In this document: positions 1 to 64,000 of the stretch, in pieces | Numbering within the stretch: the first letter of the stretch is position 1 | Layout of the letters: the number at the start of each line of letters is the position of its first letter | Source: Ignavibacteria bacterium | Lineage (GTDB): Bacteria; Bacteroidota; Ignavibacteria; Kapaibacteriales; UBA4661 | Assembly (NCBI GenBank): GCA_014654705.1 | Contig: JACVZY010000059.1 | Span: 186,001-250,000, forward strand | Direction: 5' to 3' | Length of the DNA: 64,000 nucleotides | Notes under the pieces: generated by a model | Seen by the model: only the letters and a program-made list of their open reading frames with translations | Database searches by the model: none | Told to the model about the DNA's origin: nothing | Position numbers and translations under genes: made by a program

Positions 1-2
1 CC

Positions 3-1190
3 CGCACGACGGTCAAAAATACTGCGGTTGAGATTTATACCTACTCCAAAACCGACCAAATTTCATCGGAGCAATTACTGAGTTCCATGAGCAAAATGCT
101 TGCATCGGCAGGAGAATTTCTTGTCGAACTGCCAGTGAAGCGCTACACTTTTCTTTTTCACCTCGAAGACACCCCGGCGGGCGCTTGGGAGCATTCGTAC
201 AGCTCGGAATATGTGCTGGAGGAGCGTCCGTACTCGCCGGAATATGGGCAATATATCACGGACATTGCGGCGCATGAGTTCTTTCACGTTGTTACTCCAC
301 TCAACATTCACAGCGAAATTATCGAACATTTTGATTTTGTAAAGCCGACTCCTTCCGAACATCTCTGGCTCTACGAGGGCACAACGGAATGGGCTGCACA
401 CGTGATGCAGCTTCGGAGCGGTTTGAAGTCGCTCGACCAGTACCTTGCCGACCTGAGCCAAAAAACGCTTGTTGACCAAAACTACTTCGACCGCGCTTAC
501 AGCCTCAGTAAACTCAGCATGACGTGTTACAGCGATTCAGGGCAAAAACAGTATGGAAACATTTACTATCGTGGGGCGCTGGTAGCGGGAATGCTGGATA
601 TTCGCTTACTTGAGCTTTCAGGCGGCAAGCGAGGACTGCGCGAAGTAATACAAGAACTGGCGAAGAAGTACGGTCCTGAGAAGTCATTTGCGGAGAAGGA
701 CTTTTTCAATGAGTTTGTGAAAATGACGTATCCCGAAATTGCAGACTTCTTTGAGCAATATGTCAAACGCGCCAATCCACTTCCGCTCCGCGAATACTAC
801 GCAAAAATCGGAATTGCGTATAATGAACGCAAGTTCTCCGACAGCCTACTGCCGGAAGCTGGCTTGAAAACACGCCTCCGTGAGGGAAAACTCGTCGTAG
901 CAGATTTTCGTGAAAACCTTGCGCCGAGCGGCATTCAGCTTGATGACGAAATTCGTGCCGTCAATGGGCAGGTTCTCACTTCTGCCGACAACAAGACCTT
1001 CGCTAGTATCACTGCAAAATTCTCGCCTACGACCACCTACACGCTCACCGTCGCGCGTTCCGGCAAAGAATTGACCCTGACGCTTCCCGTGCAGACACGC
1101 CGTGAAGAGCGTCAATACGTCTTCGAGATTAGCCCCCAGGCATATCACCGACAAGTGATGCTGCGCACCGCGTGGCTTAAAAATCTGTAA
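3..1190 (+). CDS. M61-family peptidase with C-terminal PDZ domain (5' end outside window)
   Basis: The reading frame is open from the window edge, so the N-terminus is missing; the first ATG inside (87) is not the true start. The zinc-site motif HEFFH lies in AAHEFFHVVTP, followed about 35 residues later by LWLYEGTTEW, which supplies the third ligand Glu. This HExxH...E arrangement with the GTTEW context is typical of M61 (glycyl aminopeptidase-type) metallopeptidases. The last ~110 residues resemble a PDZ domain (LVVADFRENLAPSGIQLDDE, then IRAVNG), also typical of bacterial M61 proteins. The family acts on peptides in the periplasm or at the cell surface; the signal peptide would lie off the left edge. 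Family assignment is strong; the substrate is unknown. Confidence 0.88.
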   Translation, partial: RTTVKNTAVEIYTYSKTDQISSEQLLSSMSKMLASAGEFLVELPVKRYTFLFHLEDTPAGAWEHSYSSEYVLEERPYSPEYGQYITDIAAHEFFHVVTPLNIHSEIIEHFDFVKPTPSEHLWLYEGTTEWAAHVMQLRSGLKSLDQYLADLSQKTLVDQNYFDRAYSLSKLSMTCYSDSGQKQYGNIYYRGALVAGMLDIRLLELSGGKRGLREVIQELAKKYGPEKSFAEKDFFNEFVKMTYPEIADFFEQYVKRANPLPLREYYAKIGIAYNERKFSDSLLPEAGLKTRLREGKLVVADFRENLAPSGIQLDDEIRAVNGQVLTSADNKTFASITAKFSPTTTYTLTVARSGKELTLTLPVQTRREERQYVFEISPQAYHRQVMLRTAWLKNL

Positions 1191-1232
1191 CACCCTTCTA
1201 ATGCCGTGATTCTCTACCATAGCAAGACAGCC

Positions 1233-1658
1233 ATGTTTTATATTTCTATCGGGATTGTGATATTGGCAAATGTACTCTATCACACGGCACAGAAATCGGT
1301 TGCGCCCGACGCACATCCGCTTGTGGCGACGATAGTAGCATATTTCGTGGCGATAGTGATTTGCGTTCTGGCATTTCCGCTTTTTCCTATCCAAAACACA
1401 CTTCAGGAAGAGTTTCGCCGCATCAATTGGTCGAGCTATGCACTTGCGCTCTCCATTGTTGGCGTAGAACTCGGATATTTACTGGTGTACAGGTCTGGCT
1501 GGGACGTAAGCATCGGTTCGGTGGTAGCAAATGTAGCGATTGCGATTATGCTTATTCCTATCGGGATATGGATATTCAAAGAGTCCGTTTCGTGGACGAC
1601 CATTGCCGGAGTGGCGTTATGTCTGGTAGGCGTGGCACTCATAGCGGCGAAAAAATAA
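1233..1658 (+). CDS. Small EamA/SMR-like four-helix membrane protein
   Basis: A 141-residue protein that is almost entirely hydrophobic with about four membrane helices: MFYISIGIVILANVLYHTAQ, then VATIVAYFVAIVICVLAFPL, a helix around ALALSIVGVELGYLLVY, and a last one ending GVALCLVGVALIAAKK. Length and pattern match half of an EamA drug/metabolite transporter or an SMR-type protein, which would work as a dimer. The frame opens at a GTG at 1206, but the ATG at 1233 begins directly with the first helix and is preferred. It follows the peptidase by about 40 bases and may be co-transcribed. The substrate cannot be told from sequence. Confidence 0.7.
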   Translation: MFYISIGIVILANVLYHTAQKSVAPDAHPLVATIVAYFVAIVICVLAFPLFPIQNTLQEEFRRINWSSYALALSIVGVELGYLLVYRSGWDVSIGSVVANVAIAIMLIPIGIWIFKESVSWTTIAGVALCLVGVALIAAKK

Positions 1659-1701
1659 GCAATGGAGCGAAGCTGGGAGTCAGTATGTAGGCAGCTGTAA
1701 A

Positions 1702-1744
1702 AAGAAAAGCGTGGAGCAATAAGCTACCACGCTTTTTTCTTTTG
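1702..1744. terminator. Bidirectional rho-independent terminator
   Basis: A 10-bp perfect stem (AAAAGCGTGG at 1705-1714, CCACGCTTTT at 1727-1736) has an A-rich left flank and a T-rich right flank. It lies between the convergent EamA-like gene (+) and Rieske gene (-), so it can terminate both. Confidence 0.85.
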
Positions 1745-1773
1745 AAAACGCCGTACAGTCAATGGATGTTGGC

Positions 1774-2334
1774 TCACACTGATATTGTAAGCGTGTTTGC
1801 GGCTTTATCAAATATCGCCGTGTAGCTACGCAGTCTTGCGCCTGCCGGTCCGGCAAGTACGCTCCCATTGGATGCAGAAAAACGGGAGCCGTGACAGGGG
1901 CATTCTATTACGCCATTGGAGGGTAATCCTACTTGACACCCTTCATGGGTGCAGACAGCAGTGAGGACGAGAAATTCTGTGTCGCTTGTACGCATAATCA
2001 CAAGAGGATTTCCACTGACTGTTTTGATAACTGCTCCTCCAACGCTTTGCAATGCCGTTTCTTGGGCAATGTTGATGACATTGCCAGACGCTGTTCCGGT
2101 GCCACCGGTATTTGTACCACCTGTTGTTGTGCCACCGGTGCTGGTTCCGCCTGTTGTCGTTGGGTCAGGTTTGATAACGGTTATTTCGCAAGCATTCACA
2201 AGTGATATTGCTGCTCCTGCCGATACGGTCAAGCCCAGCATAGAAGCTGCTTGCGCAAGAAATTCGCGGCGTGGGCTTTTCTGCTCGGGTTGAGGAGTGA
2301 CCGGAAGCGGTTGTGTTTTTGAAATATTTGTCAT
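1774..2334 (-). CDS. Tat-exported Rieske [2Fe-2S] protein
   Basis: A 186-residue protein. Near the N-terminus is a twin-arginine-like signal (PRREFLAQAASMLGLTVSAG) ending in LVNAC, a possible lipobox, so it is probably exported folded and perhaps lipid-anchored. A low-complexity Gly/Thr linker (TGGTSTGGTTTGGTNTGG) follows, then a Rieske domain with both cluster motifs, CTHEGC and CPCHGSRF, including the extra Cys pair of the disulfide-bridged type found in quinol oxidoreductases. The frame extends upstream to 2475, but the ATG at 2334 places the signal correctly. No cytochrome b gene is adjacent, so it is not an ordinary bc complex operon; it more likely acts as a single electron carrier with the neighbouring redox proteins. 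Confidence 0.88.
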   Translation of the reverse strand: MTNISKTQPLPVTPQPEQKSPRREFLAQAASMLGLTVSAGAAISLVNACEITVIKPDPTTTGGTSTGGTTTGGTNTGGTGTASGNVINIAQETALQSVGGAVIKTVSGNPLVIMRTSDTEFLVLTAVCTHEGCQVGLPSNGVIECPCHGSRFSASNGSVLAGPAGARLRSYTAIFDKAANTLTISV

Positions 2335-2479
2335 AACGTGCCGAAATAAAGAAGTGTCAAGAGTTTCGTAAGTAAATATTTGAACGGTAATTACGTTGCT
2401 TACATGAGTCAGGACTTTTGCGCTAACCGAATTTCGTGTGCGGACTTCAACAAAGGGCTTTTTGCGAAAGCCCAATAAT

Positions 2480-3121
2480 TTAATTTGCCGAGCCGTAGAG
2501 CGTTGCCTTGATGGTAATAATTTCGCTTACTTTGCTGCCGATAATGCCCTTGCGACCAGTAACGCCGTGCTCTTTCAGAGAAACAGGGAAGTCGTTTACT
2601 TTTATCATCACAAGGTCGTTGGGGGCTTTTTCCATGTATGTAATCTCAATAGAGATAGTCATTGCCTTGCCTACGCCGTGCAGTGTGAACACACCTTCTG
2701 CATTTGCTTTGGCGACGCCCTTGCCGCCGCCGCTGGAGACAATCTGCACACCGGAGAGTTTTTTGATGTCAAAGGTGATATTGGGGTTGCTCTCGGCATC
2801 CAGCCAATCCTTTTCCTGTAAGTGGCGGTCGCGAAGTGCAATACCTGTCTGCATGGTGTTCACAGCCACAAGCACTTTGCCTGTGGTGGCTTCGAGATTG
2901 CCGAGGTCGAGCGTAAAACTTCCCGTAACCGTAGCAGTGCCACCGTCAATGTTCTCAAGCGGTGCTTTGCTACTGAATTGCGCTTGATTACTACCGACTT
3001 TGTTATTGAGCGTAATTGTTTTTATGCCTTTGGTGTTCAGATTGAACCCTGTTCCGGCACTGCTTGTGCTGACGGCAAAGACCATACAAACAAGAGCGGT
3101 GAGGATAATGCGATATTTCAT
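2480..3121 (-). CDS. YceI-family periplasmic protein
   Basis: A 213-residue protein with a signal peptide (hydrophobic to about residue 22, cleavage near SSAG). The rest matches the YceI lipocalin-like fold: FSSKAPLENIDGGT early, then HLQEKDWLDAESNPNITFDI, the most recognisable part of the family, and a closing beta segment. YceI proteins bind long isoprenoid or lipid chains, in some members a polyisoprenoid quinone. Here it lies between a Rieske protein and a haem-motif barrel, which suggests, as inference, a role in quinone or lipid handling linked to exported redox proteins. Confidence 0.85.
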   Translation of the reverse strand: MKYRIILTALVCMVFAVSTSSAGTGFNLNTKGIKTITLNNKVGSNQAQFSSKAPLENIDGGTATVTGSFTLDLGNLEATTGKVLVAVNTMQTGIALRDRHLQEKDWLDAESNPNITFDIKKLSGVQIVSSGGGKGVAKANAEGVFTLHGVGKAMTISIEITYMEKAPNDLVMIKVNDFPVSLKEHGVTGRKGIIGSKVSEIITIKATLYGSAN

Positions 3122-3148
3122 GGAGATATGTACGATTAGTTAAAAAAA

Positions 3149-3442
3149 TTATGCCAGCGTGGATTCTGCTTTGAGTGCGCGGAGTGCTTGGCGGCGCATC
3201 ATAATAAAACTGCCAAGTCCCCCCAGAAGCGCTATGCCGACTATGGGTCCGGCAATATCCAGACCTAACCGAAATTCGTCCTTCCATTCAATATGTTCTT
3301 CTTCAGTACCAAAGTTCGGATTGACGGTCTTGACAACAACTTGCGTTTTGTCTTTGGTGTAAATATTACTGCCGTGCGCTGCCCATATTCCCAAAGCCGA
3401 TATGGCAATGACAGCAAAAAGGGCGATACAAACTTTCCACAT
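3149..3442 (-). CDS. Small two-helix membrane protein of unknown function
   Basis: A 97-residue protein with an N-terminal hydrophobic helix or signal anchor (residues 3-22), a polar middle of about 35 residues (KDKTQVVVKTVNPNFGTEEE), and a second membrane helix around residues 62-84 (IAGPIVGIALLGGLGSFIMM) with a short basic tail. I do not recognise the family. Spacing to the YceI gene is 27 bases and to the barrel gene 48 bases, so it is probably in the same transcript and may be a membrane partner of these exported proteins. Confidence 0.6.
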   Translation of the reverse strand: MWKVCIALFAVIAISALGIWAAHGSNIYTKDKTQVVVKTVNPNFGTEEEHIEWKDEFRLGLDIAGPIVGIALLGGLGSFIMMRRQALRALKAESTLA

Positions 3443-3490
3443 AATACTTCCCTTGTAATTCAGTAAAAGATATAGTTATCGGTTGGACAA

Positions 3491-4771
3491 TCAATAGTAC
3501 AAATGCAATTGTAAATTCCACCGCGTTGAGCGGAAGGACTCCGTATCATAGTAACGAAACTCAGGGCGAAGCTCAATAAACGGCAGTGGGAAAATCTGTG
3601 CACCAATAGTTGCTTGGACGCTGTACAGTTCGGCAATGCCGTCGGTGGCATTTGGAGCCGACACTTGCGTGATACCGCGCTCGAAGCGTACAAACGGCAG
3701 CAAGCCGGAAAGCGCTTGATAAGTAAACATCACGGAATAATTGCGCGTTTGCCGTCCTTCGCTTATGCCCGAAAGCACATACTCGCCTTGCAGTGCCGCA
3801 CGGTCTGTCAAGCCTACGCCCGCGAAAATATTGACCATCGAAAACGAGCGATTGATAAAATACGATGCACCGAAGTAGGAGTTGAAAACGTGGTCGTCCG
3901 TTCGCGGAGAAATAGCAAAGCGAGCAAGGTACGACGGTGATGCCGTCAAAGTGCCAAGATTCGATGCCGTAGCCGCCGAAGCGAGCGAATCGCCTAAAAG
4001 GGGTACTGATTCTCCGTACTTATTGATTGTACGAATTTGCGCCAGTGAGCGTGGCAGATACGCACCTGCTGAGAGAGAGAGCCATTGCAAACCGTCGTAG
4101 TTTAATTCCGCACCATATTCGGCAAAGTTCGGCGCAATAATCGGGATCGTGTTTGCTCCGGCTACTTGGCGGACGAGCATTGTGTGGTCGTCATAGCGAA
4201 TACCAATAGACGGTTGAAAATGCCCGATGCGCAGTTGCGGCAGTGCGAGCGAAGGCTGTATCATTGCCGAAGCCGACCATGCTTGCTGCCCAGCAAACGG
4301 AAGTCCTGCACCCGAAGCCTGTCGAGCAAGTGCACCCACGTCCACCATTCCTTCTAGTGTCAGCCATGGAGCCGCTATCCATGCGCCATAGACGGCGGTT
4401 TGCATGGGAATAAAACGTGTTTCAGCATTCACAGTGCGCGGTGAGCGAGTCATCTGCACTCGTGCATCGAAGCCAAGGATGAGCGCACCGTCAGCTAGGC
4501 TGTTGGATTCCGCTTTCTCAATGAATTCTAAACCAACCGAGTGCGCGGAAAACAGCTTCATGTCTTTCGCCATGTACCAACCGAGTTCATTCCTTAAGCC
4601 GCCGCCTTGCGTTGAGATGTGGCAGTTCAGGCATTTATTGCCCGTAAGCAACGTGAACTGCGGCAAAGCATCAGCTTTGGGCGAACCCGCACAAAGCAGA
4701 CTGAGGCTGATGAGTGCGAACCCGCACAATCGCTTGGCTATCGTGTAGTTCAATAGTGTCGTAAATGTCAT
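3491..4771 (-). CDS. Outer-membrane barrel protein with N-terminal CxxCH haem-binding motif
   Basis: A 426-residue protein with a signal peptide (hydrophobic core around FALISLSLLCAG). Just after the predicted cleavage site is FTLLTGNKCLNCHISTQGGG, with one CxxCH motif for covalent haem c attachment followed by a Gly-rich turn. The remaining ~370 residues alternate polar and aromatic/hydrophobic residues as in beta-barrel strands and end in LQLHLYY, an aromatic C-terminus expected of an outer-membrane barrel. This pattern (TGxKCxxCHxxxxGGGxRNxxG ahead of a barrel) recurs in other bacteria, mostly annotated as hypothetical. It suggests a haem at the periplasmic mouth of a pore. The barrel call rests on composition, not homology. 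Confidence 0.7.
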   Translation of the reverse strand: MTFTTLLNYTIAKRLCGFALISLSLLCAGSPKADALPQFTLLTGNKCLNCHISTQGGGLRNELGWYMAKDMKLFSAHSVGLEFIEKAESNSLADGALILGFDARVQMTRSPRTVNAETRFIPMQTAVYGAWIAAPWLTLEGMVDVGALARQASGAGLPFAGQQAWSASAMIQPSLALPQLRIGHFQPSIGIRYDDHTMLVRQVAGANTIPIIAPNFAEYGAELNYDGLQWLSLSAGAYLPRSLAQIRTINKYGESVPLLGDSLASAATASNLGTLTASPSYLARFAISPRTDDHVFNSYFGASYFINRSFSMVNIFAGVGLTDRAALQGEYVLSGISEGRQTRNYSVMFTYQALSGLLPFVRFERGITQVSAPNATDGIAELYSVQATIGAQIFPLPFIELRPEFRYYDTESFRSTRWNLQLHLYY

Positions 4772-4891
4772 AAAAGTATTTCGACAATCTTCTCCGTGGC
4801 GTAAGCAGTAGGTTCTTACGAATGTATGTTCTTACGCCACGATGAAGTGTTGTTTGAGAAAATGAGAGTGCTTGGCTGTAAGCGCGTTTAC

Positions 4892-6676
4892 CTACCGCGC
4901 CACGACAAAACCTTGTACAGTGGTCTCGCCCGTGCCAAGCGTAATGCGACAGTAGTAAACACCGTTGTTGTAGCCGCTCACGTTGAACTGCGCACTGGTT
5001 GTGCCGCCTGCCCACGCGCCTTCGACTGCTTCCGAGACTGCTCTGCCCAATGCATCGTAAATGCGCATGGTCACTCTGCCCGCTTGCGGCAAAGCGAAAC
5101 TCATTGTTACCAGTTCGGCGACGGGGTTCGGCGTAACGCGCACGTTCAGGCGGGCTGCGTCGAGTGTGGCGAATTGGCGGACGTTGGTAGTGAGAATAGT
5201 GGGAGGACGAACTTGTCCACGAATTTCGCCATTTGGATTGTTTGTGGTGTGAACATTGACGTAATAGCGCTCCAAGCGCAAGCTATCAAGATTGGTTGCC
5301 GCAAGTTTCCATGAACCAGTGGAGGTGCTGTCGCCGCTTGGGAAAGCGATTGCTTGTGCAACACCACCTGCTACACCCACTGCGCCGTTGTGGAAGTGAG
5401 CGGCGGTAAGATTTGCTGACAAGCCCGTTACCGTTACGCGATAACGTAAAGTGGAATCCGTCCAAAGTACCGCATAACCTGCACCGCGAGCGGGTGTGCT
5501 GACGGCGGGTGCTTGATTGTTACCGTTGAGAGCAATAGCATAGCCGCTGGCTGCCACAGGATTTACTTGAGCGCGAATCTCGCCACTCGGAAATTGAGCG
5601 CTATGGATGTTAAGGTAGATTCTGCCTGTGAGAAGTGAGTCTGCTTGTGCTGATGTAATATTGTTCCACGAAGCGCTGACATAATTGTTGGCAGCTACAA
5701 CCGCTTGTGCTACGCCGCCAGTTGTGCCGGTTTTGCCGTAATGAAAGTGCGCCACTGTTGGTGCTCCTGTCATGCGAGCATAAGCAAATGCGTAATTCAA
5801 TTGAGTTCTGTCTGCGCTCAGAACAGCCCAGCCGCTTCCGGTACCTGGAGTGCTGACTGTTTGTCCGGGGTCGCTACCGTCGAAAGCGAGTGCAAAAAAC
5901 TGCCCGATAGAATTGCGTACTTGACCGCGGATCTCTCCATTCGGATTTGTTGATGTGTGAACGTTCATGTACAGTCGTTCCATACGCAAGCTGTCAAGGG
6001 CTGTTGCGGTAAGTTTCCATGAGCCGTTTGTCGTACTATCGCTGAAGGTAATGAGTTGTGCCACACCGCCTGAAATGCCTGCCGCACCATTATGGAAGTG
6101 TGCCGCAGTCAAATTGGCAGATAACCCCGTCACCGTAGCCCGATAGCGTAGGGTAGAATCTGTCCATAGCACAGCATAGCCCGCTCCGCGTCCGGTGGTC
6201 GTTATAGCAGGTGATTGATTCCCGCCATTCAAACCGATAGCGTAGCCAACTCCTGCGATGGGATTGACTTGTCCGCGAATTTCACCATTGGGAAATTGCG
6301 CGGAATGGATGTTCAGATAAATTCTGCCTGAAAGAAGGGAATCTGCTTGAGCGGACGTGATGTTTGACCATGCACCGCTTACATAATTGTCCGTTACAAC
6401 GACAGTTTGTGCTACGCCGCCACTTCGACCGCGTGAGCCATAATGAAAGTGGGCGGCTGTTGGTGTTCCTGTCAACCGTGCAAAAGCGAACGTATAGGTG
6501 AGCCGTGTTTTATCAGCACTCAAAATTGCCCAACCGCTTCCGGTAGCAGGCGTAGTAACTGTTTGCGAAGGGTCGCTGCCGTCAAGCGCTAACGTGAAAA
6601 ACTGCTGGCTCCGTGCCGTACTAAAGCCAATAACGAGCATTGCAAAAAGCAAAAATATGGAACGAAAAGACTTCAT
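4892..6676 (-). CDS. Secreted protein with four CHRD domains and T9SS sorting tail
   Basis: A 594-residue protein: signal peptide (1-23); four CHRD-like domains at about 25-138, 144-253, 259-373 and 377-490; a linker; and a C-terminal T9SS type A sorting domain (about 510-594, with VRVTPNPVAELVTMSF and GVYYCRITLG). The domains carry the usual AAHFHYG/AAHFHNG and PNGEIRGQV motifs. They come in two types arranged A-B-A-B: domains 1 and 3 are close relatives, as are 2 and 4, so a two-domain block was duplicated in tandem. The T9SS tail predicts export across the outer membrane and surface attachment or release. CHRD domains are named after chordin; their bacterial role is unclear, though conserved His residues may bind metal. 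Confidence 0.88.
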   Translation of the reverse strand: MKSFRSIFLLFAMLVIGFSTARSQQFFTLALDGSDPSQTVTTPATGSGWAILSADKTRLTYTFAFARLTGTPTAAHFHYGSRGRSGGVAQTVVVTDNYVSGAWSNITSAQADSLLSGRIYLNIHSAQFPNGEIRGQVNPIAGVGYAIGLNGGNQSPAITTTGRGAGYAVLWTDSTLRYRATVTGLSANLTAAHFHNGAAGISGGVAQLITFSDSTTNGSWKLTATALDSLRMERLYMNVHTSTNPNGEIRGQVRNSIGQFFALAFDGSDPGQTVSTPGTGSGWAVLSADRTQLNYAFAYARMTGAPTVAHFHYGKTGTTGGVAQAVVAANNYVSASWNNITSAQADSLLTGRIYLNIHSAQFPSGEIRAQVNPVAASGYAIALNGNNQAPAVSTPARGAGYAVLWTDSTLRYRVTVTGLSANLTAAHFHNGAVGVAGGVAQAIAFPSGDSTSTGSWKLAATNLDSLRLERYYVNVHTTNNPNGEIRGQVRPPTILTTNVRQFATLDAARLNVRVTPNPVAELVTMSFALPQAGRVTMRIYDALGRAVSEAVEGAWAGGTTSAQFNVSGYNNGVYYCRITLGTGETTVQGFVVAR

Positions 6677-6767
6677 AATGGGTTCTCCAGAAGGTTAAAG
6701 TGTGATGGAAAAGGTAAATGAGTGTGCGTGATGTGGACTATTACCACCGAAGCAGGTTGAAAGCGGA

Positions 6768-7178
6768 TTAGTTGTTTTTTGCACCTTGATTAACCCAAGC
6801 ACGGATGAGGTTCTTATTGCAGTCGGAAAGCACTCCTCCTTGTGGCATCTGGGCATATCCGGGCAGTTGCGATGTTACGCCCACAAGCAGCGTTGCATCG
6901 GCGTATAGCTTTACATTGGCATAACCTTCCATATTGACGCCGACCGTTTGGATAGCGTTGGAATGGCAGGAGTAGCAATTTGATTTTAAGAGCGGCTGAA
7001 TTGTCCGCGCGTAGGATACGTTCAGCGTGTCGCAGGGTTCGACGGTTACTCTTTTCTCGCCTTTTGCCGGACCGGAAAAATTCTGGCATCCCGTTGCGAT
7101 GGCAATACTTCCTGCCATTACGGCTGAGACAAGCATTATTTGTCTGAAAGAATGATAGTAAGCAAAACGAAAGTGCAT
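6768..7178 (-). CDS. Lipoprotein monohaem cytochrome c-like protein
   Basis: A 136-residue protein. The hydrophobic N-terminus ends in IAIATGC, a lipobox, so it is probably a lipoprotein; an alternative start is the Met at residue 15 (7136). The mature part has one CxxCH motif (SNCYSCHS) preceded by TIQPLLKSN, as in cytochromes of the planctomycete/Bacteroidota type, and a later Met in GYAQMPQGG that could be the distal haem ligand. It is the first gene of the minus-strand exported cluster, with the CHRD protein 91 bases downstream, and is the most likely soluble electron carrier of the group. Confidence 0.8.
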   Translation of the reverse strand: MHFRFAYYHSFRQIMLVSAVMAGSIAIATGCQNFSGPAKGEKRVTVEPCDTLNVSYARTIQPLLKSNCYSCHSNAIQTVGVNMEGYANVKLYADATLLVGVTSQLPGYAQMPQGGVLSDCNKNLIRAWVNQGAKNN

Positions 7179-7304
7179 AATATTGTCTCCGAGGAAAGAA
7201 TTTTGGGGGAATGAAAAGAAAGAGCTTACGTTTCGTGCCTCAAATTAGCATAAATCACGAGATTCTGTGTAAGAAGAAGTACTGTCTATACGAAATCCGT
7301 AGTT

Positions 7305-9485
7305 CTACGGATTGGCACATTCGGTCGAAAAAGTAGAGATTCGCGGAAATTCTACAATGAAGATCGCTCCTTTACCTAAGTCGCTTTCGCACCAGACTTT
7401 TCCCTGCATCATTTCCACCAGCTTTTTGACAATGGACAGCCCTAGTCCCGTAGAGTGTTCGCCTGCCGTTGGCTTGGCGGAAAGGCGGGCAAATTTGCCA
7501 AAGAGTTTCTTTTTGTCGCTGTCGCTCAGTCCGGGTCCCCTGTCGGCAACGCTCACGCGAGCCGCTTTGGTGCTTGCTTCTACGGCAATATGCACATTGG
7601 CATCGAAAGGCGAGTATTTCACGGCATTGGAAAGGAGGTTCTCCAAGACCTCGCGTAAACGACTGCTATCGGCGAGAATGTTTGTTTCGAGTGTGCTTTC
7701 GCTTGTGAAGTGGAGTGCGATGCGTTTTCTTTTCGCTATATCGCTGTATTCTTCCACAACACTTTTGGTCACGCTTGCAAGCATCACCTCTTGCATCTGC
7801 AAATGCACGCCGCCGGACTCAATGGCGTTCACATCAAGCAGATTCGTGATGATTTCTTGCATCCGTGCCGCTACAAGTTCGAGGGTCTCAAGGCGTTCCA
7901 GTCGCTTTTCGGGTGTCAGTTGGTCTTCCTTTATGCGGAGCAACTGCGTACCAAGAATGATACTGGCAAGCGGGTTCTTGAGGTCGTGTGCTGCTATACC
8001 CAAAAATTCGTTTTTTTCGTGATTCAGCGTTTGTAGCGCCAGATTTTGTTCTTGAAGCTGGGAATTAACAATTTCAATTTCCTGTGATTGCTCCTCCAGC
8101 AATGCTTGTTGGCGATGCAGTTCGGTATTGTCGCGTTTTTTAATGCTGTTCGCACGGGCAAGCACAACTGCCAAAATGACAACGAGAATCAAACCCAGCA
8201 AGACGGCAAAAATGAGAAATCGCTGCTGTTGTGTCTCGGTGTACTGTGCATGATTGATCGCTTGAAGACGGTCGTTTTCTATTTCTTGTTGGCGGAGTTT
8301 GTAGTTTGCTTCCAAGACAGCAATATGTTTGCGAGATTCAAGATTTTGCGCCGAATCGCTCATTTGCTTAAAAAGCTGATATGCTTGATAAGCGTCTTTG
8401 TATCGTCCTTGTGCGGCATTTGCTGTTGCCAGAAGTTCAGCAGCGTCTTTGATGATTGCTGCCATGCCGACAGTGCGGGCGGTGTCGAGCGCCCGTTTGG
8501 CATACTGCCGCGCTTCATCGCTGCGCCCCAGTGATTGGTACGCTGCTGCAATGCCGTGCAGCGAGTATGCGATCACTCGGGGGTTATTTGCTTTTGTGGC
8601 AGTTTGGAAGGCGCGTTCTTGATATTTCAGTGCTTCGCGCACCTTGCCTTGTTTTGTCAAGACCAGTCCGATTTTGTGTAGCACAAAGGCAGCATTGCTG
8701 TTGTAGCCGATAGCTTCGGCAATCTGCAGGGCACGTGTGTTGTAGTCGAGTGCAAGGTCGTATTGTCCTTGCTGAAAATATACACCGCCGATATTTGCCA
8801 GCACAATGCTCATGCCCCGTTGATCATTGATTTCTTCAGCAAGACCGAGCGACTTGAAAAAATACTGCTGTGCTGCCGCAAGATCGCCCTGCTGCTGATA
8901 GACCATACCGATATTGCCGATGGTAATTTGCCGCCCACGTTTGTCGCCGTTCGCTTCGCGTATTTTCAGTGCCTTCAGAAAGTTTTCCAATGCAAGGCGG
9001 TAGTTGCCTTGGTCGTTGTAAATCAAGCCCAAACTATTGAGGGCAAATGCCATGTTGGTTTGGTCGTGGAGGGAATCATTGAGGCGTACCGCTTGCTCTT
9101 GATAGGCAAGGGCTGCGCTATAGTGTCCTTGCTCCCATGAGGCACCGCCCATATTGGTCAGTGCTTGTGCCAAGCCCTGTTTGAAGTTCAGTGTGCCGGA
9201 GAGCGTCATTGCTTCATTGGCGAAGCGCTCACGCTCAAGCGGACTCACGCCGCGAAGTTCAAAGGCGAGTTGGTTGAGTACGTTCACACGAGAGGTATCA
9301 GCTCGCAGGTGCGGAAGCAGCTTCTTGAGGGAATCTGCTGCACGTGGTTGTGCAAGCAGAACAGCAGAGAAAAAGCACAGCATTGCGGCACAGAAAGCAC
9401 AGCCACATCCCAAAAAATTGTGAGTGCGGTCATGGTGGACAACTATCGTGACTCCATGTTTCATGTTCTCTGGCAGCCTTATCAT
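7305..9485 (-). CDS. TPR-containing sensor histidine kinase
   Basis: A 726-residue protein: signal-like hydrophobic segment (about 28-46), TPR repeats (about 105-370), a transmembrane helix (422-444), a coiled coil (450-490), a HisKA domain with phospho-acceptor His500 in EFLGIAAHDLKNPL, and a HATPase domain with NLLSNAVKYSP, DRGPGLS, FGKFARLS and STGLGLSIVKKLVE. The sensor TPRs would lie outside the inner membrane. Another ATG is at 9464. Its architecture and spacing are nearly those of the kinase two genes upstream, so the two are paralogues. A NarL-type regulator lies about 103 bases upstream on the same strand and is a plausible shared partner. Confidence 0.9.
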   Translation of the reverse strand: MIRLPENMKHGVTIVVHHDRTHNFLGCGCAFCAAMLCFFSAVLLAQPRAADSLKKLLPHLRADTSRVNVLNQLAFELRGVSPLERERFANEAMTLSGTLNFKQGLAQALTNMGGASWEQGHYSAALAYQEQAVRLNDSLHDQTNMAFALNSLGLIYNDQGNYRLALENFLKALKIREANGDKRGRQITIGNIGMVYQQQGDLAAAQQYFFKSLGLAEEINDQRGMSIVLANIGGVYFQQGQYDLALDYNTRALQIAEAIGYNSNAAFVLHKIGLVLTKQGKVREALKYQERAFQTATKANNPRVIAYSLHGIAAAYQSLGRSDEARQYAKRALDTARTVGMAAIIKDAAELLATANAAQGRYKDAYQAYQLFKQMSDSAQNLESRKHIAVLEANYKLRQQEIENDRLQAINHAQYTETQQQRFLIFAVLLGLILVVILAVVLARANSIKKRDNTELHRQQALLEEQSQEIEIVNSQLQEQNLALQTLNHEKNEFLGIAAHDLKNPLASIILGTQLLRIKEDQLTPEKRLERLETLELVAARMQEIITNLLDVNAIESGGVHLQMQEVMLASVTKSVVEEYSDIAKRKRIALHFTSESTLETNILADSSRLREVLENLLSNAVKYSPFDANVHIAVEASTKAARVSVADRGPGLSDSDKKKLFGKFARLSAKPTAGEHSTGLGLSIVKKLVEMMQGKVWCESDLGKGAIFIVEFPRISTFSTECANP

Positions 9486-9588
9486 TTTCTGTAATGTCTT
9501 CGTGATTACGCTTGGAGGAACAATAAAAATGGAATATACGAACTTCGGCGCAGAAAAAATTGGACGAGGAGCGGTAAAGGAATATTAT

Positions 9589-10245
9589 TCAGACCAGACC
9601 ATACTCAAGGGCAAATCGAGTAATGCCGGCGGCGTTGCGAACACCGGTTTTTTCCAAAATGTGTTGGCGGTGCGAATCCACCGTGCGGACGCTGATGAAG
9701 AGTTTGTCGGCAATCTCTTGCGTCGTCATTTCGAGCGCAATGAGGCGGATGATTTCGAGTTCTCGTTTAGAAAGAGACTCCAGCACGAGAAGCGCATCGG
9801 GCGAAGGCGGTATGCTCTTGGTGTCTATCAGCGCGGTCGTTACTTCGGGACTAAAATACTGCCCGCCGCTTGCGAGCGTTCGCAGTGCCAAGAGCATTTC
9901 TTCTTTGGTTGCTGTTTTGAGGATGTAACCGCTTGCTCCGGCTTCCAGTACCTTGCGGATAATATGCGTTTCGCGGTGCATCGTCAAGCAGAGAATTTTC
10001 AAAGCGGGAAAGCGTTTTATGAGGCGTGTGCACAGCTCGGCACCTGTTGCGTCCGGCATACTGAAGTCCGTGATGAGGACATCAGGCTGGTGCGCTTCGA
10101 TAAGTGCCTCGACTTCGACTGGGTGCGCAGTGATAGCGGCAATGACAACACCGTCAGTCTCAGAGAAAAGACTTTGAATTGCCAGCGAAAATAAGCGGTG
10201 GTCGTCCACCATCACCACACGAATCGGTTGTATGTTCATGGGCAT
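9589..10245 (-). CDS. NarL/LuxR-family response regulator
   Basis: About 218 residues: a receiver domain (VVMVDDHRLFSLAI at the start, phospho-acceptor Asp in VLITDFSMPDATG, and the final Lys in GYILKTATKEE) followed by a LuxR-type helix-turn-helix (LSKRELEIIRLIALEMTTQE, then ADKLFISVRTVDSHRQHI). The frame is open far upstream but overlaps the kinase there. ATG codons at 10245 and 10239 are the realistic starts; an AAAGG lies upstream and favours 10245. The gap to the upstream kinase stop is 7 bases, indicating a kinase-regulator operon. All catalytic residues are present. Targets are unknown. Confidence 0.92.
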   Translation of the reverse strand: MPMNIQPIRVVMVDDHRLFSLAIQSLFSETDGVVIAAITAHPVEVEALIEAHQPDVLITDFSMPDATGAELCTRLIKRFPALKILCLTMHRETHIIRKVLEAGASGYILKTATKEEMLLALRTLASGGQYFSPEVTTALIDTKSIPPSPDALLVLESLSKRELEIIRLIALEMTTQEIADKLFISVRTVDSHRQHILEKTGVRNAAGITRFALEYGLV

Positions 10246-10252
10246 CAGAAAA

Positions 10253-12409
10253 TTACACCTTTGGAAGCTGAACAATAAAGGTCGTGCCCGCTCTACCCTG
10301 TGAGGCTTCGCTCTCGCACCACACCTTGCCTTGCATTGCGTCCACCATTTTTTTGACAATCGAAAGCCCCAAGCCCGTTGAATGCTCATTGCCGGTTGGT
10401 CGGGCAGAGAGACGAGCAAATTTACCAAACAGTCTGGGTTTGTCGGTTTCAAGGATTCCGGCACCTTCGTCACGGACACAAATGCAAATATAATCGTTTT
10501 GTACAGATTCTGTGCCGTCGTGATGTAAAATTCGCCCGTCGGTGAGCGCAATGTTCACCGTTCCGCCCAGAGGTGAGAATTTGACAGCATTGGAAATCAG
10601 ATTCTCCAGCACTTGCTCCACAGCCATCGTATCTGCCCGCACGAAGAGTGACGGCGTGAGTGCGGGAGCGAGGGTAATATTCTTGTTCTTGGCTGCTGTG
10701 GTGTATTGATCAATAATTATTTGCAGCACCATGCCAATATCCACGTTTTCCGATGTAAGCGTCATCATTCCTTGCTCTATCGCATTGACATCAAGAAGAT
10801 TTTTAATGAGTCCAAACATCTGCTCTGCCAATTGGCGAATGAGCAGGGCGGAGTCGCGTGTCTGCTCGTGCTTGATGCTTCCCTGTTCATCGTGAAGTAC
10901 TCCGGCGAGCAGACGAATACTGCTGAGAGGGCTTTTGAGGTCGTGTGCGGCTATACCCAAAAACTCATTTTTTTCATCATTCATTTGTACGAGTGCTTCG
11001 TTTTTATTTTCTAGCTCATTATTGCTTTCTTGAAGTTCGGTATTGATAAGCTCAATTTCTCGCGCTTGTTCGCTGAGAATTGCCTGCTGACGCATAATTT
11101 CAGCATTGGCGCGTTTGTTGTCGTAGTAGCGCATAGTGATGACCACCATGAGCGCTGAGAGCAGTATGAGCACAGCGAGAAGACCATTGCGCCACGAGGT
11201 CTTGATTTCATTCTCTTTGGCAAGCATCACCAAATCACGTTCTTTCTGGTCAATTTCGCGCTGCGTAGCCATGTCTGCCAGTTGTTGTGCGGTTTTTTGG
11301 CTGAAAATTGAGTCTCGGAGCGCTGAGGAGCGCACGAAATACCCCAGTGCCTCTTTGTAGCGTTTCTGAGAGCGCAATATATCCGCACAGAGCGCCGTAG
11401 CTTCGCTCATAATTGTTTTGGAGCCAATCTCTTCCGCCAAGCGTAGCGCCCGCTCGCTGTATAGAAGAGCCTCGGTGTACCGATGGTCTGCAGCATATAA
11501 ACGCCCTATTTCCGTCAGGGATGAAGCCATGCCGCTTCGGTCTTGGATGCTGTCTTGCAGAGCCAGTGCTTGCTTCTGCGTTTGGAGCGCCTCCGGGAGC
11601 CGTCCCATGCGGTTGTAGAGCTTGCCCAATGCGTTGAGCGAAACGGCAACACCTTGACGGTGATGGAGTGCCATGCGTAATGTCAGCGCTTCGGTGTAGT
11701 AAGCAAGCGCTTTGTCGTAGCGCTGCAATGCCTCATAGACCGTTCCAAGACCCATGAGCGGGTAGGGAATATGCGTCGCATTGTTGATTTCCCTATTGAT
11801 AGCCAAAGCACGTTCGTGGAATTCAATAGCGCGAGTGTAGTTTGCCTGAAACCGATAGCACGTACCGATGTTATCACACGAAACCGCCAGACCGACTTTA
11901 TCATTCACTGCTTCTTGTAAGGGCAGCGCACGAAAATAATGCTCCGAAGCCTTGCCATAGTTACCCTGATACTGATAGGTCAAGCCAAGCGCATTCAGCG
12001 AGCGCCCCATACCAACGGTGTCGTGAATATTAGTGCGAACTGTGAGAGCCGAAGCGCTGTATAGCCGAGAGGTGTCGTAGCGCGCTTGCACGAAGTACAG
12101 CAAGGACAAACGGTGCAGCGCATCTCCCGTGCCACGTGCAAAGCCAATGCTCCGTGCAGCCTTGAGTGCTAAAAGTGCGTATTCTTGCGCTTTCGGAAGG
12201 TCATTGGCGTAGAGACGATATTTTTCTGAAAGGTCATTCATCAGCATCACCTTTGCGCTGTCGTCGGGTTTGCTTCGGACGGTTTCCCACGAGCGCTTGA
12301 GAGAATCCAGCAGGAGTTGTTGTGCCGTAAGCCGTTCTGGGGCGTAGGATGCGAGGAAAAACAGGACAAGCCACAAGCCACGCAGGATGAATAGTCGCGG
12401 TCGTTTCAT
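10253..12409 (-). CDS. TPR-containing sensor histidine kinase (cognate of adjacent regulator)
   Basis: About 718 residues from the ATG at 12409, which begins a clear signal or anchor segment (MKRPRLFILRGLWLVLFFLA); the open frame extends to 12472. TPR repeats fill about residues 80-370, then a transmembrane helix (about 408-427), a coiled coil, a HisKA domain with His489 in EFLGIAAHDLKSPLSS, and a HATPase domain with NLISNAVKFSPLGG, DEGAGI, FGKFARLSARPTG and STGLGLSIVKKMVD. It ends 7 bases before the response regulator. The paralogue downstream shares domain order, spacing and motifs. The kinase faces sdhA with about 360 bases between them, so the two genes are divergent. Confidence 0.9.
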   Translation of the reverse strand: MKRPRLFILRGLWLVLFFLASYAPERLTAQQLLLDSLKRSWETVRSKPDDSAKVMLMNDLSEKYRLYANDLPKAQEYALLALKAARSIGFARGTGDALHRLSLLYFVQARYDTSRLYSASALTVRTNIHDTVGMGRSLNALGLTYQYQGNYGKASEHYFRALPLQEAVNDKVGLAVSCDNIGTCYRFQANYTRAIEFHERALAINREINNATHIPYPLMGLGTVYEALQRYDKALAYYTEALTLRMALHHRQGVAVSLNALGKLYNRMGRLPEALQTQKQALALQDSIQDRSGMASSLTEIGRLYAADHRYTEALLYSERALRLAEEIGSKTIMSEATALCADILRSQKRYKEALGYFVRSSALRDSIFSQKTAQQLADMATQREIDQKERDLVMLAKENEIKTSWRNGLLAVLILLSALMVVITMRYYDNKRANAEIMRQQAILSEQAREIELINTELQESNNELENKNEALVQMNDEKNEFLGIAAHDLKSPLSSIRLLAGVLHDEQGSIKHEQTRDSALLIRQLAEQMFGLIKNLLDVNAIEQGMMTLTSENVDIGMVLQIIIDQYTTAAKNKNITLAPALTPSLFVRADTMAVEQVLENLISNAVKFSPLGGTVNIALTDGRILHHDGTESVQNDYICICVRDEGAGILETDKPRLFGKFARLSARPTGNEHSTGLGLSIVKKMVDAMQGKVWCESEASQGRAGTTFIVQLPKV

Positions 12410-12732
12410 AATTATTCGGAAAACCTGAGAACTGAAGGAAGTAGCAAACGATGCAATTCTACGGAGCATCAAGCGGACAAAATAGAAAAAAGCGAGTAGA
12501 AAAGGGGCAAATATTCTGCTCTACCTGCCTTGAGCGGCTGTGGTCAAATTCTGTGGAACTTGAAGCGTGTAAAACTTGTTTTGGTCGTAAGGCAAAAAAC
12601 GGTAAAGAATTTTGACAAGAAAGAGACGGAAATTTTGTGCGATACAAGCGAAAAATGTATTTTACGCAGCGCATAAAAAAACGGCGAAGCAAAATCACGC
12701 CTTGCAAAGTCAACCACCCGCAAAAAAACTCT

Positions 12733-12765
12733 AATTTCGTAATTCGTCATTCCTAATTCGTAATT
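12733..12765. repeat. Short dispersed repeat (TAATTCGTAATT type), copy 1
   Basis: An A/T-rich unit containing TTCGTAATTCGTCATTCCTA and then ATTCGTAATT, ending four bases before the sdhA ATG. A second copy at 42551-42580 matches 28 of 30 bases. The rest of the 360-base divergent region (12410-12769) shows no other clear structure. The repeat occupies the place where a ribosome-binding site would be; none is visible. Confidence 0.7.
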
Positions 12766-12769
12766 GATT

Positions 12770-14686
12770 ATGGCAACAGTACTCGATTCCAAAGTTCCTA
12801 GTGGACCGCTTGGTGAGAAATGGGAAAAACATAAGTTTGAAAGCAAACTCGTGAACCCCGCGAACCGCCGTAAATTCTCGGTGATTGTCGTTGGTACAGG
12901 CTTGGCAGGAGCTTCAGCTGCTGCTTCGCTGGGCGACATGGGCTATAAGGTCAAAGCATTTTGCTTTCAAGACAGCCCGCGCCGGGCGCATAGTATCGCG
13001 GCTCAAGGTGGCATCAATGCTGCCAAAAACTACCGCAACGACGGCGACAGCACCTATCGCCTTTTCTACGATACCATCAAGGGTGGCGATTATCGCGCCC
13101 GCGAAGCAAATGTCCATCGTTTAGCCGAAGTCAGCACCAACATCATTGACCAATGCGTTGCGCAGGGCGTTCCCTTTGCCCGCGAATATGGTGGCTTGCT
13201 GGACAACCGCTCCTTCGGCGGAGCGCAGGTGTCGCGTACATTCTATGCGCGTGGGCAAACCGGACAGCAGCTTCTCTTGGGCGCGTACTCGGCACTTTCA
13301 CGCCAGATTCATCTGAAAAATGTGGAAATGCACACTCGTACAGAAATGCTGGATGTGGTTGTTATCGGTGGTCGCGCTCGTGGCATCATCACGCGCAATC
13401 TCGTTACGGGAGCAGTCGAGCGCCACGTTGCTGATGCCGTGCTGCTTTGCACGGGCGGCTATGGCAACGTCTTTTTCCTTTCCACGAATGCCCAAGGCTG
13501 TAATGTTACCGCCACATGGCGAGCGCACCGCAGAGGCGCGTTCTTTGCGAATCCATGCTACACGCAAATTCACCCGACGTGTATTCCTGTGCATGGCGAA
13601 GACCAATCCAAACTGACGCTGATGAGCGAAAGTCTCCGCAATGACGGGCGTGTATGGGTTCCGAAGGCAAAAGGCGATAAGCGCCGTGCCGAGGACATTC
13701 CTGAAGCAGAACGCGATTACTTCTTGGAGCGCAAATATCCGGCGTTTGGCAATCTTGTGCCGCGTGATATTGCTTCGCGTAATGCAAAAGAAGTGTGCGA
13801 CGAAGGTCGTGGCGTGGGCGACGGGCAAGCGGTTTATCTTGATTTTGCTGCATCCATTCAGCGTGTCGGCGAGGATGTCATCCGCGACCGTTACGGCAAT
13901 TTGTTCGATATGTATGCTAAAATTACCGCCGAAAATCCATACAAAACGCCGATGCAAATTTATCCCGCCGTGCATTACACCATGGGTGGTTTGTGGGTGG
14001 ATTACAATTTGCAAAGTACCATTCCGGGCTTGTTTGTGCTGGGCGAAGCGAATTTCTCCGACCACGGTGCGAACCGCTTGGGCGCGTCAGCACTCATGCA
14101 GGGCTTGGCGGATGGTTATTTTGTCATTCCCTACACGCTTGGCAATTACTTGGGCGGCACAAAACTTGACCCCGTGGACGCAAATGCTCCCGAATTTGGC
14201 GCAACAGAAAATGAAGTGAACGAGCGCGTGAACAAACTTCTGAGCATCAAAGGCAATAAAACGCCACTTGCTTTCCACAAAGAATTAGGCAAAATTATGT
14301 GGAATGAGTGCGGTATGGCGCGAAACAAAGCTGGCTTGGAATCAGCACTGAAGCGTATTCCCGAACTCCGCGAAGAGTTTTGGAATAACGTCAAAGTATC
14401 GGGCGAAGCAGGTGAATTTAACCAACAGCTTGAGCGTGCCGGTCGCGTGGCGGATTTCCTTGAGTTTGGCGAACTCTTTGCTAAAGATGCTCTCATCCGC
14501 GAAGAAAGCTGCGGCGGGCACTTCCGCGAAGAACATCAAACCGAAGAAGGCGAAGCAAAACGCGACGACGATAACTTCGCACACGTCGCCGCCTATGAGT
14601 GGACCGGTAGTAACGGCGCGCAAACACGCCACGTGGAGCAACTTGTTTTTGAAAACGTTAAATTGACGCAAAGGAGCTACAAATAA
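12770..14686 (+). CDS. sdhA: Succinate dehydrogenase/fumarate reductase flavoprotein subunit
   Basis: A 638-residue catalytic subunit that interconverts succinate and fumarate at the inner face of the membrane and carries FAD. It shows the dinucleotide-binding segment ([20 protein letters not shown]), the FAD-linked histidine region ([17 protein letters not shown]), the substrate region with [20 protein letters not shown], and [20 protein letters not shown]. The length (about 640) is that of the Bacteroidota/epsilonproteobacterial type that works with a di-haem anchor. The frame is open from a TTG at 12764, but the ATG at 12770 is preferred. The start codon of sdhB overlaps the stop by one base. 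No anchor subunit gene lies upstream or downstream here. Confidence 0.96.
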
Positions 14687-15498
14687 TGGCTACAATGACA
14701 ACAACAAATGGACACGCCGCGAACGGACACGCCGCAAATGGTCATTCCAAGGGCAAAATGCTCAACTTGACGCTTCAAGTCTGGCGACAAAAAAATGCCA
14801 CTGCCAAAGGGCGCATGGAAGAGTACAAGTTGAAGGGTGTTTCGACGGAAATGTCGTTCTTGGAAATGCTTGATATGCTCAACGAGCAACTCATCAAAGA
14901 AGGCAAAGACCCCGTTGCCTTCGACCACGACTGCCGCGAGGGAATTTGCGGTATGTGCGGTGCGATGGTGAACGGCTATGCGCATGGTCCCGATGAAGCC
15001 ACAACGCTTTGCCAGACCCATATGCGCTCGTTCTCGGACGGCGAGACTATCACCATTGAGCCATGGCGGGCAAAAGCATTTCCGGTCATCAAAGACCTCG
15101 CTGTTGACCGCACATCGTTCGAGCGCATTATTCAAGCGGGCGGCTATGTCTCGATCGGTACGGGCGGCGCACCGGACGGCAATTCCATCCCGATTCCGAA
15201 AGAAGCTGCCGACAAAGCAATGGACGCAGCGCAGTGTATTGGCTGCGGTGCGTGCGTGGCGGCTTGCCCGAATGCGTCGGCAATGCTCTTCACGAGTGCA
15301 AAAATCTCGCACCTTGCGCACTTGCCGCAAGGGCAGGTAGAACGCCGCGAGCGGGCTGCTAACATGATTCGCGCTATGGACGAACTTGGTTTCGGAAATT
15401 GCACCAACCACGGCGAATGCGAAGCTGTTTGCCCGAAAGAAATCAAAATGGAAAACATTGCACTGATGAACCGCGAGTATTTTGGGGCGTTGGTGTAA
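14686..15498 (+). CDS. sdhB: Succinate dehydrogenase/fumarate reductase iron-sulfur subunit
   Basis: A 270-residue subunit that passes electrons from the flavin to the quinone site. Three cluster-binding regions are visible: [10 protein letters not shown] for [2Fe-2S], [13 protein letters not shown] for [4Fe-4S] and [15 protein letters not shown] for the last cluster. The N-terminus has a repetitive [17 protein letters not shown] stretch before the conserved fold begins. The start overlaps the sdhA stop (TAATG), with AAGGAG about 10 bases upstream, so translation is probably coupled. A terminator follows directly, so the transcript ends without an sdhC gene. Confidence 0.96.
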
Positions 15499-15533
15499 AT
15501 TTTCTTAGAAGAGAACAAAACAAGTAGAACAAA

Positions 15534-15588
15534 ACAAGCGGCTGCACGAAATTCTAACCATAAGATTTCGCGTAGCCGCTTTGTTTTT
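15534..15588 (+). terminator. Rho-independent terminator after sdhB
   Basis: Arms ACAAGCGGCT (from 15534) and AGCCGCTTTGT (to about 15584), extended inward by GAAAT/ATTTC pairing, are followed by a T-rich run. It lies 35 bases after the sdhB stop. Confidence 0.85.
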
Positions 15589-15627
15589 ATTGGGATTGCA
15601 ACACTACAATCATCATCAGTGTACTCT

Positions 15628-15742
15628 TAGGACTTTCGCAAAAGCACTACTATTGATCACACAGACAAGAGTGTCTGTGCCACCGAAACCAGTTCTCATG
15701 CCGTAGCACAGACACTCTTGTCTGTGTTCTGCGAAACTCCTA
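15628..15742. mobile_element. MITE-like non-coding element with terminal inverted repeats
   Basis: A 115-bp element. The ends are TAGGACTTTCGCA (15628-15640) and TGCGAAACTCCTA (15730-15742), inverted repeats matching in 12 of 13 positions. Inside, a perfect 22-bp inverted repeat (15659-15680 and 15706-15727) has arms that can each fold (CAGACA...TGTCTG). The 5-bp string ACTCT flanks both ends (15623-15627 and 15743-15747), like a target-site duplication; alternatively the bounding TA could be the duplicated target. No coding sequence is present, so it would need a transposase elsewhere in the genome. It lies between the sdhB terminator and the LRR gene. Confidence 0.65.
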
Positions 15743-15864
15743 ACTCTTTAATGTCGTAGAAAATATCCGATACTTTCGTATCATTGCTTTTTTTGTACAA
15801 CAACGACGAAAAGCAAATCTCCATGTTTTGTCAATCTTCTCAAAGAAGTGGTATGATAGCAGAT

Positions 15865-17325
15865 ATGAAACTCCTATGCAGCGTTGTGCGCACCAGTCTA
15901 GCGTGCGCACGTCTATGGTGTCTTGTGCCGTTGGTATGGATGGTGGTAGTCGTGGCAGCACTTCCCGCCCGCGCACAGACGACGACCTACACTGTGCCGG
16001 AAGCAGCAGAGGCAAACAAACTCTACACAAGCACCAACGGTGCAAACTGGCGAGATAAACAAGGTTGGCCCTTGCAAATGAGCTACACAACAACGGCAAG
16101 CATCGAACCAGCAGCAGCAGGGGTGATTTTTTTCGGTTCGCGGATTCAACTACTGATAAAAGAACTAGACTTGTCTCGCAATAACCTGAACGGGACTATC
16201 TCTAATTTCAATCTGCCAAATTTGCAACGGCTGGATTTGTCTTACAATGAACTGAGCGGTGCAATTCCCAGCTTCGATTTACCAAACCTGAAAGTGCTAT
16301 CCTTGGGTGACAATCTCCTAGGCGGAACCATCCCTAATTTTAATCTGCCAAACCTGCAATATCTGAGTTTGTCTAGTAATTTCCTGAGTGGTGTTATTCC
16401 CAATTTCAATCTACCAAACCTACAATATCTGAGCTTGACTAACAATTCCCTGAGAGGTACTATCCCCAATTTCAATCTGCCAAACCTGCAAAGACTATCC
16501 ATGGGCTACAATAATCTGGGCGGAGCTTTGCCTAATTTTAGTCTGCCAAACCTGCAATATCTGAGCTTGTCTAGTAATTCCCTGAGTGGAATTATCCCTA
16601 ATTTCAATCTACCAAACCTGGAATGGCTGGATCTGTACAACGATCAATTATCCGGTTGCGATGTGGACTGGGCGAAAGTTCCAAAACTTGCTTATCTCTT
16701 TTTAGCAAGAAATAAACTTGTTTTCCGCGACCTTGAGCCTGCCGCAAAAGCAATGCAAGGAAGAGCGGGAGCTGTCTTCTCCTACAATCCCCAAGACAGC
16801 GTGGCAACCCTCAAAAGCGGCGACACTGTGCGTGTGGATGTGGGCGGAGAACAGACGCGATATCAATGGTTCAGAAATGGCGAGGCAATCATCAATGCAA
16901 CGCAAGCATCATACACAACGACCGACACAGCGCTCTACTCTTGCCGTTCAACGAACACACTTTTGCCTAGCCTGACCCTTTACAGTCGCCCTGTCAGAGG
17001 CGGTGCAGTCATTACTTCAGTGACGGAAATAAAACATTCTCAGGACAACCAACAGACGAAAGAAATCATAACAGCCCTGAACATTCGCCCGAATCCGTTC
17101 TGGGAGTACAGCAGCATCAGTTATAGCCTGACAAGCAGACTCCCGGTGAGTATTGCGGTATATTCGCTCTTGGGGCAAAAACTCTTGACGGTATTCGATG
17201 GCGAACAAAACGCCGGAACGCACGTGCAGGATTTAGCGATGAGTGCATTCAGTATCGGCGTGTATATTGTGCGAGTGCAAGCCGGAGATGGCGTACAGAG
17301 TGCGTTTGTGCATTATGTGCGATAA
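15865..17325 (+). CDS. Secreted leucine-rich repeat protein with T9SS tail
   Basis: About 486 residues from the ATG at 15865 (MKLLCSVV...), which begins a signal segment ending near PARAQ; the frame also has ATGs at 15784, 15823 and 15853. After a short domain (TYTVPEAAEANKLYTSTNGA) come eight leucine-rich repeats (DNA about 16162-16683) with a 22-residue period: LPNLQYLSLSSNFLSGVIPN is typical. The G-x-IP ending resembles plant-type LRRs. Then comes a possible Ig-like segment (TRYQWFRNGEAIINATQASY) and a T9SS sorting domain (LNIRPNPFWEYSSISYSL to VHYVR). LRRs usually bind proteins; here a surface adhesion or recognition role is a reasonable inference. Confidence 0.85.
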   Translation: MKLLCSVVRTSLACARLWCLVPLVWMVVVVAALPARAQTTTYTVPEAAEANKLYTSTNGANWRDKQGWPLQMSYTTTASIEPAAAGVIFFGSRIQLLIKELDLSRNNLNGTISNFNLPNLQRLDLSYNELSGAIPSFDLPNLKVLSLGDNLLGGTIPNFNLPNLQYLSLSSNFLSGVIPNFNLPNLQYLSLTNNSLRGTIPNFNLPNLQRLSMGYNNLGGALPNFSLPNLQYLSLSSNSLSGIIPNFNLPNLEWLDLYNDQLSGCDVDWAKVPKLAYLFLARNKLVFRDLEPAAKAMQGRAGAVFSYNPQDSVATLKSGDTVRVDVGGEQTRYQWFRNGEAIINATQASYTTTDTALYSCRSTNTLLPSLTLYSRPVRGGAVITSVTEIKHSQDNQQTKEIITALNIRPNPFWEYSSISYSLTSRLPVSIAVYSLLGQKLLTVFDGEQNAGTHVQDLAMSAFSIGVYIVRVQAGDGVQSAFVHYVR

Positions 17326-17368
17326 ATCAGTCTTTCAGACCATTTATCTTGAACGCATCAAAATTATG

Positions 17369-17402
17369 GGCGTGTGCACCCGCAAGAACACACGCCTTTT
17401 TT
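17369..17402 (+). terminator. Rho-independent terminator after LRR gene
   Basis: A perfect 8-bp stem GGCGTGTG (17369-17376) / CACACGCC (17389-17396) is followed by six T's. It also argues that the next gene starts at 17487 rather than at the upstream ATG at 17349, which would place the terminator inside the coding region. Confidence 0.85.
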
Positions 17403-17486
17403 GTATCTTTGGTTGTAGTTTTGCGTACCATCGAAACTCTCTTCTTTCGTAGTTCATCGTTTTTTTCACTCTATTGTTGTTTGATT

Positions 17487-20400
17487 ATGCTTCTTTGGAC
17501 ACGTTCTCGCGCAAGGTCATCGGCACTTCTGCTGCTGATGGTGCTTTTCGGCGGTTTGATAGCAAGTATTGCTTCGCCGCCCATGTCTGCTCAAACACCG
17601 CTCTGGATGCGCTATCCAGCCATTTCGCCCGATGGCAAAACGATTGCCTTTTCGTACAAAGGCGATTTGTATGCTGTTCCCGCAAGCGGCGGTGCAGCCC
17701 GCCAGCTCACCCAGCACGAGGCATACGACGCAATGCCCGTCTGGTCGCCGGACAGTAAGACGATTGCTTTTGCCTCCGACCGTCATGGAAATTTTGATGT
17801 GTTTCTTCTCCCCGCAGAAGGTGGCGTTGCCAAGCGGCTCACGGTCTTTTCGCGCAGTGAAACACCGACAGGCTTCACACCTGATGGCAAGAACGTCGTG
17901 TACGTGGCAAACCGTCAAGACAAGCCGACCAATTCCCAGTTCCCGAGCGGTGTGCTAACGGAACTGTACAGCGTTTCAGTGAATGGCGGACAGCCGAAGC
18001 AAATCCTGACCACGCCCGCGCAAGATGCACATTGGGACAAATCCGGCACACGGCTTTTGTACCACGACCGCAAGGGCTACGAAGACGAACTTCGTAAGCA
18101 CCAAACCTCGTCTGTAGCGCGTGATGTCTGGATGTACGACGCGAAAGCCGGAACGCACACGAAACTCACCAGTTCGGTTGCTGAAGACCGCAGTCCCGTG
18201 TGGTCGCCGGATGAAACCGAAGTGTATTATCTGTCCGAACAAAGCGGCTCCTTCAATGTCTGGAAATTCCCAGTAGCCAATCCCGCCCAAACGACGCAAG
18301 TGACCACACACAGCAAACACCCTGTTCGTGCACTTTCCATTGCTGCCGACGGAACGCTTTGCTATGCCTTTGATGGCGAAATCTACGTAAAATCTCCCGC
18401 AGAGAAAGAATCACGCAAAGTAGCGGTGAGTGTGGTCGGCGATGCCAAAGAAAACGACGTGAAATATCAGCAACTTACCACCGGAGCCAGTGAATTTGCG
18501 GTCTCGCCGAATGGCAAAGAAATTGCGGTTGTTTTGCGCGGTGAGATTTTTGTCTCGTCCGTTGATTACGGCATTACGAAGCGCATCACCAACACTCCCG
18601 AACAAGAGCGCAGCGTGAGCTTTAGCCCCGACGGGCGCACGTTGCTCTATGCCGCAGAACGTGGCTCGTCGTGGAACGTCTATCAGACAACCATTGTGAA
18701 AAGTAAGGATGACGAACCATATTTTTACAAATCAACCCTTCTCAAAGAAGAACCGCTTGTAGCAACGCCCGCAGAGGAATTTCAGCCCAAATACTCTCCC
18801 GACGGCAAAGAAGTTGCGTACTTAGAAGAGCGGACTGTTCTGAAGGTGATTAACCTGCAAAGCAAGCAAACACGGCAAATTCTTGACAGTACAAAAAATT
18901 ATTCCTATGCAGACGGCGACCAGTATTTTGCATGGTCTCCTGACAGCAAGTATTTTCTCGTGCAGTTCTTGGACAAAGGGCGCTGGCGCGGTGAAGTCGG
19001 CTTGATAGACGCTCAGGGCAAAGGTCCTGTGAAAAATCTCACCCAAAGCGGCTACGACGACGGCGGCGCAGAATGGATTATGGACGGCAAAGCAATGCTT
19101 TGGCAAACAGACCGTTACGGCTTCAAAGGGCATGGCTCATGGGCTGCCGAGTCGGACGTGTATGCAATGTTCTTCACCCAAGATGCTTTCGACCGTTTCC
19201 GCCTGACGAAGGAAGAATACGAAGCCACAAAAGCAAAAGACGGCAAAAAAGATGATAAAAAAGATGAGAAGAAAGACGATAAATCTGGTGATAAAAAAGA
19301 CGAGAAAAAGGAAGATAAGCCCACAGTAAAGCCTGTCGTGATTGAACCGGACGGTTTGGAAGACCGCACTGCACGTCTGACGGTACATTCCTCGCGCCTC
19401 GCCGATGCTGTCATGTCGCCCGACGGTGAGCGTCTGTACTACCTCGCCCGCTTCGAGCAGGGATTCGACCTCTGGGCAACACGCCCGCGCGACAAGGAAA
19501 CGAAGCTCCTTGCCAAGCTGAATGCGCAGCAAGGCGCTGTGAAGCTCGTTCAGTCGAATGACGGCAAAAGCCTGTTTGTGCTTGCTAACGGCATGATAAT
19601 GAAAGTAGATACCGGAAGTGGCGCAACAAAGCCCGTCGCCTTCCGCGCAGAAATGAACCTGAACGCTAATGCTGAACGTGCGTACTTCTTTGACCACGCG
19701 TGGCGGCAAACGCTCAAAAAATTCTACGACCCGCAAATGCACAAAGTGGATTGGGCATTCTATCGCAAAGAATACGCGAAATTCCTTCCCCACGTGGCGA
19801 ACGGCTACGATTTTGCTGACCTTCTGGGTGAAATGCTAGGTGAACTGAATGCCTCGCACACAGGAGGACGCTACCGCCCGAGACCCAATCCCGAACGTGA
19901 CGACGAGACGGCTTCGCTTGGCGCACTCTATGACGACACTTTCGCGGGCGATGGTATCAAAATTGCTGAAGTGCTGGAAAAATCGCCGCTTGCAAAAGCA
20001 TCGTCGGATGTGAAGCCGGGCGTTATTATCGAAAAAATTGATGGTGAAACAATCACACCCGCACAAGATTTCGCCGCGCTTCTGAACCGCAAGGTTGATA
20101 AGCCAACCGTTCTGGCACTTTTTGACCCCGCCAGCAAAAAGCGTTGGGAAGAAACAGTGAAGCCGACTTCGCTCCAAATGGAAAATGCGATGCTGTATGA
20201 CCGTTGGGTGAAATCGCGCCGCGAACTTGTTGACAAACTCTCGAAAGGTCGTGTTGGCTATGTTCACGTGCAAGGTATGAACGACCCAAGTTACCGCGTG
20301 GCATATTCCGACCTCTTCGGGCGGCACAACGATAAAGACGCAATCATCATTGATACCCGTTTCAATGGCGGTGGTAATTTGACCGAAATTTTGACCACAA

Positions 20401-20804
20401 CCCTCAGCGGCAAGCGCTTTACCAAGCAAGCGCCGCGCGGCATGGTGATCGGTACAGAGCCGGAAGAACGCTGGGATAAAAAATCCGCTATCGTCATGGG
20501 CGAAGGAAATTATTCCGATGCGCATTGCTTCCCTTGTGCATACAAAGCCCTCGGCATTGGCGAGACGATTGGTATGCCTGTGGCGGGCACGTGTACTGCC
20601 GTGTGGTGGGAAACGCTTATGGACGGCGTGACGATATTCGGTATTCCCGAAGTCGGTATTATCAGTACGCTCGACCCAACGCGGTACTTGGAAAACCGCC
20701 AATTAGAGCCTGACCACTTGATAATGAATGACCCCGTTAGCTCCGCCAAAGGGCAAGATTTGCAAATCGAAAAAGCAGTGGAAGTGCTGTTGAAACAAAA
20801 ATAA
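17487..20804 (+). CDS. Tricorn-like S41 serine protease
   Basis: About 1105 residues. A signal segment (SSALLLLMVLFGGLIASIAS) is followed by repeated WD40/TolB-like beta-propeller blades (AISPDGKTIAFSYKGDLY, PVWSPDSKTIAFASDRHGNF and more), a highly charged linker (about residues 590-615, nearly all Lys and Asp/Glu), a second propeller, a core domain, a PDZ domain (KPGVIIEKIDGETITPAQDF) and an S41 catalytic region with the nucleophile Ser in EGNYSDAHCFPCA. This order is that of bacterial tricorn-type proteases, which cut peptides. The signal predicts the periplasm or outside, unlike the cytosolic archaeal form. Confidence 0.9.
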   Translation: MLLWTRSRARSSALLLLMVLFGGLIASIASPPMSAQTPLWMRYPAISPDGKTIAFSYKGDLYAVPASGGAARQLTQHEAYDAMPVWSPDSKTIAFASDRHGNFDVFLLPAEGGVAKRLTVFSRSETPTGFTPDGKNVVYVANRQDKPTNSQFPSGVLTELYSVSVNGGQPKQILTTPAQDAHWDKSGTRLLYHDRKGYEDELRKHQTSSVARDVWMYDAKAGTHTKLTSSVAEDRSPVWSPDETEVYYLSEQSGSFNVWKFPVANPAQTTQVTTHSKHPVRALSIAADGTLCYAFDGEIYVKSPAEKESRKVAVSVVGDAKENDVKYQQLTTGASEFAVSPNGKEIAVVLRGEIFVSSVDYGITKRITNTPEQERSVSFSPDGRTLLYAAERGSSWNVYQTTIVKSKDDEPYFYKSTLLKEEPLVATPAEEFQPKYSPDGKEVAYLEERTVLKVINLQSKQTRQILDSTKNYSYADGDQYFAWSPDSKYFLVQFLDKGRWRGEVGLIDAQGKGPVKNLTQSGYDDGGAEWIMDGKAMLWQTDRYGFKGHGSWAAESDVYAMFFTQDAFDRFRLTKEEYEATKAKDGKKDDKKDEKKDDKSGDKKDEKKEDKPTVKPVVIEPDGLEDRTARLTVHSSRLADAVMSPDGERLYYLARFEQGFDLWATRPRDKETKLLAKLNAQQGAVKLVQSNDGKSLFVLANGMIMKVDTGSGATKPVAFRAEMNLNANAERAYFFDHAWRQTLKKFYDPQMHKVDWAFYRKEYAKFLPHVANGYDFADLLGEMLGELNASHTGGRYRPRPNPERDDETASLGALYDDTFAGDGIKIAEVLEKSPLAKASSDVKPGVIIEKIDGETITPAQDFAALLNRKVDKPTVLALFDPASKKRWEETVKPTSLQMENAMLYDRWVKSRRELVDKLSKGRVGYVHVQGMNDPSYRVAYSDLFGRHNDKDAIIIDTRFNGGGNLTEILTTTLSGKRFTKQAPRGMVIGTEPEERWDKKSAIVMGEGNYSDAHCFPCAYKALGIGETIGMPVAGTCTAVWWETLMDGVTIFGIPEVGIISTLDPTRYLENRQLEPDHLIMNDPVSSAKGQDLQIEKAVEVLLKQK

Positions 20805-20850
20805 CGTGAGGAACGCCAGCAAAATAAGTGAATAAAGTTCTTTGGCTTCA

Positions 20851-20938
20851 GTAGCACGGACATTCTTGTCTGTGAGGCTTGAAGCGGTTTTCAAGGACTA
20901 CACAGGCAGGTGAGCACGGCGCTCAGTCTGTGCCATCA
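20851..20938. repeat. Degenerate relative of the MITE-like element
   Basis: GTAGCACGGACATTCTTGTC and the next four bases (20851-20874) match 22 of 24 bases of the right inner arm of the element at 15628-15742. Further right, CACAG...GAGC acggc GCTC...CTGTG forms a hairpin (about 20900-20933), and CTGTGCCA resembles the left arm. No clear terminal repeats remain, so this looks like a decayed or related intergenic repeat. Confidence 0.5.
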
Positions 20939-21007
20939 AGGAAAATGTGACCACTTATTTTTGACACTTTCCTGAGTTGTCCCTGCGAAGCGGATAGCAA
21001 AAAATGA

Positions 21008-21044
21008 AGCGGTTGGAAGTAAGTTTCTTCCGACCGCTTTTTTT
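21008..21044 (+). terminator. Rho-independent terminator after tricorn-like gene
   Basis: Stem AGCGGTTGGAAG (21008-21019) / CTTCCGACCGCT (21027-21038), with one G-T pair, is followed by a T run. The 396-base gap 20805-21201 contains this, the repeat remnant, and a 13-bp tandem repeat (AACTTTTGTTCT twice, 21147-21171) just before glgP. Confidence 0.85.
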
Positions 21045-21201
21045 GAAGATGGTTGTTTGAATTCGGTTCAGGCAAATTCTTCCCGCGAACTTTTTGTTAT
21101 GATTTTCCTACAAAACGCGTATTTTGACCATCGAAAATAATTGTTGAACTTTTGTTCTAAACTTTTGTTCTGTTCTCACCATTTTACGGGAGCAACTGAC
21201 T

Positions 21202-23688
21202 ATGGCTGCAAAAAAGAAGTCTATATTCTTCACCGATGCACACGACCCCGAATCGTACTCGCTGCAAAATCAATTTGCCGAGAATATGGAATTTCGTCTT
21301 GCTAAAGACAAAACAAATTACACTCTCCGCGATGCCTACACTGCGCTTGCGCTCTCGGTGCGAGACCGCATGATGCGGAAGTGGCTGCGAACACAGCAGC
21401 AATATGCCGACAAAGACGTAAAAAAAGTGTACTACCTCTCGCTGGAATTCCTCATGGGGCGGCTTCTGAGCAATACACTTATCAATCTCAAGTACGAAAA
21501 AGACTTTGCCGATCTGGCGAAAGAAATCGGCTTTACCCAAGAGCAACTCCGCGACAGCGAAAAAGACATGGGCTTAGGCAACGGCGGTTTGGGACGGCTT
21601 GCAGCGTGTTTCTTGGATTCCATGGCGACGCTGGGTTTGCCCGCTTTCGGCTACGGTATTCGCTATGAGTATGGAATTTTCGATCAGGACATGGAAAAAG
21701 GCTATCAAATCGAACACCCCGACAACTGGCTTATCTACGGCTGTCCGTGGGAAATTATGCGCCCTGACCTGACGTATCGCATCAAATTCGGCGGTACTGT
21801 TATGACGGACATAGACATTCACGGTCGTCTGCGCTTCCAGTGGACAAACACCGACGATGTGCTGGCAGTGGCGTATGACATTCCGATACCGGGCTACGGC
21901 AACAACACAGTGAATAACTTGCGGCTCTGGCAAGCAAAATCTACCGAAGATTTCAATTTTGAATACTTCAATAAGGGCGACTATGCTGCCGCCGTGAGCG
22001 ATAAAACTACGTCGGAGACTATTTCCAAAGTACTCTACCCGAATGATAACATTGATCCCGGCAAGGTTTTGCGCTTGAAGCAGCAGTATTTCTTCGTGTC
22101 AGCGACGCTGCAAGATATTATTCGTGCTTACAAGGTCAAGCATAACACCTTCAAAAAATTTCCTGAAAAAGTTGCTATTCAGCTCAACGACACGCATCCT
22201 TCCATTGCTATTCCTGAACTGATGCGTCTTCTCATGGATGACGAGGGCTTAGAATGGGATGCAGCCTGGGATATTACCGTGAAGACCTTTGCGTACACGA
22301 ATCACACGGTTATGGCAGAAGCACTCGAAAAGTGGGATGTTTCCTTGTTGGAGTCGCTACTTCCCCGTCACCTCAATATCATTTACGAAATTAACCATCG
22401 GTATTTGGAAAAAGCGCGTCAGTTCTATCCGAATCCCGCCGATGCGAAGAAAATTGCCGGAATGTCTATCATCGAAGAAGGAGCCACCAAGCGCGTTCGG
22501 ATGGCAAATTTGGCAATAGCCGGAAGTCATTCGGTCAATGGTGTGGCGGCTTTGCACACGCACATTCTCAAGACCGACATTTTTGCGGATTTCTACCGCT
22601 TCGAGCCGGAAAAATTCAATAATAAAACCAACGGCATCACACAACGGCGCTGGCTCAAGGAAGCAAATCCACATTTGTCCGAACTCATCACGGGTAAAAT
22701 AGGGGACGGCTGGATAACGGATTTATACAAACTGAAGGAAATTGAGAAGTATAAGTCCGATGCAAAATTCCATGCTGAATGGAACGCAGCGAAACAACAA
22801 TGTAAGCAGAATCTCATTCAATACATCGAGTCTCGTTATTCGGTCAAAATCAATCCCGATTCGATGTTCGATTCGCAGGTGAAGCGTATGCACGAATACA
22901 AGCGGCAGTTGCTCAATGTGCTGCACGTCATTACGCTCTACAAGCGCATTAAGGACAATCCCAAAGCAGATTTTGTGCCGCGTACTGTTCTTTTTGCGGG
23001 GAAAGCAGCGCCCGGGTATCACTTCGCAAAACTCGTCATCAAGCTCATCAATTCCGTTGCCGATGTGGTCAACAACGACCCCGACGTGGGCGATAAACTG
23101 AAGCTACTCTTTTTGAAAAATTATTCCGTCTCGCTTTCGGAGAAAATTATCCCTGCTTCGGATTTGTCGGAGCAAATCTCAACGGCTGGCTTCGAGGCTT
23201 CCGGCACAGGAAATATGAAGTTCCAGCTGAACGGTGCACTAACTATCGGCACGATGGACGGTGCAAACGTAGAGATACGCGAAGAAGTCGGCGATGATAA
23301 TATCTTCATTTTCGGCTTGGAGACTGATGAAGTCGTTGATCTCAAGAAAAATGGCTACGACCCCTTCCAGTATTATCAGGCAAATTCAGACCTGAAGCAA
23401 GTGCTGGACATGATTCAGTACAATTTCTTCAACCACTCGGAGCCGGGTATTTTCAAGCCAATTTTCGATTCTCTTGTCCATCAAGGCGACAAATACTGCC
23501 TTCTAGCGGATTATGCTTCCTACATTGAAGCACAAGACCGCGTGGCAGCAGAATTTCTGAACCGCAAGTCATGGACGGAAAAGGCTATCGTCAACGTTGC
23601 CAACGTCGGTAAATTCTCCAGCGACCGCACGATTCACGAGTACGCGGAGGAAATCTGGAACGTAAAACCGGTGAATATTGTTGATTGA
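21202..23688 (+). CDS. glgP: Glycogen/starch phosphorylase (GT35)
   Basis: An 828-residue cytoplasmic enzyme that releases glucose-1-phosphate from glycogen or maltodextrins. Conserved stretches include YYLSLEFLMGRLLSNTLINL, MGLGNGGLGRLAACFLDSMA, GYGIRYEYGIF, QLNDTHPSIAIPELMRL, RVKRMHEYKRQ-type segments (here QVKRMHEYKRQLLNVLH), and the pyridoxal phosphate site EASGTGNMKFQLNGALTIGT with Lys673. The length is that of full bacterial and eukaryotic phosphorylases. GGGAG lies about 10 bases upstream of the ATG. It is single, with no other glycogen genes nearby; a strong hairpin follows. Confidence 0.97.
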   Translation: MAAKKKSIFFTDAHDPESYSLQNQFAENMEFRLAKDKTNYTLRDAYTALALSVRDRMMRKWLRTQQQYADKDVKKVYYLSLEFLMGRLLSNTLINLKYEKDFADLAKEIGFTQEQLRDSEKDMGLGNGGLGRLAACFLDSMATLGLPAFGYGIRYEYGIFDQDMEKGYQIEHPDNWLIYGCPWEIMRPDLTYRIKFGGTVMTDIDIHGRLRFQWTNTDDVLAVAYDIPIPGYGNNTVNNLRLWQAKSTEDFNFEYFNKGDYAAAVSDKTTSETISKVLYPNDNIDPGKVLRLKQQYFFVSATLQDIIRAYKVKHNTFKKFPEKVAIQLNDTHPSIAIPELMRLLMDDEGLEWDAAWDITVKTFAYTNHTVMAEALEKWDVSLLESLLPRHLNIIYEINHRYLEKARQFYPNPADAKKIAGMSIIEEGATKRVRMANLAIAGSHSVNGVAALHTHILKTDIFADFYRFEPEKFNNKTNGITQRRWLKEANPHLSELITGKIGDGWITDLYKLKEIEKYKSDAKFHAEWNAAKQQCKQNLIQYIESRYSVKINPDSMFDSQVKRMHEYKRQLLNVLHVITLYKRIKDNPKADFVPRTVLFAGKAAPGYHFAKLVIKLINSVADVVNNDPDVGDKLKLLFLKNYSVSLSEKIIPASDLSEQISTAGFEASGTGNMKFQLNGALTIGTMDGANVEIREEVGDDNIFIFGLETDEVVDLKKNGYDPFQYYQANSDLKQVLDMIQYNFFNHSEPGIFKPIFDSLVHQGDKYCLLADYASYIEAQDRVAAEFLNRKSWTEKAIVNVANVGKFSSDRTIHEYAEEIWNVKPVNIVD

Positions 23689-23745
23689 GTTTGTGCATTG
23701 TCATTATCGTTTTCTTCCAGCATTTCAAGTCATTAGTATTTTCTT

Positions 23746-23785
23746 CGCCCGATGGCAAGCACAATCGTAACGCTGCCATCGGGCG
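23746..23785 (+). terminator. GC-rich hairpin after glgP
   Basis: CGCCCGATGGCAAGC (23746-23760) and GCTGCCATCGGGCG (about 23772-23785) form a strong stem with a 12-base loop. Only a weak T stretch follows, so it may terminate poorly or protect the RNA end. The next gene starts at 23818, after the hairpin. Confidence 0.6.
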
Positions 23786-23817
23786 GATTTGTCAGCATAC
23801 TTTTTGAATACTTTGCC

Positions 23818-25371
23818 ATGCACTATTTTCTCTCTCTTTGCTCCTTTGGCAGGTCGGCGCAGTTATTGTGCCGATGGATGCTTTTCTTCGCAATCACGGC
23901 GTTGGCTCACGATTTGTCCGCACAAACAAATCCGCCCAACGTGGACTGGACAAATGTTCACAATACCACTGCTGCTGCTATCACGGAGTTGTACAACTTG
24001 CGCTTTTCAGAAGCAGAACAAAAGTGTAACGAAATTATCGGCATGGCTCCGGGTGAGCCGCGCGGTCATTTCTACAAAGCAATGGTGTATTTCTATCGCT
24101 ATCGCATTATGCAGAACAAAGCCGATTATCTGCGCTTTCTGCAACTGACGCAAAACACGATTTCGGTGTGTGAAAATATTCTCAAAACAAATACGAATGA
24201 TTCCAAAGCGCTCTTCTACATTGGCGGTGCATATGGCTACCGAGGTATTATTCGCGCTTTTAGCCCGCCGGAGGAGCGCACTAAAAGCCTAATGCAAGCA
24301 ATTTGGGATGGTAAAAAAGGATATGATTATTTGAACGATGCTGTCAAGTCCGACCCCAATAACGCCGATGCACAGATGGGTTTTGGGCTTTTTAATTGCT
24401 TAATCTCATCTGCTCCGGCATTTATCAAGCCTGCTATTCGGCTTGCCGGCTTCAGCACTGACCGCAATTTGGGAATGAAGCAATTAGAAAACGCTGCCGC
24501 TCATGGTGTCTATACACGCCCCGAAGCTGCGTATTGGCTCTCGACGTTCTATGCAGAACAAGAAGAAACATCTCCCAGAGCGCTCTGGCACTTGAAAAAC
24601 CTGATGGCGCAGTTTCCTGCGAATAATTGGTATCGTATCACAACGGCTCAAATCTACCTGAACACGCTCCGCAAGCCTGACGAGGCAATACCGTTTTTGC
24701 AGCCCGTTGCGAATCAAACAACGGATAAAAACGCGCAAGCCCGCGCCATACTCCTCACGGGCGCTGCCTCGCTCTATAAACTCAAATTCTCTGAAGCCGT
24801 TCAATGGCTTCAAAAATGTGTAGCGCTTGGCGCTGACTCCAGTGCAGTGCGCAATGCGCTCTATTTGCAGGGCTTGATAAGTGAAATGGAAGGGAATCGT
24901 GCGCAAGCAACGCAATTCTATCAAAAATCGCTGCCCTACAAAGCTAGCGAAGATCTCCTCAAAAGTCCGCTCACAGCAGAACAAGCGCTGCTGCGGCGTA
25001 TTTCCTTGGGGTTCCGCGGGTCGGAATATGCAGCGGTCATTCGCCTTGCCGACGAACTGCTGAAAAAGCAACAGTTAAACGCCGACATTCGTGGGCGGGC
25101 GCTGCTCCTCAGCGCAAGGAGTTATGCCGAGCAAAGTGACCACACACAAGCCGAACAACGCTTGCTGCAAACTGTTGCCGTTCAGCCCCAAGAAGATAAG
25201 TCCCTTCTGCCCTCGGCATATTATCGGCTTGGTGCGACGCAGGCAAAACTCGGCAAAAAAAACGAGGCGAAACAGAATCTTGAGAAAGCACTTTCCTTCA
25301 AGGATTATGACGAAGAGGATGCGCTCCGTCGCAGCGTCAATCGTGAACTTGCACGGCTGAGTAAGCAGTAG
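23818..25371 (+). CDS. Exported TPR-repeat protein
   Basis: About 517 residues. The ATG at 23818 starts a signal segment (MHYFLSLCSFGRSAQLLCRW, then hydrophobic to LSAQ); the frame is open from 23752 but that start would lie within a hairpin. The remainder is helical with TPR-like repeats: RFSEAEQKCNEIIGMAPGEP, then GYDYLNDAVKSDPNNADAQM, and near the end YYRLGATQAKLGKKNEAKQN. The central part (residues ~100-220) is reminiscent of TTC39/Iml2-type TPR proteins, but I cannot confirm this. No enzymatic motif is visible. It is probably a periplasmic or outer-membrane scaffold protein. Confidence 0.75.
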   Translation: MHYFLSLCSFGRSAQLLCRWMLFFAITALAHDLSAQTNPPNVDWTNVHNTTAAAITELYNLRFSEAEQKCNEIIGMAPGEPRGHFYKAMVYFYRYRIMQNKADYLRFLQLTQNTISVCENILKTNTNDSKALFYIGGAYGYRGIIRAFSPPEERTKSLMQAIWDGKKGYDYLNDAVKSDPNNADAQMGFGLFNCLISSAPAFIKPAIRLAGFSTDRNLGMKQLENAAAHGVYTRPEAAYWLSTFYAEQEETSPRALWHLKNLMAQFPANNWYRITTAQIYLNTLRKPDEAIPFLQPVANQTTDKNAQARAILLTGAASLYKLKFSEAVQWLQKCVALGADSSAVRNALYLQGLISEMEGNRAQATQFYQKSLPYKASEDLLKSPLTAEQALLRRISLGFRGSEYAAVIRLADELLKKQQLNADIRGRALLLSARSYAEQSDHTQAEQRLLQTVAVQPQEDKSLLPSAYYRLGATQAKLGKKNEAKQNLEKALSFKDYDEEDALRRSVNRELARLSKQ

Positions 25372-25391
25372 TTGTTGTTCGCATATATTTG

Positions 25392-25424
25392 GCTAGCCGC
25401 TATAGCTAGCCGATAGTGGCTAGC
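25392..25424. terminator. Palindromic spacer between convergent genes (three GCTAGC boxes)
   Basis: The string GCTAGC occurs three times in 33 bases, and the outer parts pair (GCTAGCCGCTAT with ATAGTGGCTAGC, one mismatch). It lies between the stops of the convergent TPR and receiver genes and may act as a two-way transcription end, though it lacks T runs. Confidence 0.4.
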
Positions 25425-25440
25425 TGAGTGGTGCGTTCGC

Positions 25441-25815
25441 TTACCGTATTCCGGCAATCATCCCGCGAAAATCTTCCCCGAAGGTTTGTGGGTCTATGGG
25501 CTTGGCAACGCAGCCGTCGAAGCCCATTTCGAGATAACGCTCGCGCTCGCCGCGCCGCACAAACGAGGTGAGGGCAAAGACAGGCGTTTGTGTGCCTCTT
25601 GTGCCTGTGCGGATTTGCCGAAGTACATCGGTGCCGCTTACACCCTCCGGCAATACGATATTGGAAAGCACAACATCGGCGGCGTGAGTACCAAGCCAGT
25701 CCAATGCCGCTGCGCCGTTGTCGAAATCATGCACCGCAAATCCGGCTCGCTCCAGAAGCATCACAAAGAGTTTGCGGGTAATTCTATCATCTTCAATAAG
25801 ACACACTGTCTGCAT
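25441..25815 (-). CDS. Stand-alone receiver domain with Asn at the phosphorylation site
   Basis: A 124-residue single receiver domain from the ATG at 25815; the frame extends to 25836. The acidic pair (IEDD, Asp9-Asp10), the conserved Thr (Thr83 in ALTS) and Lys (Lys105 in VAKP) are all present, but the usual phospho-acceptor Asp is Asn52 (VVLSNIVLPEG instead of VVLLDI-LPE). The codon is AAT, one base from GAT. There is no output domain. It therefore probably cannot be phosphorylated in the standard way and may act as a constitutive or protein-binding pseudo-receiver, unless the change is strain-specific or a sequencing error. Confidence 0.85.
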   Translation of the reverse strand: MQTVCLIEDDRITRKLFVMLLERAGFAVHDFDNGAAALDWLGTHAADVVLSNIVLPEGVSGTDVLRQIRTGTRGTQTPVFALTSFVRRGERERYLEMGFDGCVAKPIDPQTFGEDFRGMIAGIR

Positions 25816-25976
25816 AGCTGTTCCTGATGAAAGCAAGTACGGAAATGATTGAGAAAATATAATCTGGCAGACGTTATTTTACGAAACTTCGCGGGAATCG
25901 CAAAAAAATTATCGTATCTTTCTTCGCAGTCCTGTGGATGCCGTTGTCATCTGTTGCATACTTCATTTTTTATCCC

Positions 25977-26498
25977 ATGAAACTAGGTCTTCGCAAGCGC
26001 ATCGCGCTCGTTATCGCTGCAGTACAGGCGGTATTGCCCGTTACTAAAAACGAGCTGCTCTTCGTGTCGGTTTTGCTGGGCGGATTGGTGGCGGGCTTTG
26101 CACTGAAGCAATACTCGTATCGTCCGGGTAATGAGCAGGTGCGGAGCGACCTGCTGCGTCTGTCGGATAGCCTTGCCGCTGCCGAAGCAACAACCTTCAC
26201 GGGCACAACCCCCGATGCCGAGCCGATTCCGGCGCTTGCTGCTGCGGACACTGTTGTAAAAAAGCCCCAAGGCTTTCCTCTGCGCCCGAAACCGGGAAAA
26301 ATCACGGATGGTACTATTCGCCTCAGCACCGCCACACTGCAAGACCTAATGCGGCTGCCGGGCGTGGGCGAAGCGACCGCACAAAAAATACTTGAAACCC
26401 GCTCCCACCAACGCTTCCGGCGGATAGAAGACATTATGCGCGTCAAAGGCATAGGGAAGAAAAAATTTGAGGCGATGAAAAAATATCTTGTTTTGTGA
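25977..26498 (+). CDS. ComEA-like helix-hairpin-helix protein
   Basis: About 173 residues from the ATG at 25977 (MKLGLRKRIALVI); the frame opens at 25938. One membrane helix (LLFVSVLLGGLVAGFALKQY) is followed by a polar linker of about 70 residues and a C-terminal pair of helix-hairpin-helix motifs (LMRLPGVGEATAQKILETRS and IMRVKGIGKKKFEAMKKYLV). This matches ComEA, the membrane-anchored DNA receptor of natural transformation, although the same small domain also occurs in other DNA-binding membrane proteins. No other competence gene lies nearby. Confidence 0.8.
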   Translation: MKLGLRKRIALVIAAVQAVLPVTKNELLFVSVLLGGLVAGFALKQYSYRPGNEQVRSDLLRLSDSLAAAEATTFTGTTPDAEPIPALAAADTVVKKPQGFPLRPKPGKITDGTIRLSTATLQDLMRLPGVGEATAQKILETRSHQRFRRIEDIMRVKGIGKKKFEAMKKYLVL

Positions 26499-26575
26499 AT
26501 TTTTGTGAAGTTTTTTTTAGTCATCACACCTTTTTTGTTCGCAAGCCCGCACGGGTACTGATGCAAAAAAACTAC

Positions 26576-26606
26576 TTGACAAACGAATAAGGATTCTGTA
26601 ATTTCG
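26576..26606 (+). promoter_or_regulatory. Predicted promoter for the susC operon
   Basis: TTGACA (26576-26581), a 17-base spacer, and TAATTTCG (26599-26606). The upstream box is a perfect sigma-70 -35 match, and TAATTTCG is close to the Bacteroidota -7 box TAnnTTTG. It would give a leader of nearly 600 bases before susC. No start site has been mapped, so this is a prediction. Confidence 0.5.
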
Positions 26607-27205
26607 GCACTGGTGTTCAGAGTTATCGTGTTCAGAGATTGTCCCTGTTTTCAGAAATAGTGCTTCGTAGTAGTAGCCTTTTACTGACAACGTCCTTTAC
26701 TTGCGCTGGTACTCTCTTGCCACAGAGCTGAAAAACAGCATCTGTTCTTTGAAGCAATGGAAGCTTTTAATAGGTTTTGCCCTGTTTTGAAGCATGACCT
26801 CCTTCATAGTTTTTCTTTCATAGTTTTTAATGCGTTGTTGATTTATCAGCACTACCCATAATTGCCATTGTGAGCACACAGTTTTTCGAGGCGTTTTTTC
26901 AAAGTCATTACCACAATAACACTTTGAATCGCCTCGCAGCAAGTTGCTTGTAGCAAGCTGCTCGTCACAAGGTGTTCGTAGCGAACCGTTGGCAGCAGAT
27001 TGAGAGCGGCAATTTCTTGCTTTTCAACATTTTTACTATCACCTCGCCGACTACCACGTTTTGCATACTGCGGAGAAATACTTTTCTTCACTGATACCGT
27101 GCGTGTAAAGTTCGTTGTGTTTTTGTGGCATAAACCTTCACTTGTCTTCAAATCCTCACTTGTCTTCAAACTCTCATTTTTTTACTCATTTAATTTCGTA
27201 GCATT
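26607..27205 (+). other. Long untranslated leader with several short direct repeats
   Basis: I find no convincing gene in this stretch. It contains four separate local duplications: GTGTTCAGAG at 26613 and 26628, TTCATAGTTTTT at 26803 and 26817, AGCAAGYTGCT at 26938 and 26952, and TCACTTGTCTTCAAA at 27138 and 27156. The first pair lies close to the expected transcription start and could be an operator. The minus-strand open frames here have no recognisable domains and are probably chance. Confidence 0.5.
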
Positions 27206-30200
27206 ATGCAAAGATTTACTACGTTTCTCCGTTATTGCGTTGCGCTCGTGCTGGCTCTTGGCATGACTTCCGCGCTGGCGCTGGCGAACGGGCGCATTGT
27301 CGGGAAGGCAACCGACGACGATGGGAACGCACCTCTGGGTGGCGTGAGCATCAAAATAAAAGTAGCCGGAAAAGTGCTTGGCGCTTTCACTGGCAAAGAC
27401 GGAAGTTATGAAATCCGTAACGTTCCGGCAGGGACATATGAGGTAACGGCTGCATACATCGGCTTCAAATCGCAAACCAAAAAAGTAACCGTTGACGAAG
27501 GTGCAGATGCGAAAGTGGATTTCAAAATGCAACTCGACCTGTTGCTTTTGGAAGAAGCTGTCGTTATCGGGTACGGTACAAAGACCCGTAAAGACCTTAC
27601 TGGTTCCATTGCTTCGATTGATGCCAAAGAAATAAAAGACGCTCCTCTGCCGAGTTTTGAGCAGATGCTTCAAGGTCGTGCTGCGGGCGTACAAGTTCTT
27701 GCATCCAACGGTATGCCGGGTGCGCCTGTAACGGTGCGGGTTCGTGGTACAGGTTCTATCACGGCAAGCAGTGAGCCGCTCTACGTGATTGATGGTATTC
27801 CGATGACCACTGGCAGCTTTGGTGCAAATTTCCGTACCGCGACTGAAACCAACGCTCTTGCATCGCTGAATCCGAACGACATTGAAAGCATGGAAATTTT
27901 GAAAGATGCCGATGCAACAGCTATCTACGGCGCACGTGGTGCAAATGGTGTGGTACTTATCACGACTAAGCGCGGTCAGGCAGGAACAACAAAGTTCACT
28001 ATCAACTATATGAACGGCTTTAACAATGTTTCCAATCGCCCGCAGTTCTACGATGGTCAGGGCTGGTTGGCACTGTGGAATGAAGGGGCTACCAACGACA
28101 GCATTATTGCACGTGCTTCGGGGCGCACATACACACGCCCGTCGCTGCCGCTCAATATTTACGACCCAACAAGTGGTCAGCCCAGACGCGCAGGACAGAT
28201 TGACCCCGCAAATACCAACTGGCTTGATCAAGTATTGCAAACAGGTATCATCAACCAAGTGGATGTGAGCGCAAGTGGTGGTACGGAAAAAACACGCTTT
28301 TATTCGGGTGCTTCCTATCGTCAGGAAACAGGCTTCCAGCGCCAGACAAGTGGTGAGCGTATTTCGGGGCGTTTGAATCTTGACCACAATGCAACCGAGG
28401 ACTTGACCGTTGGCTTTAATGTGAGCGTTTCCCGCTTCACCACTGACCGTGGTCCTGTGGCGTGGTCGGGCGGTATGGGTGCGGCACAAAGTAACTCGCT
28501 CCCGATTTTTCCTGTTAAAAATGAAGACGGTTCATTTTTTCAGCCGACCTCCGGTAACAACCCAGTTGCACAGCTAGAAAACTTCAAATTTACAGGTGTG
28601 GAAACCCGTCTTATTGCGAATGGCTTTGGTGAATATCGCTTCAACACTTTGGGCATTCCAGGCTTGGCATTGCGCTTGGAAGCGGGCATTGACAAAATGA
28701 ATCTTGCTGAAAGTTTCTTCCAAGGTGCAGCAATTCGCGGTGATGGTTTTGCTTTTTCTGAAAAACGCTCAGTAGATGTCTTGAACTGGAATACCAACAC
28801 AACCTTGAATTATTCTGCAAAAATTGGTAATGACCACGCAATTACTGCACTTGTCGGTATGAGCGTCAATCGTTCCGATCAACTTGATGTTGGCGCGAAT
28901 GGTCGTAACTTCCCGAACCCGTACTTTACCAATCCAAATTCCGCCGCTATTCGTCAAGGTTTCTCCAATGAAACAGCGTTTAGTTTTGTCGGCTACTTTG
29001 CGCGGGTGGATTACAAACTGATGGATCGCTACCTGCTCAAAGCAAGTATTCGCCGTGACGGCTCGTCTCGTTTCGGTGCCGATACACGCTTTGGTGTTTT
29101 CCCTGCCATCGGTTTGGGATGGATTATGTCGGATGAAGACTTCTTGAAAAACAACGAAACCGTTTCGCTCTTGAAACTTCGCGCAAGCTACGGTCTGACT
29201 GGCAATGCGGAGATTCCGAACTTTGAACGCTTCGGTACATACTTCGCAGGTGCGGACTACAATAGTCAGCCCGGTATCGCGCCCGGACGCTTACAGAACA
29301 GCAACTTTGGCTGGGAACAAGCTGTCATGCTGGATGCAGGACTTGATTTTGCGTTCTGGCAAGGTCGCCTCTCCGGTACGCTTGCGTATTACAACAAAAC
29401 TACGTCGAACCTTCTTCTGAACGTGAGTATTCCTGCTTCCACCGGCTTTGTCACTTATTTGCAAAACGTTGGCAGTTTGAATAATTCAGGATTTGAAGTA
29501 AGTCTGAGCAGCAAAAACCTTGTTGGCGAATTTACATGGTCCACCGACCTGAATCTCGCCTTCAATCGTAACAATGTCATCAATAATGGAGGCTTGCCAC
29601 CCGATGCTGTCAGTGGTCCGGGCGAAACACGGTTGTCCCCCGGCTATCCGATTGGGACATTTTTCATCAACCGCTTCGCATATGTGCAGGCAAGCGACGG
29701 TATGGTGCAGGTGCAACGCCGCTCATCGGACAACAATACCTCGTTTAATTCCAACAAACCCGACAATCGTGATAATGTTTCGGGTCGTTTCATTGACACA
29801 ACCATTATGGTACGCGGTGGTTCGGCATTGTACTACAATTTGAACGGTAAATTGACCGATGTGTATGATACCAAAGACCGTCAGCCGCTCGGTCAGCCCT
29901 ATCCGTTTGTTGTCGGGGGTATCACGAACTCGTTCAGCTACATGGGATTTGATTTGATGTTCCTTATCAACTTCTCTGTTGGCAACTCAATTTATGACGA
30001 TGCTGCAAAACGTCAAGTGGGTGCGGTTGGTTTCCGCTGGAACCAGCGTGTGAATGAAACTGAACAACGTTGGCGCAAACAGGGCGATGTGGCGAGTGTG
30101 CCGCGTTTGTCCCTCACTGATAGCCGCGACATCAACATTGACCGTTGGATTTATGACGGTACATTTGTGCGCGTTCGCCAAATCACGCTTGGCTATCGCT

Positions 30201-30415
30201 TGCCCGCATCGGTACTCGAAACGCTGGGGTTGACGAACTTGCGCATTTACGCAACGGCATCGAATCCGTTTACCTTTACCCGCTACCCGGGTTGGGATCC
30301 AGAAATCCAACGCGACCAATACGGCCCACAGGGTGCGAATTTAGGTGCAAGCGTAACCTATCTTACGCCGCCGCAAGCACGTGGTTTCTCGTTCGGTGTT
30401 AATGTCGGATTCTAA
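27206..30415 (+). CDS. susC-like: SusC/RagA-family TonB-linked outer-membrane transporter
   Basis: A 1069-residue protein: signal peptide (1-28), carboxypeptidase-regulatory-like domain (about 30-112, GSYEIRNVPAGTYEVTAAYI), the SusC-type TonB region (LLEEAVVIGYGTKTRKDLTG), a plug domain with PLYVIDGIPM and DADATAIYGARGANGVVLIT, then a long beta-barrel closing with RGFSFGVNVGF. SusC proteins import large nutrients (glycans, peptides) through the outer membrane together with a SusD lid, powered by TonB. The SusD partner starts 36 bases downstream. The substrate cannot be predicted; there is no glycoside hydrolase or sigma/anti-sigma pair next to it. Confidence 0.95.
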   Translation: MQRFTTFLRYCVALVLALGMTSALALANGRIVGKATDDDGNAPLGGVSIKIKVAGKVLGAFTGKDGSYEIRNVPAGTYEVTAAYIGFKSQTKKVTVDEGADAKVDFKMQLDLLLLEEAVVIGYGTKTRKDLTGSIASIDAKEIKDAPLPSFEQMLQGRAAGVQVLASNGMPGAPVTVRVRGTGSITASSEPLYVIDGIPMTTGSFGANFRTATETNALASLNPNDIESMEILKDADATAIYGARGANGVVLITTKRGQAGTTKFTINYMNGFNNVSNRPQFYDGQGWLALWNEGATNDSIIARASGRTYTRPSLPLNIYDPTSGQPRRAGQIDPANTNWLDQVLQTGIINQVDVSASGGTEKTRFYSGASYRQETGFQRQTSGERISGRLNLDHNATEDLTVGFNVSVSRFTTDRGPVAWSGGMGAAQSNSLPIFPVKNEDGSFFQPTSGNNPVAQLENFKFTGVETRLIANGFGEYRFNTLGIPGLALRLEAGIDKMNLAESFFQGAAIRGDGFAFSEKRSVDVLNWNTNTTLNYSAKIGNDHAITALVGMSVNRSDQLDVGANGRNFPNPYFTNPNSAAIRQGFSNETAFSFVGYFARVDYKLMDRYLLKASIRRDGSSRFGADTRFGVFPAIGLGWIMSDEDFLKNNETVSLLKLRASYGLTGNAEIPNFERFGTYFAGADYNSQPGIAPGRLQNSNFGWEQAVMLDAGLDFAFWQGRLSGTLAYYNKTTSNLLLNVSIPASTGFVTYLQNVGSLNNSGFEVSLSSKNLVGEFTWSTDLNLAFNRNNVINNGGLPPDAVSGPGETRLSPGYPIGTFFINRFAYVQASDGMVQVQRRSSDNNTSFNSNKPDNRDNVSGRFIDTTIMVRGGSALYYNLNGKLTDVYDTKDRQPLGQPYPFVVGGITNSFSYMGFDLMFLINFSVGNSIYDDAAKRQVGAVGFRWNQRVNETEQRWRKQGDVASVPRLSLTDSRDINIDRWIYDGTFVRVRQITLGYRLPASVLETLGLTNLRIYATASNPFTFTRYPGWDPEIQRDQYGPQGANLGASVTYLTPPQARGFSFGVNVGF

Positions 30416-30451
30416 AACCCACTTTGTTTACAAAACCTTATTTTTTAGACT

Positions 30452-31816
30452 ATGAAACGATTTTCAAAATTTCTTGTGGTCGCGGCACTGGCATCAAGTA
30501 TGGGATTGTCCTCCTGTGAAGGGGTACTGAACATCTTGCCGCCGCTCGACCTCGCCAATGAATCTGCGCTGACAAACACACGCGGCTTAGAAACAGCACT
30601 CACAGGCGCATACAACGGTTTGGCTTCCGGCAGCCTTGTGGCAGGCAATTGCATTACCACCGGTGAAATTTGGTCAGACCAAATTATTCCCGCAAGCCCT
30701 GGATTTGGTGAATTGCAGATTGTTGGTCGTAATTTGAACTTCTTCAATCCCAATGGTCGCTCAATTTGGCAGGATGGCTATGGCGTTATCAACCGTGCCA
30801 ATAATATTCTTGATGCGTTGCCAACGGTGAACGATTCTCAAATAGCGGGAGTGCGCGACGCCATTCGTGGCGAATCGCTCTTTCTGCGCGGTTGGATGTA
30901 CTTTGAATTGGTTCGGTATTTCTCTCAGGGCTGGGGCTTTACCGCCGATAACTCTCATCCGGGGGTCGTCTTGCGCACAACACCGACTAAAGGAACTACC
31001 GGGCTTCCAAAAGCACGTTCAACAGTTGCTGAAACATATAAGCAGATTATTGATGATTTGACAGAAGCTGAACGACTTCTGCCGGCAATAAATCCCAATG
31101 GTCGCGCAGATAAAGCAGCAGTAGCAGCACTACTGGCTCGCGTGTATTTCCAGCAAAATGACTTTACAAATGCAGCGGCAGCAGCAAATCGTGTTATTAG
31201 CACCGGTCGTTTTGCGTTGAATTCGACTGTACGCATGGTGTTTGATGCAAACGATACTCCTGAAGCTATTTTCCAACTGCGTAGTACCGACCAAAATAAC
31301 TCTGCCGGTGCTCTTCAAGGTAGTTTCCGTGCATTTGATTTCGATTCGCCGTTTTATCTGGACGAGGCTTTTGCTCGTACACTTACTACTGCCGCGAATC
31401 GTGGCGACAAACGTATAGATTCATTGCTCTTACAACGCGACGGTATAACATTTACGACAAAATACGACCGCTTAGCACCGCCTATGCACGTACCCTTGAT
31501 TCGGTATTCCGAAATGCTCCTCATTCGTGCGGAAGCTACTGCCACATCTGCTCCAGCGGCGGCTTTAGCCGATGTGAACGCGGTTCGCACACGTGCAGGT
31601 CTTTCCGCTTTGACTGGCTTAACGGGGCAGTCTTTGGTGGATGCTATCCGCCGTGAGCGCAGTATTGAATTCATTGCCGAAGGCAACCGCTATCACGAAC
31701 TCAAACGCATACGCCAAAGCCTTCGTTCTACGCCGTGGAATGGTAACCAAACCATTTTCAAAATCCCGGACGTAGAAGTGAATGCTAATACGCTTTGCAC
31801 GCAAAACCCGGACTAA
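30452..31816 (+). CDS. susD-like: SusD/RagB-family nutrient-binding lipoprotein
   Basis: A 454-residue surface lipoprotein: a signal peptide with lipobox GLSSC (Cys22), an N-terminal SusD-like region (NTRGLETALTGAYNGLASGS, RANNILDALP, GESLFLRGWMYFELVRYFSQ) and the C-terminal RagB region with LIRYSEMLLIRAEA and the closing VNAVRTRAGL...IRRERSIEFIAEGNRYHELK segment, a signature of the family. It is the lid that captures substrate over the SusC pore. It is directly downstream of susC, so they form one operon. A 21-bp imperfect hairpin follows the stop. Confidence 0.95.
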   Translation: MKRFSKFLVVAALASSMGLSSCEGVLNILPPLDLANESALTNTRGLETALTGAYNGLASGSLVAGNCITTGEIWSDQIIPASPGFGELQIVGRNLNFFNPNGRSIWQDGYGVINRANNILDALPTVNDSQIAGVRDAIRGESLFLRGWMYFELVRYFSQGWGFTADNSHPGVVLRTTPTKGTTGLPKARSTVAETYKQIIDDLTEAERLLPAINPNGRADKAAVAALLARVYFQQNDFTNAAAAANRVISTGRFALNSTVRMVFDANDTPEAIFQLRSTDQNNSAGALQGSFRAFDFDSPFYLDEAFARTLTTAANRGDKRIDSLLLQRDGITFTTKYDRLAPPMHVPLIRYSEMLLIRAEATATSAPAAALADVNAVRTRAGLSALTGLTGQSLVDAIRRERSIEFIAEGNRYHELKRIRQSLRSTPWNGNQTIFKIPDVEVNANTLCTQNPD

Positions 31817-31830
31817 TACTCTATCTTTCT

Positions 31831-31877
31831 TCGCTTGCATACTTATTCGCTTGTAGCGAAATAGAGTATGCAAGCGA
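31831..31877 (+). terminator. Long hairpin after susD
   Basis: TCGCTTGCATACT...TTCGCT pairs with AGCGAA...AGTATGCAAGCGA around a 3-base loop (31831-31877), with about 20 of 23 positions paired. A TTTAATAG stretch follows, with few T's, so it may only partly terminate and allow the next gene to be co-expressed at a lower level. Confidence 0.65.
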
Positions 31878-31994
31878 AATTTAATAGATATTTTTTTGTT
31901 CTGCTGCGGAACTTATTGCAAATCATCATTGTTTTTTCCATATTACGAAAATATCATTTTCCATTTTTTTTATCATCTTCAGGAGAGTTTTTAT

Positions 31995-32831
31995 ATGAAA
32001 GCTAAACATTTACTTCTTGCAGTCGCAACATTTGTTGGTATGACTGCGGTGGCATTTGCACAACAACCAACAACTTACCCTGCAACACTCCGTTCCTCTG
32101 GTTTGACCGTTGCACCGTGGCCGTTCAAACAAACAGACCGCATTACTTTGACACTAAATACAACCCAAACATATCCGAGAACGGGTACGGCAACGATGAA
32201 CGGTGCAACAAGTGTGTTTATCCATGCTAGCGCAAATACTGGTGTGTATGGACCCACTGGAATGCGCTGGGACACACAAACAATACCTGCTGGTGAGTGG
32301 CGCAACTATCCTGCAACACGTCAATTTACTGCTGTTGCGGGCATGGCAAATACATGGAGTCTGGCAATAACACCAAGCACATGGTTCCCCATTCCTGCTG
32401 GTGTAAATATTTCTGAACTCTGCTTCGTTGTCAACGACGGTTCAGGTGGTATGCGCGAGGGCGGTGCTGCTCCGGCTGCTGGTACTACAGATGCAAAGTC
32501 TGACTTTTTCGTTCCGCTCGGTGCCACTGGAACCAGCGTAGCTTCCGACGAATTTGTTGAAGCAGTAAACGTTTCACCGAATCCGACCTCAACCGTTGCA
32601 CAAATTGGTTTTGGTATGCGCAAGCCCGGCACAACGTCCGTTCGTGTTTTCAACTCCTTTGGTAGCGAAATCAAAACACTTGCAAGCAATGAGACCTATC
32701 CGCAAGGCTATCATATTCTTGTGTGGGAAGGCGACGACAATGAAGGCAAAGCAATTGCTAGTGGCGTGTACTACTACCGCGTCGAAGTAAACGGTACGAC
32801 TAAAACCGGTCAGGTTGTCTTGAACCGCTAA
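31995..32831 (+). CDS. Secreted protein with T9SS tail, possibly SusE/F-like glycan binding
   Basis: A 278-residue protein from the ATG at 31995, with AGGAGAG 8 bases upstream (a strong ribosome-binding site, unlike most genes here). Signal peptide to about AFAQ; a domain of ~170 residues with RITLTLNTTQTYPRTGTA, SVFIHASANTGVYGPTG and LCFVVNDGSGGMREGG; then a T9SS type A sorting domain (VNVSPNPTSTVAQIGFGM, GVYYYRVEVNG). The middle domain resembles the starch-binding-type beta domains of SusE/SusF and amylase N-termini (similar to IYIHSGV- and KLAFVFRNA-type motifs), but this is weak. Its place after susCD supports a substrate-binding role. Confidence 0.7.
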   Translation: MKAKHLLLAVATFVGMTAVAFAQQPTTYPATLRSSGLTVAPWPFKQTDRITLTLNTTQTYPRTGTATMNGATSVFIHASANTGVYGPTGMRWDTQTIPAGEWRNYPATRQFTAVAGMANTWSLAITPSTWFPIPAGVNISELCFVVNDGSGGMREGGAAPAAGTTDAKSDFFVPLGATGTSVASDEFVEAVNVSPNPTSTVAQIGFGMRKPGTTSVRVFNSFGSEIKTLASNETYPQGYHILVWEGDDNEGKAIASGVYYYRVEVNGTTKTGQVVLNR

Positions 32832-32851
32832 TCGTTTCGATTATATCAATG

Positions 32852-32921
32852 AAGCCCCTTCCTGCGTACTTGCAGGGAGGGGCTTTTTGCTTTTTGTCAA
32901 GCGAAGAAAAAATGATAGATT
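32852..32921. repeat. 70-bp direct repeat, left copy
   Basis: Matches 33695-33764 in 62 of 70 positions with no gaps, starting AAGC(C/T)CCTTCCTGCGTACT and ending AAAAATGATAGATT. The two copies bracket the 89- and 144-residue genes. Most changes in the stem keep pairing through G-T wobbles; five of the eight differences form one block (GAAGA against CTCCG). Confidence 0.9.
32853..32890 (+). terminator. Rho-independent terminator, first of two near-identical copies
   Basis: Stem AGCCCCTTCCTGC (32853-32865) / GCAGGGAGGGGCT (32872-32884), then TTTTTGCTTTTT. It ends the T9SS gene and is part of the 70-bp direct repeat. Confidence 0.9.
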
Positions 32922-32975
32922 ATCGTCAATCTTGTACCAAAAAAGAAATTTCATCACGACAATCCATTATCCGTC

Positions 32976-33245
32976 ATGAGCCTGCAAGAAATTCTCGCTG
33001 ATATTCACGCACTGGAAGAAGACATCTTACACTTTGAGCGTCTCTATGGTGTCCGTTCTGACGCCTGGTATAGCGTGTATGCCTCTGGCGAAGAACCTGC
33101 GGATGATACGTGGACACTTGATTTTGCAGAGTGGGCAAGTGTATATCGGACTTGGCTTGAGCGCCAAGCGCATTATCGTACAGAACTTCAGCGTCTCTAT
33201 CCCCGTTCTGTTTCGCTGTATCAACATATCCGCAAGGCAGTATAA
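32976..33245 (+). CDS. Small acidic protein, probable antitoxin partner
   Basis: An 89-residue protein, acidic and helical (MSLQEILADIHALEEDILHF), with a central DAWYSVYASGEEPADD region and DFAEWASVYRTWLERQAHYR near the end. I recognise no named domain, but small acidic proteins of this type precede TumE/DUF6516-like genes in other bacteria. The next gene starts one base after its stop, so the two are translationally linked. It has no DNA-binding helix-turn-helix that I can see, unlike the Xre-type TumA antitoxin. An antitoxin role is inferred from position, size and charge. Confidence 0.6.
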   Translation: MSLQEILADIHALEEDILHFERLYGVRSDAWYSVYASGEEPADDTWTLDFAEWASVYRTWLERQAHYRTELQRLYPRSVSLYQHIRKAV

Positions 33246-33246
33246 A

Positions 33247-33681
33247 ATGGATTTGCCTTTGCAAACAGCGTTTCGTACATCGGAAGACTATGAGCTATTC
33301 GTTTATACGCTCACCGAGCAATATCCCGAAATTCAGAACAGTACCTTAGTTTTTGCTCGCCGGGGAGCAACACTTGCCCGTATTTCGGGGGCAATATCTC
33401 TCGCCAATGGTCTGCATTTAGAAGTGCTGGAACGTCTTGTTTTCGAGCGTTTACCACTTCGCATAGACGGATATGGCTATGAGGCTTGGCGTGGTGAGGA
33501 AAAATTGTATTGGTATGATTCGCAGCCCCATCCAAACGAGCCATTGTTGCAAAGTACGCATCCGCATCATAAACATATCCCTCCTGACATCAAGCATAAC
33601 CGAATTCCCGCACCTCAATTATCATTCGATGCTCCCAATTTGCCATTTTTGATAGAAGAACTGTTGGCATTTGGTGCTTGA
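33247..33681 (+). CDS. TumE/DUF6516-like toxin candidate
   Basis: A 144-residue protein from the ATG at 33247; the frame is open far upstream but overlaps the partner. It shows the layout of the TumE/DUF6516 group: an early beta-rich part (STLVFARRGATLARISGAIS, LEVLERLVF), a Tyr/Trp-rich middle (GYGYEAWRGEEKLYWYDSQP), then a His-rich motif (STHPHHKHIPPDIKHNRIPA) and a C-terminal helix (NLPFLIEELLAFG). The YDSQPHP...HPHHKHIPPDIK stretch is the diagnostic part. TumE is an mRNA-targeting toxin in its characterised member. Pairing with the upstream gene and flanking repeats support a mobile toxin-antitoxin cassette. Confidence 0.7.
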   Translation: MDLPLQTAFRTSEDYELFVYTLTEQYPEIQNSTLVFARRGATLARISGAISLANGLHLEVLERLVFERLPLRIDGYGYEAWRGEEKLYWYDSQPHPNEPLLQSTHPHHKHIPPDIKHNRIPAPQLSFDAPNLPFLIEELLAFGA

Positions 33682-33694
33682 CGGAGAAAATTTC

Positions 33695-33764
33695 AAGCTC
33701 CTTCCTGCGTACTTGCGGGAAGGGGCTTTTTGCTTTTTGTCAAGCCTCCGAAAAATGATAGATT
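33695..33764. repeat. 70-bp direct repeat, right copy (contains terminator)
   Basis: The second copy, exactly 843 bases from the first. It contains the stem AGCTCCTTCCTGC (33696-33708) / GCGGGAAGGGGCT (33715-33727) plus TTTTTGCTTTTT, so it also terminates the TumE-like gene. Confidence 0.9.
33696..33732 (+). terminator. Rho-independent terminator, second copy
   Basis: Same hairpin as at 32853 with three base changes that all keep pairing (G-T or A-T), followed by a T run. It ends the TumE-like gene. Confidence 0.88.
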
Positions 33765-33804
33765 CGTGAAAAGACGGATGCCTCGAATTTAACCCCAAAA
33801 AATA

Positions 33805-34725
33805 ATGAACATCACGACGATAGCCTTATTCTGTTTGCTCATATCTTCACCTCTTACGGCGCAAGAACCTCACGTAGCTTCAGGAAAAATAAAACGTTTT
33901 GCACAGTTTCCTTCTGCATACATTGAACCGCGTAACGTTGATGTGTGGCTGCCCGAAGGCTATTCCGACACTATCAAATATTCGGTACTCTATATGCACG
34001 ACGGGCAGATGCTTTTTGATTCTGCTGCCACATGGAACAAGCAAGAATGGGGCGTGGACGAAACGCTGGGAAGGCTTATGGCGGAGGGGAAAATCAAGAA
34101 TTGTATTGTGGTGGGAGTGTGGAATACGAATACTCGCCACAGCGACTATTTTCCACAAAAGCCCTTTGAATCGCTGAAGCCCGCAGAGCAGGATACCGTG
34201 ATGAAGGGGCGACGACCGAATAACCAAGTCTTGTTCTCCCGACCGATTCAATCCGATGCCTATCTGAAATTTTTGGTCACAGAACTCAAGCCCTTCATTG
34301 ATAGCACGTTCTCAACGCTGCCCGATAGGCAGAATACATTTATTGCGGGTTCGAGTATGGGCGGACTTATTTCGATGTATGCTCTGTGTGAGTATCCATC
34401 AGTTTTTGGCGGGGCGGCATGTTTGTCAACACATTGGCTCGGGGTATTTATGAGCAAGGGAAATCCTGTTCCGGCAGCGTTTATGCGGTATTTGAGGGTG
34501 CATTTGCCTTCTCCGAAAAACCACCTCCTGTATTTTGATTATGGCACCAAAACGCTTGACAGTCTCTACAAGCCATTCCAAAAGCAGGCAGACGCTATTA
34601 TGGGAGCAAAAGGCTACACCGCCCGCCACTGGAAAACAAAAGAGTTTGCCCACGAAGATCATTCCGAAAGGGCGTGGCGGAAGAGATTGGATGTGCCGAT
34701 GCTCTTTTTGCTGAGAAAAAATTGA
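33805..34725 (+). CDS. Exported esterase, D-type alpha/beta hydrolase
   Basis: A 306-residue protein with a signal peptide (MNITTIALFCLLISSPLTAQ). It matches the putative esterase family (PF00756-type): NVDVWLPEGYSDTIKYSVLY, then MHDGQMLFD, the nucleophile elbow AGSSMGGLISMYALCEYP (Ser184), and a late His in the EFAHEDHSERAW segment that can complete the triad with an Asp upstream. Family members cleave carbohydrate or siderophore esters (feruloyl, acetyl, enterobactin). Its place near susCD could fit polysaccharide deacylation, but it is separated by the toxin cassette. It converges with the TonB receptor. Confidence 0.88.
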   Translation: MNITTIALFCLLISSPLTAQEPHVASGKIKRFAQFPSAYIEPRNVDVWLPEGYSDTIKYSVLYMHDGQMLFDSAATWNKQEWGVDETLGRLMAEGKIKNCIVVGVWNTNTRHSDYFPQKPFESLKPAEQDTVMKGRRPNNQVLFSRPIQSDAYLKFLVTELKPFIDSTFSTLPDRQNTFIAGSSMGGLISMYALCEYPSVFGGAACLSTHWLGVFMSKGNPVPAAFMRYLRVHLPSPKNHLLYFDYGTKTLDSLYKPFQKQADAIMGAKGYTARHWKTKEFAHEDHSERAWRKRLDVPMLFLLRKN

Positions 34726-34754
34726 GTATCAAAAAACTTTTGAACGCTACCTTC

Positions 34755-36989
34755 TTACAATTTCACATCCACCTGCACCGTAAAATGCCGCGTTGGGGCA
34801 AGATTGCCAATAATTTCGGTGTAATAATAATCCAACAAATTTCGCACATTCAGCGTTACCAGCGCCGGTAAGCCCGCTAAGTTGAGCATATTCACGATAA
34901 GACGTGCATCCACCACATGAATTGGGACGCGAGCTGTGGCATCACGAATGGCAATACTGAGGTCGTCTATCTCGTCGAAACGCGACTGGAAGCGGTAATC
35001 CGCCTGAAGCTGGAATGCTCCCGACGCAACAAAATTGAGCGGAACAATCAAACGCGAGTACCAGAGCGTTGTGGAGCGATATTTCAAAATTTGGTTCAGT
35101 CCCAAGTCCATTGGCGACATGAGCGTAAGCGAGGTTTCAAAGCCCGCAATGCGCTCCGGCAGCCAGCCCGTGATGCCGACCTCGATACCTGTGATACGAG
35201 CGCGAGTGATATTGATAAACTGAATTTGCGGATTCGTCGCCGACGGCAAGCGCGGTTCGACCAAGTCCGTAAATTCGTTATTGAAGACAGCTCCATCCAT
35301 TGTCCAATCTTGCCCGAAGAGCGAAAAGGCTTGCTTGCCGCCCACTTCAAACGACCAACTCCGCTCGCTGCGCATATTTTGATTCGGCGCAACGGTGAAC
35401 GAACCAAAGCGTAGCGCCGCAAAGCGCTCGGTCAGCGTCGGAGCACGGAAGCCCGCACCAATGCTGCCCCGCAACTGTGTCTGCTCCGATAGCACCCACG
35501 TCGCACCAGCTTTAGGGCTGACAATTACGCCGGAGCCTTGTACTCCGCCGCTCGTCTGTTCTACATCGAAGCGGCTTCCCAGCGTGAACGTGAGATTTTT
35601 GAGCGGTTTGTACTCGCCTTGCACATAGGCAGCAGCAATGACTTGCGTGGGGGCGTTGACCGACACAATCGGGCTGCGCTCAATCATATTGAAAATTGCA
35701 TTTACACCGTAGGTGAAAAGCAGCGTAGAATCCACGACGGACGTAAGCTGCACCTCGCCATTAAAAGCGTTTGCCACCGACGCAATTTGCGTTCCTGCCG
35801 TTGCTTGATTCAGCGTCGTGAAGTCCGTGCGATATGCGCCCACGCGGGCAGTCAAGAAAAAGTTTTCACTCACAACATCACGGTAATCTACCGCAAGCAT
35901 CGTTTTGACGGACAGGAAGCGCTCCAAGGGATTCGTGCCAACGGGAGCGCGAGTGGCTTCGCGGAGGCTGCGCCAGAACGTCCAATTCGTGCGGTTGTCG
36001 TTGGCATGACTGAAAATCACGTTCATCGAAGCGCGCTGCGAAAGTTCCACGCTTGCCTTGGCAAAGATGTTGAATTGCCAGTTATCGAAATAATCCACAT
36101 AGCCGTCGTTGCCCTTCCAGCCTACTGCTGCCAGCAGTCCCACGTTCCCGATTTTTTGCGAATAACTCACGTCTGCTCCGCCCAAAAGTGGCATGGTGGA
36201 GCGCCATTTCCACTCGTCATAGCGCGGAAGCGTGTATGCGCCCGCAAAGCCGCGAAAGCGAAATTCGGGTGATTCCGAAGGCTGTGCTGTGATGACGTTT
36301 ATCACGCCGCCCAAAGCGCCAGTGCCGTAGAGAGCCGAGCCTGCGCCTTTCACGACTTCGATACGCTCAACGTTAAACATTGGAATGACATCAAATTTTA
36401 CATCACCACCATCGGCAGAGAGCATCGAAAAACCATCCAGAAACATACTTACTCGCGAACCAAACCCCAGCGAAAAACCCGATGAACCCCGTATGTTTAC
36501 TTGGTCGCGGGCAACATACACGCCCGGAATGTAGCGCAGTGCATCGTCTATGCGTGTAATGTTACGCTGTTGCAGTCCTTGAGCATCTACCGTCGTGATA
36601 CTCACCGGCACATCCTGTGCGGCTTGGGCGCGTTTTCCGGCTGATACCACCACATCATTCGTGCGAAGCATTTGCGGGCGAAGACTGACGGTAACGATTG
36701 CCGTATCGCCATCACGCACGGTAACATTCACCTTCTTGACTTCATACCCAACAAGCGAAACAAGTAGTGTGTAGTTGTCTGCCGGAAGATTTTTGATGAG
36801 AAACGCACCATCTTTGTTGGAATATGCGCCGTAGGCACGCCCCTCCATGCGCAGCGACACGCTGGAAAGCCGTGCACCGGTTTCGGCATCCGTAACCGTG
36901 CCTTTGATGGCACCATTGGCAAAAAGTTCTGCCGAAGCCAGTAATAATACGGCTAGTGCGAAGAGACAAGATGTGAGGCGAGTTTTCAT
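34755..36989 (-). CDS. TonB-dependent receptor with carboxypeptidase-regulatory domain
   Basis: About 744 residues from the ATG at 36989 (MKTRLTSCLFALAVLLLASA); the frame extends to 37067. The order is signal peptide, a carboxypeptidase-regulatory-like domain (IKGTVTDAETGARLSSVSLR, PADNYTLLVSLVGYEVKK), a TonB-type box (NDVVVSAGKRAQAAQDVPVS), plug (ALRYIPGVYVARDQVNIRGS, KGAGSALYGTGALGGVINVI) and barrel ending HFTVQVDVKL. There is no SusD partner, so it is of the single-component type that takes up siderophores, cobalamin or metals. A 14-bp tandem repeat (TTGAATCTTGAGTA / TTGAATCTTGAATG, 37008-37035) lies just upstream of the start. Confidence 0.93.
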   Translation of the reverse strand: MKTRLTSCLFALAVLLLASAELFANGAIKGTVTDAETGARLSSVSLRMEGRAYGAYSNKDGAFLIKNLPADNYTLLVSLVGYEVKKVNVTVRDGDTAIVTVSLRPQMLRTNDVVVSAGKRAQAAQDVPVSITTVDAQGLQQRNITRIDDALRYIPGVYVARDQVNIRGSSGFSLGFGSRVSMFLDGFSMLSADGGDVKFDVIPMFNVERIEVVKGAGSALYGTGALGGVINVITAQPSESPEFRFRGFAGAYTLPRYDEWKWRSTMPLLGGADVSYSQKIGNVGLLAAVGWKGNDGYVDYFDNWQFNIFAKASVELSQRASMNVIFSHANDNRTNWTFWRSLREATRAPVGTNPLERFLSVKTMLAVDYRDVVSENFFLTARVGAYRTDFTTLNQATAGTQIASVANAFNGEVQLTSVVDSTLLFTYGVNAIFNMIERSPIVSVNAPTQVIAAAYVQGEYKPLKNLTFTLGSRFDVEQTSGGVQGSGVIVSPKAGATWVLSEQTQLRGSIGAGFRAPTLTERFAALRFGSFTVAPNQNMRSERSWSFEVGGKQAFSLFGQDWTMDGAVFNNEFTDLVEPRLPSATNPQIQFINITRARITGIEVGITGWLPERIAGFETSLTLMSPMDLGLNQILKYRSTTLWYSRLIVPLNFVASGAFQLQADYRFQSRFDEIDDLSIAIRDATARVPIHVVDARLIVNMLNLAGLPALVTLNVRNLLDYYYTEIIGNLAPTRHFTVQVDVKL

Positions 36990-37115
36990 GGTGTTTTTGG
37001 GGAAATGTTGAATCTTGAGTATTGAATCTTGAATGAAAAATAAAAAACTTTTCAATGCAACATTCATGGTACAAAATTCGATATGAGCATAGTTTTATAT
37101 GCCAAGTGCTGCGGT

Positions 37116-38057
37116 TTAGAGCGGTAAAAGAAGTGTTTGCCATGCTTCTTCGATTTTACCATGTGCCAAAAAGACTTGGGCAACTTTGTGCAGTTTTTCT
37201 TGCAATTTTTCCGGTGGTGGCGGTACGCCAGTCAGCAAGGCATAGAGCGCTCCGAACGCATTACCCGAATTGAGTTCCAAGGAAAAGTCTTCTGCTTGCA
37301 TGGTGTTGTCGAACTTGGTGAATTCGGTGTTGCGAGCAGGTTTTTTCTCTACTCCCGCGAGTTTTGCCAAGTCATTGCCGGTCAAAATCGGGCTTTTACG
37401 AATATGATCGGGCAGTGCATCAATACCAAGTCCGTTCACGCGAGGCTGGACGAGTTCAAAGACCGCATCACCACTTGCGCGGCAGTACCATGCAAGCCCC
37501 ATTCGCCCCACAAGGTCTATTTTGTGCGGATCTATCACATCGCCGCTAAAAATTGAACCGCTCAGGTGAAAACGCACCACGCGGCAAATCGCCATATTGC
37601 CGCTCCCATTAACTTCGGGCGCAAGGTCAATCATTTGCACGAGGCGACATTCCATCACGAACGGTGATTCCATAACACTTGGTGGCTTTACCTCAACACT
37701 TTTGCGCTTCGTAAAGCCCGCTTTGGCAAATTCATCTACGCCGGGCGGATATGTGCAGGAACTTAGATTCGATTGCTCTACCATGCTATGCGTTACTGAG
37801 CTGATAGTACATTCGCCTGTTGTCATCAAATTGGTGTAGGTGTCTTTGAGCGTACCGTCAGTGGCGCGGTGCGATGGACCAAACGCCACCACAGGCGGAT
37901 TTGAGCTAAAAGCATTGAAAAAGCTAAACGGCGACAGATTGGCGTTGCCGCGTGCATCTACCGTGCCGACAAGCGCAATCGGGCGTGGTGCTACGCCGGA
38001 GAGAAAGATTTTATGCAGTTCGCGCGGCGATATTTCGCTTGGGGTAAAGGATTTCAT
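37116..38057 (-). CDS. Flavin reductase-like FMN-binding protein
   Basis: A 313-residue protein with the split-barrel FMN-binding fold: SGVAPRPIALVGTVDARGNA, ANLSPFSFFNAFSSNPPVVA, then FGPSHRATDGTLKDTYTNLM, and CTISSVTHSMVEQSNLSSC. The family binds FMN and includes flavin reductases. It is longer than the ~200-residue basic fold; the C-terminal extension (LAKLAGVEKKPARNTEF...) is common in Bacteroidota members. TrmD lies 54 bases upstream on the same strand. The substrate is unknown. Confidence 0.85.
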   Translation of the reverse strand: MKSFTPSEISPRELHKIFLSGVAPRPIALVGTVDARGNANLSPFSFFNAFSSNPPVVAFGPSHRATDGTLKDTYTNLMTTGECTISSVTHSMVEQSNLSSCTYPPGVDEFAKAGFTKRKSVEVKPPSVMESPFVMECRLVQMIDLAPEVNGSGNMAICRVVRFHLSGSIFSGDVIDPHKIDLVGRMGLAWYCRASGDAVFELVQPRVNGLGIDALPDHIRKSPILTGNDLAKLAGVEKKPARNTEFTKFDNTMQAEDFSLELNSGNAFGALYALLTGVPPPPEKLQEKLHKVAQVFLAHGKIEEAWQTLLLPL

Positions 38058-38111
38058 GGAAGAGAAGATAATGAAAGAATATGTTTTTGAATACTCTAAG
38101 GTGCTAGAATG

Positions 38112-38786
38112 TTATGCCAGCAAATCAGGGCGACGTTCTTGCGTTTTTTTGAGCGCAGTTGCTTCGCGCCATGCGGCGATACGTTTGTGGTCGCCGGAGA
38201 GAAGGATTTCCGGCACTGCATTGCCACGAAACTCTGCGGGGCGCGTGTAGTGCGGCGCGTCGAGCAAATCACTTTGGAAGGAGTCCAAGAGCGCAGATTC
38301 TGAATCGCTCATCGCTCCGGGTAAGAGGCGGACAATCGCGTCCAGCAGAACAAGCGCAGGCAGTTCACCGCCGGTCAGAACATAATCGCCAATCGAAATT
38401 TCCCGCGTGACAAGCACATCCCGTATGCGTTGGTCTATACCTTTGTAATGCCCTGCAAGCATGATGATATTGCGCTTTAGCGAAAGTTCATTCGCAATGG
38501 ACTGCGTGAAACGCTCGCCGTCGGGTGTAAGGAAAATAATATCATCGTATTCGCGTTCCGCCTGCAAGCGCTCAACGCAGGCAAAAACGGGTTCGCAGCG
38601 CAGTATCATCCCAGCACCACCGCCAAAAGGAATATCATCTATTTGGCTGTAATTCCCAAGCCCATCGTCGTGCAGGTTGTGAACGACAATTTCCACCGCA
38701 CCCGCTTCTTGAGCGCGTTTGAGAATACTTGCTTCGATGACGGGCGTGATAAGCTGCGGGACAGCAGTAATAATGTCCACGCGCAT
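38112..38786 (-). CDS. trmD: tRNA (guanine-37-N1)-methyltransferase
   Basis: About 224 residues from the ATG at 38786 ([20 protein letters not shown]); the open frame continues to 38825. It methylates G37 next to the anticodon of tRNAs reading CNN codons, using S-adenosylmethionine through a deep trefoil knot. Diagnostic stretches are [44 protein letters not shown], and [20 protein letters not shown] followed by [16 protein letters not shown]. In many bacteria trmD sits in an rpsP-rimM-trmD-rplS operon; here it stands apart from ribosomal genes. Confidence 0.96.
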
Positions 38787-39047
38787 CCACCGTTCACGAG
38801 CTTTTGTGGGTTCCATTCTGGGCATGATGTTGGGGTATTGTTTGTGCAGTTCGTTGAAAAAGTTGCTGTTTGTCTCTGGATTCCAAATCTACGAAGATTT
38901 TCACGCAGATTTGTACGAAAAGCCGTAACTTTGTATTCTTATTCGTTTTTCTTTTGCTTTCCATAGCGCATCCATACACGCTTTGTGAAATGCAGTGCAC
39001 GATTTTGTGCCAATAACGGTATTGCTCACATCAAAGGGAAAATGTTC

Positions 39048-39953
39048 ATGCGAAATTGCCCATTCTACGGCACGGGCACGGCTTTGGTAACGCCTTTTCG
39101 TGCCGATGGCTCTGTTGATTTCACAGCACTTGCAAAACTTATTGATTTTCAGATTGACGGTGGTGTAGAGTTTTTGGTTGCCTGCGGCTCTACGGGCGAA
39201 AGTGCCACCATGACGGAAGAAGAAGACCGTTCGGTGATTAGCTTCACGCTGGAGCGCGTTCGCAAAAGCGGCAAACCTGTGAAGGTCGTGGCAGGAACCG
39301 GCTCCAATAATACGCGCGAAGCTGTTCGCTACACGAAATTGGCGCAAGATATGGGTGTAGATGGCGGTTTGGTTGTGACACCATATTACAACAAACCAAC
39401 GGCAGCCGGACTGATGGCGCATTATGGTGCAATTTGCGATGCAGCACCGGACTTTCCGGTCATTCTCTATAATGTTCCTGGTCGCACCGGCTCGAATGTT
39501 CCGGCAGAAACGCAATTAGCCATTGCCGAAGCATATCCGAACATTGTGGCAGCAAAAGAAGCATCCGGCAATCTCGACCAAATGATGGAAATTATTGCCA
39601 ATGCTCCCGAAGGCTTCGTGGTGCTTTCCGGCGACGATTCGCTCACACTTCCACTTGTGGCGGCAGGCGGCAAGGGCGTGATTTCGGTCTTTAGTAATTA
39701 TGCTCCGCGAGGCTTTAGCGATTTGGTGCGTGCGGCGCTTGCGGGCGATTTTGAAAAGGCTCGCCAAATGCAATATCGTTTTCTGGAATTGATGAAGTTA
39801 AATTTTATCGAATCCAACCCGATGCCCGTTAAAGCGGCGCTCGCGATGATGGGTATTATCGAAGAGCATCTGCATCTTCCGCTTGTCCCGATGAAACCCG
39901 AAAACCGCGAAAAACTTCGCTCGGCATTGGTCAAAGCAGGCTTGCTGGCATAG
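39048..39953 (+). CDS. dapA: 4-hydroxy-tetrahydrodipicolinate synthase
   Basis: About 301 residues. It condenses pyruvate with aspartate semialdehyde, the first committed step of lysine and diaminopimelate synthesis. Signature regions are GTALVTPFRADGSVDF, VACGSTGESATMTEEE, VVTPYYNKPTAAGLMAHYGA, ILYNVPGRTGSNV with the catalytic Tyr, and IVAAKEASGNLDQM with the Schiff-base Lys. Two ATGs (39042 and 39048) are possible; AAAGGG about ten bases before 39048 favours it, and MRNCPFYGTGTAL fits the family start. The frame is open from 38985. Confidence 0.96.
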   Translation: MRNCPFYGTGTALVTPFRADGSVDFTALAKLIDFQIDGGVEFLVACGSTGESATMTEEEDRSVISFTLERVRKSGKPVKVVAGTGSNNTREAVRYTKLAQDMGVDGGLVVTPYYNKPTAAGLMAHYGAICDAAPDFPVILYNVPGRTGSNVPAETQLAIAEAYPNIVAAKEASGNLDQMMEIIANAPEGFVVLSGDDSLTLPLVAAGGKGVISVFSNYAPRGFSDLVRAALAGDFEKARQMQYRFLELMKLNFIESNPMPVKAALAMMGIIEEHLHLPLVPMKPENREKLRSALVKAGLLA

Positions 39954-39987
39954 AGAGAATATCACAAATACTTCTTTTCCTGAGATT

Positions 39988-41295
39988 ATGAAACGCACTA
40001 CTGACCAAGTTATGACACAAAAACAAATCTATCGCATTGTTGATAAACTAGCTTCCGCGAAATATGCGAATGAAATGGACTTGCTCAGTTCAGTCATGCG
40101 TGAAATTGTTGACCGCGCCGATATTGAAATAAGCGGTGGTCGCATCTGGGAACTTGACCCTGCCGATGATGCTTACACGCTGCGCTATCAGTACGGTTCG
40201 CTTGATGCCGTGCCGGATAACTACACCGTGACGGTCGAGGAATACCCAATGTTTGCCGAACTGCCCGTGAAACGCACGGTGATGAACTACGAGACGGACG
40301 AAGTGCTGAAGCGCACAGGTATTCGGCTTTACTCTGCGACCGGTATCGGCGAGCTGGTGAAGCGCAAAAGCGGCAAATACTATCCCTACGCACTGGCATT
40401 CAACGCGCCGCAAATCAGCGACAAATTTTTCGATATGATTAACATTATCGGAAGTGCCGTTGGTATTCGTCTGCGCGATTTGGAGCGGCAGCAGCAACAG
40501 CGCGTGATTGAGAAAGACCTCTCGCAAGCATGGGAAATTCAGAAGGGACTTTTGCCCGACCATGAGACCATTTTCCGTGATTATCACCTTTTTGGTATTT
40601 CCATTCCCGACCGCATCGTGGGCGGGGACTACTTTGATTATCTGCGTCCACCGAATAACTATGAGGAACGTCTAAGCGTCCTCGTGAGTGATGCTTCCAG
40701 CAAGGGCATGGCTGCTGCTATCCAAGCACTTTTTGTTTCGGGTGCAATTCGTATGGGCGTGGGCTTTGACCTGAAGATGGCTTCCTTGCTTTCACGGCTA
40801 AACACGCTCATTTATGAAACGTTCCCCTACGAGCGCTTCGTAACGCTGTTCTACTGCGAACTCATTTCATCGGATAAAGGTTTGCTGCTGTATGCTAATG
40901 CGGGACATTGCAATCCGATTCACTACCGCGCTAAAACCCGCGACTTTTATCTTCTGCCCACAACGGGCAGTATGCTGGGTATCTCGCCCGACCAACGGTT
41001 CCGTATTGAAAATATCAATATGTCGCCGGGCGACATTTTGCTGCTCTATACCGATGGTATCATCGAAGCGCAGAACAAACAAGGAAAACTCTTCGGTGAA
41101 AACCGCTTAAAAACGATTCTCCGCAAGATGCACACCAAAACGCCGCGTGAAATCGGGTATGCGTGTATCGAAGCGGCGCAAGTGTTTTCAGCCGGCGCAG
41201 AAGACCGTTACTCCGATGATAAAACCTTGGTCGTGATTAAGCGTATGCTGCCGAATAGCGAAATGCCGGTGATTGTGGCGGGGGTTTCGGAGTAA
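39988..41295 (+). CDS. SpoIIE/RsbU-type PP2C phosphatase
   Basis: A 435-residue protein. The first ~180 residues are GAF-like (an RVADIEISGGRIWELD-type start region, YGSLDAVPDNYTVTVEEYPM, then a helix ending IRLRDLERQQQQRVIEKDLS). The C-terminal part is a SpoIIE PP2C phosphatase: QKGLLPDHETIF, VGGDYFDYLRPP with a metal-binding Asp, VSDASSKGMAAAIQALF (the usual VGDVSGKG is altered), AGHCNPIHYR, GDILLLYTDGIIEAQNKQGK, and DDKTLVVIK. Such proteins dephosphorylate anti-sigma antagonists in partner-switching stress regulation. No anti-sigma gene lies nearby. It follows dapA by 34 bases. Confidence 0.9.
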   Translation: MKRTTDQVMTQKQIYRIVDKLASAKYANEMDLLSSVMREIVDRADIEISGGRIWELDPADDAYTLRYQYGSLDAVPDNYTVTVEEYPMFAELPVKRTVMNYETDEVLKRTGIRLYSATGIGELVKRKSGKYYPYALAFNAPQISDKFFDMINIIGSAVGIRLRDLERQQQQRVIEKDLSQAWEIQKGLLPDHETIFRDYHLFGISIPDRIVGGDYFDYLRPPNNYEERLSVLVSDASSKGMAAAIQALFVSGAIRMGVGFDLKMASLLSRLNTLIYETFPYERFVTLFYCELISSDKGLLLYANAGHCNPIHYRAKTRDFYLLPTTGSMLGISPDQRFRIENINMSPGDILLLYTDGIIEAQNKQGKLFGENRLKTILRKMHTKTPREIGYACIEAAQVFSAGAEDRYSDDKTLVVIKRMLPNSEMPVIVAGVSE

Positions 41296-41307
41296 ATGTA
41301 TCATTCT

Positions 41308-42477
41308 CTACCATAGCAAATCTGCTTCCGCAGCCTTTACAATATCCAATGCCTCTGTGACTGACGCGCCCAGTGCCGTCAAATGTCCCATTTTGCGCCC
41401 CACACGGCTTGTTGCCTTGCCGTAGAGATGCAGTGCCACGCGCCCGTGCCGCATTAAGCCTACAACCGTGTCCGGAACACCGGAGCCGATGCGCTTCCCC
41501 AGCAAATTCGCCATCACTGCCGCCGGAGCTATCAGGTCTGCCGAGCCAAGCGGTAAATTGCAAATAGCGCGAATGTGATTCTCGAACTGCGATGTGTAGC
41601 AGCCTTCTATTGTGTAATGACCCGAATTATGCGGGCGCGGGGCGATTTCATTGTACAACAACTCGTCATTTTCCGTGAGGAACATTTCCACCCCAAAGAC
41701 TCCTACGCCTTCGACGGCTTCCACGGCAGCAAGTGCCATTTCTTGCGCTTTCCGTCGGATACGCTCGTCCGCATCCGGCGCAGGCGCAAGCACGTAACGG
41801 CAGATATGATTTTCTTGTACCGTTTCCACGCACGGATAGGCAACCGTCTCGCCGCGCCGATTGCGGGCGACCATGACGGCAAGTTCTTTGCGAAACTTCA
41901 CGAACTGTTCTGCCATCATTTGGCGCGGAACGTCGGGATCGCTTGTGAAGCGCATAAAAGCTACCATTGCTTGATTGTCCCGTCCGACCGTTGCGTTACC
42001 GTAGCCGTCATAGCCGAGTGTGCGAGTCTTCATCACGTAGGGGTAGCCATGCTCTTTGCCAAAAGCGTACGCTTCTTCTACACTATTGATGGCAGCAAAG
42101 ACGGGGACAGGTATTCCGGCACGCTCCATCGTTTGCTTCTGTGTGAATTTATCTTGTACAAGCCGCAGTGTTTCCGGGGAAGGCAGCACCAAGCGGCGCT
42201 CGGCAATCCGTTCCAAAATCTCTGGTGCAATAAACTCATTTTCCAGCGTGACAATATCGCTTACTTCGGTGAAACGTTCTACTTCTGCGGGATTGAGCCA
42301 GCCTTCAGTAAAATCTAGCTTAGTCATCACGCCTGCGGGCGAGTATTCGGCAGGTTCGATGGTGGCAACACGCAAGCCCAGTCGGTATGCGGCTTGTGCG
42401 CTCATTTTGGCAAGCTGTCCGCCGCCCAGAATCCCGATAGTTACGGGCAAATCGTCATGGTAGAGAGATGAAAGCAC
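41308..42477 (-). CDS. purK: N5-carboxyaminoimidazole ribonucleotide synthase
   Basis: A 389-residue ATP-grasp enzyme of purine synthesis that makes N5-CAIR from AIR, ATP and bicarbonate. It starts IGILGGGQLAKMSAQAAYRL, with the ATP-grasp region around YPYVMKTRTLGYDGYGNATV, EQFVKFRKELAVMVARNRRG and NEIAPRPHNSGHYTIEGCYT, all typical of PurK. The start is a GTG at 42477, since no ATG lies between it and the conserved N-terminus. PurE is not adjacent. Confidence 0.95.
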   Translation of the reverse strand: MLSSLYHDDLPVTIGILGGGQLAKMSAQAAYRLGLRVATIEPAEYSPAGVMTKLDFTEGWLNPAEVERFTEVSDIVTLENEFIAPEILERIAERRLVLPSPETLRLVQDKFTQKQTMERAGIPVPVFAAINSVEEAYAFGKEHGYPYVMKTRTLGYDGYGNATVGRDNQAMVAFMRFTSDPDVPRQMMAEQFVKFRKELAVMVARNRRGETVAYPCVETVQENHICRYVLAPAPDADERIRRKAQEMALAAVEAVEGVGVFGVEMFLTENDELLYNEIAPRPHNSGHYTIEGCYTSQFENHIRAICNLPLGSADLIAPAAVMANLLGKRIGSGVPDTVVGLMRHGRVALHLYGKATSRVGRKMGHLTALGASVTEALDIVKAAEADLLW

Positions 42478-42517
42478 AGTGTCAGAAAGTTTCTTGAGTG
42501 AGAAATTGGGGAGTTAT

Positions 42518-43258
42518 TTAGGGTTTGGAGGCTTGGAAGCTGCTTTGTTGTTCGAAATTCCTCATTCCTAATTCGTAATTCTCCGGCTTTGCCGAGCGCG
42601 GCGCTTCCCAACGTGGCGCTTCCCAGCGAATAGCAAGATTGATGCGCTGCCGGAAGGGATCGAGTTGCAGACTGGCTTTGAATTCGTCGCTTACATCGAA
42701 ATCAAAAAGATGCGCTCCCACGTAGGCATCTATCGCCGCAAGCCCAATCACGCCAACCATAGCAACAATCGAAACATCACGCAAATCGCGGTAAATCTCG
42801 CGCTGGCGTAGTAACCTATCTTTTGTGCCAATGGGGCTAAGAGAATCAATTGTATTGATGTACGCTGTGTTTGCATTGGCAAATTGTGTGCTATTGTAAA
42901 TCGTAAAGCCTACTGCCGTTCCGAAGCCGCCAAGAAAAATAGGCGCTTTCCAATAGCTTTCCACATAGATTTGCCCCAAGCCCGGAATCAGCGATAATGT
43001 CAGTGCCAGTACAGGACTTTTGGTCATCGTGGCGTTTGTGCTTCGTGTCGCGCTCGTGGAAGGCGGGGTTTGCATCATGCTTTCAATGGGGACAAACGTT
43101 TTTTCATTGGTGGTCGTGTCGCGTGTTTGTGCGTTTGCTTGGGTGACGAGCGAAGAGCACAACCATACGATGACACAAAACAACCGCAGCCCGCTTCGGA
43201 ACAATGTTCGTGGGCGGACTGCGCTTGAGCAAATACGGTAAAGGTGATGAGAGAGCAT
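42518..43258 (-). CDS. DUF5683-like membrane protein with repeat-derived C-terminus
   Basis: About 246 residues from the ATG at 43258. A signal segment (LRLFCVIVWLCSSLVTQANA) and a Ser/Thr-rich stretch precede the DUF5683-like core: SPVLALTLSLIPGLGQIYVE, then SYWKAPIFLGGFGTAVGFTI, and further membrane helices around SIVAMVGVIGLAAIDAYVG, ending in FDVSDEFKASLQLDPFRQR. The function of this group is unknown, but it is widespread in Bacteroidota. The last ~35 residues are odd: RWEAPRWEAPR is a tandem five-residue duplication and ENYELGMRNFEQ is encoded by the dispersed repeat at 42551, so the tail was extended by repeat DNA. Confidence 0.78.
   Translation of the reverse strand: MLSHHLYRICSSAVRPRTLFRSGLRLFCVIVWLCSSLVTQANAQTRDTTTNEKTFVPIESMMQTPPSTSATRSTNATMTKSPVLALTLSLIPGLGQIYVESYWKAPIFLGGFGTAVGFTIYNSTQFANANTAYINTIDSLSPIGTKDRLLRQREIYRDLRDVSIVAMVGVIGLAAIDAYVGAHLFDFDVSDEFKASLQLDPFRQRINLAIRWEAPRWEAPRSAKPENYELGMRNFEQQSSFQASKP
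42551..42580. repeat. Short dispersed repeat, copy 2 (inside a gene)
   Basis: TTCGAAATTCCTCATTCCTA followed by ATTCGTAATT, 28 of 30 bases identical to 12736-12765. It lies within the 3' end of the DUF5683-like gene and encodes part of its C-terminus. Confidence 0.75.
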
Positions 43259-43273
43259 AATGCACAAAGAAGG

Positions 43274-43651
43274 TTACTTCACCGCAACAACTTCAATTTC
43301 GACCTGTACATCCTTTGGAAGACGCGCCACTTCTATCGTGGAGCGGGCAGGCTTGATTTCGCCGAGATATTTGCCATAGACTTCGTTCATGGCAGCAAAA
43401 TTATTCATGTCTTTCAAAAACACGGTTGCTTTGGCAATATGTCCCAGTTCGTAGCCAGCTTCGGCAAGAACGGCTTTGATGTTTTCCAGAACTTGCGTGG
43501 TCTGCTCGGTGATGCCGCCTGCGACGACTTCTCCTGCGGGCGTAAGCGGAATCTGTCCCGCCAGAAAGAGCATCGTGCCTTGTGTTTCGATGCCTTGCGA
43601 ATACGGACCAAGCGCAGCAGGCGCGTTGGAGGAGGAAATGATTTTTCTCAT
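43274..43651 (-). CDS. ridA: RidA-family reactive enamine/imine deaminase
   Basis: A 125-residue protein of the standard RidA length. It has [60 protein letters not shown] and the catalytic Arg in [20 protein letters not shown]. RidA hydrolyses 2-aminoacrylate and related intermediates released by PLP enzymes. It lies 15 bases upstream of the DUF5683-like gene on the same strand, so they may be co-transcribed. Confidence 0.95.
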
Positions 43652-43748
43652 GGAAGTGTAGAATGGTAAGTGGAAAGAAATGATAAATTATGGATGGTAA
43701 AAGATACAAATATTATTGTGCAAGAGTTTGATGTTGCGTTGCTTGAAT

Positions 43749-44147
43749 TCAAGTTGTTTTGCGCGAGCCTGATTCTCGGAGAATCAAAAGAAAGAGTATT
43801 CCAAACGAGCCATCATACGCCACACCTGCCAATACAAGCGGTGTAGCCTCACCTATTGCATACATCAGCACCCACGAGGCGGCGGCAACAAGTTTGCCGA
43901 TAGCACCAATCAGCATCAAGCCGCGATTCTCTGCGGGATTGCGGGCAACAATTGCATAGCCGATGCCCATTGCGAGCACGACAAACCAAAAATTGTAATG
44001 GTAAAATTTTACCAAAATATCTGTCGAACCATGTCCGTAGAAGAGTTGCAAATGCAGTGGCATTGCTGCCAGTGCCGAAAGAGCGCCGATGATATTGAGC
44101 GCGGCGGCGATAGTGAAGATTGTTTTGGAGTGCGGGGAGAGGTTCAT
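43749..44147 (-). CDS. Four-helix membrane protein of unknown function
   Basis: A 132-residue protein with about four membrane helices: FTIAAALNIIGALSALAAMP, then FWFVVLAMGIGYAIVA, LMLIGAIGKLVAAASWVLMY, and a last one ending SFGILFLLILR. The family is not recognised. The first ~43 bases of the gene (44107-44149) recur in damaged form at 44887-44937, on the other side of the HicA/HicB-like pair, as discussed under findings. Confidence 0.65.
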   Translation of the reverse strand: MNLSPHSKTIFTIAAALNIIGALSALAAMPLHLQLFYGHGSTDILVKFYHYNFWFVVLAMGIGYAIVARNPAENRGLMLIGAIGKLVAAASWVLMYAIGEATPLVLAGVAYDGSFGILFLLILRESGSRKTT

Positions 44148-44149
44148 AG
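44107..44149. repeat. Direct repeat A (5' end of membrane-protein gene)
   Basis: Read on the minus strand, ATGAACCTCTCCC begins the membrane-protein gene. The block from GCGATAG to GGTTCATAG aligns with 44887-44937 after a 1-base and a 6-base gap; GAGAGGTTCAT and ATTGTTTTGG are exact. Confidence 0.7.
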
Positions 44150-44154
44150 TGTTT

Positions 44155-44442
44155 TTAGGTTTTCGGTAGTATTTTTTGCTCTCGGAGCAGGATTTCGTAA
44201 TCTTCTTGTGATTTGGAGCACTCTACAAAAGCCTTGAAAAAGGTCTTATCCATATAGAGTTGTTTTGCCATTTTGCTTATCAGAATATCGCCAATATCTT
44301 GACCATTATGGCTTGTCTTGGTGTATATTCCGGTATCTTTACCGTTCAGGAAAAGACGAAAGTAATGATGGTCTCCGATGGTGGCAGAAAACCCTTTCTT
44401 GCTGAGAGCGCTTTCAACTTTTCTGCTGTCAAGACTCGCCAT
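44155..44442 (-). CDS. HicA-like toxin candidate
   Basis: A 95-residue protein from the ATG at 44442 (MASLDSRKVESALSKKGFSA). The compact start region KVESALSKKGFSATIGDHHY resembles the HicA/YcfA fold, an alpha-beta double-stranded-RNA-binding-like toxin with a conserved catalytic His; here GDHHYFRLFLNGKDTGIYTK takes the place of the usual G-S-H motif. A helical C-terminal tail (FFKAFVECSKSQEDYEILLR) is extra. It overlaps the upstream antitoxin-like gene by 14 bases, typical of such pairs. HicA cleaves mRNA; activity here is not proven. Confidence 0.65.
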   Translation of the reverse strand: MASLDSRKVESALSKKGFSATIGDHHYFRLFLNGKDTGIYTKTSHNGQDIGDILISKMAKQLYMDKTFFKAFVECSKSQEDYEILLREQKILPKT

Positions 44443-44875
44443 GCACAATCTCCTTTACGAGCAGTAGCGTTCCGTACTTTATCTTTTTTGCATATTCGGT
44501 AAGATGCTCATCATCTTGTTGAAGGCTATGCTGATAGAGATATTCCAGTTCTTGAGCCATGTCTGTGATTGCTTCTTGCTCATTTGCGCCGCATCCGTGA
44601 ACATTTAAGGGAAGATACGAAATAGCAACACCCTCCTCATCTACTTCTACGTCGCAGTAAGCAGGGTAATGCAGGCGTACGAGCGCACGGTCTCCGGCGA
44701 ATTCGTAGAACGTCTTGCTGTACTTTTGTACGTCGCTATGATTCTCACTGTTGTCGTCGTCATTGGATACTAACTCCTGTTTCATCGCACGCCAAACGTG
44801 AATTGGCACGAGAACAGCAGTGGTATTGCCATTTCCATCGGAAACATAGCTGACATCGGATGCGACGAGGAGCAT
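44429..44875 (-). CDS. HicB/Phd-like hybrid antitoxin candidate
   Basis: A 148-residue acidic protein. The N-terminus (ASDVSYVSDGNGNTTAVLVP, then IHVWRAMKQEL) looks like a Phd-type antitoxin start. After an acidic Asp/Asn/Ser/Glu linker (about residues 37-50), the C-terminal half has YPAYCDVEVDEEGVAISYLP and NVHGCGANEQEAITDMAQEL, which resembles the HicB partial RNase-H-like antitoxin domain. It precedes and overlaps the HicA-like gene. The mixed architecture is my reading of short motifs. Confidence 0.6.
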   Translation of the reverse strand: MLLVASDVSYVSDGNGNTTAVLVPIHVWRAMKQELVSNDDDNSENHSDVQKYSKTFYEFAGDRALVRLHYPAYCDVEVDEEGVAISYLPLNVHGCGANEQEAITDMAQELEYLYQHSLQQDDEHLTEYAKKIKYGTLLLVKEIVHGES

Positions 44876-44886
44876 AGTATTTTCTT

Positions 44887-44937
44887 GCGATAGATGAAAA
44901 TTTGAATTGTTTTGGTGTATTGGGAGAGGTTCATTAG
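44887..44937. repeat. Direct repeat B (damaged copy of membrane-gene start)
   Basis: On the minus strand, ATGAACCTCTCCCAATACAC followed by CAAAACAATT matches the start of the membrane gene (ATGAACCTCTCCCCGCACTC, CAAAACAATC) in 25 of 30 bases, then diverges with a 6-base insertion. The HepT gene's stop codon lies inside it. Confidence 0.65.
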
Positions 44938-45299
44938 AGATAGCTTTGCTGCTGAGTTTTAGCTAGAAGTATTGTGATAGAGTCTTTTGTTTCAGGTAAA
45001 TGCGCTGTTGCAATACGCCAAATAATTTCGTAATCAATGCCAAAGTATTCGTGTGATAGAATATGTCTTGAGCGAATCATTTTGTCCCAAGGGATGTGCG
45101 GCGTTTCAGTTCTGACGGCAATGGGTAGATTCCGTGCCGCCTCACCTACGATTTCGATATTACGCGACACCGCATCTCTCGTTTTCTTATCCTGCATAAA
45201 TTCTTCAAACGTCATATTCTGTGTGTATTCTTCGATTGTAACAATCGCTTCCAGAATATCACTCAAGAAAAGAGCCGCATTACGCTTGCTTGATTTCAT
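44934..45299 (-). CDS. hepT: HepT-like toxin (DUF86)
   Basis: A 121-residue helical protein of the HepT/DUF86 family: FLSDILEAIVTIEEYTQNMT, TRDAVSRNIEIVGEAARNLP and the active-site motif R-x4-H-x-Y in RSRHILSHEYFGID. HepT toxins are RNases that pair with the MntA nucleotidyltransferase, which silences them by adding AMP to the Tyr. Its start codon overlaps the MntA stop by four bases (ATGA). Confidence 0.92.
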   Translation of the reverse strand: MKSSKRNAALFLSDILEAIVTIEEYTQNMTFEEFMQDKKTRDAVSRNIEIVGEAARNLPIAVRTETPHIPWDKMIRSRHILSHEYFGIDYEIIWRIATAHLPETKDSITILLAKTQQQSYL

Positions 45300-45598
45300 G
45301 CCGAATAAACTTCCTGTGTTTTATGCAGAATCTCTTCACGGATAAGCGGCTTGAGCGCTGCGGGCGTTGTTAAGTCAATCTTGCGTTGCAAAAGCTGTTC
45401 AAGATAATCATTCAAATCAAATATTTCCCAGCCGACAGGGCGCGTAAACTCTACAAGCATATCAATATCGCTGTCCTCACACTCCATACCGCTTGCCACA
45501 GAGCCGAAGACAGCAAGGCGGCGCACAAAGAAGGTATCGCATAGTTCTTGTTTATGCAAAGCCAATGTACTGCGTATGGTTGTGAGTGTTTGAGGCAT
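45296..45598 (-). CDS. mntA: MntA-like antitoxin nucleotidyltransferase
   Basis: A 100-residue minimal nucleotidyltransferase with the catalytic pattern GS-x10-DxD in FGSVASGMECEDSDIDMLVE, followed by a third acidic residue in KIDLTTPAALKPLIREEI. In the characterised pairs MntA AMPylates HepT and blocks its RNase activity. It is first in the two-gene operon. Confidence 0.93.
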   Translation of the reverse strand: MPQTLTTIRSTLALHKQELCDTFFVRRLAVFGSVASGMECEDSDIDMLVEFTRPVGWEIFDLNDYLEQLLQRKIDLTTPAALKPLIREEILHKTQEVYSA

Positions 45599-45660
45599 GA
45601 TTCTATTAGATTTGTGATGAAAGTCTATCTGTCTATTTCATGATTAGCCGCCCTAAATTA

Positions 45661-45709
45661 CACAGAAAAAGGCGGAAGAGCAAGGTTTTATCCCTTATCC
45701 TTCCGCCTT
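45661..45709 (-). terminator. Rho-independent terminator after typA
   Basis: Stem AAGGCGGAAG (45669-45678) / CTTCCGCCTT (45700-45709); read on the minus strand it is followed by TTTCTGTG. It ends the typA transcript. Confidence 0.85.
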
Positions 45710-45737
45710 CATCCTTTGCATTATCTTTGAAAAAATG

Positions 45738-47585
45738 TTATGCTTCTTCTACTGCCAGCGACGAGCGTTTTTTCATACGGGCGCGGTCGGTAGCGTTCAG
45801 GTAACGCTTGCGGATACGGATATTCTGCGGCGTTACTTCCAAAAGCTCGTCATCGGAAATAAATTCGATGTACTGCTCAAGGCTGAGTTGGCGCGGGGTG
45901 TCGAGTTTCACCGTACCGTCCGAACCGCTTGCACGCATATTGGTCAGGTGCTTGGTGCGGCAGGGGTTCACCACCATGTCGTCTTCGCGGGAGTTTTCGC
46001 CCACGACCATTCCTTCGTAAATCTCTACGCCCGGTCCAAGGAAAAGAACACCGCGCTCTTGCACCATTTCGAGTGCGTAAGCGGTGGAAGGACCGGACTC
46101 CATCGAGATAAGCGAACCACGTGTGCGCGTTGCAAAGTCGCCTTTGTGCGAGTCGTAGCCGTGGAAGGTGTGGTGGATAATGCCTTCACCGCGTGTGGAA
46201 GTCAAAAACTCCGTGCGGAAGCCGATAAGACCACGCGCCGGAACGATGAACTCCGCGCGAACCATGTCGCCCGAAGGAGTCATGTTCAGCATTTCTGCTT
46301 TGCGTCGTCCCAAAAGCTCAATTACGGTGCCGATTTGTGCTTGCGACACGTCCACAATCACGTGTTCCATCGGCTCCAAAAGTTTGCCGTTTTCATCGCG
46401 CTTGTAGAGTACTTCCGGCTTGGAAACTGCAAATTCGTACCCTTCGCGGCGCATGGTTTCAATCAAAATCGCCAACTGCAATTCGCCACGACCCGATACA
46501 CGAAAATGATCCGGTTGGTCGGTATCGGCAACGCGCAAGGCAACATTGGTGCGGGTTTCACGGAAGAGACGCTCACGGAGTTTTGGCGTGGTAACAAATT
46601 TCCCTTCGCGTCCGGCAAACGGCGAGTTGTTTACCATGAAGTTCATGGCAAGCGTTGGCTCGTCAATGTTCACATAGGGAAGAGCAACAGGATTAGCAGC
46701 ATCAGCAATAGTATCGCCGATATTAACATTTTCAAAACCGGAAAGAGCAATGAGGTCGCCTGCTTCGGCGTTCTCAACTTCTTTGCGCTGGTTGCCCTCG
46801 AAGACGTAGAGTTTTGTGATTTTGCTGTTTTCGATAGTGCCGTCAGCGTGCATGAGCGCTACTTGGTCGCCAACTTTGACACGTCCGCAGTGAATGCGTC
46901 CAACGGCAATACGACCAACGTAATCATTCCAATCCAACGCGGCGATAATCATCTGGAATGGCTTTTCCATATCAGCCGGTGGTGGTGGGATGGTAGCAAT
47001 AATCGTTTCAAAAAGCGGCGTAAGTGAGTCAGACTCTTCTTCGAGCGAGCGTTTGGCAATGCCTTGCTTGGCAATGGCATAGATGACGGGGAAGTCAAGT
47101 TGTTCGTAATCGGCTTCAAGATTGATGAACAACTGCATTACTTCGTCAAGAACTTCGGGAGCGCGAGCATCGGCGCGGTCAATTTTATTGACAACAACGA
47201 TAGGGACTAAGCCCATTTCGAGTGCTTTTTTGAGAACGAAGCGAGTCTGTGGGAGCGGACCTTCGGCGGCGTCCACCAGTAAGAGTACGCCGTTTACCAT
47301 CGAAAGGACGCGCTCTACTTCACCGCCGAAATCGGAGTGACCGGGAGTGTCGAGGATGTTAATTTTCATGCCGTTCCAGTGGATGGCAGCATTTTTCGCC
47401 ATAATGGTGATGCCTTTTTCGCGCTCCAAATCGTTGGAGTCCATAAGGCGCGTGGCGACGACTTGATTTTCGCGGAATGTGCCGGCTTGACGCAAGAGGT
47501 GGTCAACGAGCGTGGTTTTGCCGTGGTCAACGTGCGCGATAATAGCGATGTTGCGGATATTCGGGTTACGTGGTACTTGCTGCAT
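45738..47585 (-). CDS. typA: Translational GTPase TypA/BipA
   Basis: About 615 residues from the ATG at 47585; the open frame continues to 47603. G-domain motifs are [20 protein letters not shown] (G1), KGITIM (G2), [20 protein letters not shown] (G3), [20 protein letters not shown] (G4). EF-G-like domains follow ([40 protein letters not shown]) and the TypA-specific C-terminal domain ([40 protein letters not shown]). TypA is a ribosome-associated GTPase for assembly and stress or cold growth. It is the only gene in its transcript. Confidence 0.97.
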
Positions 47586-47829
47586 AAAACGATAAAAGAT
47601 CAAAAAACGAGTTATTGGCGATAAAATTTATGTTACAGATCCGCAAGTTACGAATTTTTCGTGATTTTGCCATGCGATTACAAAATCATAACATCGTGCC
47701 TCGATTGGTAAAAGAGCGGAGCGAGCAAATAGGATAAGGGTTTCAAGACAAATTATTTCCATTCCAAAAAAAATTGTAAATTTGAGGGCTATACTTTTCA
47801 GCGCCTACAAAATTTTTTTAAATTTTATC

Positions 47830-48573
47830 ATGCTAAAAACTGTCCGCCGACAACTTCTTTATGTTGACCGTATTCGCGGTGCAATAGCATACATACGATA
47901 TGTCTATTTTGCCAAGATTCTACGCCGTCTGCGGACGGTAGAAGCGGGAGAGGCTAATCCGGTTACGATTAAGCACAATTTGCAGGGGCTTGTGCCAACA
48001 ATGGACTCAAAGCGTTCAAGTATTCTGGTGCGCCCACTTTCGGTGATTGAGGCTGTTCACGCACAATCCTCTATTCTGAGTATTGGACCTCGCTCCGAGG
48101 GCGAATTACTTCTGCTGGAAGCATATGGTTTTGAGCGCAAGAATATTCGTGGTTTAGATCTTATTAGCTACTCTCCACTTGTCGATTTAGGTGATATGCA
48201 CGCAATGCCTTACTCGGACAATACGTGGGATGTTGTAATTTCGAGCATGGTTTTGCCGTATAGTGATAATCAGCAAAAAGCAGTTGATGAGATGATTCGT
48301 GTTGCCAAGCCAAATGGAATTATCGGAATTTCGCTTGAATACGTCACACCGAAAGCAGCTGAAGAAATCCGTGCAAAGCACGGATACACGGTCGGCACAG
48401 ATGAGCGCCGTGTGCAAACGGTTGAAGGCTTGCTCGCACTATTTAGACAAGTGGTTGATAAAGTCTATTTCGCGCAGGATGGTTACATATCATCAACGCC
48501 AAATACAATTAAAGGAAGCCCTGCAAGCACGGTAGCTGTTATTTTTTCGATTGACAAATCGAAATCTGCGTAA
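47830..48573 (+). CDS. SAM-dependent methyltransferase, first gene of glycan operon
   Basis: About 247 residues from the ATG at 47830; a TTG start at 47782 is less likely. A class I methyltransferase core is visible: SSILSIGPRSEGELLLLEAY (binding loop), RGLDLISYSPLVDLGDMHAM, then PYSDNTWDVVISSMVLPYSD with the acidic post-motif region, and MIRVAKPNGIIGISLEYV. The position at the head of the glycan cluster suggests methylation of a sugar or lipid carrier. The 244-base divergent region to typA should hold promoters for both, but I see no consensus box. Confidence 0.82.
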   Translation: MLKTVRRQLLYVDRIRGAIAYIRYVYFAKILRRLRTVEAGEANPVTIKHNLQGLVPTMDSKRSSILVRPLSVIEAVHAQSSILSIGPRSEGELLLLEAYGFERKNIRGLDLISYSPLVDLGDMHAMPYSDNTWDVVISSMVLPYSDNQQKAVDEMIRVAKPNGIIGISLEYVTPKAAEEIRAKHGYTVGTDERRVQTVEGLLALFRQVVDKVYFAQDGYISSTPNTIKGSPASTVAVIFSIDKSKSA

Positions 48574-48619
48574 GTATTGACACTTGAACTCAAGACAGAG
48601 TGGATCGCCTCAAAATATT

Positions 48620-50428
48620 ATGATAGCATCTCCCGCAAGAATCCTGAGCGCTTTGAAAAGTATTCATTTTGACTACTTAGGGCGTTTGTTTGCTTTCGCC
48701 TTTCGACGGTATCCGATTCTCTATGGTGCAATGGCGATTTATATCGTCTCGGTGATTTTAGAAGTTCTCGCAATGAACGCTTTTATCCCGCTTTCCGAAA
48801 TTGCCTCGGGCAGGGCTGTTTCGGAAAATAATGTTGTGATTTTTCTTCTTTCCGCTCTTAGTCTTAAAATTTCCTCAAAATATATTTTTCTCGCCTACAC
48901 AATCATTTTTGCACTGCGGGTTGTTACACAGATTCTTGCCGAACGAATCTTGCTTAATATAACGATCAATCGTATGCCGGCTGAAGTAATGTCTCGTGGT
49001 CTGCGTAATATCGTGCAGTATTATCACATCAATGCAATTGAGAAACAGAGCGCCGGTCATCTCATCACGCTCACCGGCGAGGAAGTTCATCGTGCTGCCT
49101 CCATTATTGCAACCTCTATCCGATTTGTGAGTACTGCAATCTTGATTGTTTTGTATTATTCCACAATCGTTATTTTTTCGCCTACTACGGGTGTTGGAAT
49201 TCTAGCCTTTCTCGTTGTTAGTGCCCTCAGCACGTATGGTGTTTTTCGTACTGTGCATCGTTTGGGAATACTGACAATGGAAAGTTCTCGCAGTGTTACC
49301 TCAATTCTAGTGGATGCGCTCAACGGTGTGCGGTCTGTCCGTGCTTTTGGCGCGGAAAATTACGTGCTCACGAAGTTTGAACAAGATGTCTTTCCTCATA
49401 AGAAACGCCTATTCACGATAGAATTTGTTAATCTGCTGGGTAAATTATTTCCTATGCTTTTACTTGTCGTTACTTTCGGTTTCTTTATTCTCATTGGTAC
49501 TCAGGTCAGCAAAACAGCGTTTGATTATGCGTTTGCCGTTACACTGCTCATATTCCTTTTGCGATTTTTTCTTGCAGTCGGCGATGCTGCGAATGTTTTC
49601 TTGAAGATCGTTTCCGATGCAAAAGCGGCAGAAGATATTACTGATGTTATCGATGAAGCCAAAGCACAGAAACAAACCTTGCTCCTTGAAGCTGCCAACG
49701 GCATACTACAAGAGCCAATACGTACTATCACAGTGCAAGATCTGAATTTTTCTTATCTACCTGATTGTCCGATATTGCGGAATCTCTCTCTCTCGTTTGA
49801 ACGTGGTCTGACCTACGCTATTGTTGGCGAGTCCGGTGCCGGTAAATCAACTCTGCTCGACATCATACTTCGATTTCAAGAGCCAACGAAAGGGCAGGTT
49901 CTCTTGAATGACACGTCGCTTGAAACGTTGAACATTCATGAGTTACGCAAAGATGTTGTGTTGCTGGGACAGGAGACAATGATTTTCAATGATACCGTGC
50001 GACATAACATTACATACGGGGCGACCGCAAGTGAAGATGACATCCAAACTGCCGCAAGAATTGCTTGCGTGGAAGATGTTATCACGACCATGACAGCAGG
50101 CTATGAAACATTATTGCAGTACAGGGGTACAAATCTTTCCGGTGGGCAACGCCAGCGCATCGGCATAGCACGAGCGCTTGTGCGTAAACCTGATGTTCTC
50201 ATCTTGGACGAAAGCATGAGTGCTCTTGACCCTATAACGAAAGAAACGGTCATTGAAAATATTCTTGCTGAATATCGCAATAAAATAGTGATTTTTGTAA
50301 GTCACGACCCAGCAATTCGTGAAAAAGTTGATGTTGTGATTGAACTCCGTAACGTAGCAGGACTTCTCGCCGACGAAACACAAGTTCTTATTCATAAGAA
50401 CCTCGTGGAGAATATCATACCATCTTAA
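48620..50428 (+). CDS. ABC exporter, fused membrane and ATPase domains (polysaccharide/lipid type)
   Basis: About 602 residues from the ATG at 48620. Six membrane helices fill the first ~330 residues (PILYGAMAIYIVSVILEVLA, AYTIIFALRVVTQILAERIL, and others). The ATPase has Walker A GESGAGKSTLLD, signature LSGGQRQRIGIARALVRKPD, Walker B VLILDESMSALD, and the H-loop VSHDP. Half-transporter fusions of this shape (MsbA/PglK/WlaB-like) flip lipid-linked sugars. Among sugar genes it probably moves the glycan or its carrier across the inner membrane. Confidence 0.88.
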   Translation: MIASPARILSALKSIHFDYLGRLFAFAFRRYPILYGAMAIYIVSVILEVLAMNAFIPLSEIASGRAVSENNVVIFLLSALSLKISSKYIFLAYTIIFALRVVTQILAERILLNITINRMPAEVMSRGLRNIVQYYHINAIEKQSAGHLITLTGEEVHRAASIIATSIRFVSTAILIVLYYSTIVIFSPTTGVGILAFLVVSALSTYGVFRTVHRLGILTMESSRSVTSILVDALNGVRSVRAFGAENYVLTKFEQDVFPHKKRLFTIEFVNLLGKLFPMLLLVVTFGFFILIGTQVSKTAFDYAFAVTLLIFLLRFFLAVGDAANVFLKIVSDAKAAEDITDVIDEAKAQKQTLLLEAANGILQEPIRTITVQDLNFSYLPDCPILRNLSLSFERGLTYAIVGESGAGKSTLLDIILRFQEPTKGQVLLNDTSLETLNIHELRKDVVLLGQETMIFNDTVRHNITYGATASEDDIQTAARIACVEDVITTMTAGYETLLQYRGTNLSGGQRQRIGIARALVRKPDVLILDESMSALDPITKETVIENILAEYRNKIVIFVSHDPAIREKVDVVIELRNVAGLLADETQVLIHKNLVENIIPS

Positions 50429-50465
50429 AATTCACCAATTCTTCTATTTCTTCTTTCTCTGAATT

Positions 50466-51500
50466 ATGTCTGCAATTCGTGAAGCTCTCAAACACAATTC
50501 TACGGCAAAATTTGTCGTCAATGCCGCACGATTCTTGAAGGCTGTGCGTGTCTATAATGCTACCGGTACAACTCCGGAATATGGTTATCACAGCGCACGT
50601 CATCTGTATTTTGCAACGAACAAAAAAGCCTATTCTTTGTATGCCGGAGTAGAAAATTTTCGCCATCGTTCTACAAAAATACATTTTCAGAATCTGATTG
50701 GTGTTCTTGGTGATATGCGTGAGGAGGGACTTGGTAAAGTAATGAACAATTTGGATACGCAAGGATTCCATAAGTTTGATGCGCGACTTGCGCCCGAAAC
50801 GTGCGATGCTCTGGCTGAATTTGCCCGCGTAACCCCCAGCAAACCGCGCATTGCTGGCTACGAGAACAAGCGTATTGCTTACGACCGCAATAATCTTGTC
50901 GCCAATCTCTACGACCTCGATGCACAAGTGCTACTGGAAAATCCTATTATTCAAAATCTTATTACCGATGAATCGCTGCTAGCGGCGGCACGAGCGTTTA
51001 TCGGACCAAGCGTCAAACTTCACAATGTCGCCATGTGGTGGAGCAACGCTGATTTTCACAACGTCAGCAAAGATGGAGCGGCGCAGCTCTATCATGTCGA
51101 TATGGACACCATTCGCTGGATAAATTTCTTTTTCTACCTGAACGATGTTGATACAAATAACGGACCGCATTGCTATGTAGCCCGCTCACATCGGGAAGCC
51201 CCAAAAGAGGTGTACCGCGATGGTCGCATCAGCGATGAAGACGTTGCTAAGTATTTCAAGCCCGAGGACGCTGTCGAACTCACCGGTCCGAAGGGAACCA
51301 TTCTTGCTGTTGACACAACAGGTTTGCACAAGGGTAAGGCACTTATCAAGGGCGAGCGTTTGCTTCTGCAAATTCGTTTTGCTGTGAACTATTTTGGTTC
51401 CGGTGCGCCGACAAAGGTGCAGTTGAATGATAAGTTTTCGCCTGAATTCTTGGCAAAAATCAAGAAGAATTCGAGTATTTATGCCAATGGATATTTCTAA
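50466..51500 (+). CDS. Phytanoyl-CoA dioxygenase-like Fe(II)/2-oxoglutarate enzyme
   Basis: A 344-residue protein of the PhyH fold. The iron site is visible as HxD in AQLYHVDMDTIRWINFFFYL, followed by NGPHCYVARSHREAPKEVYR and a later His (TTGLHKGKALIKGERLLLQI). These enzymes hydroxylate alkyl or sugar substrates; inside glycan clusters they are thought to oxidise sugar or lipid parts. It lies between the ABC exporter (37 bases) and an acetyltransferase (11 bases). The exact substrate is unknown. Confidence 0.82.
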   Translation: MSAIREALKHNSTAKFVVNAARFLKAVRVYNATGTTPEYGYHSARHLYFATNKKAYSLYAGVENFRHRSTKIHFQNLIGVLGDMREEGLGKVMNNLDTQGFHKFDARLAPETCDALAEFARVTPSKPRIAGYENKRIAYDRNNLVANLYDLDAQVLLENPIIQNLITDESLLAAARAFIGPSVKLHNVAMWWSNADFHNVSKDGAAQLYHVDMDTIRWINFFFYLNDVDTNNGPHCYVARSHREAPKEVYRDGRISDEDVAKYFKPEDAVELTGPKGTILAVDTTGLHKGKALIKGERLLLQIRFAVNYFGSGAPTKVQLNDKFSPEFLAKIKKNSSIYANGYF

Positions 51501-51511
51501 ATGACTGCACA

Positions 51512-52063
51512 ATGAAACTCCAAGGGCAACATATCTACCTCCGCTTTCTCTCACCTGATGATGTGAGCGACGATTATGTTGCGTGGATGAACAATGCCGA
51601 AATAACGCAATATCTCGAAAGTCGTTGGTCAGTACAAACGCTCGAAGGTATTCGTGCCTTTGTCAAGACTATGGCAGATAGTCCAAATGATTATCTTTTC
51701 GGAATGTTTTTACGAGACACGCACCAGCACATCGGCAACATCAAGATTGGCAATGTCAACCAGAGACATCGCTATGGTGATGTCGGGCTTATCATTGGCG
51801 ATAAGGCTTCGTGGGGTAAAGGTATTGCCGCAGAAGCGATTGCGCTTGCGACACGCTACGGATTTGAAGAACTTAATCTGAATAAGCTAACTGCAGGAAT
51901 GTACGAGCCAAATCTTGGTTCGTACAAAGCCTTTATTAAAGCGGGTTACAAAGAAGCCGGTCGCTACGAAAAGCATTTCTTTTATCAAGGGCGTTATGTG
52001 GATGCTTTTTTGGTAGAAAAATGCCGTGACACATCTCACTCATCTAACAGCATATCGCTTTGA
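51512..52063 (+). CDS. GNAT acetyltransferase, RimJ/RimL-like
   Basis: A 183-residue GNAT: IYLRFLSPDDVSDDYVAWMN, VGLIIGDKASWGKGIAAEAI with the acetyl-CoA loop, and NKLTAGMYEPNLGSYKAFIK. In glycan clusters such RimL-like enzymes often acetylate amino-sugars. Its stop overlaps the next start (TTGA), giving translational coupling. Function is inferred from context. Confidence 0.88.
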   Translation: MKLQGQHIYLRFLSPDDVSDDYVAWMNNAEITQYLESRWSVQTLEGIRAFVKTMADSPNDYLFGMFLRDTHQHIGNIKIGNVNQRHRYGDVGLIIGDKASWGKGIAAEAIALATRYGFEELNLNKLTAGMYEPNLGSYKAFIKAGYKEAGRYEKHFFYQGRYVDAFLVEKCRDTSHSSNSISL

Positions 52064-53601
52064 GACAACACATCGCGTTTTTCGTGACACATCCGCTTTT
52101 TCAGCGCCATTTTGCGACGGATTTGGAACTTATCCAGAATCATCTTGATTTCGGTGATGATGTGACGGTGCTGTATTGTAATGCAGAGTTATTGGCGTGC
52201 GATACCAATACCTACCATGAACCCGGTCAGTGCTTACTTTGCCAGAAAACCCGCAATATTGGACTTTCGCTTGTACAGGCTGGTACGAACAGTGGCAGTT
52301 TGAAGCAACAATCATACCTTCAGCTCACACCCGGCAATCGAGTAGAATTACAAACGATTAAAACAGAATTTGCTTCATTACATGAACTTCAGACCTACAA
52401 GGTTGACAACTTTGATGTCGGCATGGCTGCACTTTCATCTATTGTGAGTTATGTGATGAATGCAGAACTTGATTTGGAAGAACATAAAGACCTTATCAAG
52501 AGTTATATTCTATCGGCAATGGCAACATATCGGTCGGTGCAGAATTTCTTGCGTGGACAAAAAATTGACAAATTCTACTTCTTTAACGGTAGAATGGCAA
52601 TTGTTCGTGCAATCATGCGTGCTTGCGAAAGCGAAGGGGTTCCCTTTACTATTCACGAAGCCGCAGCAGGAAATAACACCTACTCGCTTTATGACAATTC
52701 TTTGCCGCATAGCATCGGGCTTATGACACAGATGATGCACGAAAATTGGGAACGTGCTGACAATATGCCGCAAGAACGACAAGCAAGAGCTGAGGAATGG
52801 TTTCAACACCGTGCAAAAGGTGTGAAAGTAAACGGCTACTCGTTTGTTGAGAATCAACAACAAGGTCTTTTGCCACAAGATTGGAATCCGAACAAACAGA
52901 ATATTGTCATTTTCAATTCGGCAGATTTTGAGTTTGTGTGGGTGAGCGAAGAATACCAGCACCATATCTATCACGACCAGCTGGATGGTATTCGGCGTAT
53001 TATTGAATCACTCTTGCCCTATAGAGACCGATTTCACGTATATTTGCGAATTCATCCGAATTTAGCAACAATTGAGAATGAACTCAGACCGCTTGTGGCT
53101 ATGCAGTCCGAAAATCTCACAACGATTCTTCCAACCGACAAGACGAGTAGTTATGCGCTTATCGGACACGCCGCAAAAGTTGTAACGTTTGGTTCGACTG
53201 TCGGTATAGAAGCACCGTACTGGGGCAAACCTTCGATTTTAGGCGGTAAGGCATTGTATCAAGAGCTTGGCTCCACGTACAATCCCAACTCGCATGATGA
53301 ACTAATGGCACTTTTATTGGACGATACTCTTTTGTCCAAAAGTAGTGCCGGTGCGCTTAAATACGGCTATTTCTACAATTCTTTCGGTATTCCTTTTCAG
53401 CGCTATGAACCGAACAATTTTTTTAGCGGCACATTTAATGGAAAGGAACCGTTTGCGAGTCGCTGGTTGTTCCGCGCTCACACTGCGTACAAACGGCTTG
53501 CACCTGAAGACCTCCAGCACAGTGTCAATGAGCGCTATGCCGTCGCAACGCTACAACGCATTATTGGCAGTAAATCTGAGGCACATCGCCTTTTGCAATA
53601 A
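52060..53601 (+). CDS. Capsule-type glycan biosynthesis protein, likely GT-B fold
   Basis: A 513-residue protein. The start is a TTG overlapping the previous stop by four bases; the next Met is more than 100 residues in, so TTG is likely. An early Cys-rich stretch (CNAELLACDTNTYHEPGQ then CLLCQKTRN) suggests a metal site. The C-terminal half has YRDRFHVYLRIHPNLATIEN and VVTFGSTVGIEAPYWGKPSI, the segment typical of capsule-synthesis and CDP-glycerol-phosphotransferase-like proteins. It probably transfers or assembles part of the surface glycan. Confidence 0.72.
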   Translation: MRQHIAFFVTHPLFQRHFATDLELIQNHLDFGDDVTVLYCNAELLACDTNTYHEPGQCLLCQKTRNIGLSLVQAGTNSGSLKQQSYLQLTPGNRVELQTIKTEFASLHELQTYKVDNFDVGMAALSSIVSYVMNAELDLEEHKDLIKSYILSAMATYRSVQNFLRGQKIDKFYFFNGRMAIVRAIMRACESEGVPFTIHEAAAGNNTYSLYDNSLPHSIGLMTQMMHENWERADNMPQERQARAEEWFQHRAKGVKVNGYSFVENQQQGLLPQDWNPNKQNIVIFNSADFEFVWVSEEYQHHIYHDQLDGIRRIIESLLPYRDRFHVYLRIHPNLATIENELRPLVAMQSENLTTILPTDKTSSYALIGHAAKVVTFGSTVGIEAPYWGKPSILGGKALYQELGSTYNPNSHDELMALLLDDTLLSKSSAGALKYGYFYNSFGIPFQRYEPNNFFSGTFNGKEPFASRWLFRAHTAYKRLAPEDLQHSVNERYAVATLQRIIGSKSEAHRLLQ

Positions 53602-53628
53602 ATTTTCTTTTTTGTCTATTACGTTTTC

Positions 53629-54645
53629 ATGCTTCCATACAAATCTATCCTCGTTACCGGCGGAACCGGCTCGTTTGGCAAAACTTTTGTCAAGCGTATT
53701 CTGACACAATTTCCCGAAGTGGAACGCCTTGTCGTGTTTTCCCGTGACGAGCTCAAGCAGTTTGAAATGGCTCAAGAATTTTCACCGGAGCAGCACCCGT
53801 CGTTACGATATTTTATCGGTGATGTCCGCGATGAAGCACGCCTTGTCCGCGCCTTTGAAGGGATTGATGCCGTTATTCACGCTGCTGCGCTCAAGCAAGT
53901 GCCGACGGCAGAATACAACCCCATGGAGTGTATCAAAACCAACGTCATGGGCGCAGAAAACGTCATTAACGCTGCTATCAAATCCGGTGTGAAGCGTGTA
54001 GTAGCACTTTCCACCGACAAAGCTGCCGCACCAATCAACCTCTATGGTGCATCAAAACTCTGCTCCGACAAACTCTTCGTGGCAGCGAACAATTTTCGTG
54101 GCAATCGAGACATCAATTTCTCCGTCGTTCGCTACGGCAATGTGATTGGCTCACGCGGTTCGGTTATGCCATTCTTTTTGAACAAGCGTTCAAGCGGCAC
54201 ACTGCCCATTACGCATGAAGAAATGACCCGTTTCAATATCTCGCTGGACGAAGGGGTAGATTTGGTGCTCTATGCCATGCACAATGCGTGGGGCGGCGAA
54301 ATTTTTGTTCCCAAAATTCCGTCGTATCGCATTATGGACGTAGCAGAGGCTATTGCGCCGAATGCCAAGCACGAAATTATCGGCATTCGCCCCGGCGAAA
54401 AACTTCACGAAGAAATGATTACCGAAATGGACTCTTTTAACACATTGGAACTTGACAAATACTACGTCATTGCGCCTTCGGTACCGCTTTGGTCGCACGA
54501 CGAGTATTTGAAAAAATTCAACGGCAAGAAAGTGGCGCAAGGATTCAAATATAATTCTGGCACAAATCCCGACTTTATGACCGTTGAAGAGATTCGCGCT
54601 GCTATTCGTGAACATATTGACGCAAATTTTACACCACAAGCATAA
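53629..54645 (+). CDS. pseB: UDP-GlcNAc 4,6-dehydratase (inverting)
   Basis: A 338-residue SDR enzyme, first step of the pseudaminic acid pathway: UDP-GlcNAc to UDP-2-acetamido-2,6-dideoxy-beta-L-arabino-hexos-4-ulose. Seen are ILVTGGTGSFGKTFVKRIL, DAVIHAAALKQVPTAEYNPM, KTNVMGAENVINAAIKSGVK and STDKAAAPINLYGASKLCSD, which fit PseB rather than the membrane dehydratase of the bacillosamine route. PseC begins seven bases downstream. Confidence 0.94.
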   Translation: MLPYKSILVTGGTGSFGKTFVKRILTQFPEVERLVVFSRDELKQFEMAQEFSPEQHPSLRYFIGDVRDEARLVRAFEGIDAVIHAAALKQVPTAEYNPMECIKTNVMGAENVINAAIKSGVKRVVALSTDKAAAPINLYGASKLCSDKLFVAANNFRGNRDINFSVVRYGNVIGSRGSVMPFFLNKRSSGTLPITHEEMTRFNISLDEGVDLVLYAMHNAWGGEIFVPKIPSYRIMDVAEAIAPNAKHEIIGIRPGEKLHEEMITEMDSFNTLELDKYYVIAPSVPLWSHDEYLKKFNGKKVAQGFKYNSGTNPDFMTVEEIRAAIREHIDANFTPQA

Positions 54646-54651
54646 CTATCT

Positions 54652-55845
54652 GTGAGTAATTTCACTCCCGCAAAACCTATTTCCTACGGACGGCAGACCA
54701 TCACCGAAGCCGATATTGCAGCGGTGACGGCGGTGTTGCAATCCGATTATCTTACTCAAGGTCCGAAGCCGCCCGAATTTGAAGCGGCTTTTGCGCAGTA
54801 TATCGGCTCGCGGTATGCTTCGGTCGTGGCTAATGGTGCCGCAGCGCTGCATCTCTGCGCAATGGCGCTTGATGTTAAGCCCGGCGACAAGGTTCTTACT
54901 ACGCCGATTACCTTCACCGCTTCGGCAAATTGTGTCCGCTACTGCGGTGGCGAAGTCGTGTTTTCCGATATTGACGAAACGACGTATTTGCTGGATATTC
55001 ATAAGGTGCGGGCTTTGCTTGAGAAAACGCCCAAGTCTGAGCGCTCTGCATATAAAGGCGTTGTGCCCGTAGATTTTGCAGGCTTACCCGTAGATATGGC
55101 AGCATGGCGCGAACTGGCAGACGAATTTGGCTTGTGGATTCTGGAAGATGCTTGCCATGCACCCGGCGCGTCATTTACAGACAAGCAAGGCATAGAGCAC
55201 CGTGCAGGCGATGGTTCGCTGGCTGACCTTGCTATCTTTTCGTTTCACCCTGTGAAGCACATTGCCACAGCCGAAGGCGGAGCCGTTACGACGAACAACC
55301 CCAAATATCACGACCGCGTTAGTACGCTCCGAACGCATGGTATTACGCGCGACCCTGCTGTTTTGGAGGAAAATCACGGCGGTTGGTACTACGAAATGCA
55401 CGAATTGGGCTATAATTATCGTTTGACCGATATGCAAGCTGCTCTTGGGATTGAGCAACTCAACCGGGCTGAAGAAGGCTTGAAACGCCGACGTGCGATT
55501 GCTCGTCGTTACGAAGAAGCATTCGCAGGAACGCCTGTAACGGTGCGCCCTGTGCCGTTGGGCTTTCGCCATGCGTACCATCTTTTTGTTGTAGAAGTCG
55601 CCAAGCGGCGTGAACTCTATGATTTTCTCCGAGCGCGGAAGATTTATGCTCAAGTGCATTATATCCCCGTTCACCTGCAGCCGTATTATCGTCAGTTTGG
55701 CTGGAAGCGTGGCGATATGCCGTTTGCAGAAGCGTATTACGACCGATGCCTGAGTCTGCCGATGTATCCCGCGCTCACGGACGAGGAGCAGGAATACGTG
55801 ATTGAACAAGTCCTCAGTTTCTTTGATAAACCGGTGCTTCCTTGA
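54652..55845 (+). CDS. pseC: UDP-4-amino-4,6-dideoxy-N-acetyl-beta-L-altrosamine transaminase
   Basis: A 397-residue PLP enzyme from a GTG start (SNFTPAKPISYGRQTITEAD follows). It aminates the PseB product. Seen are YLTQGPKPPEFEAAFAQYIG, ANGAAALHLCAMALDVKPGD, EDACHAPGASF and the PLP-Lys in FSFHPVKHIATAEGGAVTTN, with GYNYRLTDMQAALGIEQL. The stop overlaps the PseG start by one base. Confidence 0.94.
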   Translation: MSNFTPAKPISYGRQTITEADIAAVTAVLQSDYLTQGPKPPEFEAAFAQYIGSRYASVVANGAAALHLCAMALDVKPGDKVLTTPITFTASANCVRYCGGEVVFSDIDETTYLLDIHKVRALLEKTPKSERSAYKGVVPVDFAGLPVDMAAWRELADEFGLWILEDACHAPGASFTDKQGIEHRAGDGSLADLAIFSFHPVKHIATAEGGAVTTNNPKYHDRVSTLRTHGITRDPAVLEENHGGWYYEMHELGYNYRLTDMQAALGIEQLNRAEEGLKRRRAIARRYEEAFAGTPVTVRPVPLGFRHAYHLFVVEVAKRRELYDFLRARKIYAQVHYIPVHLQPYYRQFGWKRGDMPFAEAYYDRCLSLPMYPALTDEEQEYVIEQVLSFFDKPVLP

Positions 55846-56951
55846 TGAATGTTCTCATCCGCGCTGATGCTGCCGTTCATATTGGTTCCGGACACGTGAT
55901 GCGTTGCTTGACGCTTGCCGACGAACTCCGCAAACGAGGTGCGACGGTTGCGTTTGTATGCCGTGATTTTGAAGGTCACTTAGAAAAGCATATCGTTTCC
56001 AAAGGCTATAAATGTTTTCTTTTGCCCCGACCCGCAATAGCCTATCACAACAGCACCAACGACGAGTACGGCGCATGGCTCGGTGTTTCGCGAGAAGACG
56101 ATGCGGACGCGACGGCGAGTATCTGTCAAACGTGGATGACCGATAACGGTGAAATTGATTGGCTTATTACCGATCATTATGCTATTGATGGGCGCTGGCA
56201 GTGCCGCCTGCGCCCTCACACGCAGCACATTATGGCTATTGACGACATTGCCAATCGCCCGCACGACTGCGATATACTGCTCGACCAAAACCTCTATGAC
56301 GATGCGGAAAAACGGTACGCAGAGCTTGTTTCGCCACAATGTCGTTTGCTGCTTGGTCCCGAATACGCGCTTTTACGGCCCGAATTTCGAGAAGCGCGTG
56401 AACGGCTTGGTACAAGCCTCGTGCGTAACGGGACAGTGAGGCGTATTATGGTCTTTTTCGGTGGTTCCGACCCCTCAAATGAAACAGCAAAAGCCATCCG
56501 CGCTTTGCAAATGCTGGGACGTGAAGATATTGAATCCGATATTATTGTCGGTATTGCCAATCCTCATCGTGAAGAAATTGAGCATTTATGTGCTCACATG
56601 CCTAATTTGCATTTTCACTGCCAAGTTCCCAATATGGCAGATTTTATGTGTACGGCAGATTTGGCGCTGGGTGCAGGCGGCTCTACGACGTGGGAGCGCT
56701 GCGCATTGGGGCTGCCAACGATTGCCGTTATAATCGCCGAAAATCAGGCAGAAATGACGGAGACCGCAGCGAAACATGGCTTGCAATGGAGTGCGGGCTG
56801 GCACAGCACACTTTCGGCAAAGCGCTTGGCTGAGTATATTGGGACGGCATTACAATCGCCCGACGCGCTAGCGATTGCTTCTAAGCGAGTCCACACTCTT
56901 GTTGATGGACTCGGTGTTTCGCGTCTCGCCGAGGCTTTTTCTTTTCATTGA
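55845..56951 (+). CDS. pseG: PseG UDP-sugar hydrolase
   Basis: A 368-residue protein from the ATG at 55845. It removes UDP from UDP-2,4-diacetamido-2,4,6-trideoxy-beta-L-altropyranose in the Pse pathway. Typical are LIRADAAVHIGSGHVMRCLT, VFFGGSDPSNETAKAIRALQ and LALGAGGSTTWERCALGLPT. GT-B-like fold. PseH follows at once. Confidence 0.93.
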   Translation: MNVLIRADAAVHIGSGHVMRCLTLADELRKRGATVAFVCRDFEGHLEKHIVSKGYKCFLLPRPAIAYHNSTNDEYGAWLGVSREDDADATASICQTWMTDNGEIDWLITDHYAIDGRWQCRLRPHTQHIMAIDDIANRPHDCDILLDQNLYDDAEKRYAELVSPQCRLLLGPEYALLRPEFREARERLGTSLVRNGTVRRIMVFFGGSDPSNETAKAIRALQMLGREDIESDIIVGIANPHREEIEHLCAHMPNLHFHCQVPNMADFMCTADLALGAGGSTTWERCALGLPTIAVIIAENQAEMTETAAKHGLQWSAGWHSTLSAKRLAEYIGTALQSPDALAIASKRVHTLVDGLGVSRLAEAFSFH

Positions 56952-56962
56952 CCCTACAAATA

Positions 56963-57445
56963 ATGACTTCCCATTCCGATTATATGCTGCGACCGGCTCG
57001 TATTGACGACCTGATGCTCTATTTTCAATGGGCAAATGACCCTGATGTGCGCCGAAATGCCTTTCACCAAGAGCCGATATTGTTAACGTCCCACCAAGAC
57101 TGGTTTACGAGGAAAATTGCCGATAATCGTTCCTACCTCTATGTGCTGGAAAAAGAAGGTGTTCCGGCTGGACAAATACGGTTTGATACAACCGATGACC
57201 GCACTCTGGAGGTAGATTTTTCGGTTGCGCGTGAATTTCGAGGAAAGGGCTTGGGAAGCGTCCTACTCCGCCAAGGTGTCGAGGCACTTGCTCAGGATGC
57301 GCCTTGCCCTGTTATTGTCCATGGTGCGGTCAAACGTGAGAATACTGCTTCTTGTCAAGCGTTTCTTCGCGCGGGGTTTGTTGAGCAAGGCTTGGCAGAT
57401 GCTAACGCGGAGATACGCCATTTTTATTGGAGAATCAATGTATGA
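56963..57445 (+). CDS. pseH: PseH-like N-acetyltransferase
   Basis: A 160-residue GNAT from the ATG at 56963 (a TTG at 56948 overlaps the PseG stop and is an alternative). It has LYFQWANDPDVRRNAFHQEP, LEVDFSVAREFRGKGLGSVL and HGAVKRENTASCQAFLRAGF. PseH N-acetylates the 4-amino group of the diamino sugar. Position between PseG and the formyltransferase supports this. Confidence 0.85.
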   Translation: MTSHSDYMLRPARIDDLMLYFQWANDPDVRRNAFHQEPILLTSHQDWFTRKIADNRSYLYVLEKEGVPAGQIRFDTTDDRTLEVDFSVAREFRGKGLGSVLLRQGVEALAQDAPCPVIVHGAVKRENTASCQAFLRAGFVEQGLADANAEIRHFYWRINV

Positions 57446-58119
57446 AACAACACTATGCCGTAGCGCTGAGCCGTAAAGCCTATCCAACATTTGGCGCAAG
57501 CCTCGAAGCATTAACGGGGGAAACTTTTACATTCATTGAGGCAAAAGCAGATTTGACACTTGAACGTTTGCGTGCGCTCCAGCCCAAGTATGTATTTTTC
57601 CCGCATTGGTCATACATTATTCCGGCTTCGATATTTGAAGAATTTGAATGTGTCATTTTTCATATGACCGACGTTCCCTTTGGTCGTGGCGGCAGCCCGC
57701 TTCAGAACTTGATTGCACGAGGTATCTACGAAACGAAAATTTCTGCCCTGCGCTGTGAGAGGGAATTAGATGCCGGTCCGGTTTACCTGAAGCGCCCACT
57801 TTCTCTTCACGGCACAGCAGAAGAAATCTATATTCGTGCTGCGCGGCAAATTGAAACAATGATAGCAGACATGGTTAACTCCCAACCAATACCCCAAGAA
57901 CAAACAGGCGAAATCGTCGCATTCCCACGACGTAAGCCCCAAGAGAGCAGTATAGCAGAACTTGACAGCCTTGAGAAGGTATTTGATTATATCCGTATGC
58001 TGGATGCCGAAGGTTATCCGCAAGCATTTATTGAAACTGAACGCCTGCGATTTGAGTTTTCGCGGGCATCTTTGAAACCAAACGAAATTCTAGCCGATGT
58101 ACGAATTACTCGCAAATAA
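57442..58119 (+). CDS. Formyltransferase-like protein of glycan pathway
   Basis: A 225-residue protein from the ATG at 57442, overlapping the PseH stop (ATGA). It resembles methionyl-tRNA formyltransferase-type enzymes: CVIFHMTDVPFGRGGSPLQN, then ERELDAGPVYLKRPLSLHG with the active-site Asp. The canonical Asn two residues before the His is Ile here (IFH rather than NxH), as I recall for sugar-pathway relatives, so the chemistry may differ. It overlaps the deacetylase by 23 bases. A role in N-formylating the amino sugar is inferred. Confidence 0.72.
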   Translation: MKQHYAVALSRKAYPTFGASLEALTGETFTFIEAKADLTLERLRALQPKYVFFPHWSYIIPASIFEEFECVIFHMTDVPFGRGGSPLQNLIARGIYETKISALRCERELDAGPVYLKRPLSLHGTAEEIYIRAARQIETMIADMVNSQPIPQEQTGEIVAFPRRKPQESSIAELDSLEKVFDYIRMLDAEGYPQAFIETERLRFEFSRASLKPNEILADVRITRK

Positions 58120-58807
58120 ACGTATTCTTGTCGTTGTCGCCCATCCCGATGATGAAATTCTTGGGTTGGGTGCGACGATGCACGATCTTATTCATCAGCA
58201 CGGATGCTCTATTCGCGCTGTCATCCTTGGCGAAGGTATTACCTCGCGCTCCGATGAGCGTGACCGCGAAAAATGGGCGAAGGAACTTGCCACGCACCGC
58301 GCGAATATCCATAGTGCTGCTGCTGCTATTGGCTACGAAAGTGTTGGCATTTACGACTTTCCCGATAATCGCTTTGACTCCGTTGCTCTTTTGGATATTG
58401 TGAAGGTAGTTGAAAAAGAGAAGCAGGATTTTCAGCCAAGTGTGATATTTACGCATCACGGCGGCGATACCAATATAGACCACCGCCGCACGTTTGAAGC
58501 GGTGATTACGGGGACACGCCCCATGCGCGGTGAGGTAGTACGGACTATTTTCGCCTTCGAGACACCTTCTTCTACCGAGTGGCAAGCGTTTAACTATCCG
58601 AATTATTTCCAGCCTAATGTGTATTTCGGTGTTTCCCGTGCGGGGATAGATGCAAAAATTAAAGCCATGGAAAGTTACGAATTTGAACGCCGTGCTTTTC
58701 CTCACCCACGTTCACCGGAAGCACTCGAAACGCTTGCTCGTCGCCATGCTGTAACCGTCGGTGCGGACTACGCAGAGGCGTTTATGCTCATTCGCGCTAT
58801 CGCCTGA
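58097..58807 (+). CDS. PIG-L/LmbE-family N-deacetylase
   Basis: A 236-residue zinc deacetylase. The metal motif AHPDDEILGLGATMHDLIHQ and a second site TNIDHRRTFEAVITGTRPMR match the PIG-L/LmbE family, which removes N-acetyl groups from GlcNAc-type substrates. It overlaps the formyltransferase by 23 bases, so both are made together. Deacetylation followed by formylation of the same nitrogen is a natural hypothesis. It ends the plus-strand operon. Confidence 0.9.
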   Translation: MYELLANKRILVVVAHPDDEILGLGATMHDLIHQHGCSIRAVILGEGITSRSDERDREKWAKELATHRANIHSAAAAIGYESVGIYDFPDNRFDSVALLDIVKVVEKEKQDFQPSVIFTHHGGDTNIDHRRTFEAVITGTRPMRGEVVRTIFAFETPSSTEWQAFNYPNYFQPNVYFGVSRAGIDAKIKAMESYEFERRAFPHPRSPEALETLARRHAVTVGADYAEAFMLIRAIA

Positions 58808-58853
58808 CGATTCTCTCCTGAGGTGAGGCAAATTCAAGTTTCTTGAATTCAAG

Positions 58854-61262
58854 CTACAACGCCATGAGTTGTGTTTTTGTCGTACCGCTCGTTGTATGGA
58901 TTTCTACAAAATATAGCCCCTTGGCGAGCGTTGGCAAGCGCAAAGTTGCAACTCCATCAGAGCCAATCTGTACGGCATCGGCGGCAAAAAGCGTTTGCCC
59001 AAGCACATTGTAAAGCCGAATATCTGTTTTGGTCTCATTGGAAAGAGGAAATTCAATTCTGAGGTCGTCGCCCGGAGAGATGGTATTCGGCGAAAGGCGT
59101 GGTTGTGTCAGAATGCTCATAGCTGTCGTCGGTGCAAGGGAATCGCGGTATATTCGCATTGCAATATCCGACAAGAAGAAACCGTCAAATTGCGCATCGC
59201 TGTCGCTCAGAAGCCCGAAGCGCAAGAGTATGTCTTGCCCCAATACAGATTGTAACGAACACTCTTGGCGAATCCACTGCGGAAAATTGCCGTCGAAACC
59301 GAAATTCGCGCCGCTTCCAAAGGAAGAAGGCTTCATTAGTGATGTGCGTAGTGTTTGCCATGTCGCACCGTTATCTGTCGAAACCTGTGCCACGCCTATA
59401 TCTCCGTTTGACTCAATAGACCATCGTGTTTGAAATTCCAGTGTTGCTGCTCGAACATTCCGCAAACTCACGGGTTGTGCGAGTTGAACATAGTTCCGTG
59501 CGTTTGCAAGGTAATTTCCCGTCGGGCTGTCCGTAAGTGCAGTGCGCCCTGTCAGTGCATCACGTACCACGCTCCAGCGCCCCAGTTTCCATTGCGATGC
59601 GTCCGTTTCTGTTGCAAACAATGCTTGACGATTTGCCTGAAGCACTTGTGCTTGCATTGTGTCGCGGCGCGGTGTGTTCTCTTGCGTGATGAGAATTTCC
59701 ACAGGAATAGTGATACCGTTTTTCACGGTAGAATCGAATGTGCAGTCGAACGCTTCAAGCACAAGTTCGGTGGAGCGCAAAGCGCGAATCGTTCTCTCGC
59801 TGCGGAGAATGCGTACGCCTGTAGCAAGCGGACGTAACAAAATTGCCGCAGGGCTTGCAGCATCTTGAATCCCGATATTCTGCACTTCCACAATAATACG
59901 TGTCAATCCTGTCTGTGGATTTTCCGTCACGTAGGATTGCACCGGACGCAGGTTTACTGCCGCACTCCAAGCCGTCATACGATTCGTAGAAAGATTTTCT
60001 GCGCCATGCAGAGCAATGCGGTTGGAGGTTGGATAAAAGCCGTCATCCACCGTGCCGATTTCAGGGGTGTACGCCATAATTTTGCGCCCGCTCACCCCTG
60101 CATACATCCAATCGTCCGACGCACCCCGCACAGCATAGCCAACGGTCTGTAAATCGCGCCCGGCGGAGTAAAGATTGTTTTTGGTGATTTCAGCTGTCAG
60201 TGCGCGAAAGTAGGTAGAATCAGGGGTTTCGGTCGTGATGTAGGAGTACGGATAAATAAGCAGATTGCTGAAGGAGTGGTAATTGATAGCAGTGCGGAAA
60301 TTGTGTCGAAGACAAAAATCCCGAATTGCTTGTGTCTCCGGCTCAGAAAAAGGTTCTGTACCGCGATAGGTGTCGCTGCGAGTGCTGGTCGAGGAGCCGC
60401 TATTCGGTGCATTCCAAAAGGTTTGCGTTCCATAATTACGATTCAAATCCACACCGAAGGAGCCGTCGCTATTGCGCTGGCGGTTTTTGCGCCACATTCC
60501 TCCGCCAGTGGGGAAATTCGTCTGATTGAACTGATAGCCGTCAGGATTCACCATCGGCACGAAATACATCTGGCGATTATTCAGCAGATACAACGCTTCG
60601 GGGTCGTTCGCCTGAAATTTTTCAAGAAGCCACCACAAGTAGTAAATGAGTGTAGAGGCACTGCCGGGTTCGCGGGCGTGATGGACTCCCGTATAGAGAA
60701 CTTCGGGAGCTTTGGAAGAAAGTGATTGTTCCGTTCCAACGCGGTATGCCAGCAACGGACGACCTTCAACCGATGTGCCAATCACTTCAAGAGCGCTCAT
60801 TACCTGCGGAAACATCGTGCGCATTCGGGCAAATTCGCCATAGACTTCGTCCAGTGTGAAGAAGCCTCCCATAGAGCCAAGCCTGAAATTGCGCGGAGTT
60901 TCGCTCGTCAGCATAGAATGTTGTTTTGCCGATTTCTGAGCATAATTACTCAAGCGCTTTGCTGCTTGCTCTTCGGCATCGGCTTCCAGAATTTCTACCC
61001 TCACACCACGCCGTTGCAATGTTGAGAGCGTATAATAGCTAATCACACCTTCCACAAAACGCTTGCCTTTGATGAGGCTGTGTTCTACCTCCACTCCCGT
61101 TTCTTCTGCATCTTGAATACTGAAGCTATCGGAGAGCCAGACTCGTGCTTGCAAAAAACGCTCCTCGTCTGTGCGCTTGGGTGGAGTCGTCTGAGCAAAA
61201 GCATCCGTGAAAGCGCTCCACACAAAGAGTATGGCTGCAAACGAGAGGAGGTATGTACGCAT
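58854..61262 (-). CDS. Secreted M14 zinc carboxypeptidase with T9SS tail
   Basis: An 802-residue protein: signal peptide (MRTYLLSFAAILFVWSAFTD), a propeptide, an M14 domain with zinc ligands His195 and Glu198 in TGVHHAREPGSAS and His329 in INYHSF, catalytic Glu401 in YTPEIGT, and DLNRNYGT at the substrate site. A ~300-residue beta-rich region and a T9SS sorting domain follow (LTQPRLSPNTISPGDDLRIE, then GLYFVEIHTTSGTTKTQLMA). It would trim C-terminal residues from external peptides for uptake. Confidence 0.92.
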   Translation of the reverse strand: MRTYLLSFAAILFVWSAFTDAFAQTTPPKRTDEERFLQARVWLSDSFSIQDAEETGVEVEHSLIKGKRFVEGVISYYTLSTLQRRGVRVEILEADAEEQAAKRLSNYAQKSAKQHSMLTSETPRNFRLGSMGGFFTLDEVYGEFARMRTMFPQVMSALEVIGTSVEGRPLLAYRVGTEQSLSSKAPEVLYTGVHHAREPGSASTLIYYLWWLLEKFQANDPEALYLLNNRQMYFVPMVNPDGYQFNQTNFPTGGGMWRKNRQRNSDGSFGVDLNRNYGTQTFWNAPNSGSSTSTRSDTYRGTEPFSEPETQAIRDFCLRHNFRTAINYHSFSNLLIYPYSYITTETPDSTYFRALTAEITKNNLYSAGRDLQTVGYAVRGASDDWMYAGVSGRKIMAYTPEIGTVDDGFYPTSNRIALHGAENLSTNRMTAWSAAVNLRPVQSYVTENPQTGLTRIIVEVQNIGIQDAASPAAILLRPLATGVRILRSERTIRALRSTELVLEAFDCTFDSTVKNGITIPVEILITQENTPRRDTMQAQVLQANRQALFATETDASQWKLGRWSVVRDALTGRTALTDSPTGNYLANARNYVQLAQPVSLRNVRAATLEFQTRWSIESNGDIGVAQVSTDNGATWQTLRTSLMKPSSFGSGANFGFDGNFPQWIRQECSLQSVLGQDILLRFGLLSDSDAQFDGFFLSDIAMRIYRDSLAPTTAMSILTQPRLSPNTISPGDDLRIEFPLSNETKTDIRLYNVLGQTLFAADAVQIGSDGVATLRLPTLAKGLYFVEIHTTSGTTKTQLMAL

Positions 61263-61281
61263 AGTGGTTATGGATAGAGTG

Positions 61282-62223
61282 CTATTGTCGCGCTATTGCC
61301 ACACGAAAATATTCCAATGTTTTCAAAAGTCCCTCACGCCTGTTGACACGGGGTTCCCAGCCAAGAATACGTTTTGCTCTTTCGATATTGGGCTGGCGAA
61401 TTTTGGGGTCGTCTTCGGGAAGCGGCTTAAAGACGATTTCGCTTTTGGAGCCGGTAATTTCCAGAATTTCTTTTGCCAAGTCCAGCATGGTGATTTCATC
61501 GGGGTTACCGATGTTGACGGGGTCGGTCTCGTTGGAAAGAAGCAAGCGATAGATGCCTTCCACAAGGTCGTCCACATAACAAACGGAGCGCGTTTGGCTA
61601 CCGTCGCCAAAGACGGTGAGCGGTTCGCCGCGCAGCGCTTGCGAGAGAAACGCCGGAATTGCTCGCCCATCATTCACGCGCATACGGGGACCGTACGTGT
61701 TGAAAATGCGCAAAATCCGTGTGTCCACGCCGTGAAAGCGGTGGTACGCCATCGTCATTGCCTCAGCAAAGCGCTTGGCTTCGTCATAGACCCCGCGAGC
61801 GCCGATAGGATTCACATTTCCCCAATACGATTCTTCCTGCGGATGCACAAGCGGGTCTCCATAGACCTCGCTTGTGGAGGCGATAAGAAACCGCGCTTTT
61901 TTTGCTTTTGCCAGTCCCAGCGCTTTATGCGTTCCGAGCGAACCCACCTTCAGCGTTTGAATGGGAACTTTCAAATAATCAATCGGCGAGGCGGGCGAGG
62001 CGAAATGCAAGATATGGTCAACTTCTCCGGCAACGTAGATGTATTCGGTTACGTCGTGCTTGACAAACTGAAAATGCGGGTTGCCGATAAGATGAGCGAT
62101 ATTATCCGGCGAGCCGGTGATAAAATTATCCATGCAGATTACATCAAAACCTTCATGCAGAAAGCGCTCGCAAAGGTGCGAACCTAGAAAACCTGCGCCG
62201 CCGGTGATAAGAACTCTTGCCAT
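61282..62223 (-). CDS. uxs: UDP-glucuronate decarboxylase (UDP-xylose synthase)
   Basis: About 313 residues from the ATG at 62223; the open frame continues to 62283. It is an SDR of the UXS group: [80 protein letters not shown] (catalytic YxxxK) and [20 protein letters not shown]. It makes UDP-xylose for surface polysaccharides. It lies 57 bases after the upstream conserved gene on the same strand. Confidence 0.93.
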
Positions 62224-62279
62224 GATTGAAAAAATAGAGTGGTAGAATGTGTATGGAGAATGTGAAGGAGTAACTTGCC

Positions 62280-63698
62280 TCAAACCCGCATTACATTGCG
62301 TTTATAGCCAAAGAATCCACGCTGTTTGATGACCTTTGCCACCTCGGGCGGCACCATTTCTTCCCATGAAGAATCTTGATTTTTGATTTTCTTCAAGATG
62401 TCGCGTGAGAAAATATGCAAATACTGTTCATTGTAATTGTCAAGCTGCACAAGATAGTTATTGTGCACCAAGTAGTCATAGAGAAAGCGCAATTCATCAG
62501 TAACGGGTAGGTTTTCGACCGTTATCATTTCCTGCGTTTTGATGTCGCGCAAGGGGTAAATGTAAAGTTTAACATCGGTCTTAAACAGTCTGCCGAAGGA
62601 TTCCAAAATACCGCCTTCAAGAGATTCGTAGTACTTCGTGTCAAAAATTTCCATGAGGCTGCCGGCACCCATCGTAATCGCAATTTTCTCTTTTGTGCAG
62701 CGCGAAAGGTAGTTCACAAGGCGTTCGTACTCAAAGTATTCCGAAATAAGGACGGTCATACCGGAAGCAGCAAGAACGTCTGCACGAGCAAGGAAATCTC
62801 GCGGATCCACATCACCGTCGTCCGCCATGAGTTTGTGCATGGTCAGTTCCATGAGGCGAATGATTTGTTTGCCCTGCACTTCCGGCTCTTGAGCGAACTT
62901 CTCCGACGCTGCTTCCAGCATATCAATATTGACAAAACACACGGGGCGGAAGCTACCACGCTCTACCAGTACAGGGCTTTTGTACAATACTTCAGTTGGC
63001 TGCAAGACCTCGCCATTGGCAGCAAACATCGCAGCTTCGCTCAGACCAAGCTGCACGAGCTTGAGGCTCATCAGGCGGTTATCCACATTGCGAAACTCAA
63101 TGCCGGAAAATTCAATCATGTCAATTTCCACGCGGTCAGTACTCAAGCCATCCAGAAGGGATTCCAATAATCCTTCGGGGTCTTGGTGCAGGTAGAATGC
63201 GCCATAAAGTAGATTTACCCCCACAATGCCGAGCGCTTCTTGCTGCAACGCGTTCTCGCGGTCAAGCATTCGGACGTGCATGATGATTTGGCTGTCTTCG
63301 TCGCTGGGGCGCGCTTGATAGCGTACACCCATCCAGCCGTGACACTCATTGGTGCCGTGATAATTCAGCGCCGAAACGGTATCAGCAAAAGCGAAGAAAG
63401 CAGTGTCGTCGCCACGGCTTTCACTCAGGCGCTCAAGATTCAAGCGGTGCTCGTACTCAAGCATACTTTCAAGACGTGGGCGCGAGACGTAGCGCTCGCA
63501 TTCGCCGTAAATCGCATCGCTGACGGTCATGTCGTATGCTGAGATGCTCTTGGAAATCGTTCCTGCCGCCGCTCCTACGCGGAAAAACCAGCGCACAACT
63601 TCTTGACCCGCACCAATTTCTGCAAACGTACCGTACCAACGCGGGTCTAGGTTGACACGAAGTGCTTTTTGGTGCGTATTGAGTTTTTCTCGTTCCAT
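62280..63698 (-). CDS. Conserved protein related to a poorly annotated FCB/cyanobacterial family
   Basis: About 472 residues from the ATG at 63698 ([20 protein letters not shown]); the frame extends to 63749. It has [20 protein letters not shown] near the start, then [40 protein letters not shown] and [21 protein letters not shown] recall this family from Bacteroidota and cyanobacteria, with database names such as nicotinate-nucleotide adenylyltransferase or TonB receptor that do not match the visible motifs. No signal peptide or clear catalytic motif is seen. Cytoplasmic; function unknown. Confidence 0.75.
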
Positions 63699-63795
63699 AA
63701 ACTGAAGAGTTGGTGAGTGTTGAAGGTGGTTGAAACGTGAAGTAAACACGACTTCAACACAGAATATGTCGTATCAAAACTGCGATTGGAACTGA

Positions 63796-63893
63796 ACTGG
63801 GATTGTTTGGGATAACTATGATGACTGGGATTCTACCATGAACGTATGCTTTTATTCAATCCCAGTCATCCTGTAATCCTCTTCAATCCCAGT
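63796..63893. repeat. Nested inverted-repeat intergenic element
   Basis: Inner arms GATGACTGGGATT (63820-63832) and AATCCCAGTCATC (63858-63870) are perfect inverted repeats; outer arms ACTGGGATTG (63796-63805) and CAATCCCAGT (63884-63893) also match perfectly. It lies between the thiolase and the conserved gene upstream of uxs and could be a repeat family or RNA hairpin. No gene is seen in this 220-base gap. Confidence 0.75.
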
Positions 63894-63918
63894 ATTCAAA
63901 CTTCCGAAGTTCCCAGCA

Positions 63919-64000
63919 TCAAAGCATCTCAACAATCACTGCGCTGGCTTCGCCGCCGCCGATGCAGAGCGTTGCAAGTCCCGTGCGTTTGCCCGTGCGC
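63919..64000 (-). CDS. Thiolase (acetyl-CoA acetyltransferase), C-terminal fragment
   Basis: Only the last 27 codons are in the window. The reading frame ends RTGLATLCIGGGEASAVIVE followed by Met-Leu and a stop. The C-x-GGG pattern with the catalytic Cys and the closing hydrophobic strand is typical of thiolases that join or split acetyl-CoA units. The gene begins beyond the right edge. Confidence 0.88.
   Translation of the reverse strand, partial: RTGKRTGLATLCIGGGEASAVIVEML

Follow-up and report, generated by a model that had tools for sequence, protein, structure and literature searches.

The 115-nt element at 15628–15742 of the 64-kb window (the whole stretch of DNA that was analyzed, part of contig C59 in a 5.72-Mb genome of 118 contigs, G000) is very probably a composite, in which an IS701-type MITE frame carries a RAYT-type REPIN and both are moved as one unit by an IS701-type enzyme acting in trans. 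We proposed that an IS701-type DDE transposase, acting in trans, would recognize the TAGGACTTTCGCA ends and would insert the unit with a 5-bp target duplication. In the subfamily to which the element belongs, the interior would be a REPIN, i.e., two GTRG-tagged REP hairpins in inverted orientation with their tags facing inward, and this two-layer composite would transpose as one unit. Action by RAYT or by a host factor that binds REPs may explain why the REP hairpins persist. The proposal rests on what the sequences show, namely, ends in common with an insertion sequence, duplications of 5 bp, the presence of copies in four species, empty sites for two of them, the identity of the REPs, and paired changes in the REP stems. 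The mobility of the frame is well supported, and we infer that the IS701-type enzyme is responsible for it.

The structure of the element was read directly from the sequence. The left terminal inverted repeat (TIR), TAGGACTTTCGCA, at 15628–15640 on the plus strand, matches exactly the first 13 nt at the ends of the IS701-type insertion sequence (IS) in the same genome, and it is complementary at 12 of 13 positions to the right TIR, TGCGAAACTCCTA, at 15730–15742 on the minus strand. The target-site duplication ACTCT flanks the element at 15623–15627 and 15743–15747. A long spacer (15641–15658, plus strand) leads from the left TIR to the first REP. Motif search located REP 1, with a GTGG tag, at 15660–15683 on the minus strand and REP 2, with a GTAG tag, at 15703–15726 on the plus strand; each contains a CACAGACA-CTCT-TGTCTGTG hairpin with the tag facing inward, and the REPIN loop at 15684–15702 lies between both tags. 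These REPs overlap the arms of a perfect 22-nt inverted repeat, at 15659–15680 and 15706–15727, which extended to 25 nt at 96% in an inverted-repeat search. The 13-bp ends with 12 matches, the perfect inner repeat, and the ACTCT flanks were thus all found as the original prediction had described them. It had also described the element as devoid of coding capacity, and no ORF of at least 80 aa was present inside 15628–15742. Its assignment of the element to the MITEs, as non-autonomous, agrees with the ends, copies, and duplications described here, but it did not recognize the inner repeat as a RAYT-type REPIN, which is also present outside this frame.

Inverted ends matching at 12 or more of 13 positions and bounding elements of 80–150 bp formed eight pairs in the window, and equal 5-bp flanks were found only at 15628–15742. 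Twenty dinucleotide shuffles of the window gave 0–10 such end pairs each, none of them with equal flanks. Chance pairing of the ends was ruled out by this window-wide scan and by the family copies. The element lies between an upstream gene at 14686–15498, which we take from its motifs to encode an iron-sulfur subunit of the fumarate reductase or succinate dehydrogenase type, and a downstream ORF at 15784–17325, which is presumably leucine-rich-repeat-like, also by motifs. A known structured RNA was rejected because no Rfam family reached its gathering score anywhere in the window. The element was likewise rejected as the site of a promoter or terminator; both promoter-like matches lie outside it, and 15450–15900 contained no terminator-like site. 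Elsewhere in the window, one more REP (GTAGCACGGACATTCTTGTCTGTG), isolated and with a single mismatch, is located at 20851–20874, just downstream of an ORF ending at 20804.

Each inner arm of the element is a REP with a GTRG tag, an 8-bp stem (CACAGACA/TGTCTGTG), and a 4-nt loop, and the two REPs are inverted with their tags facing inward, as in a REPIN. The REP motif, searched with free loop length (2–10), had 66 exact sites in the genome, and the reversed pattern had none. Over 32 composites, the first tag read CYAC in all 32 and the second GTRG in 29. Across the composite family, the REPs keep asymmetric distances from the ends, 30–32 nt on one side and 16–18 nt on the other in 29 of 30 rows; the exception is L193 (40 and 18). 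These 30 rows are those that the script oriented correctly, and L165, L166, and L191, which have mutated stems, were turned by hand for alignment. Covariation was assessed in an alignment of 32 of the 33 composites, L176 being omitted for its internal duplication. The local REP stems were 97.9% paired, compared with 94.6% in shuffles, and their covariation was 0.141 against 0.078 ± 0.008, a value that none of 500 shuffles reached. For the TIR pairing, covariation did not exceed that of shuffles. Three pairs in the REP stems, comprising 25 cells, were changed on both sides; these cell counts overstate the number of events because the sequences are related, and our guess is that the independent paired-change events number about three.

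Several of these results weigh against the composite reading. The number of REP pairs changed on both sides was not clearly above that of shuffles (3 versus 1.7; 41 of 500 reached it), and REP stem pair types did not exceed shuffles among the 32 composites. Related copies inflate the covariation counts, and repair within palindromes could produce paired changes without selection and thereby mimic it. The inner repeat might instead be the long hairpin of the MITE itself, with the other REPs being decayed MITE pieces and no RAYT involved, which we consider improbable. When folded as single-stranded DNA, the element gave a z of −7.76 that none of 200 shuffles equaled, and the whole 115-nt strand formed a single long hairpin with the TIRs as its closing stem, as this alternative would have it. 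One pair of the long hairpin, located within the REP loops, was also changed on both sides (12 cells), which favors the alternative and counts against the composite reading. However, the long hairpin was 92.5% paired compared with 91.8% in shuffles, its covariation was 0.132 against 0.119 (16 of 500 shuffles reached it), and sliding it by +3 gave an equal covariation score. Both the paired changes and the excess of pairing over shuffles are thus greater in the REP stems than in the long hairpin, and the REP stems are favored on these grounds. The kept tags, the two REPs that flank a RAYT domain, and the REPs of the same sequence that occur in frames with unrelated ends or without a clear frame also argue against the long-hairpin alternative.

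The element belongs to a family of short copies with TAGGACTTTCGCA ends. We read 39 copies with paired ends in four species, including 8 in its own genome, 5 in G001, 8 in G005, and 18 in G006; further copies, whose existence the original prediction had left to a search, are therefore present both in the host and in its relatives. The units with a REPIN form a subfamily, common to the four species, within this IS701-type MITE family. All of the 39 copies but one were 108–125 bp long, the exception having 150 bp. The 5-bp duplication was perfect in 19 copies and matched at four of five positions in 7, and agreement was at three positions or fewer in 13, these copies without duplication being a point against the composite reading. 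When left and right flanks were mispaired as a control, perfect agreement occurred in 6 of 1482 combinations. The own genome was searched by the end motif, so that sites with zero and one mismatch are complete and those with two mismatches are from among the matches listed. Copies in the other genomes are those among the matches listed to composites; the set is accordingly not exhaustive, and, because they were found through similarity to composites, the non-host copies are biased toward REPIN-bearing ones. Up to four mismatches per end were allowed in pairing, and pairs with up to four in total were kept. An end pair was obtained from 27 of the 34 short loci examined, those without one being L177–L180 and L200 (which run to the contig end), L188, and L189. 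L066, with one end, and L155, with an end pair, stand outside the 39 copies. At L155 (1399–1512; G001:C50), the TAGGACTTTCGCA pair lies beside a partial RAYT-like match, which overlaps it at the right end. The 150-bp composite in G006 (L176, 114–263) has an internal tandem duplication of part of its second REP and keeps a perfect 5-bp duplication.

Two of the eight own-genome copies, the window element and a copy on C8 that has no duplication, carry this type of REPIN. Three others (L061, L063, and L064) enclose a different palindrome, GGAG-TGCGGAA...TTCCGCA, and the remaining three have other interiors; the different palindrome has nine exact sites in the genome, five of which are outside TAGGACTTTCGCA-ended elements. 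It is very improbable that the element moves as a REPIN by RAYT and that its TAGGACTTTCGCA ends are a chance occurrence or a passive flank. The tagged REPIN and the RAYT domain in the genome would fit such movement; however, the 5-bp duplications abut the TAGGACTTTCGCA ends, the join at the empty site falls exactly there, and MITEs with the same ends and another interior (L061, L062, and L063) have perfect duplications. In addition, target duplications are not known for RAYT-type HUH enzymes.

Two copies in the sister species G001 match the whole window element at 89%, and empty sites in the own genome were found for two sibling copies in that species. The copy on C199 of G001 is absent from C106 of the own genome, where its flanks adjoin; these match at 93 and 90% identity, and no gap was needed to align the joined 120-nt flanks to C106. 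The copy on C343 of G001 corresponds to a site on C51 of the own genome without the element, the left flank matching at 88% and the diverged right flank at 68%. The two empty sites suggest that units of the subfamily were inserted after the species split; precise loss is possible and less likely. The gene upstream of the window element was matched in six of seven relatives of the same genus (G001, G002, and G004–G007), and G003 gave no match. No element was present in about 250–400 nt downstream of that gene in these six relatives, the contigs of G002 and G006 ending there, and the right flank had no good match in any of the six. As the right flank has no counterpart, the window copy is without a strict empty allele, which counts against the composite reading; that is, the empty site that the original prediction had hoped for exists for sibling copies and not for the copy at 15628–15742.

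The TAGGACTTTCGCA ends were then compared with those of resident insertion sequences. The exact 13-mer occurred at 20 sites in the genome. When as many as two mismatches were allowed, it was no commoner than a reversed control (158 versus 187), which is a further point against the composite reading. Eleven of the 20 exact sites are the outer ends of one insertion sequence with two end types, namely, five left ends in which TAGGACTTTCGCA is followed by AAAGCCGGAAAAG and six right ends in which it is followed by AAGTCAAGTAAAAG. In all 11 cases the sequence continues to a contig end, which lies within 55 nt in ten of them and 211 nt away in one; such breaks would be expected if the assembler failed to resolve a repeat. 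In the own genome, the left end leads into a frame starting with MKVTRAMYCQYLLSSQ (MKVTR, just inside the left end), of which a 36-aa transposase start near the edge of C90 is present. Neither a complete transposase ORF nor a whole autonomous copy of the insertion sequence was assembled in the own genome, which also weighs against the composite reading. Adjoining the IS701-type left end, at G000:C90:1–62, is a second repeat, which recurs at no fewer than 34 further contig ends; it is probably another multi-copy insertion sequence inserted there.

A 334-aa relative of the transposase is encoded in G002, of the same genus, downstream of the same TIR. The two are separated by another ORF, which probably belongs to another insertion sequence. 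This transposase scored 364.7 bits with NF049921 (the NCBIfam IS701 family; cut-off 250) and also matched Pfam DDE_5 and DDE_Tnp_1. The transposase gene with matching ends that the original prediction had looked for was thus found in part, as a short start in the own genome and nearly whole in G002. Close matches occurred only in these two genomes, the one in the own genome being a fragment. In the other three composite-bearing species, the search gave no transposase in G005, matches of at most 32% identity in G001, and fragments and a 47% relative with TAGGACTTACGAA as its nearby end in G006. Ends of the AGGACTTACGCAA type are present in three distant IS701-type elements, taken from named records; the printed flanks of two of them show 5-bp duplications (AGTAA in Pyrinomonadaceae and ACATA in Nostoc), and those of the Coleofasciculus element show none. 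Like the IS701 family, the insertion sequence described here has a transposase above the curated cut-off, and its ends are common to the MITE. IS701 elements make 4-bp target duplications. Since the duplications in the present family are 5 bp, which speaks against the composite reading, we refer to it as IS701-type by transposase and not as classical IS701.

The only Y1-type (RAYT) domain detected in the own genome is located at C10:40048–40437 and is flanked by REPs of the same family at C10 39982–40005 and 40472–40495. It scored above the cut-off for Pfam Y1_Tnp and just below the cut-off of 80 for the NCBIfam RAYT model (79.3 in one search and 74.8 in another). An open RecG helicase frame contains the domain and its REPs as an in-frame insert that separates the DEQH motif from the SATP motif. 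At this locus (L077 1–2979; G000:C10:38500–41478), the bounding REPs are translated, as VAQTFLSV and QTRMSV. G006 has the same RAYT-in-RecG arrangement in a 1060-aa frame (L195 1983–5162, minus strand). The G007 contig (L196 3–1556) begins within the insert, and only the part of RecG after the insert is visible. The own genome, G006, and G007 all retain the HUH motif (DHVHI or DHVHL). A search of open-licence PubMed Central for RecG together with a REP-associated tyrosine transposase gave only PMC6006769, in the available part of which RecG appears in a reference title. The RecG-embedded RAYT may serve the REPs of the element; however, the REPs beside RAYT have their tags facing outward and those of the composite inward, which is a point against the composite reading.

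REPINs are commonly regarded as clients of a single RAYT, and the question of how they spread and are maintained is open. With REPINs in DDE-transposon frames, and with sister species that do not have the same insertions, it becomes possible to test what each mobility system contributes. MITEPsy1 is a MITE ascribed to the parental ISPsy2 (PMC3189936). As far as the available part of that source describes MITEPsy1-type MITEs, the element resembles them in being about 100 bp long and geneless, with the TIRs of a resident insertion sequence, a short duplication, and several copies; it differs from MITEPsy1 in that its parent is IS701-type, its duplications are 5 bp, and its interior is the REPIN of a second system. 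With the REPINs and GTAG-tagged REPs with RAYTs in the available parts of PMC3116915 and PMC3733652, it shares the GTRG tag, the stem-loop, the inverted pairs, and the tens of copies, as well as a RAYT domain flanked by the same REPs. In contrast to those REPINs, it lies within an inverted-repeat frame of the IS type, which gives rise to target duplications. Ignavibacteria, the probable group of the host, are not among the phyla with GTAG repeats named in the available part of PMC3733652. The same part describes degenerate GTAG-1 units in Pseudomonas putida and P. fluorescens, which are joined to unrelated stem-loops and flank RAYT genes. Similarly, the element joins REPs to unrelated inverted repeats in many copies, whereas its frame is that of a DDE transposon, and no IS ends or duplications are named for GTAG-1 units in that part of the source (PMC3733652). 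Among the papers listed from open-licence PubMed Central, no description of a REPIN inside an IS701-type MITE was found, as judged by titles and abstract openings.

Cores like that of the window element also occur in other frames. In the own genome and G001, such cores lie between TAAGCAT(C/T)TGGAC...ACCTTA ends. This second frame, with the ends TAAGCATCTGGAC... and ...TTCAATACCTTA, was observed at L041–L047 and L051 in G000 and at L112, L216–L219, and L222 in G001; it has no clear target duplication, possibly TA. A third frame, with AGTAGTCCGTCAAA-like ends (AGTAGTC(C/T)GTCAAA-like) and similar cores, was observed at L116 and L226 in G005 and L233 in G006, L226 being degenerate. The ends of both frames are unrelated to the TAGGACTTTCGCA ends, and other REPs of the same sequence are without a clear frame. 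The window core differed at 2 of 67 positions from the nearest second-frame cores of G001 (up to 97% alike) and at 5 of 67 from the nearest of its same-frame relatives (93 and 88% alike), with frame labels in this comparison assigned by hand and that of L224 by its left side only.

The REPIN could have been captured by an ancestral IS701-type MITE and could now be neutral cargo, with hairpins conserved by recent copying and palindrome repair; this is a real but lesser possibility, and it is compatible with the frame part of the composite reading. A single ancestral composite is suggested by the conserved asymmetric spacing, the 17 cores compared from G006 have a mean similarity of 97%, and the covariation rests on few events, as would be expected of cargo. 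However, the REP stems show paired changes between subfamilies, and the tags are kept in nearly all copies. The window core is also nearer to G001 cores in another frame than to its same-frame relatives, a similarity that hints at the exchange of REPIN cores between frames. Returning to the composite reading, we consider it rather unlikely that it extends to a dual system, in which the IS701-type DDE transposase would move the frame, the RecG-inserted RAYT would process or spread the REPIN core, and cores would be exchanged among the TAGGACTTTCGCA, TAAGCATCTGGAC, and AGTAGTCCGTCAAA frames. If this were true, one REPIN lineage would ride several transposases at once. Finally, REP pairs in the opposite order, with tags facing outward as beside RAYT and lengths of about 70–120 bp, were observed in G000 at L052, L053, L055, and L057.
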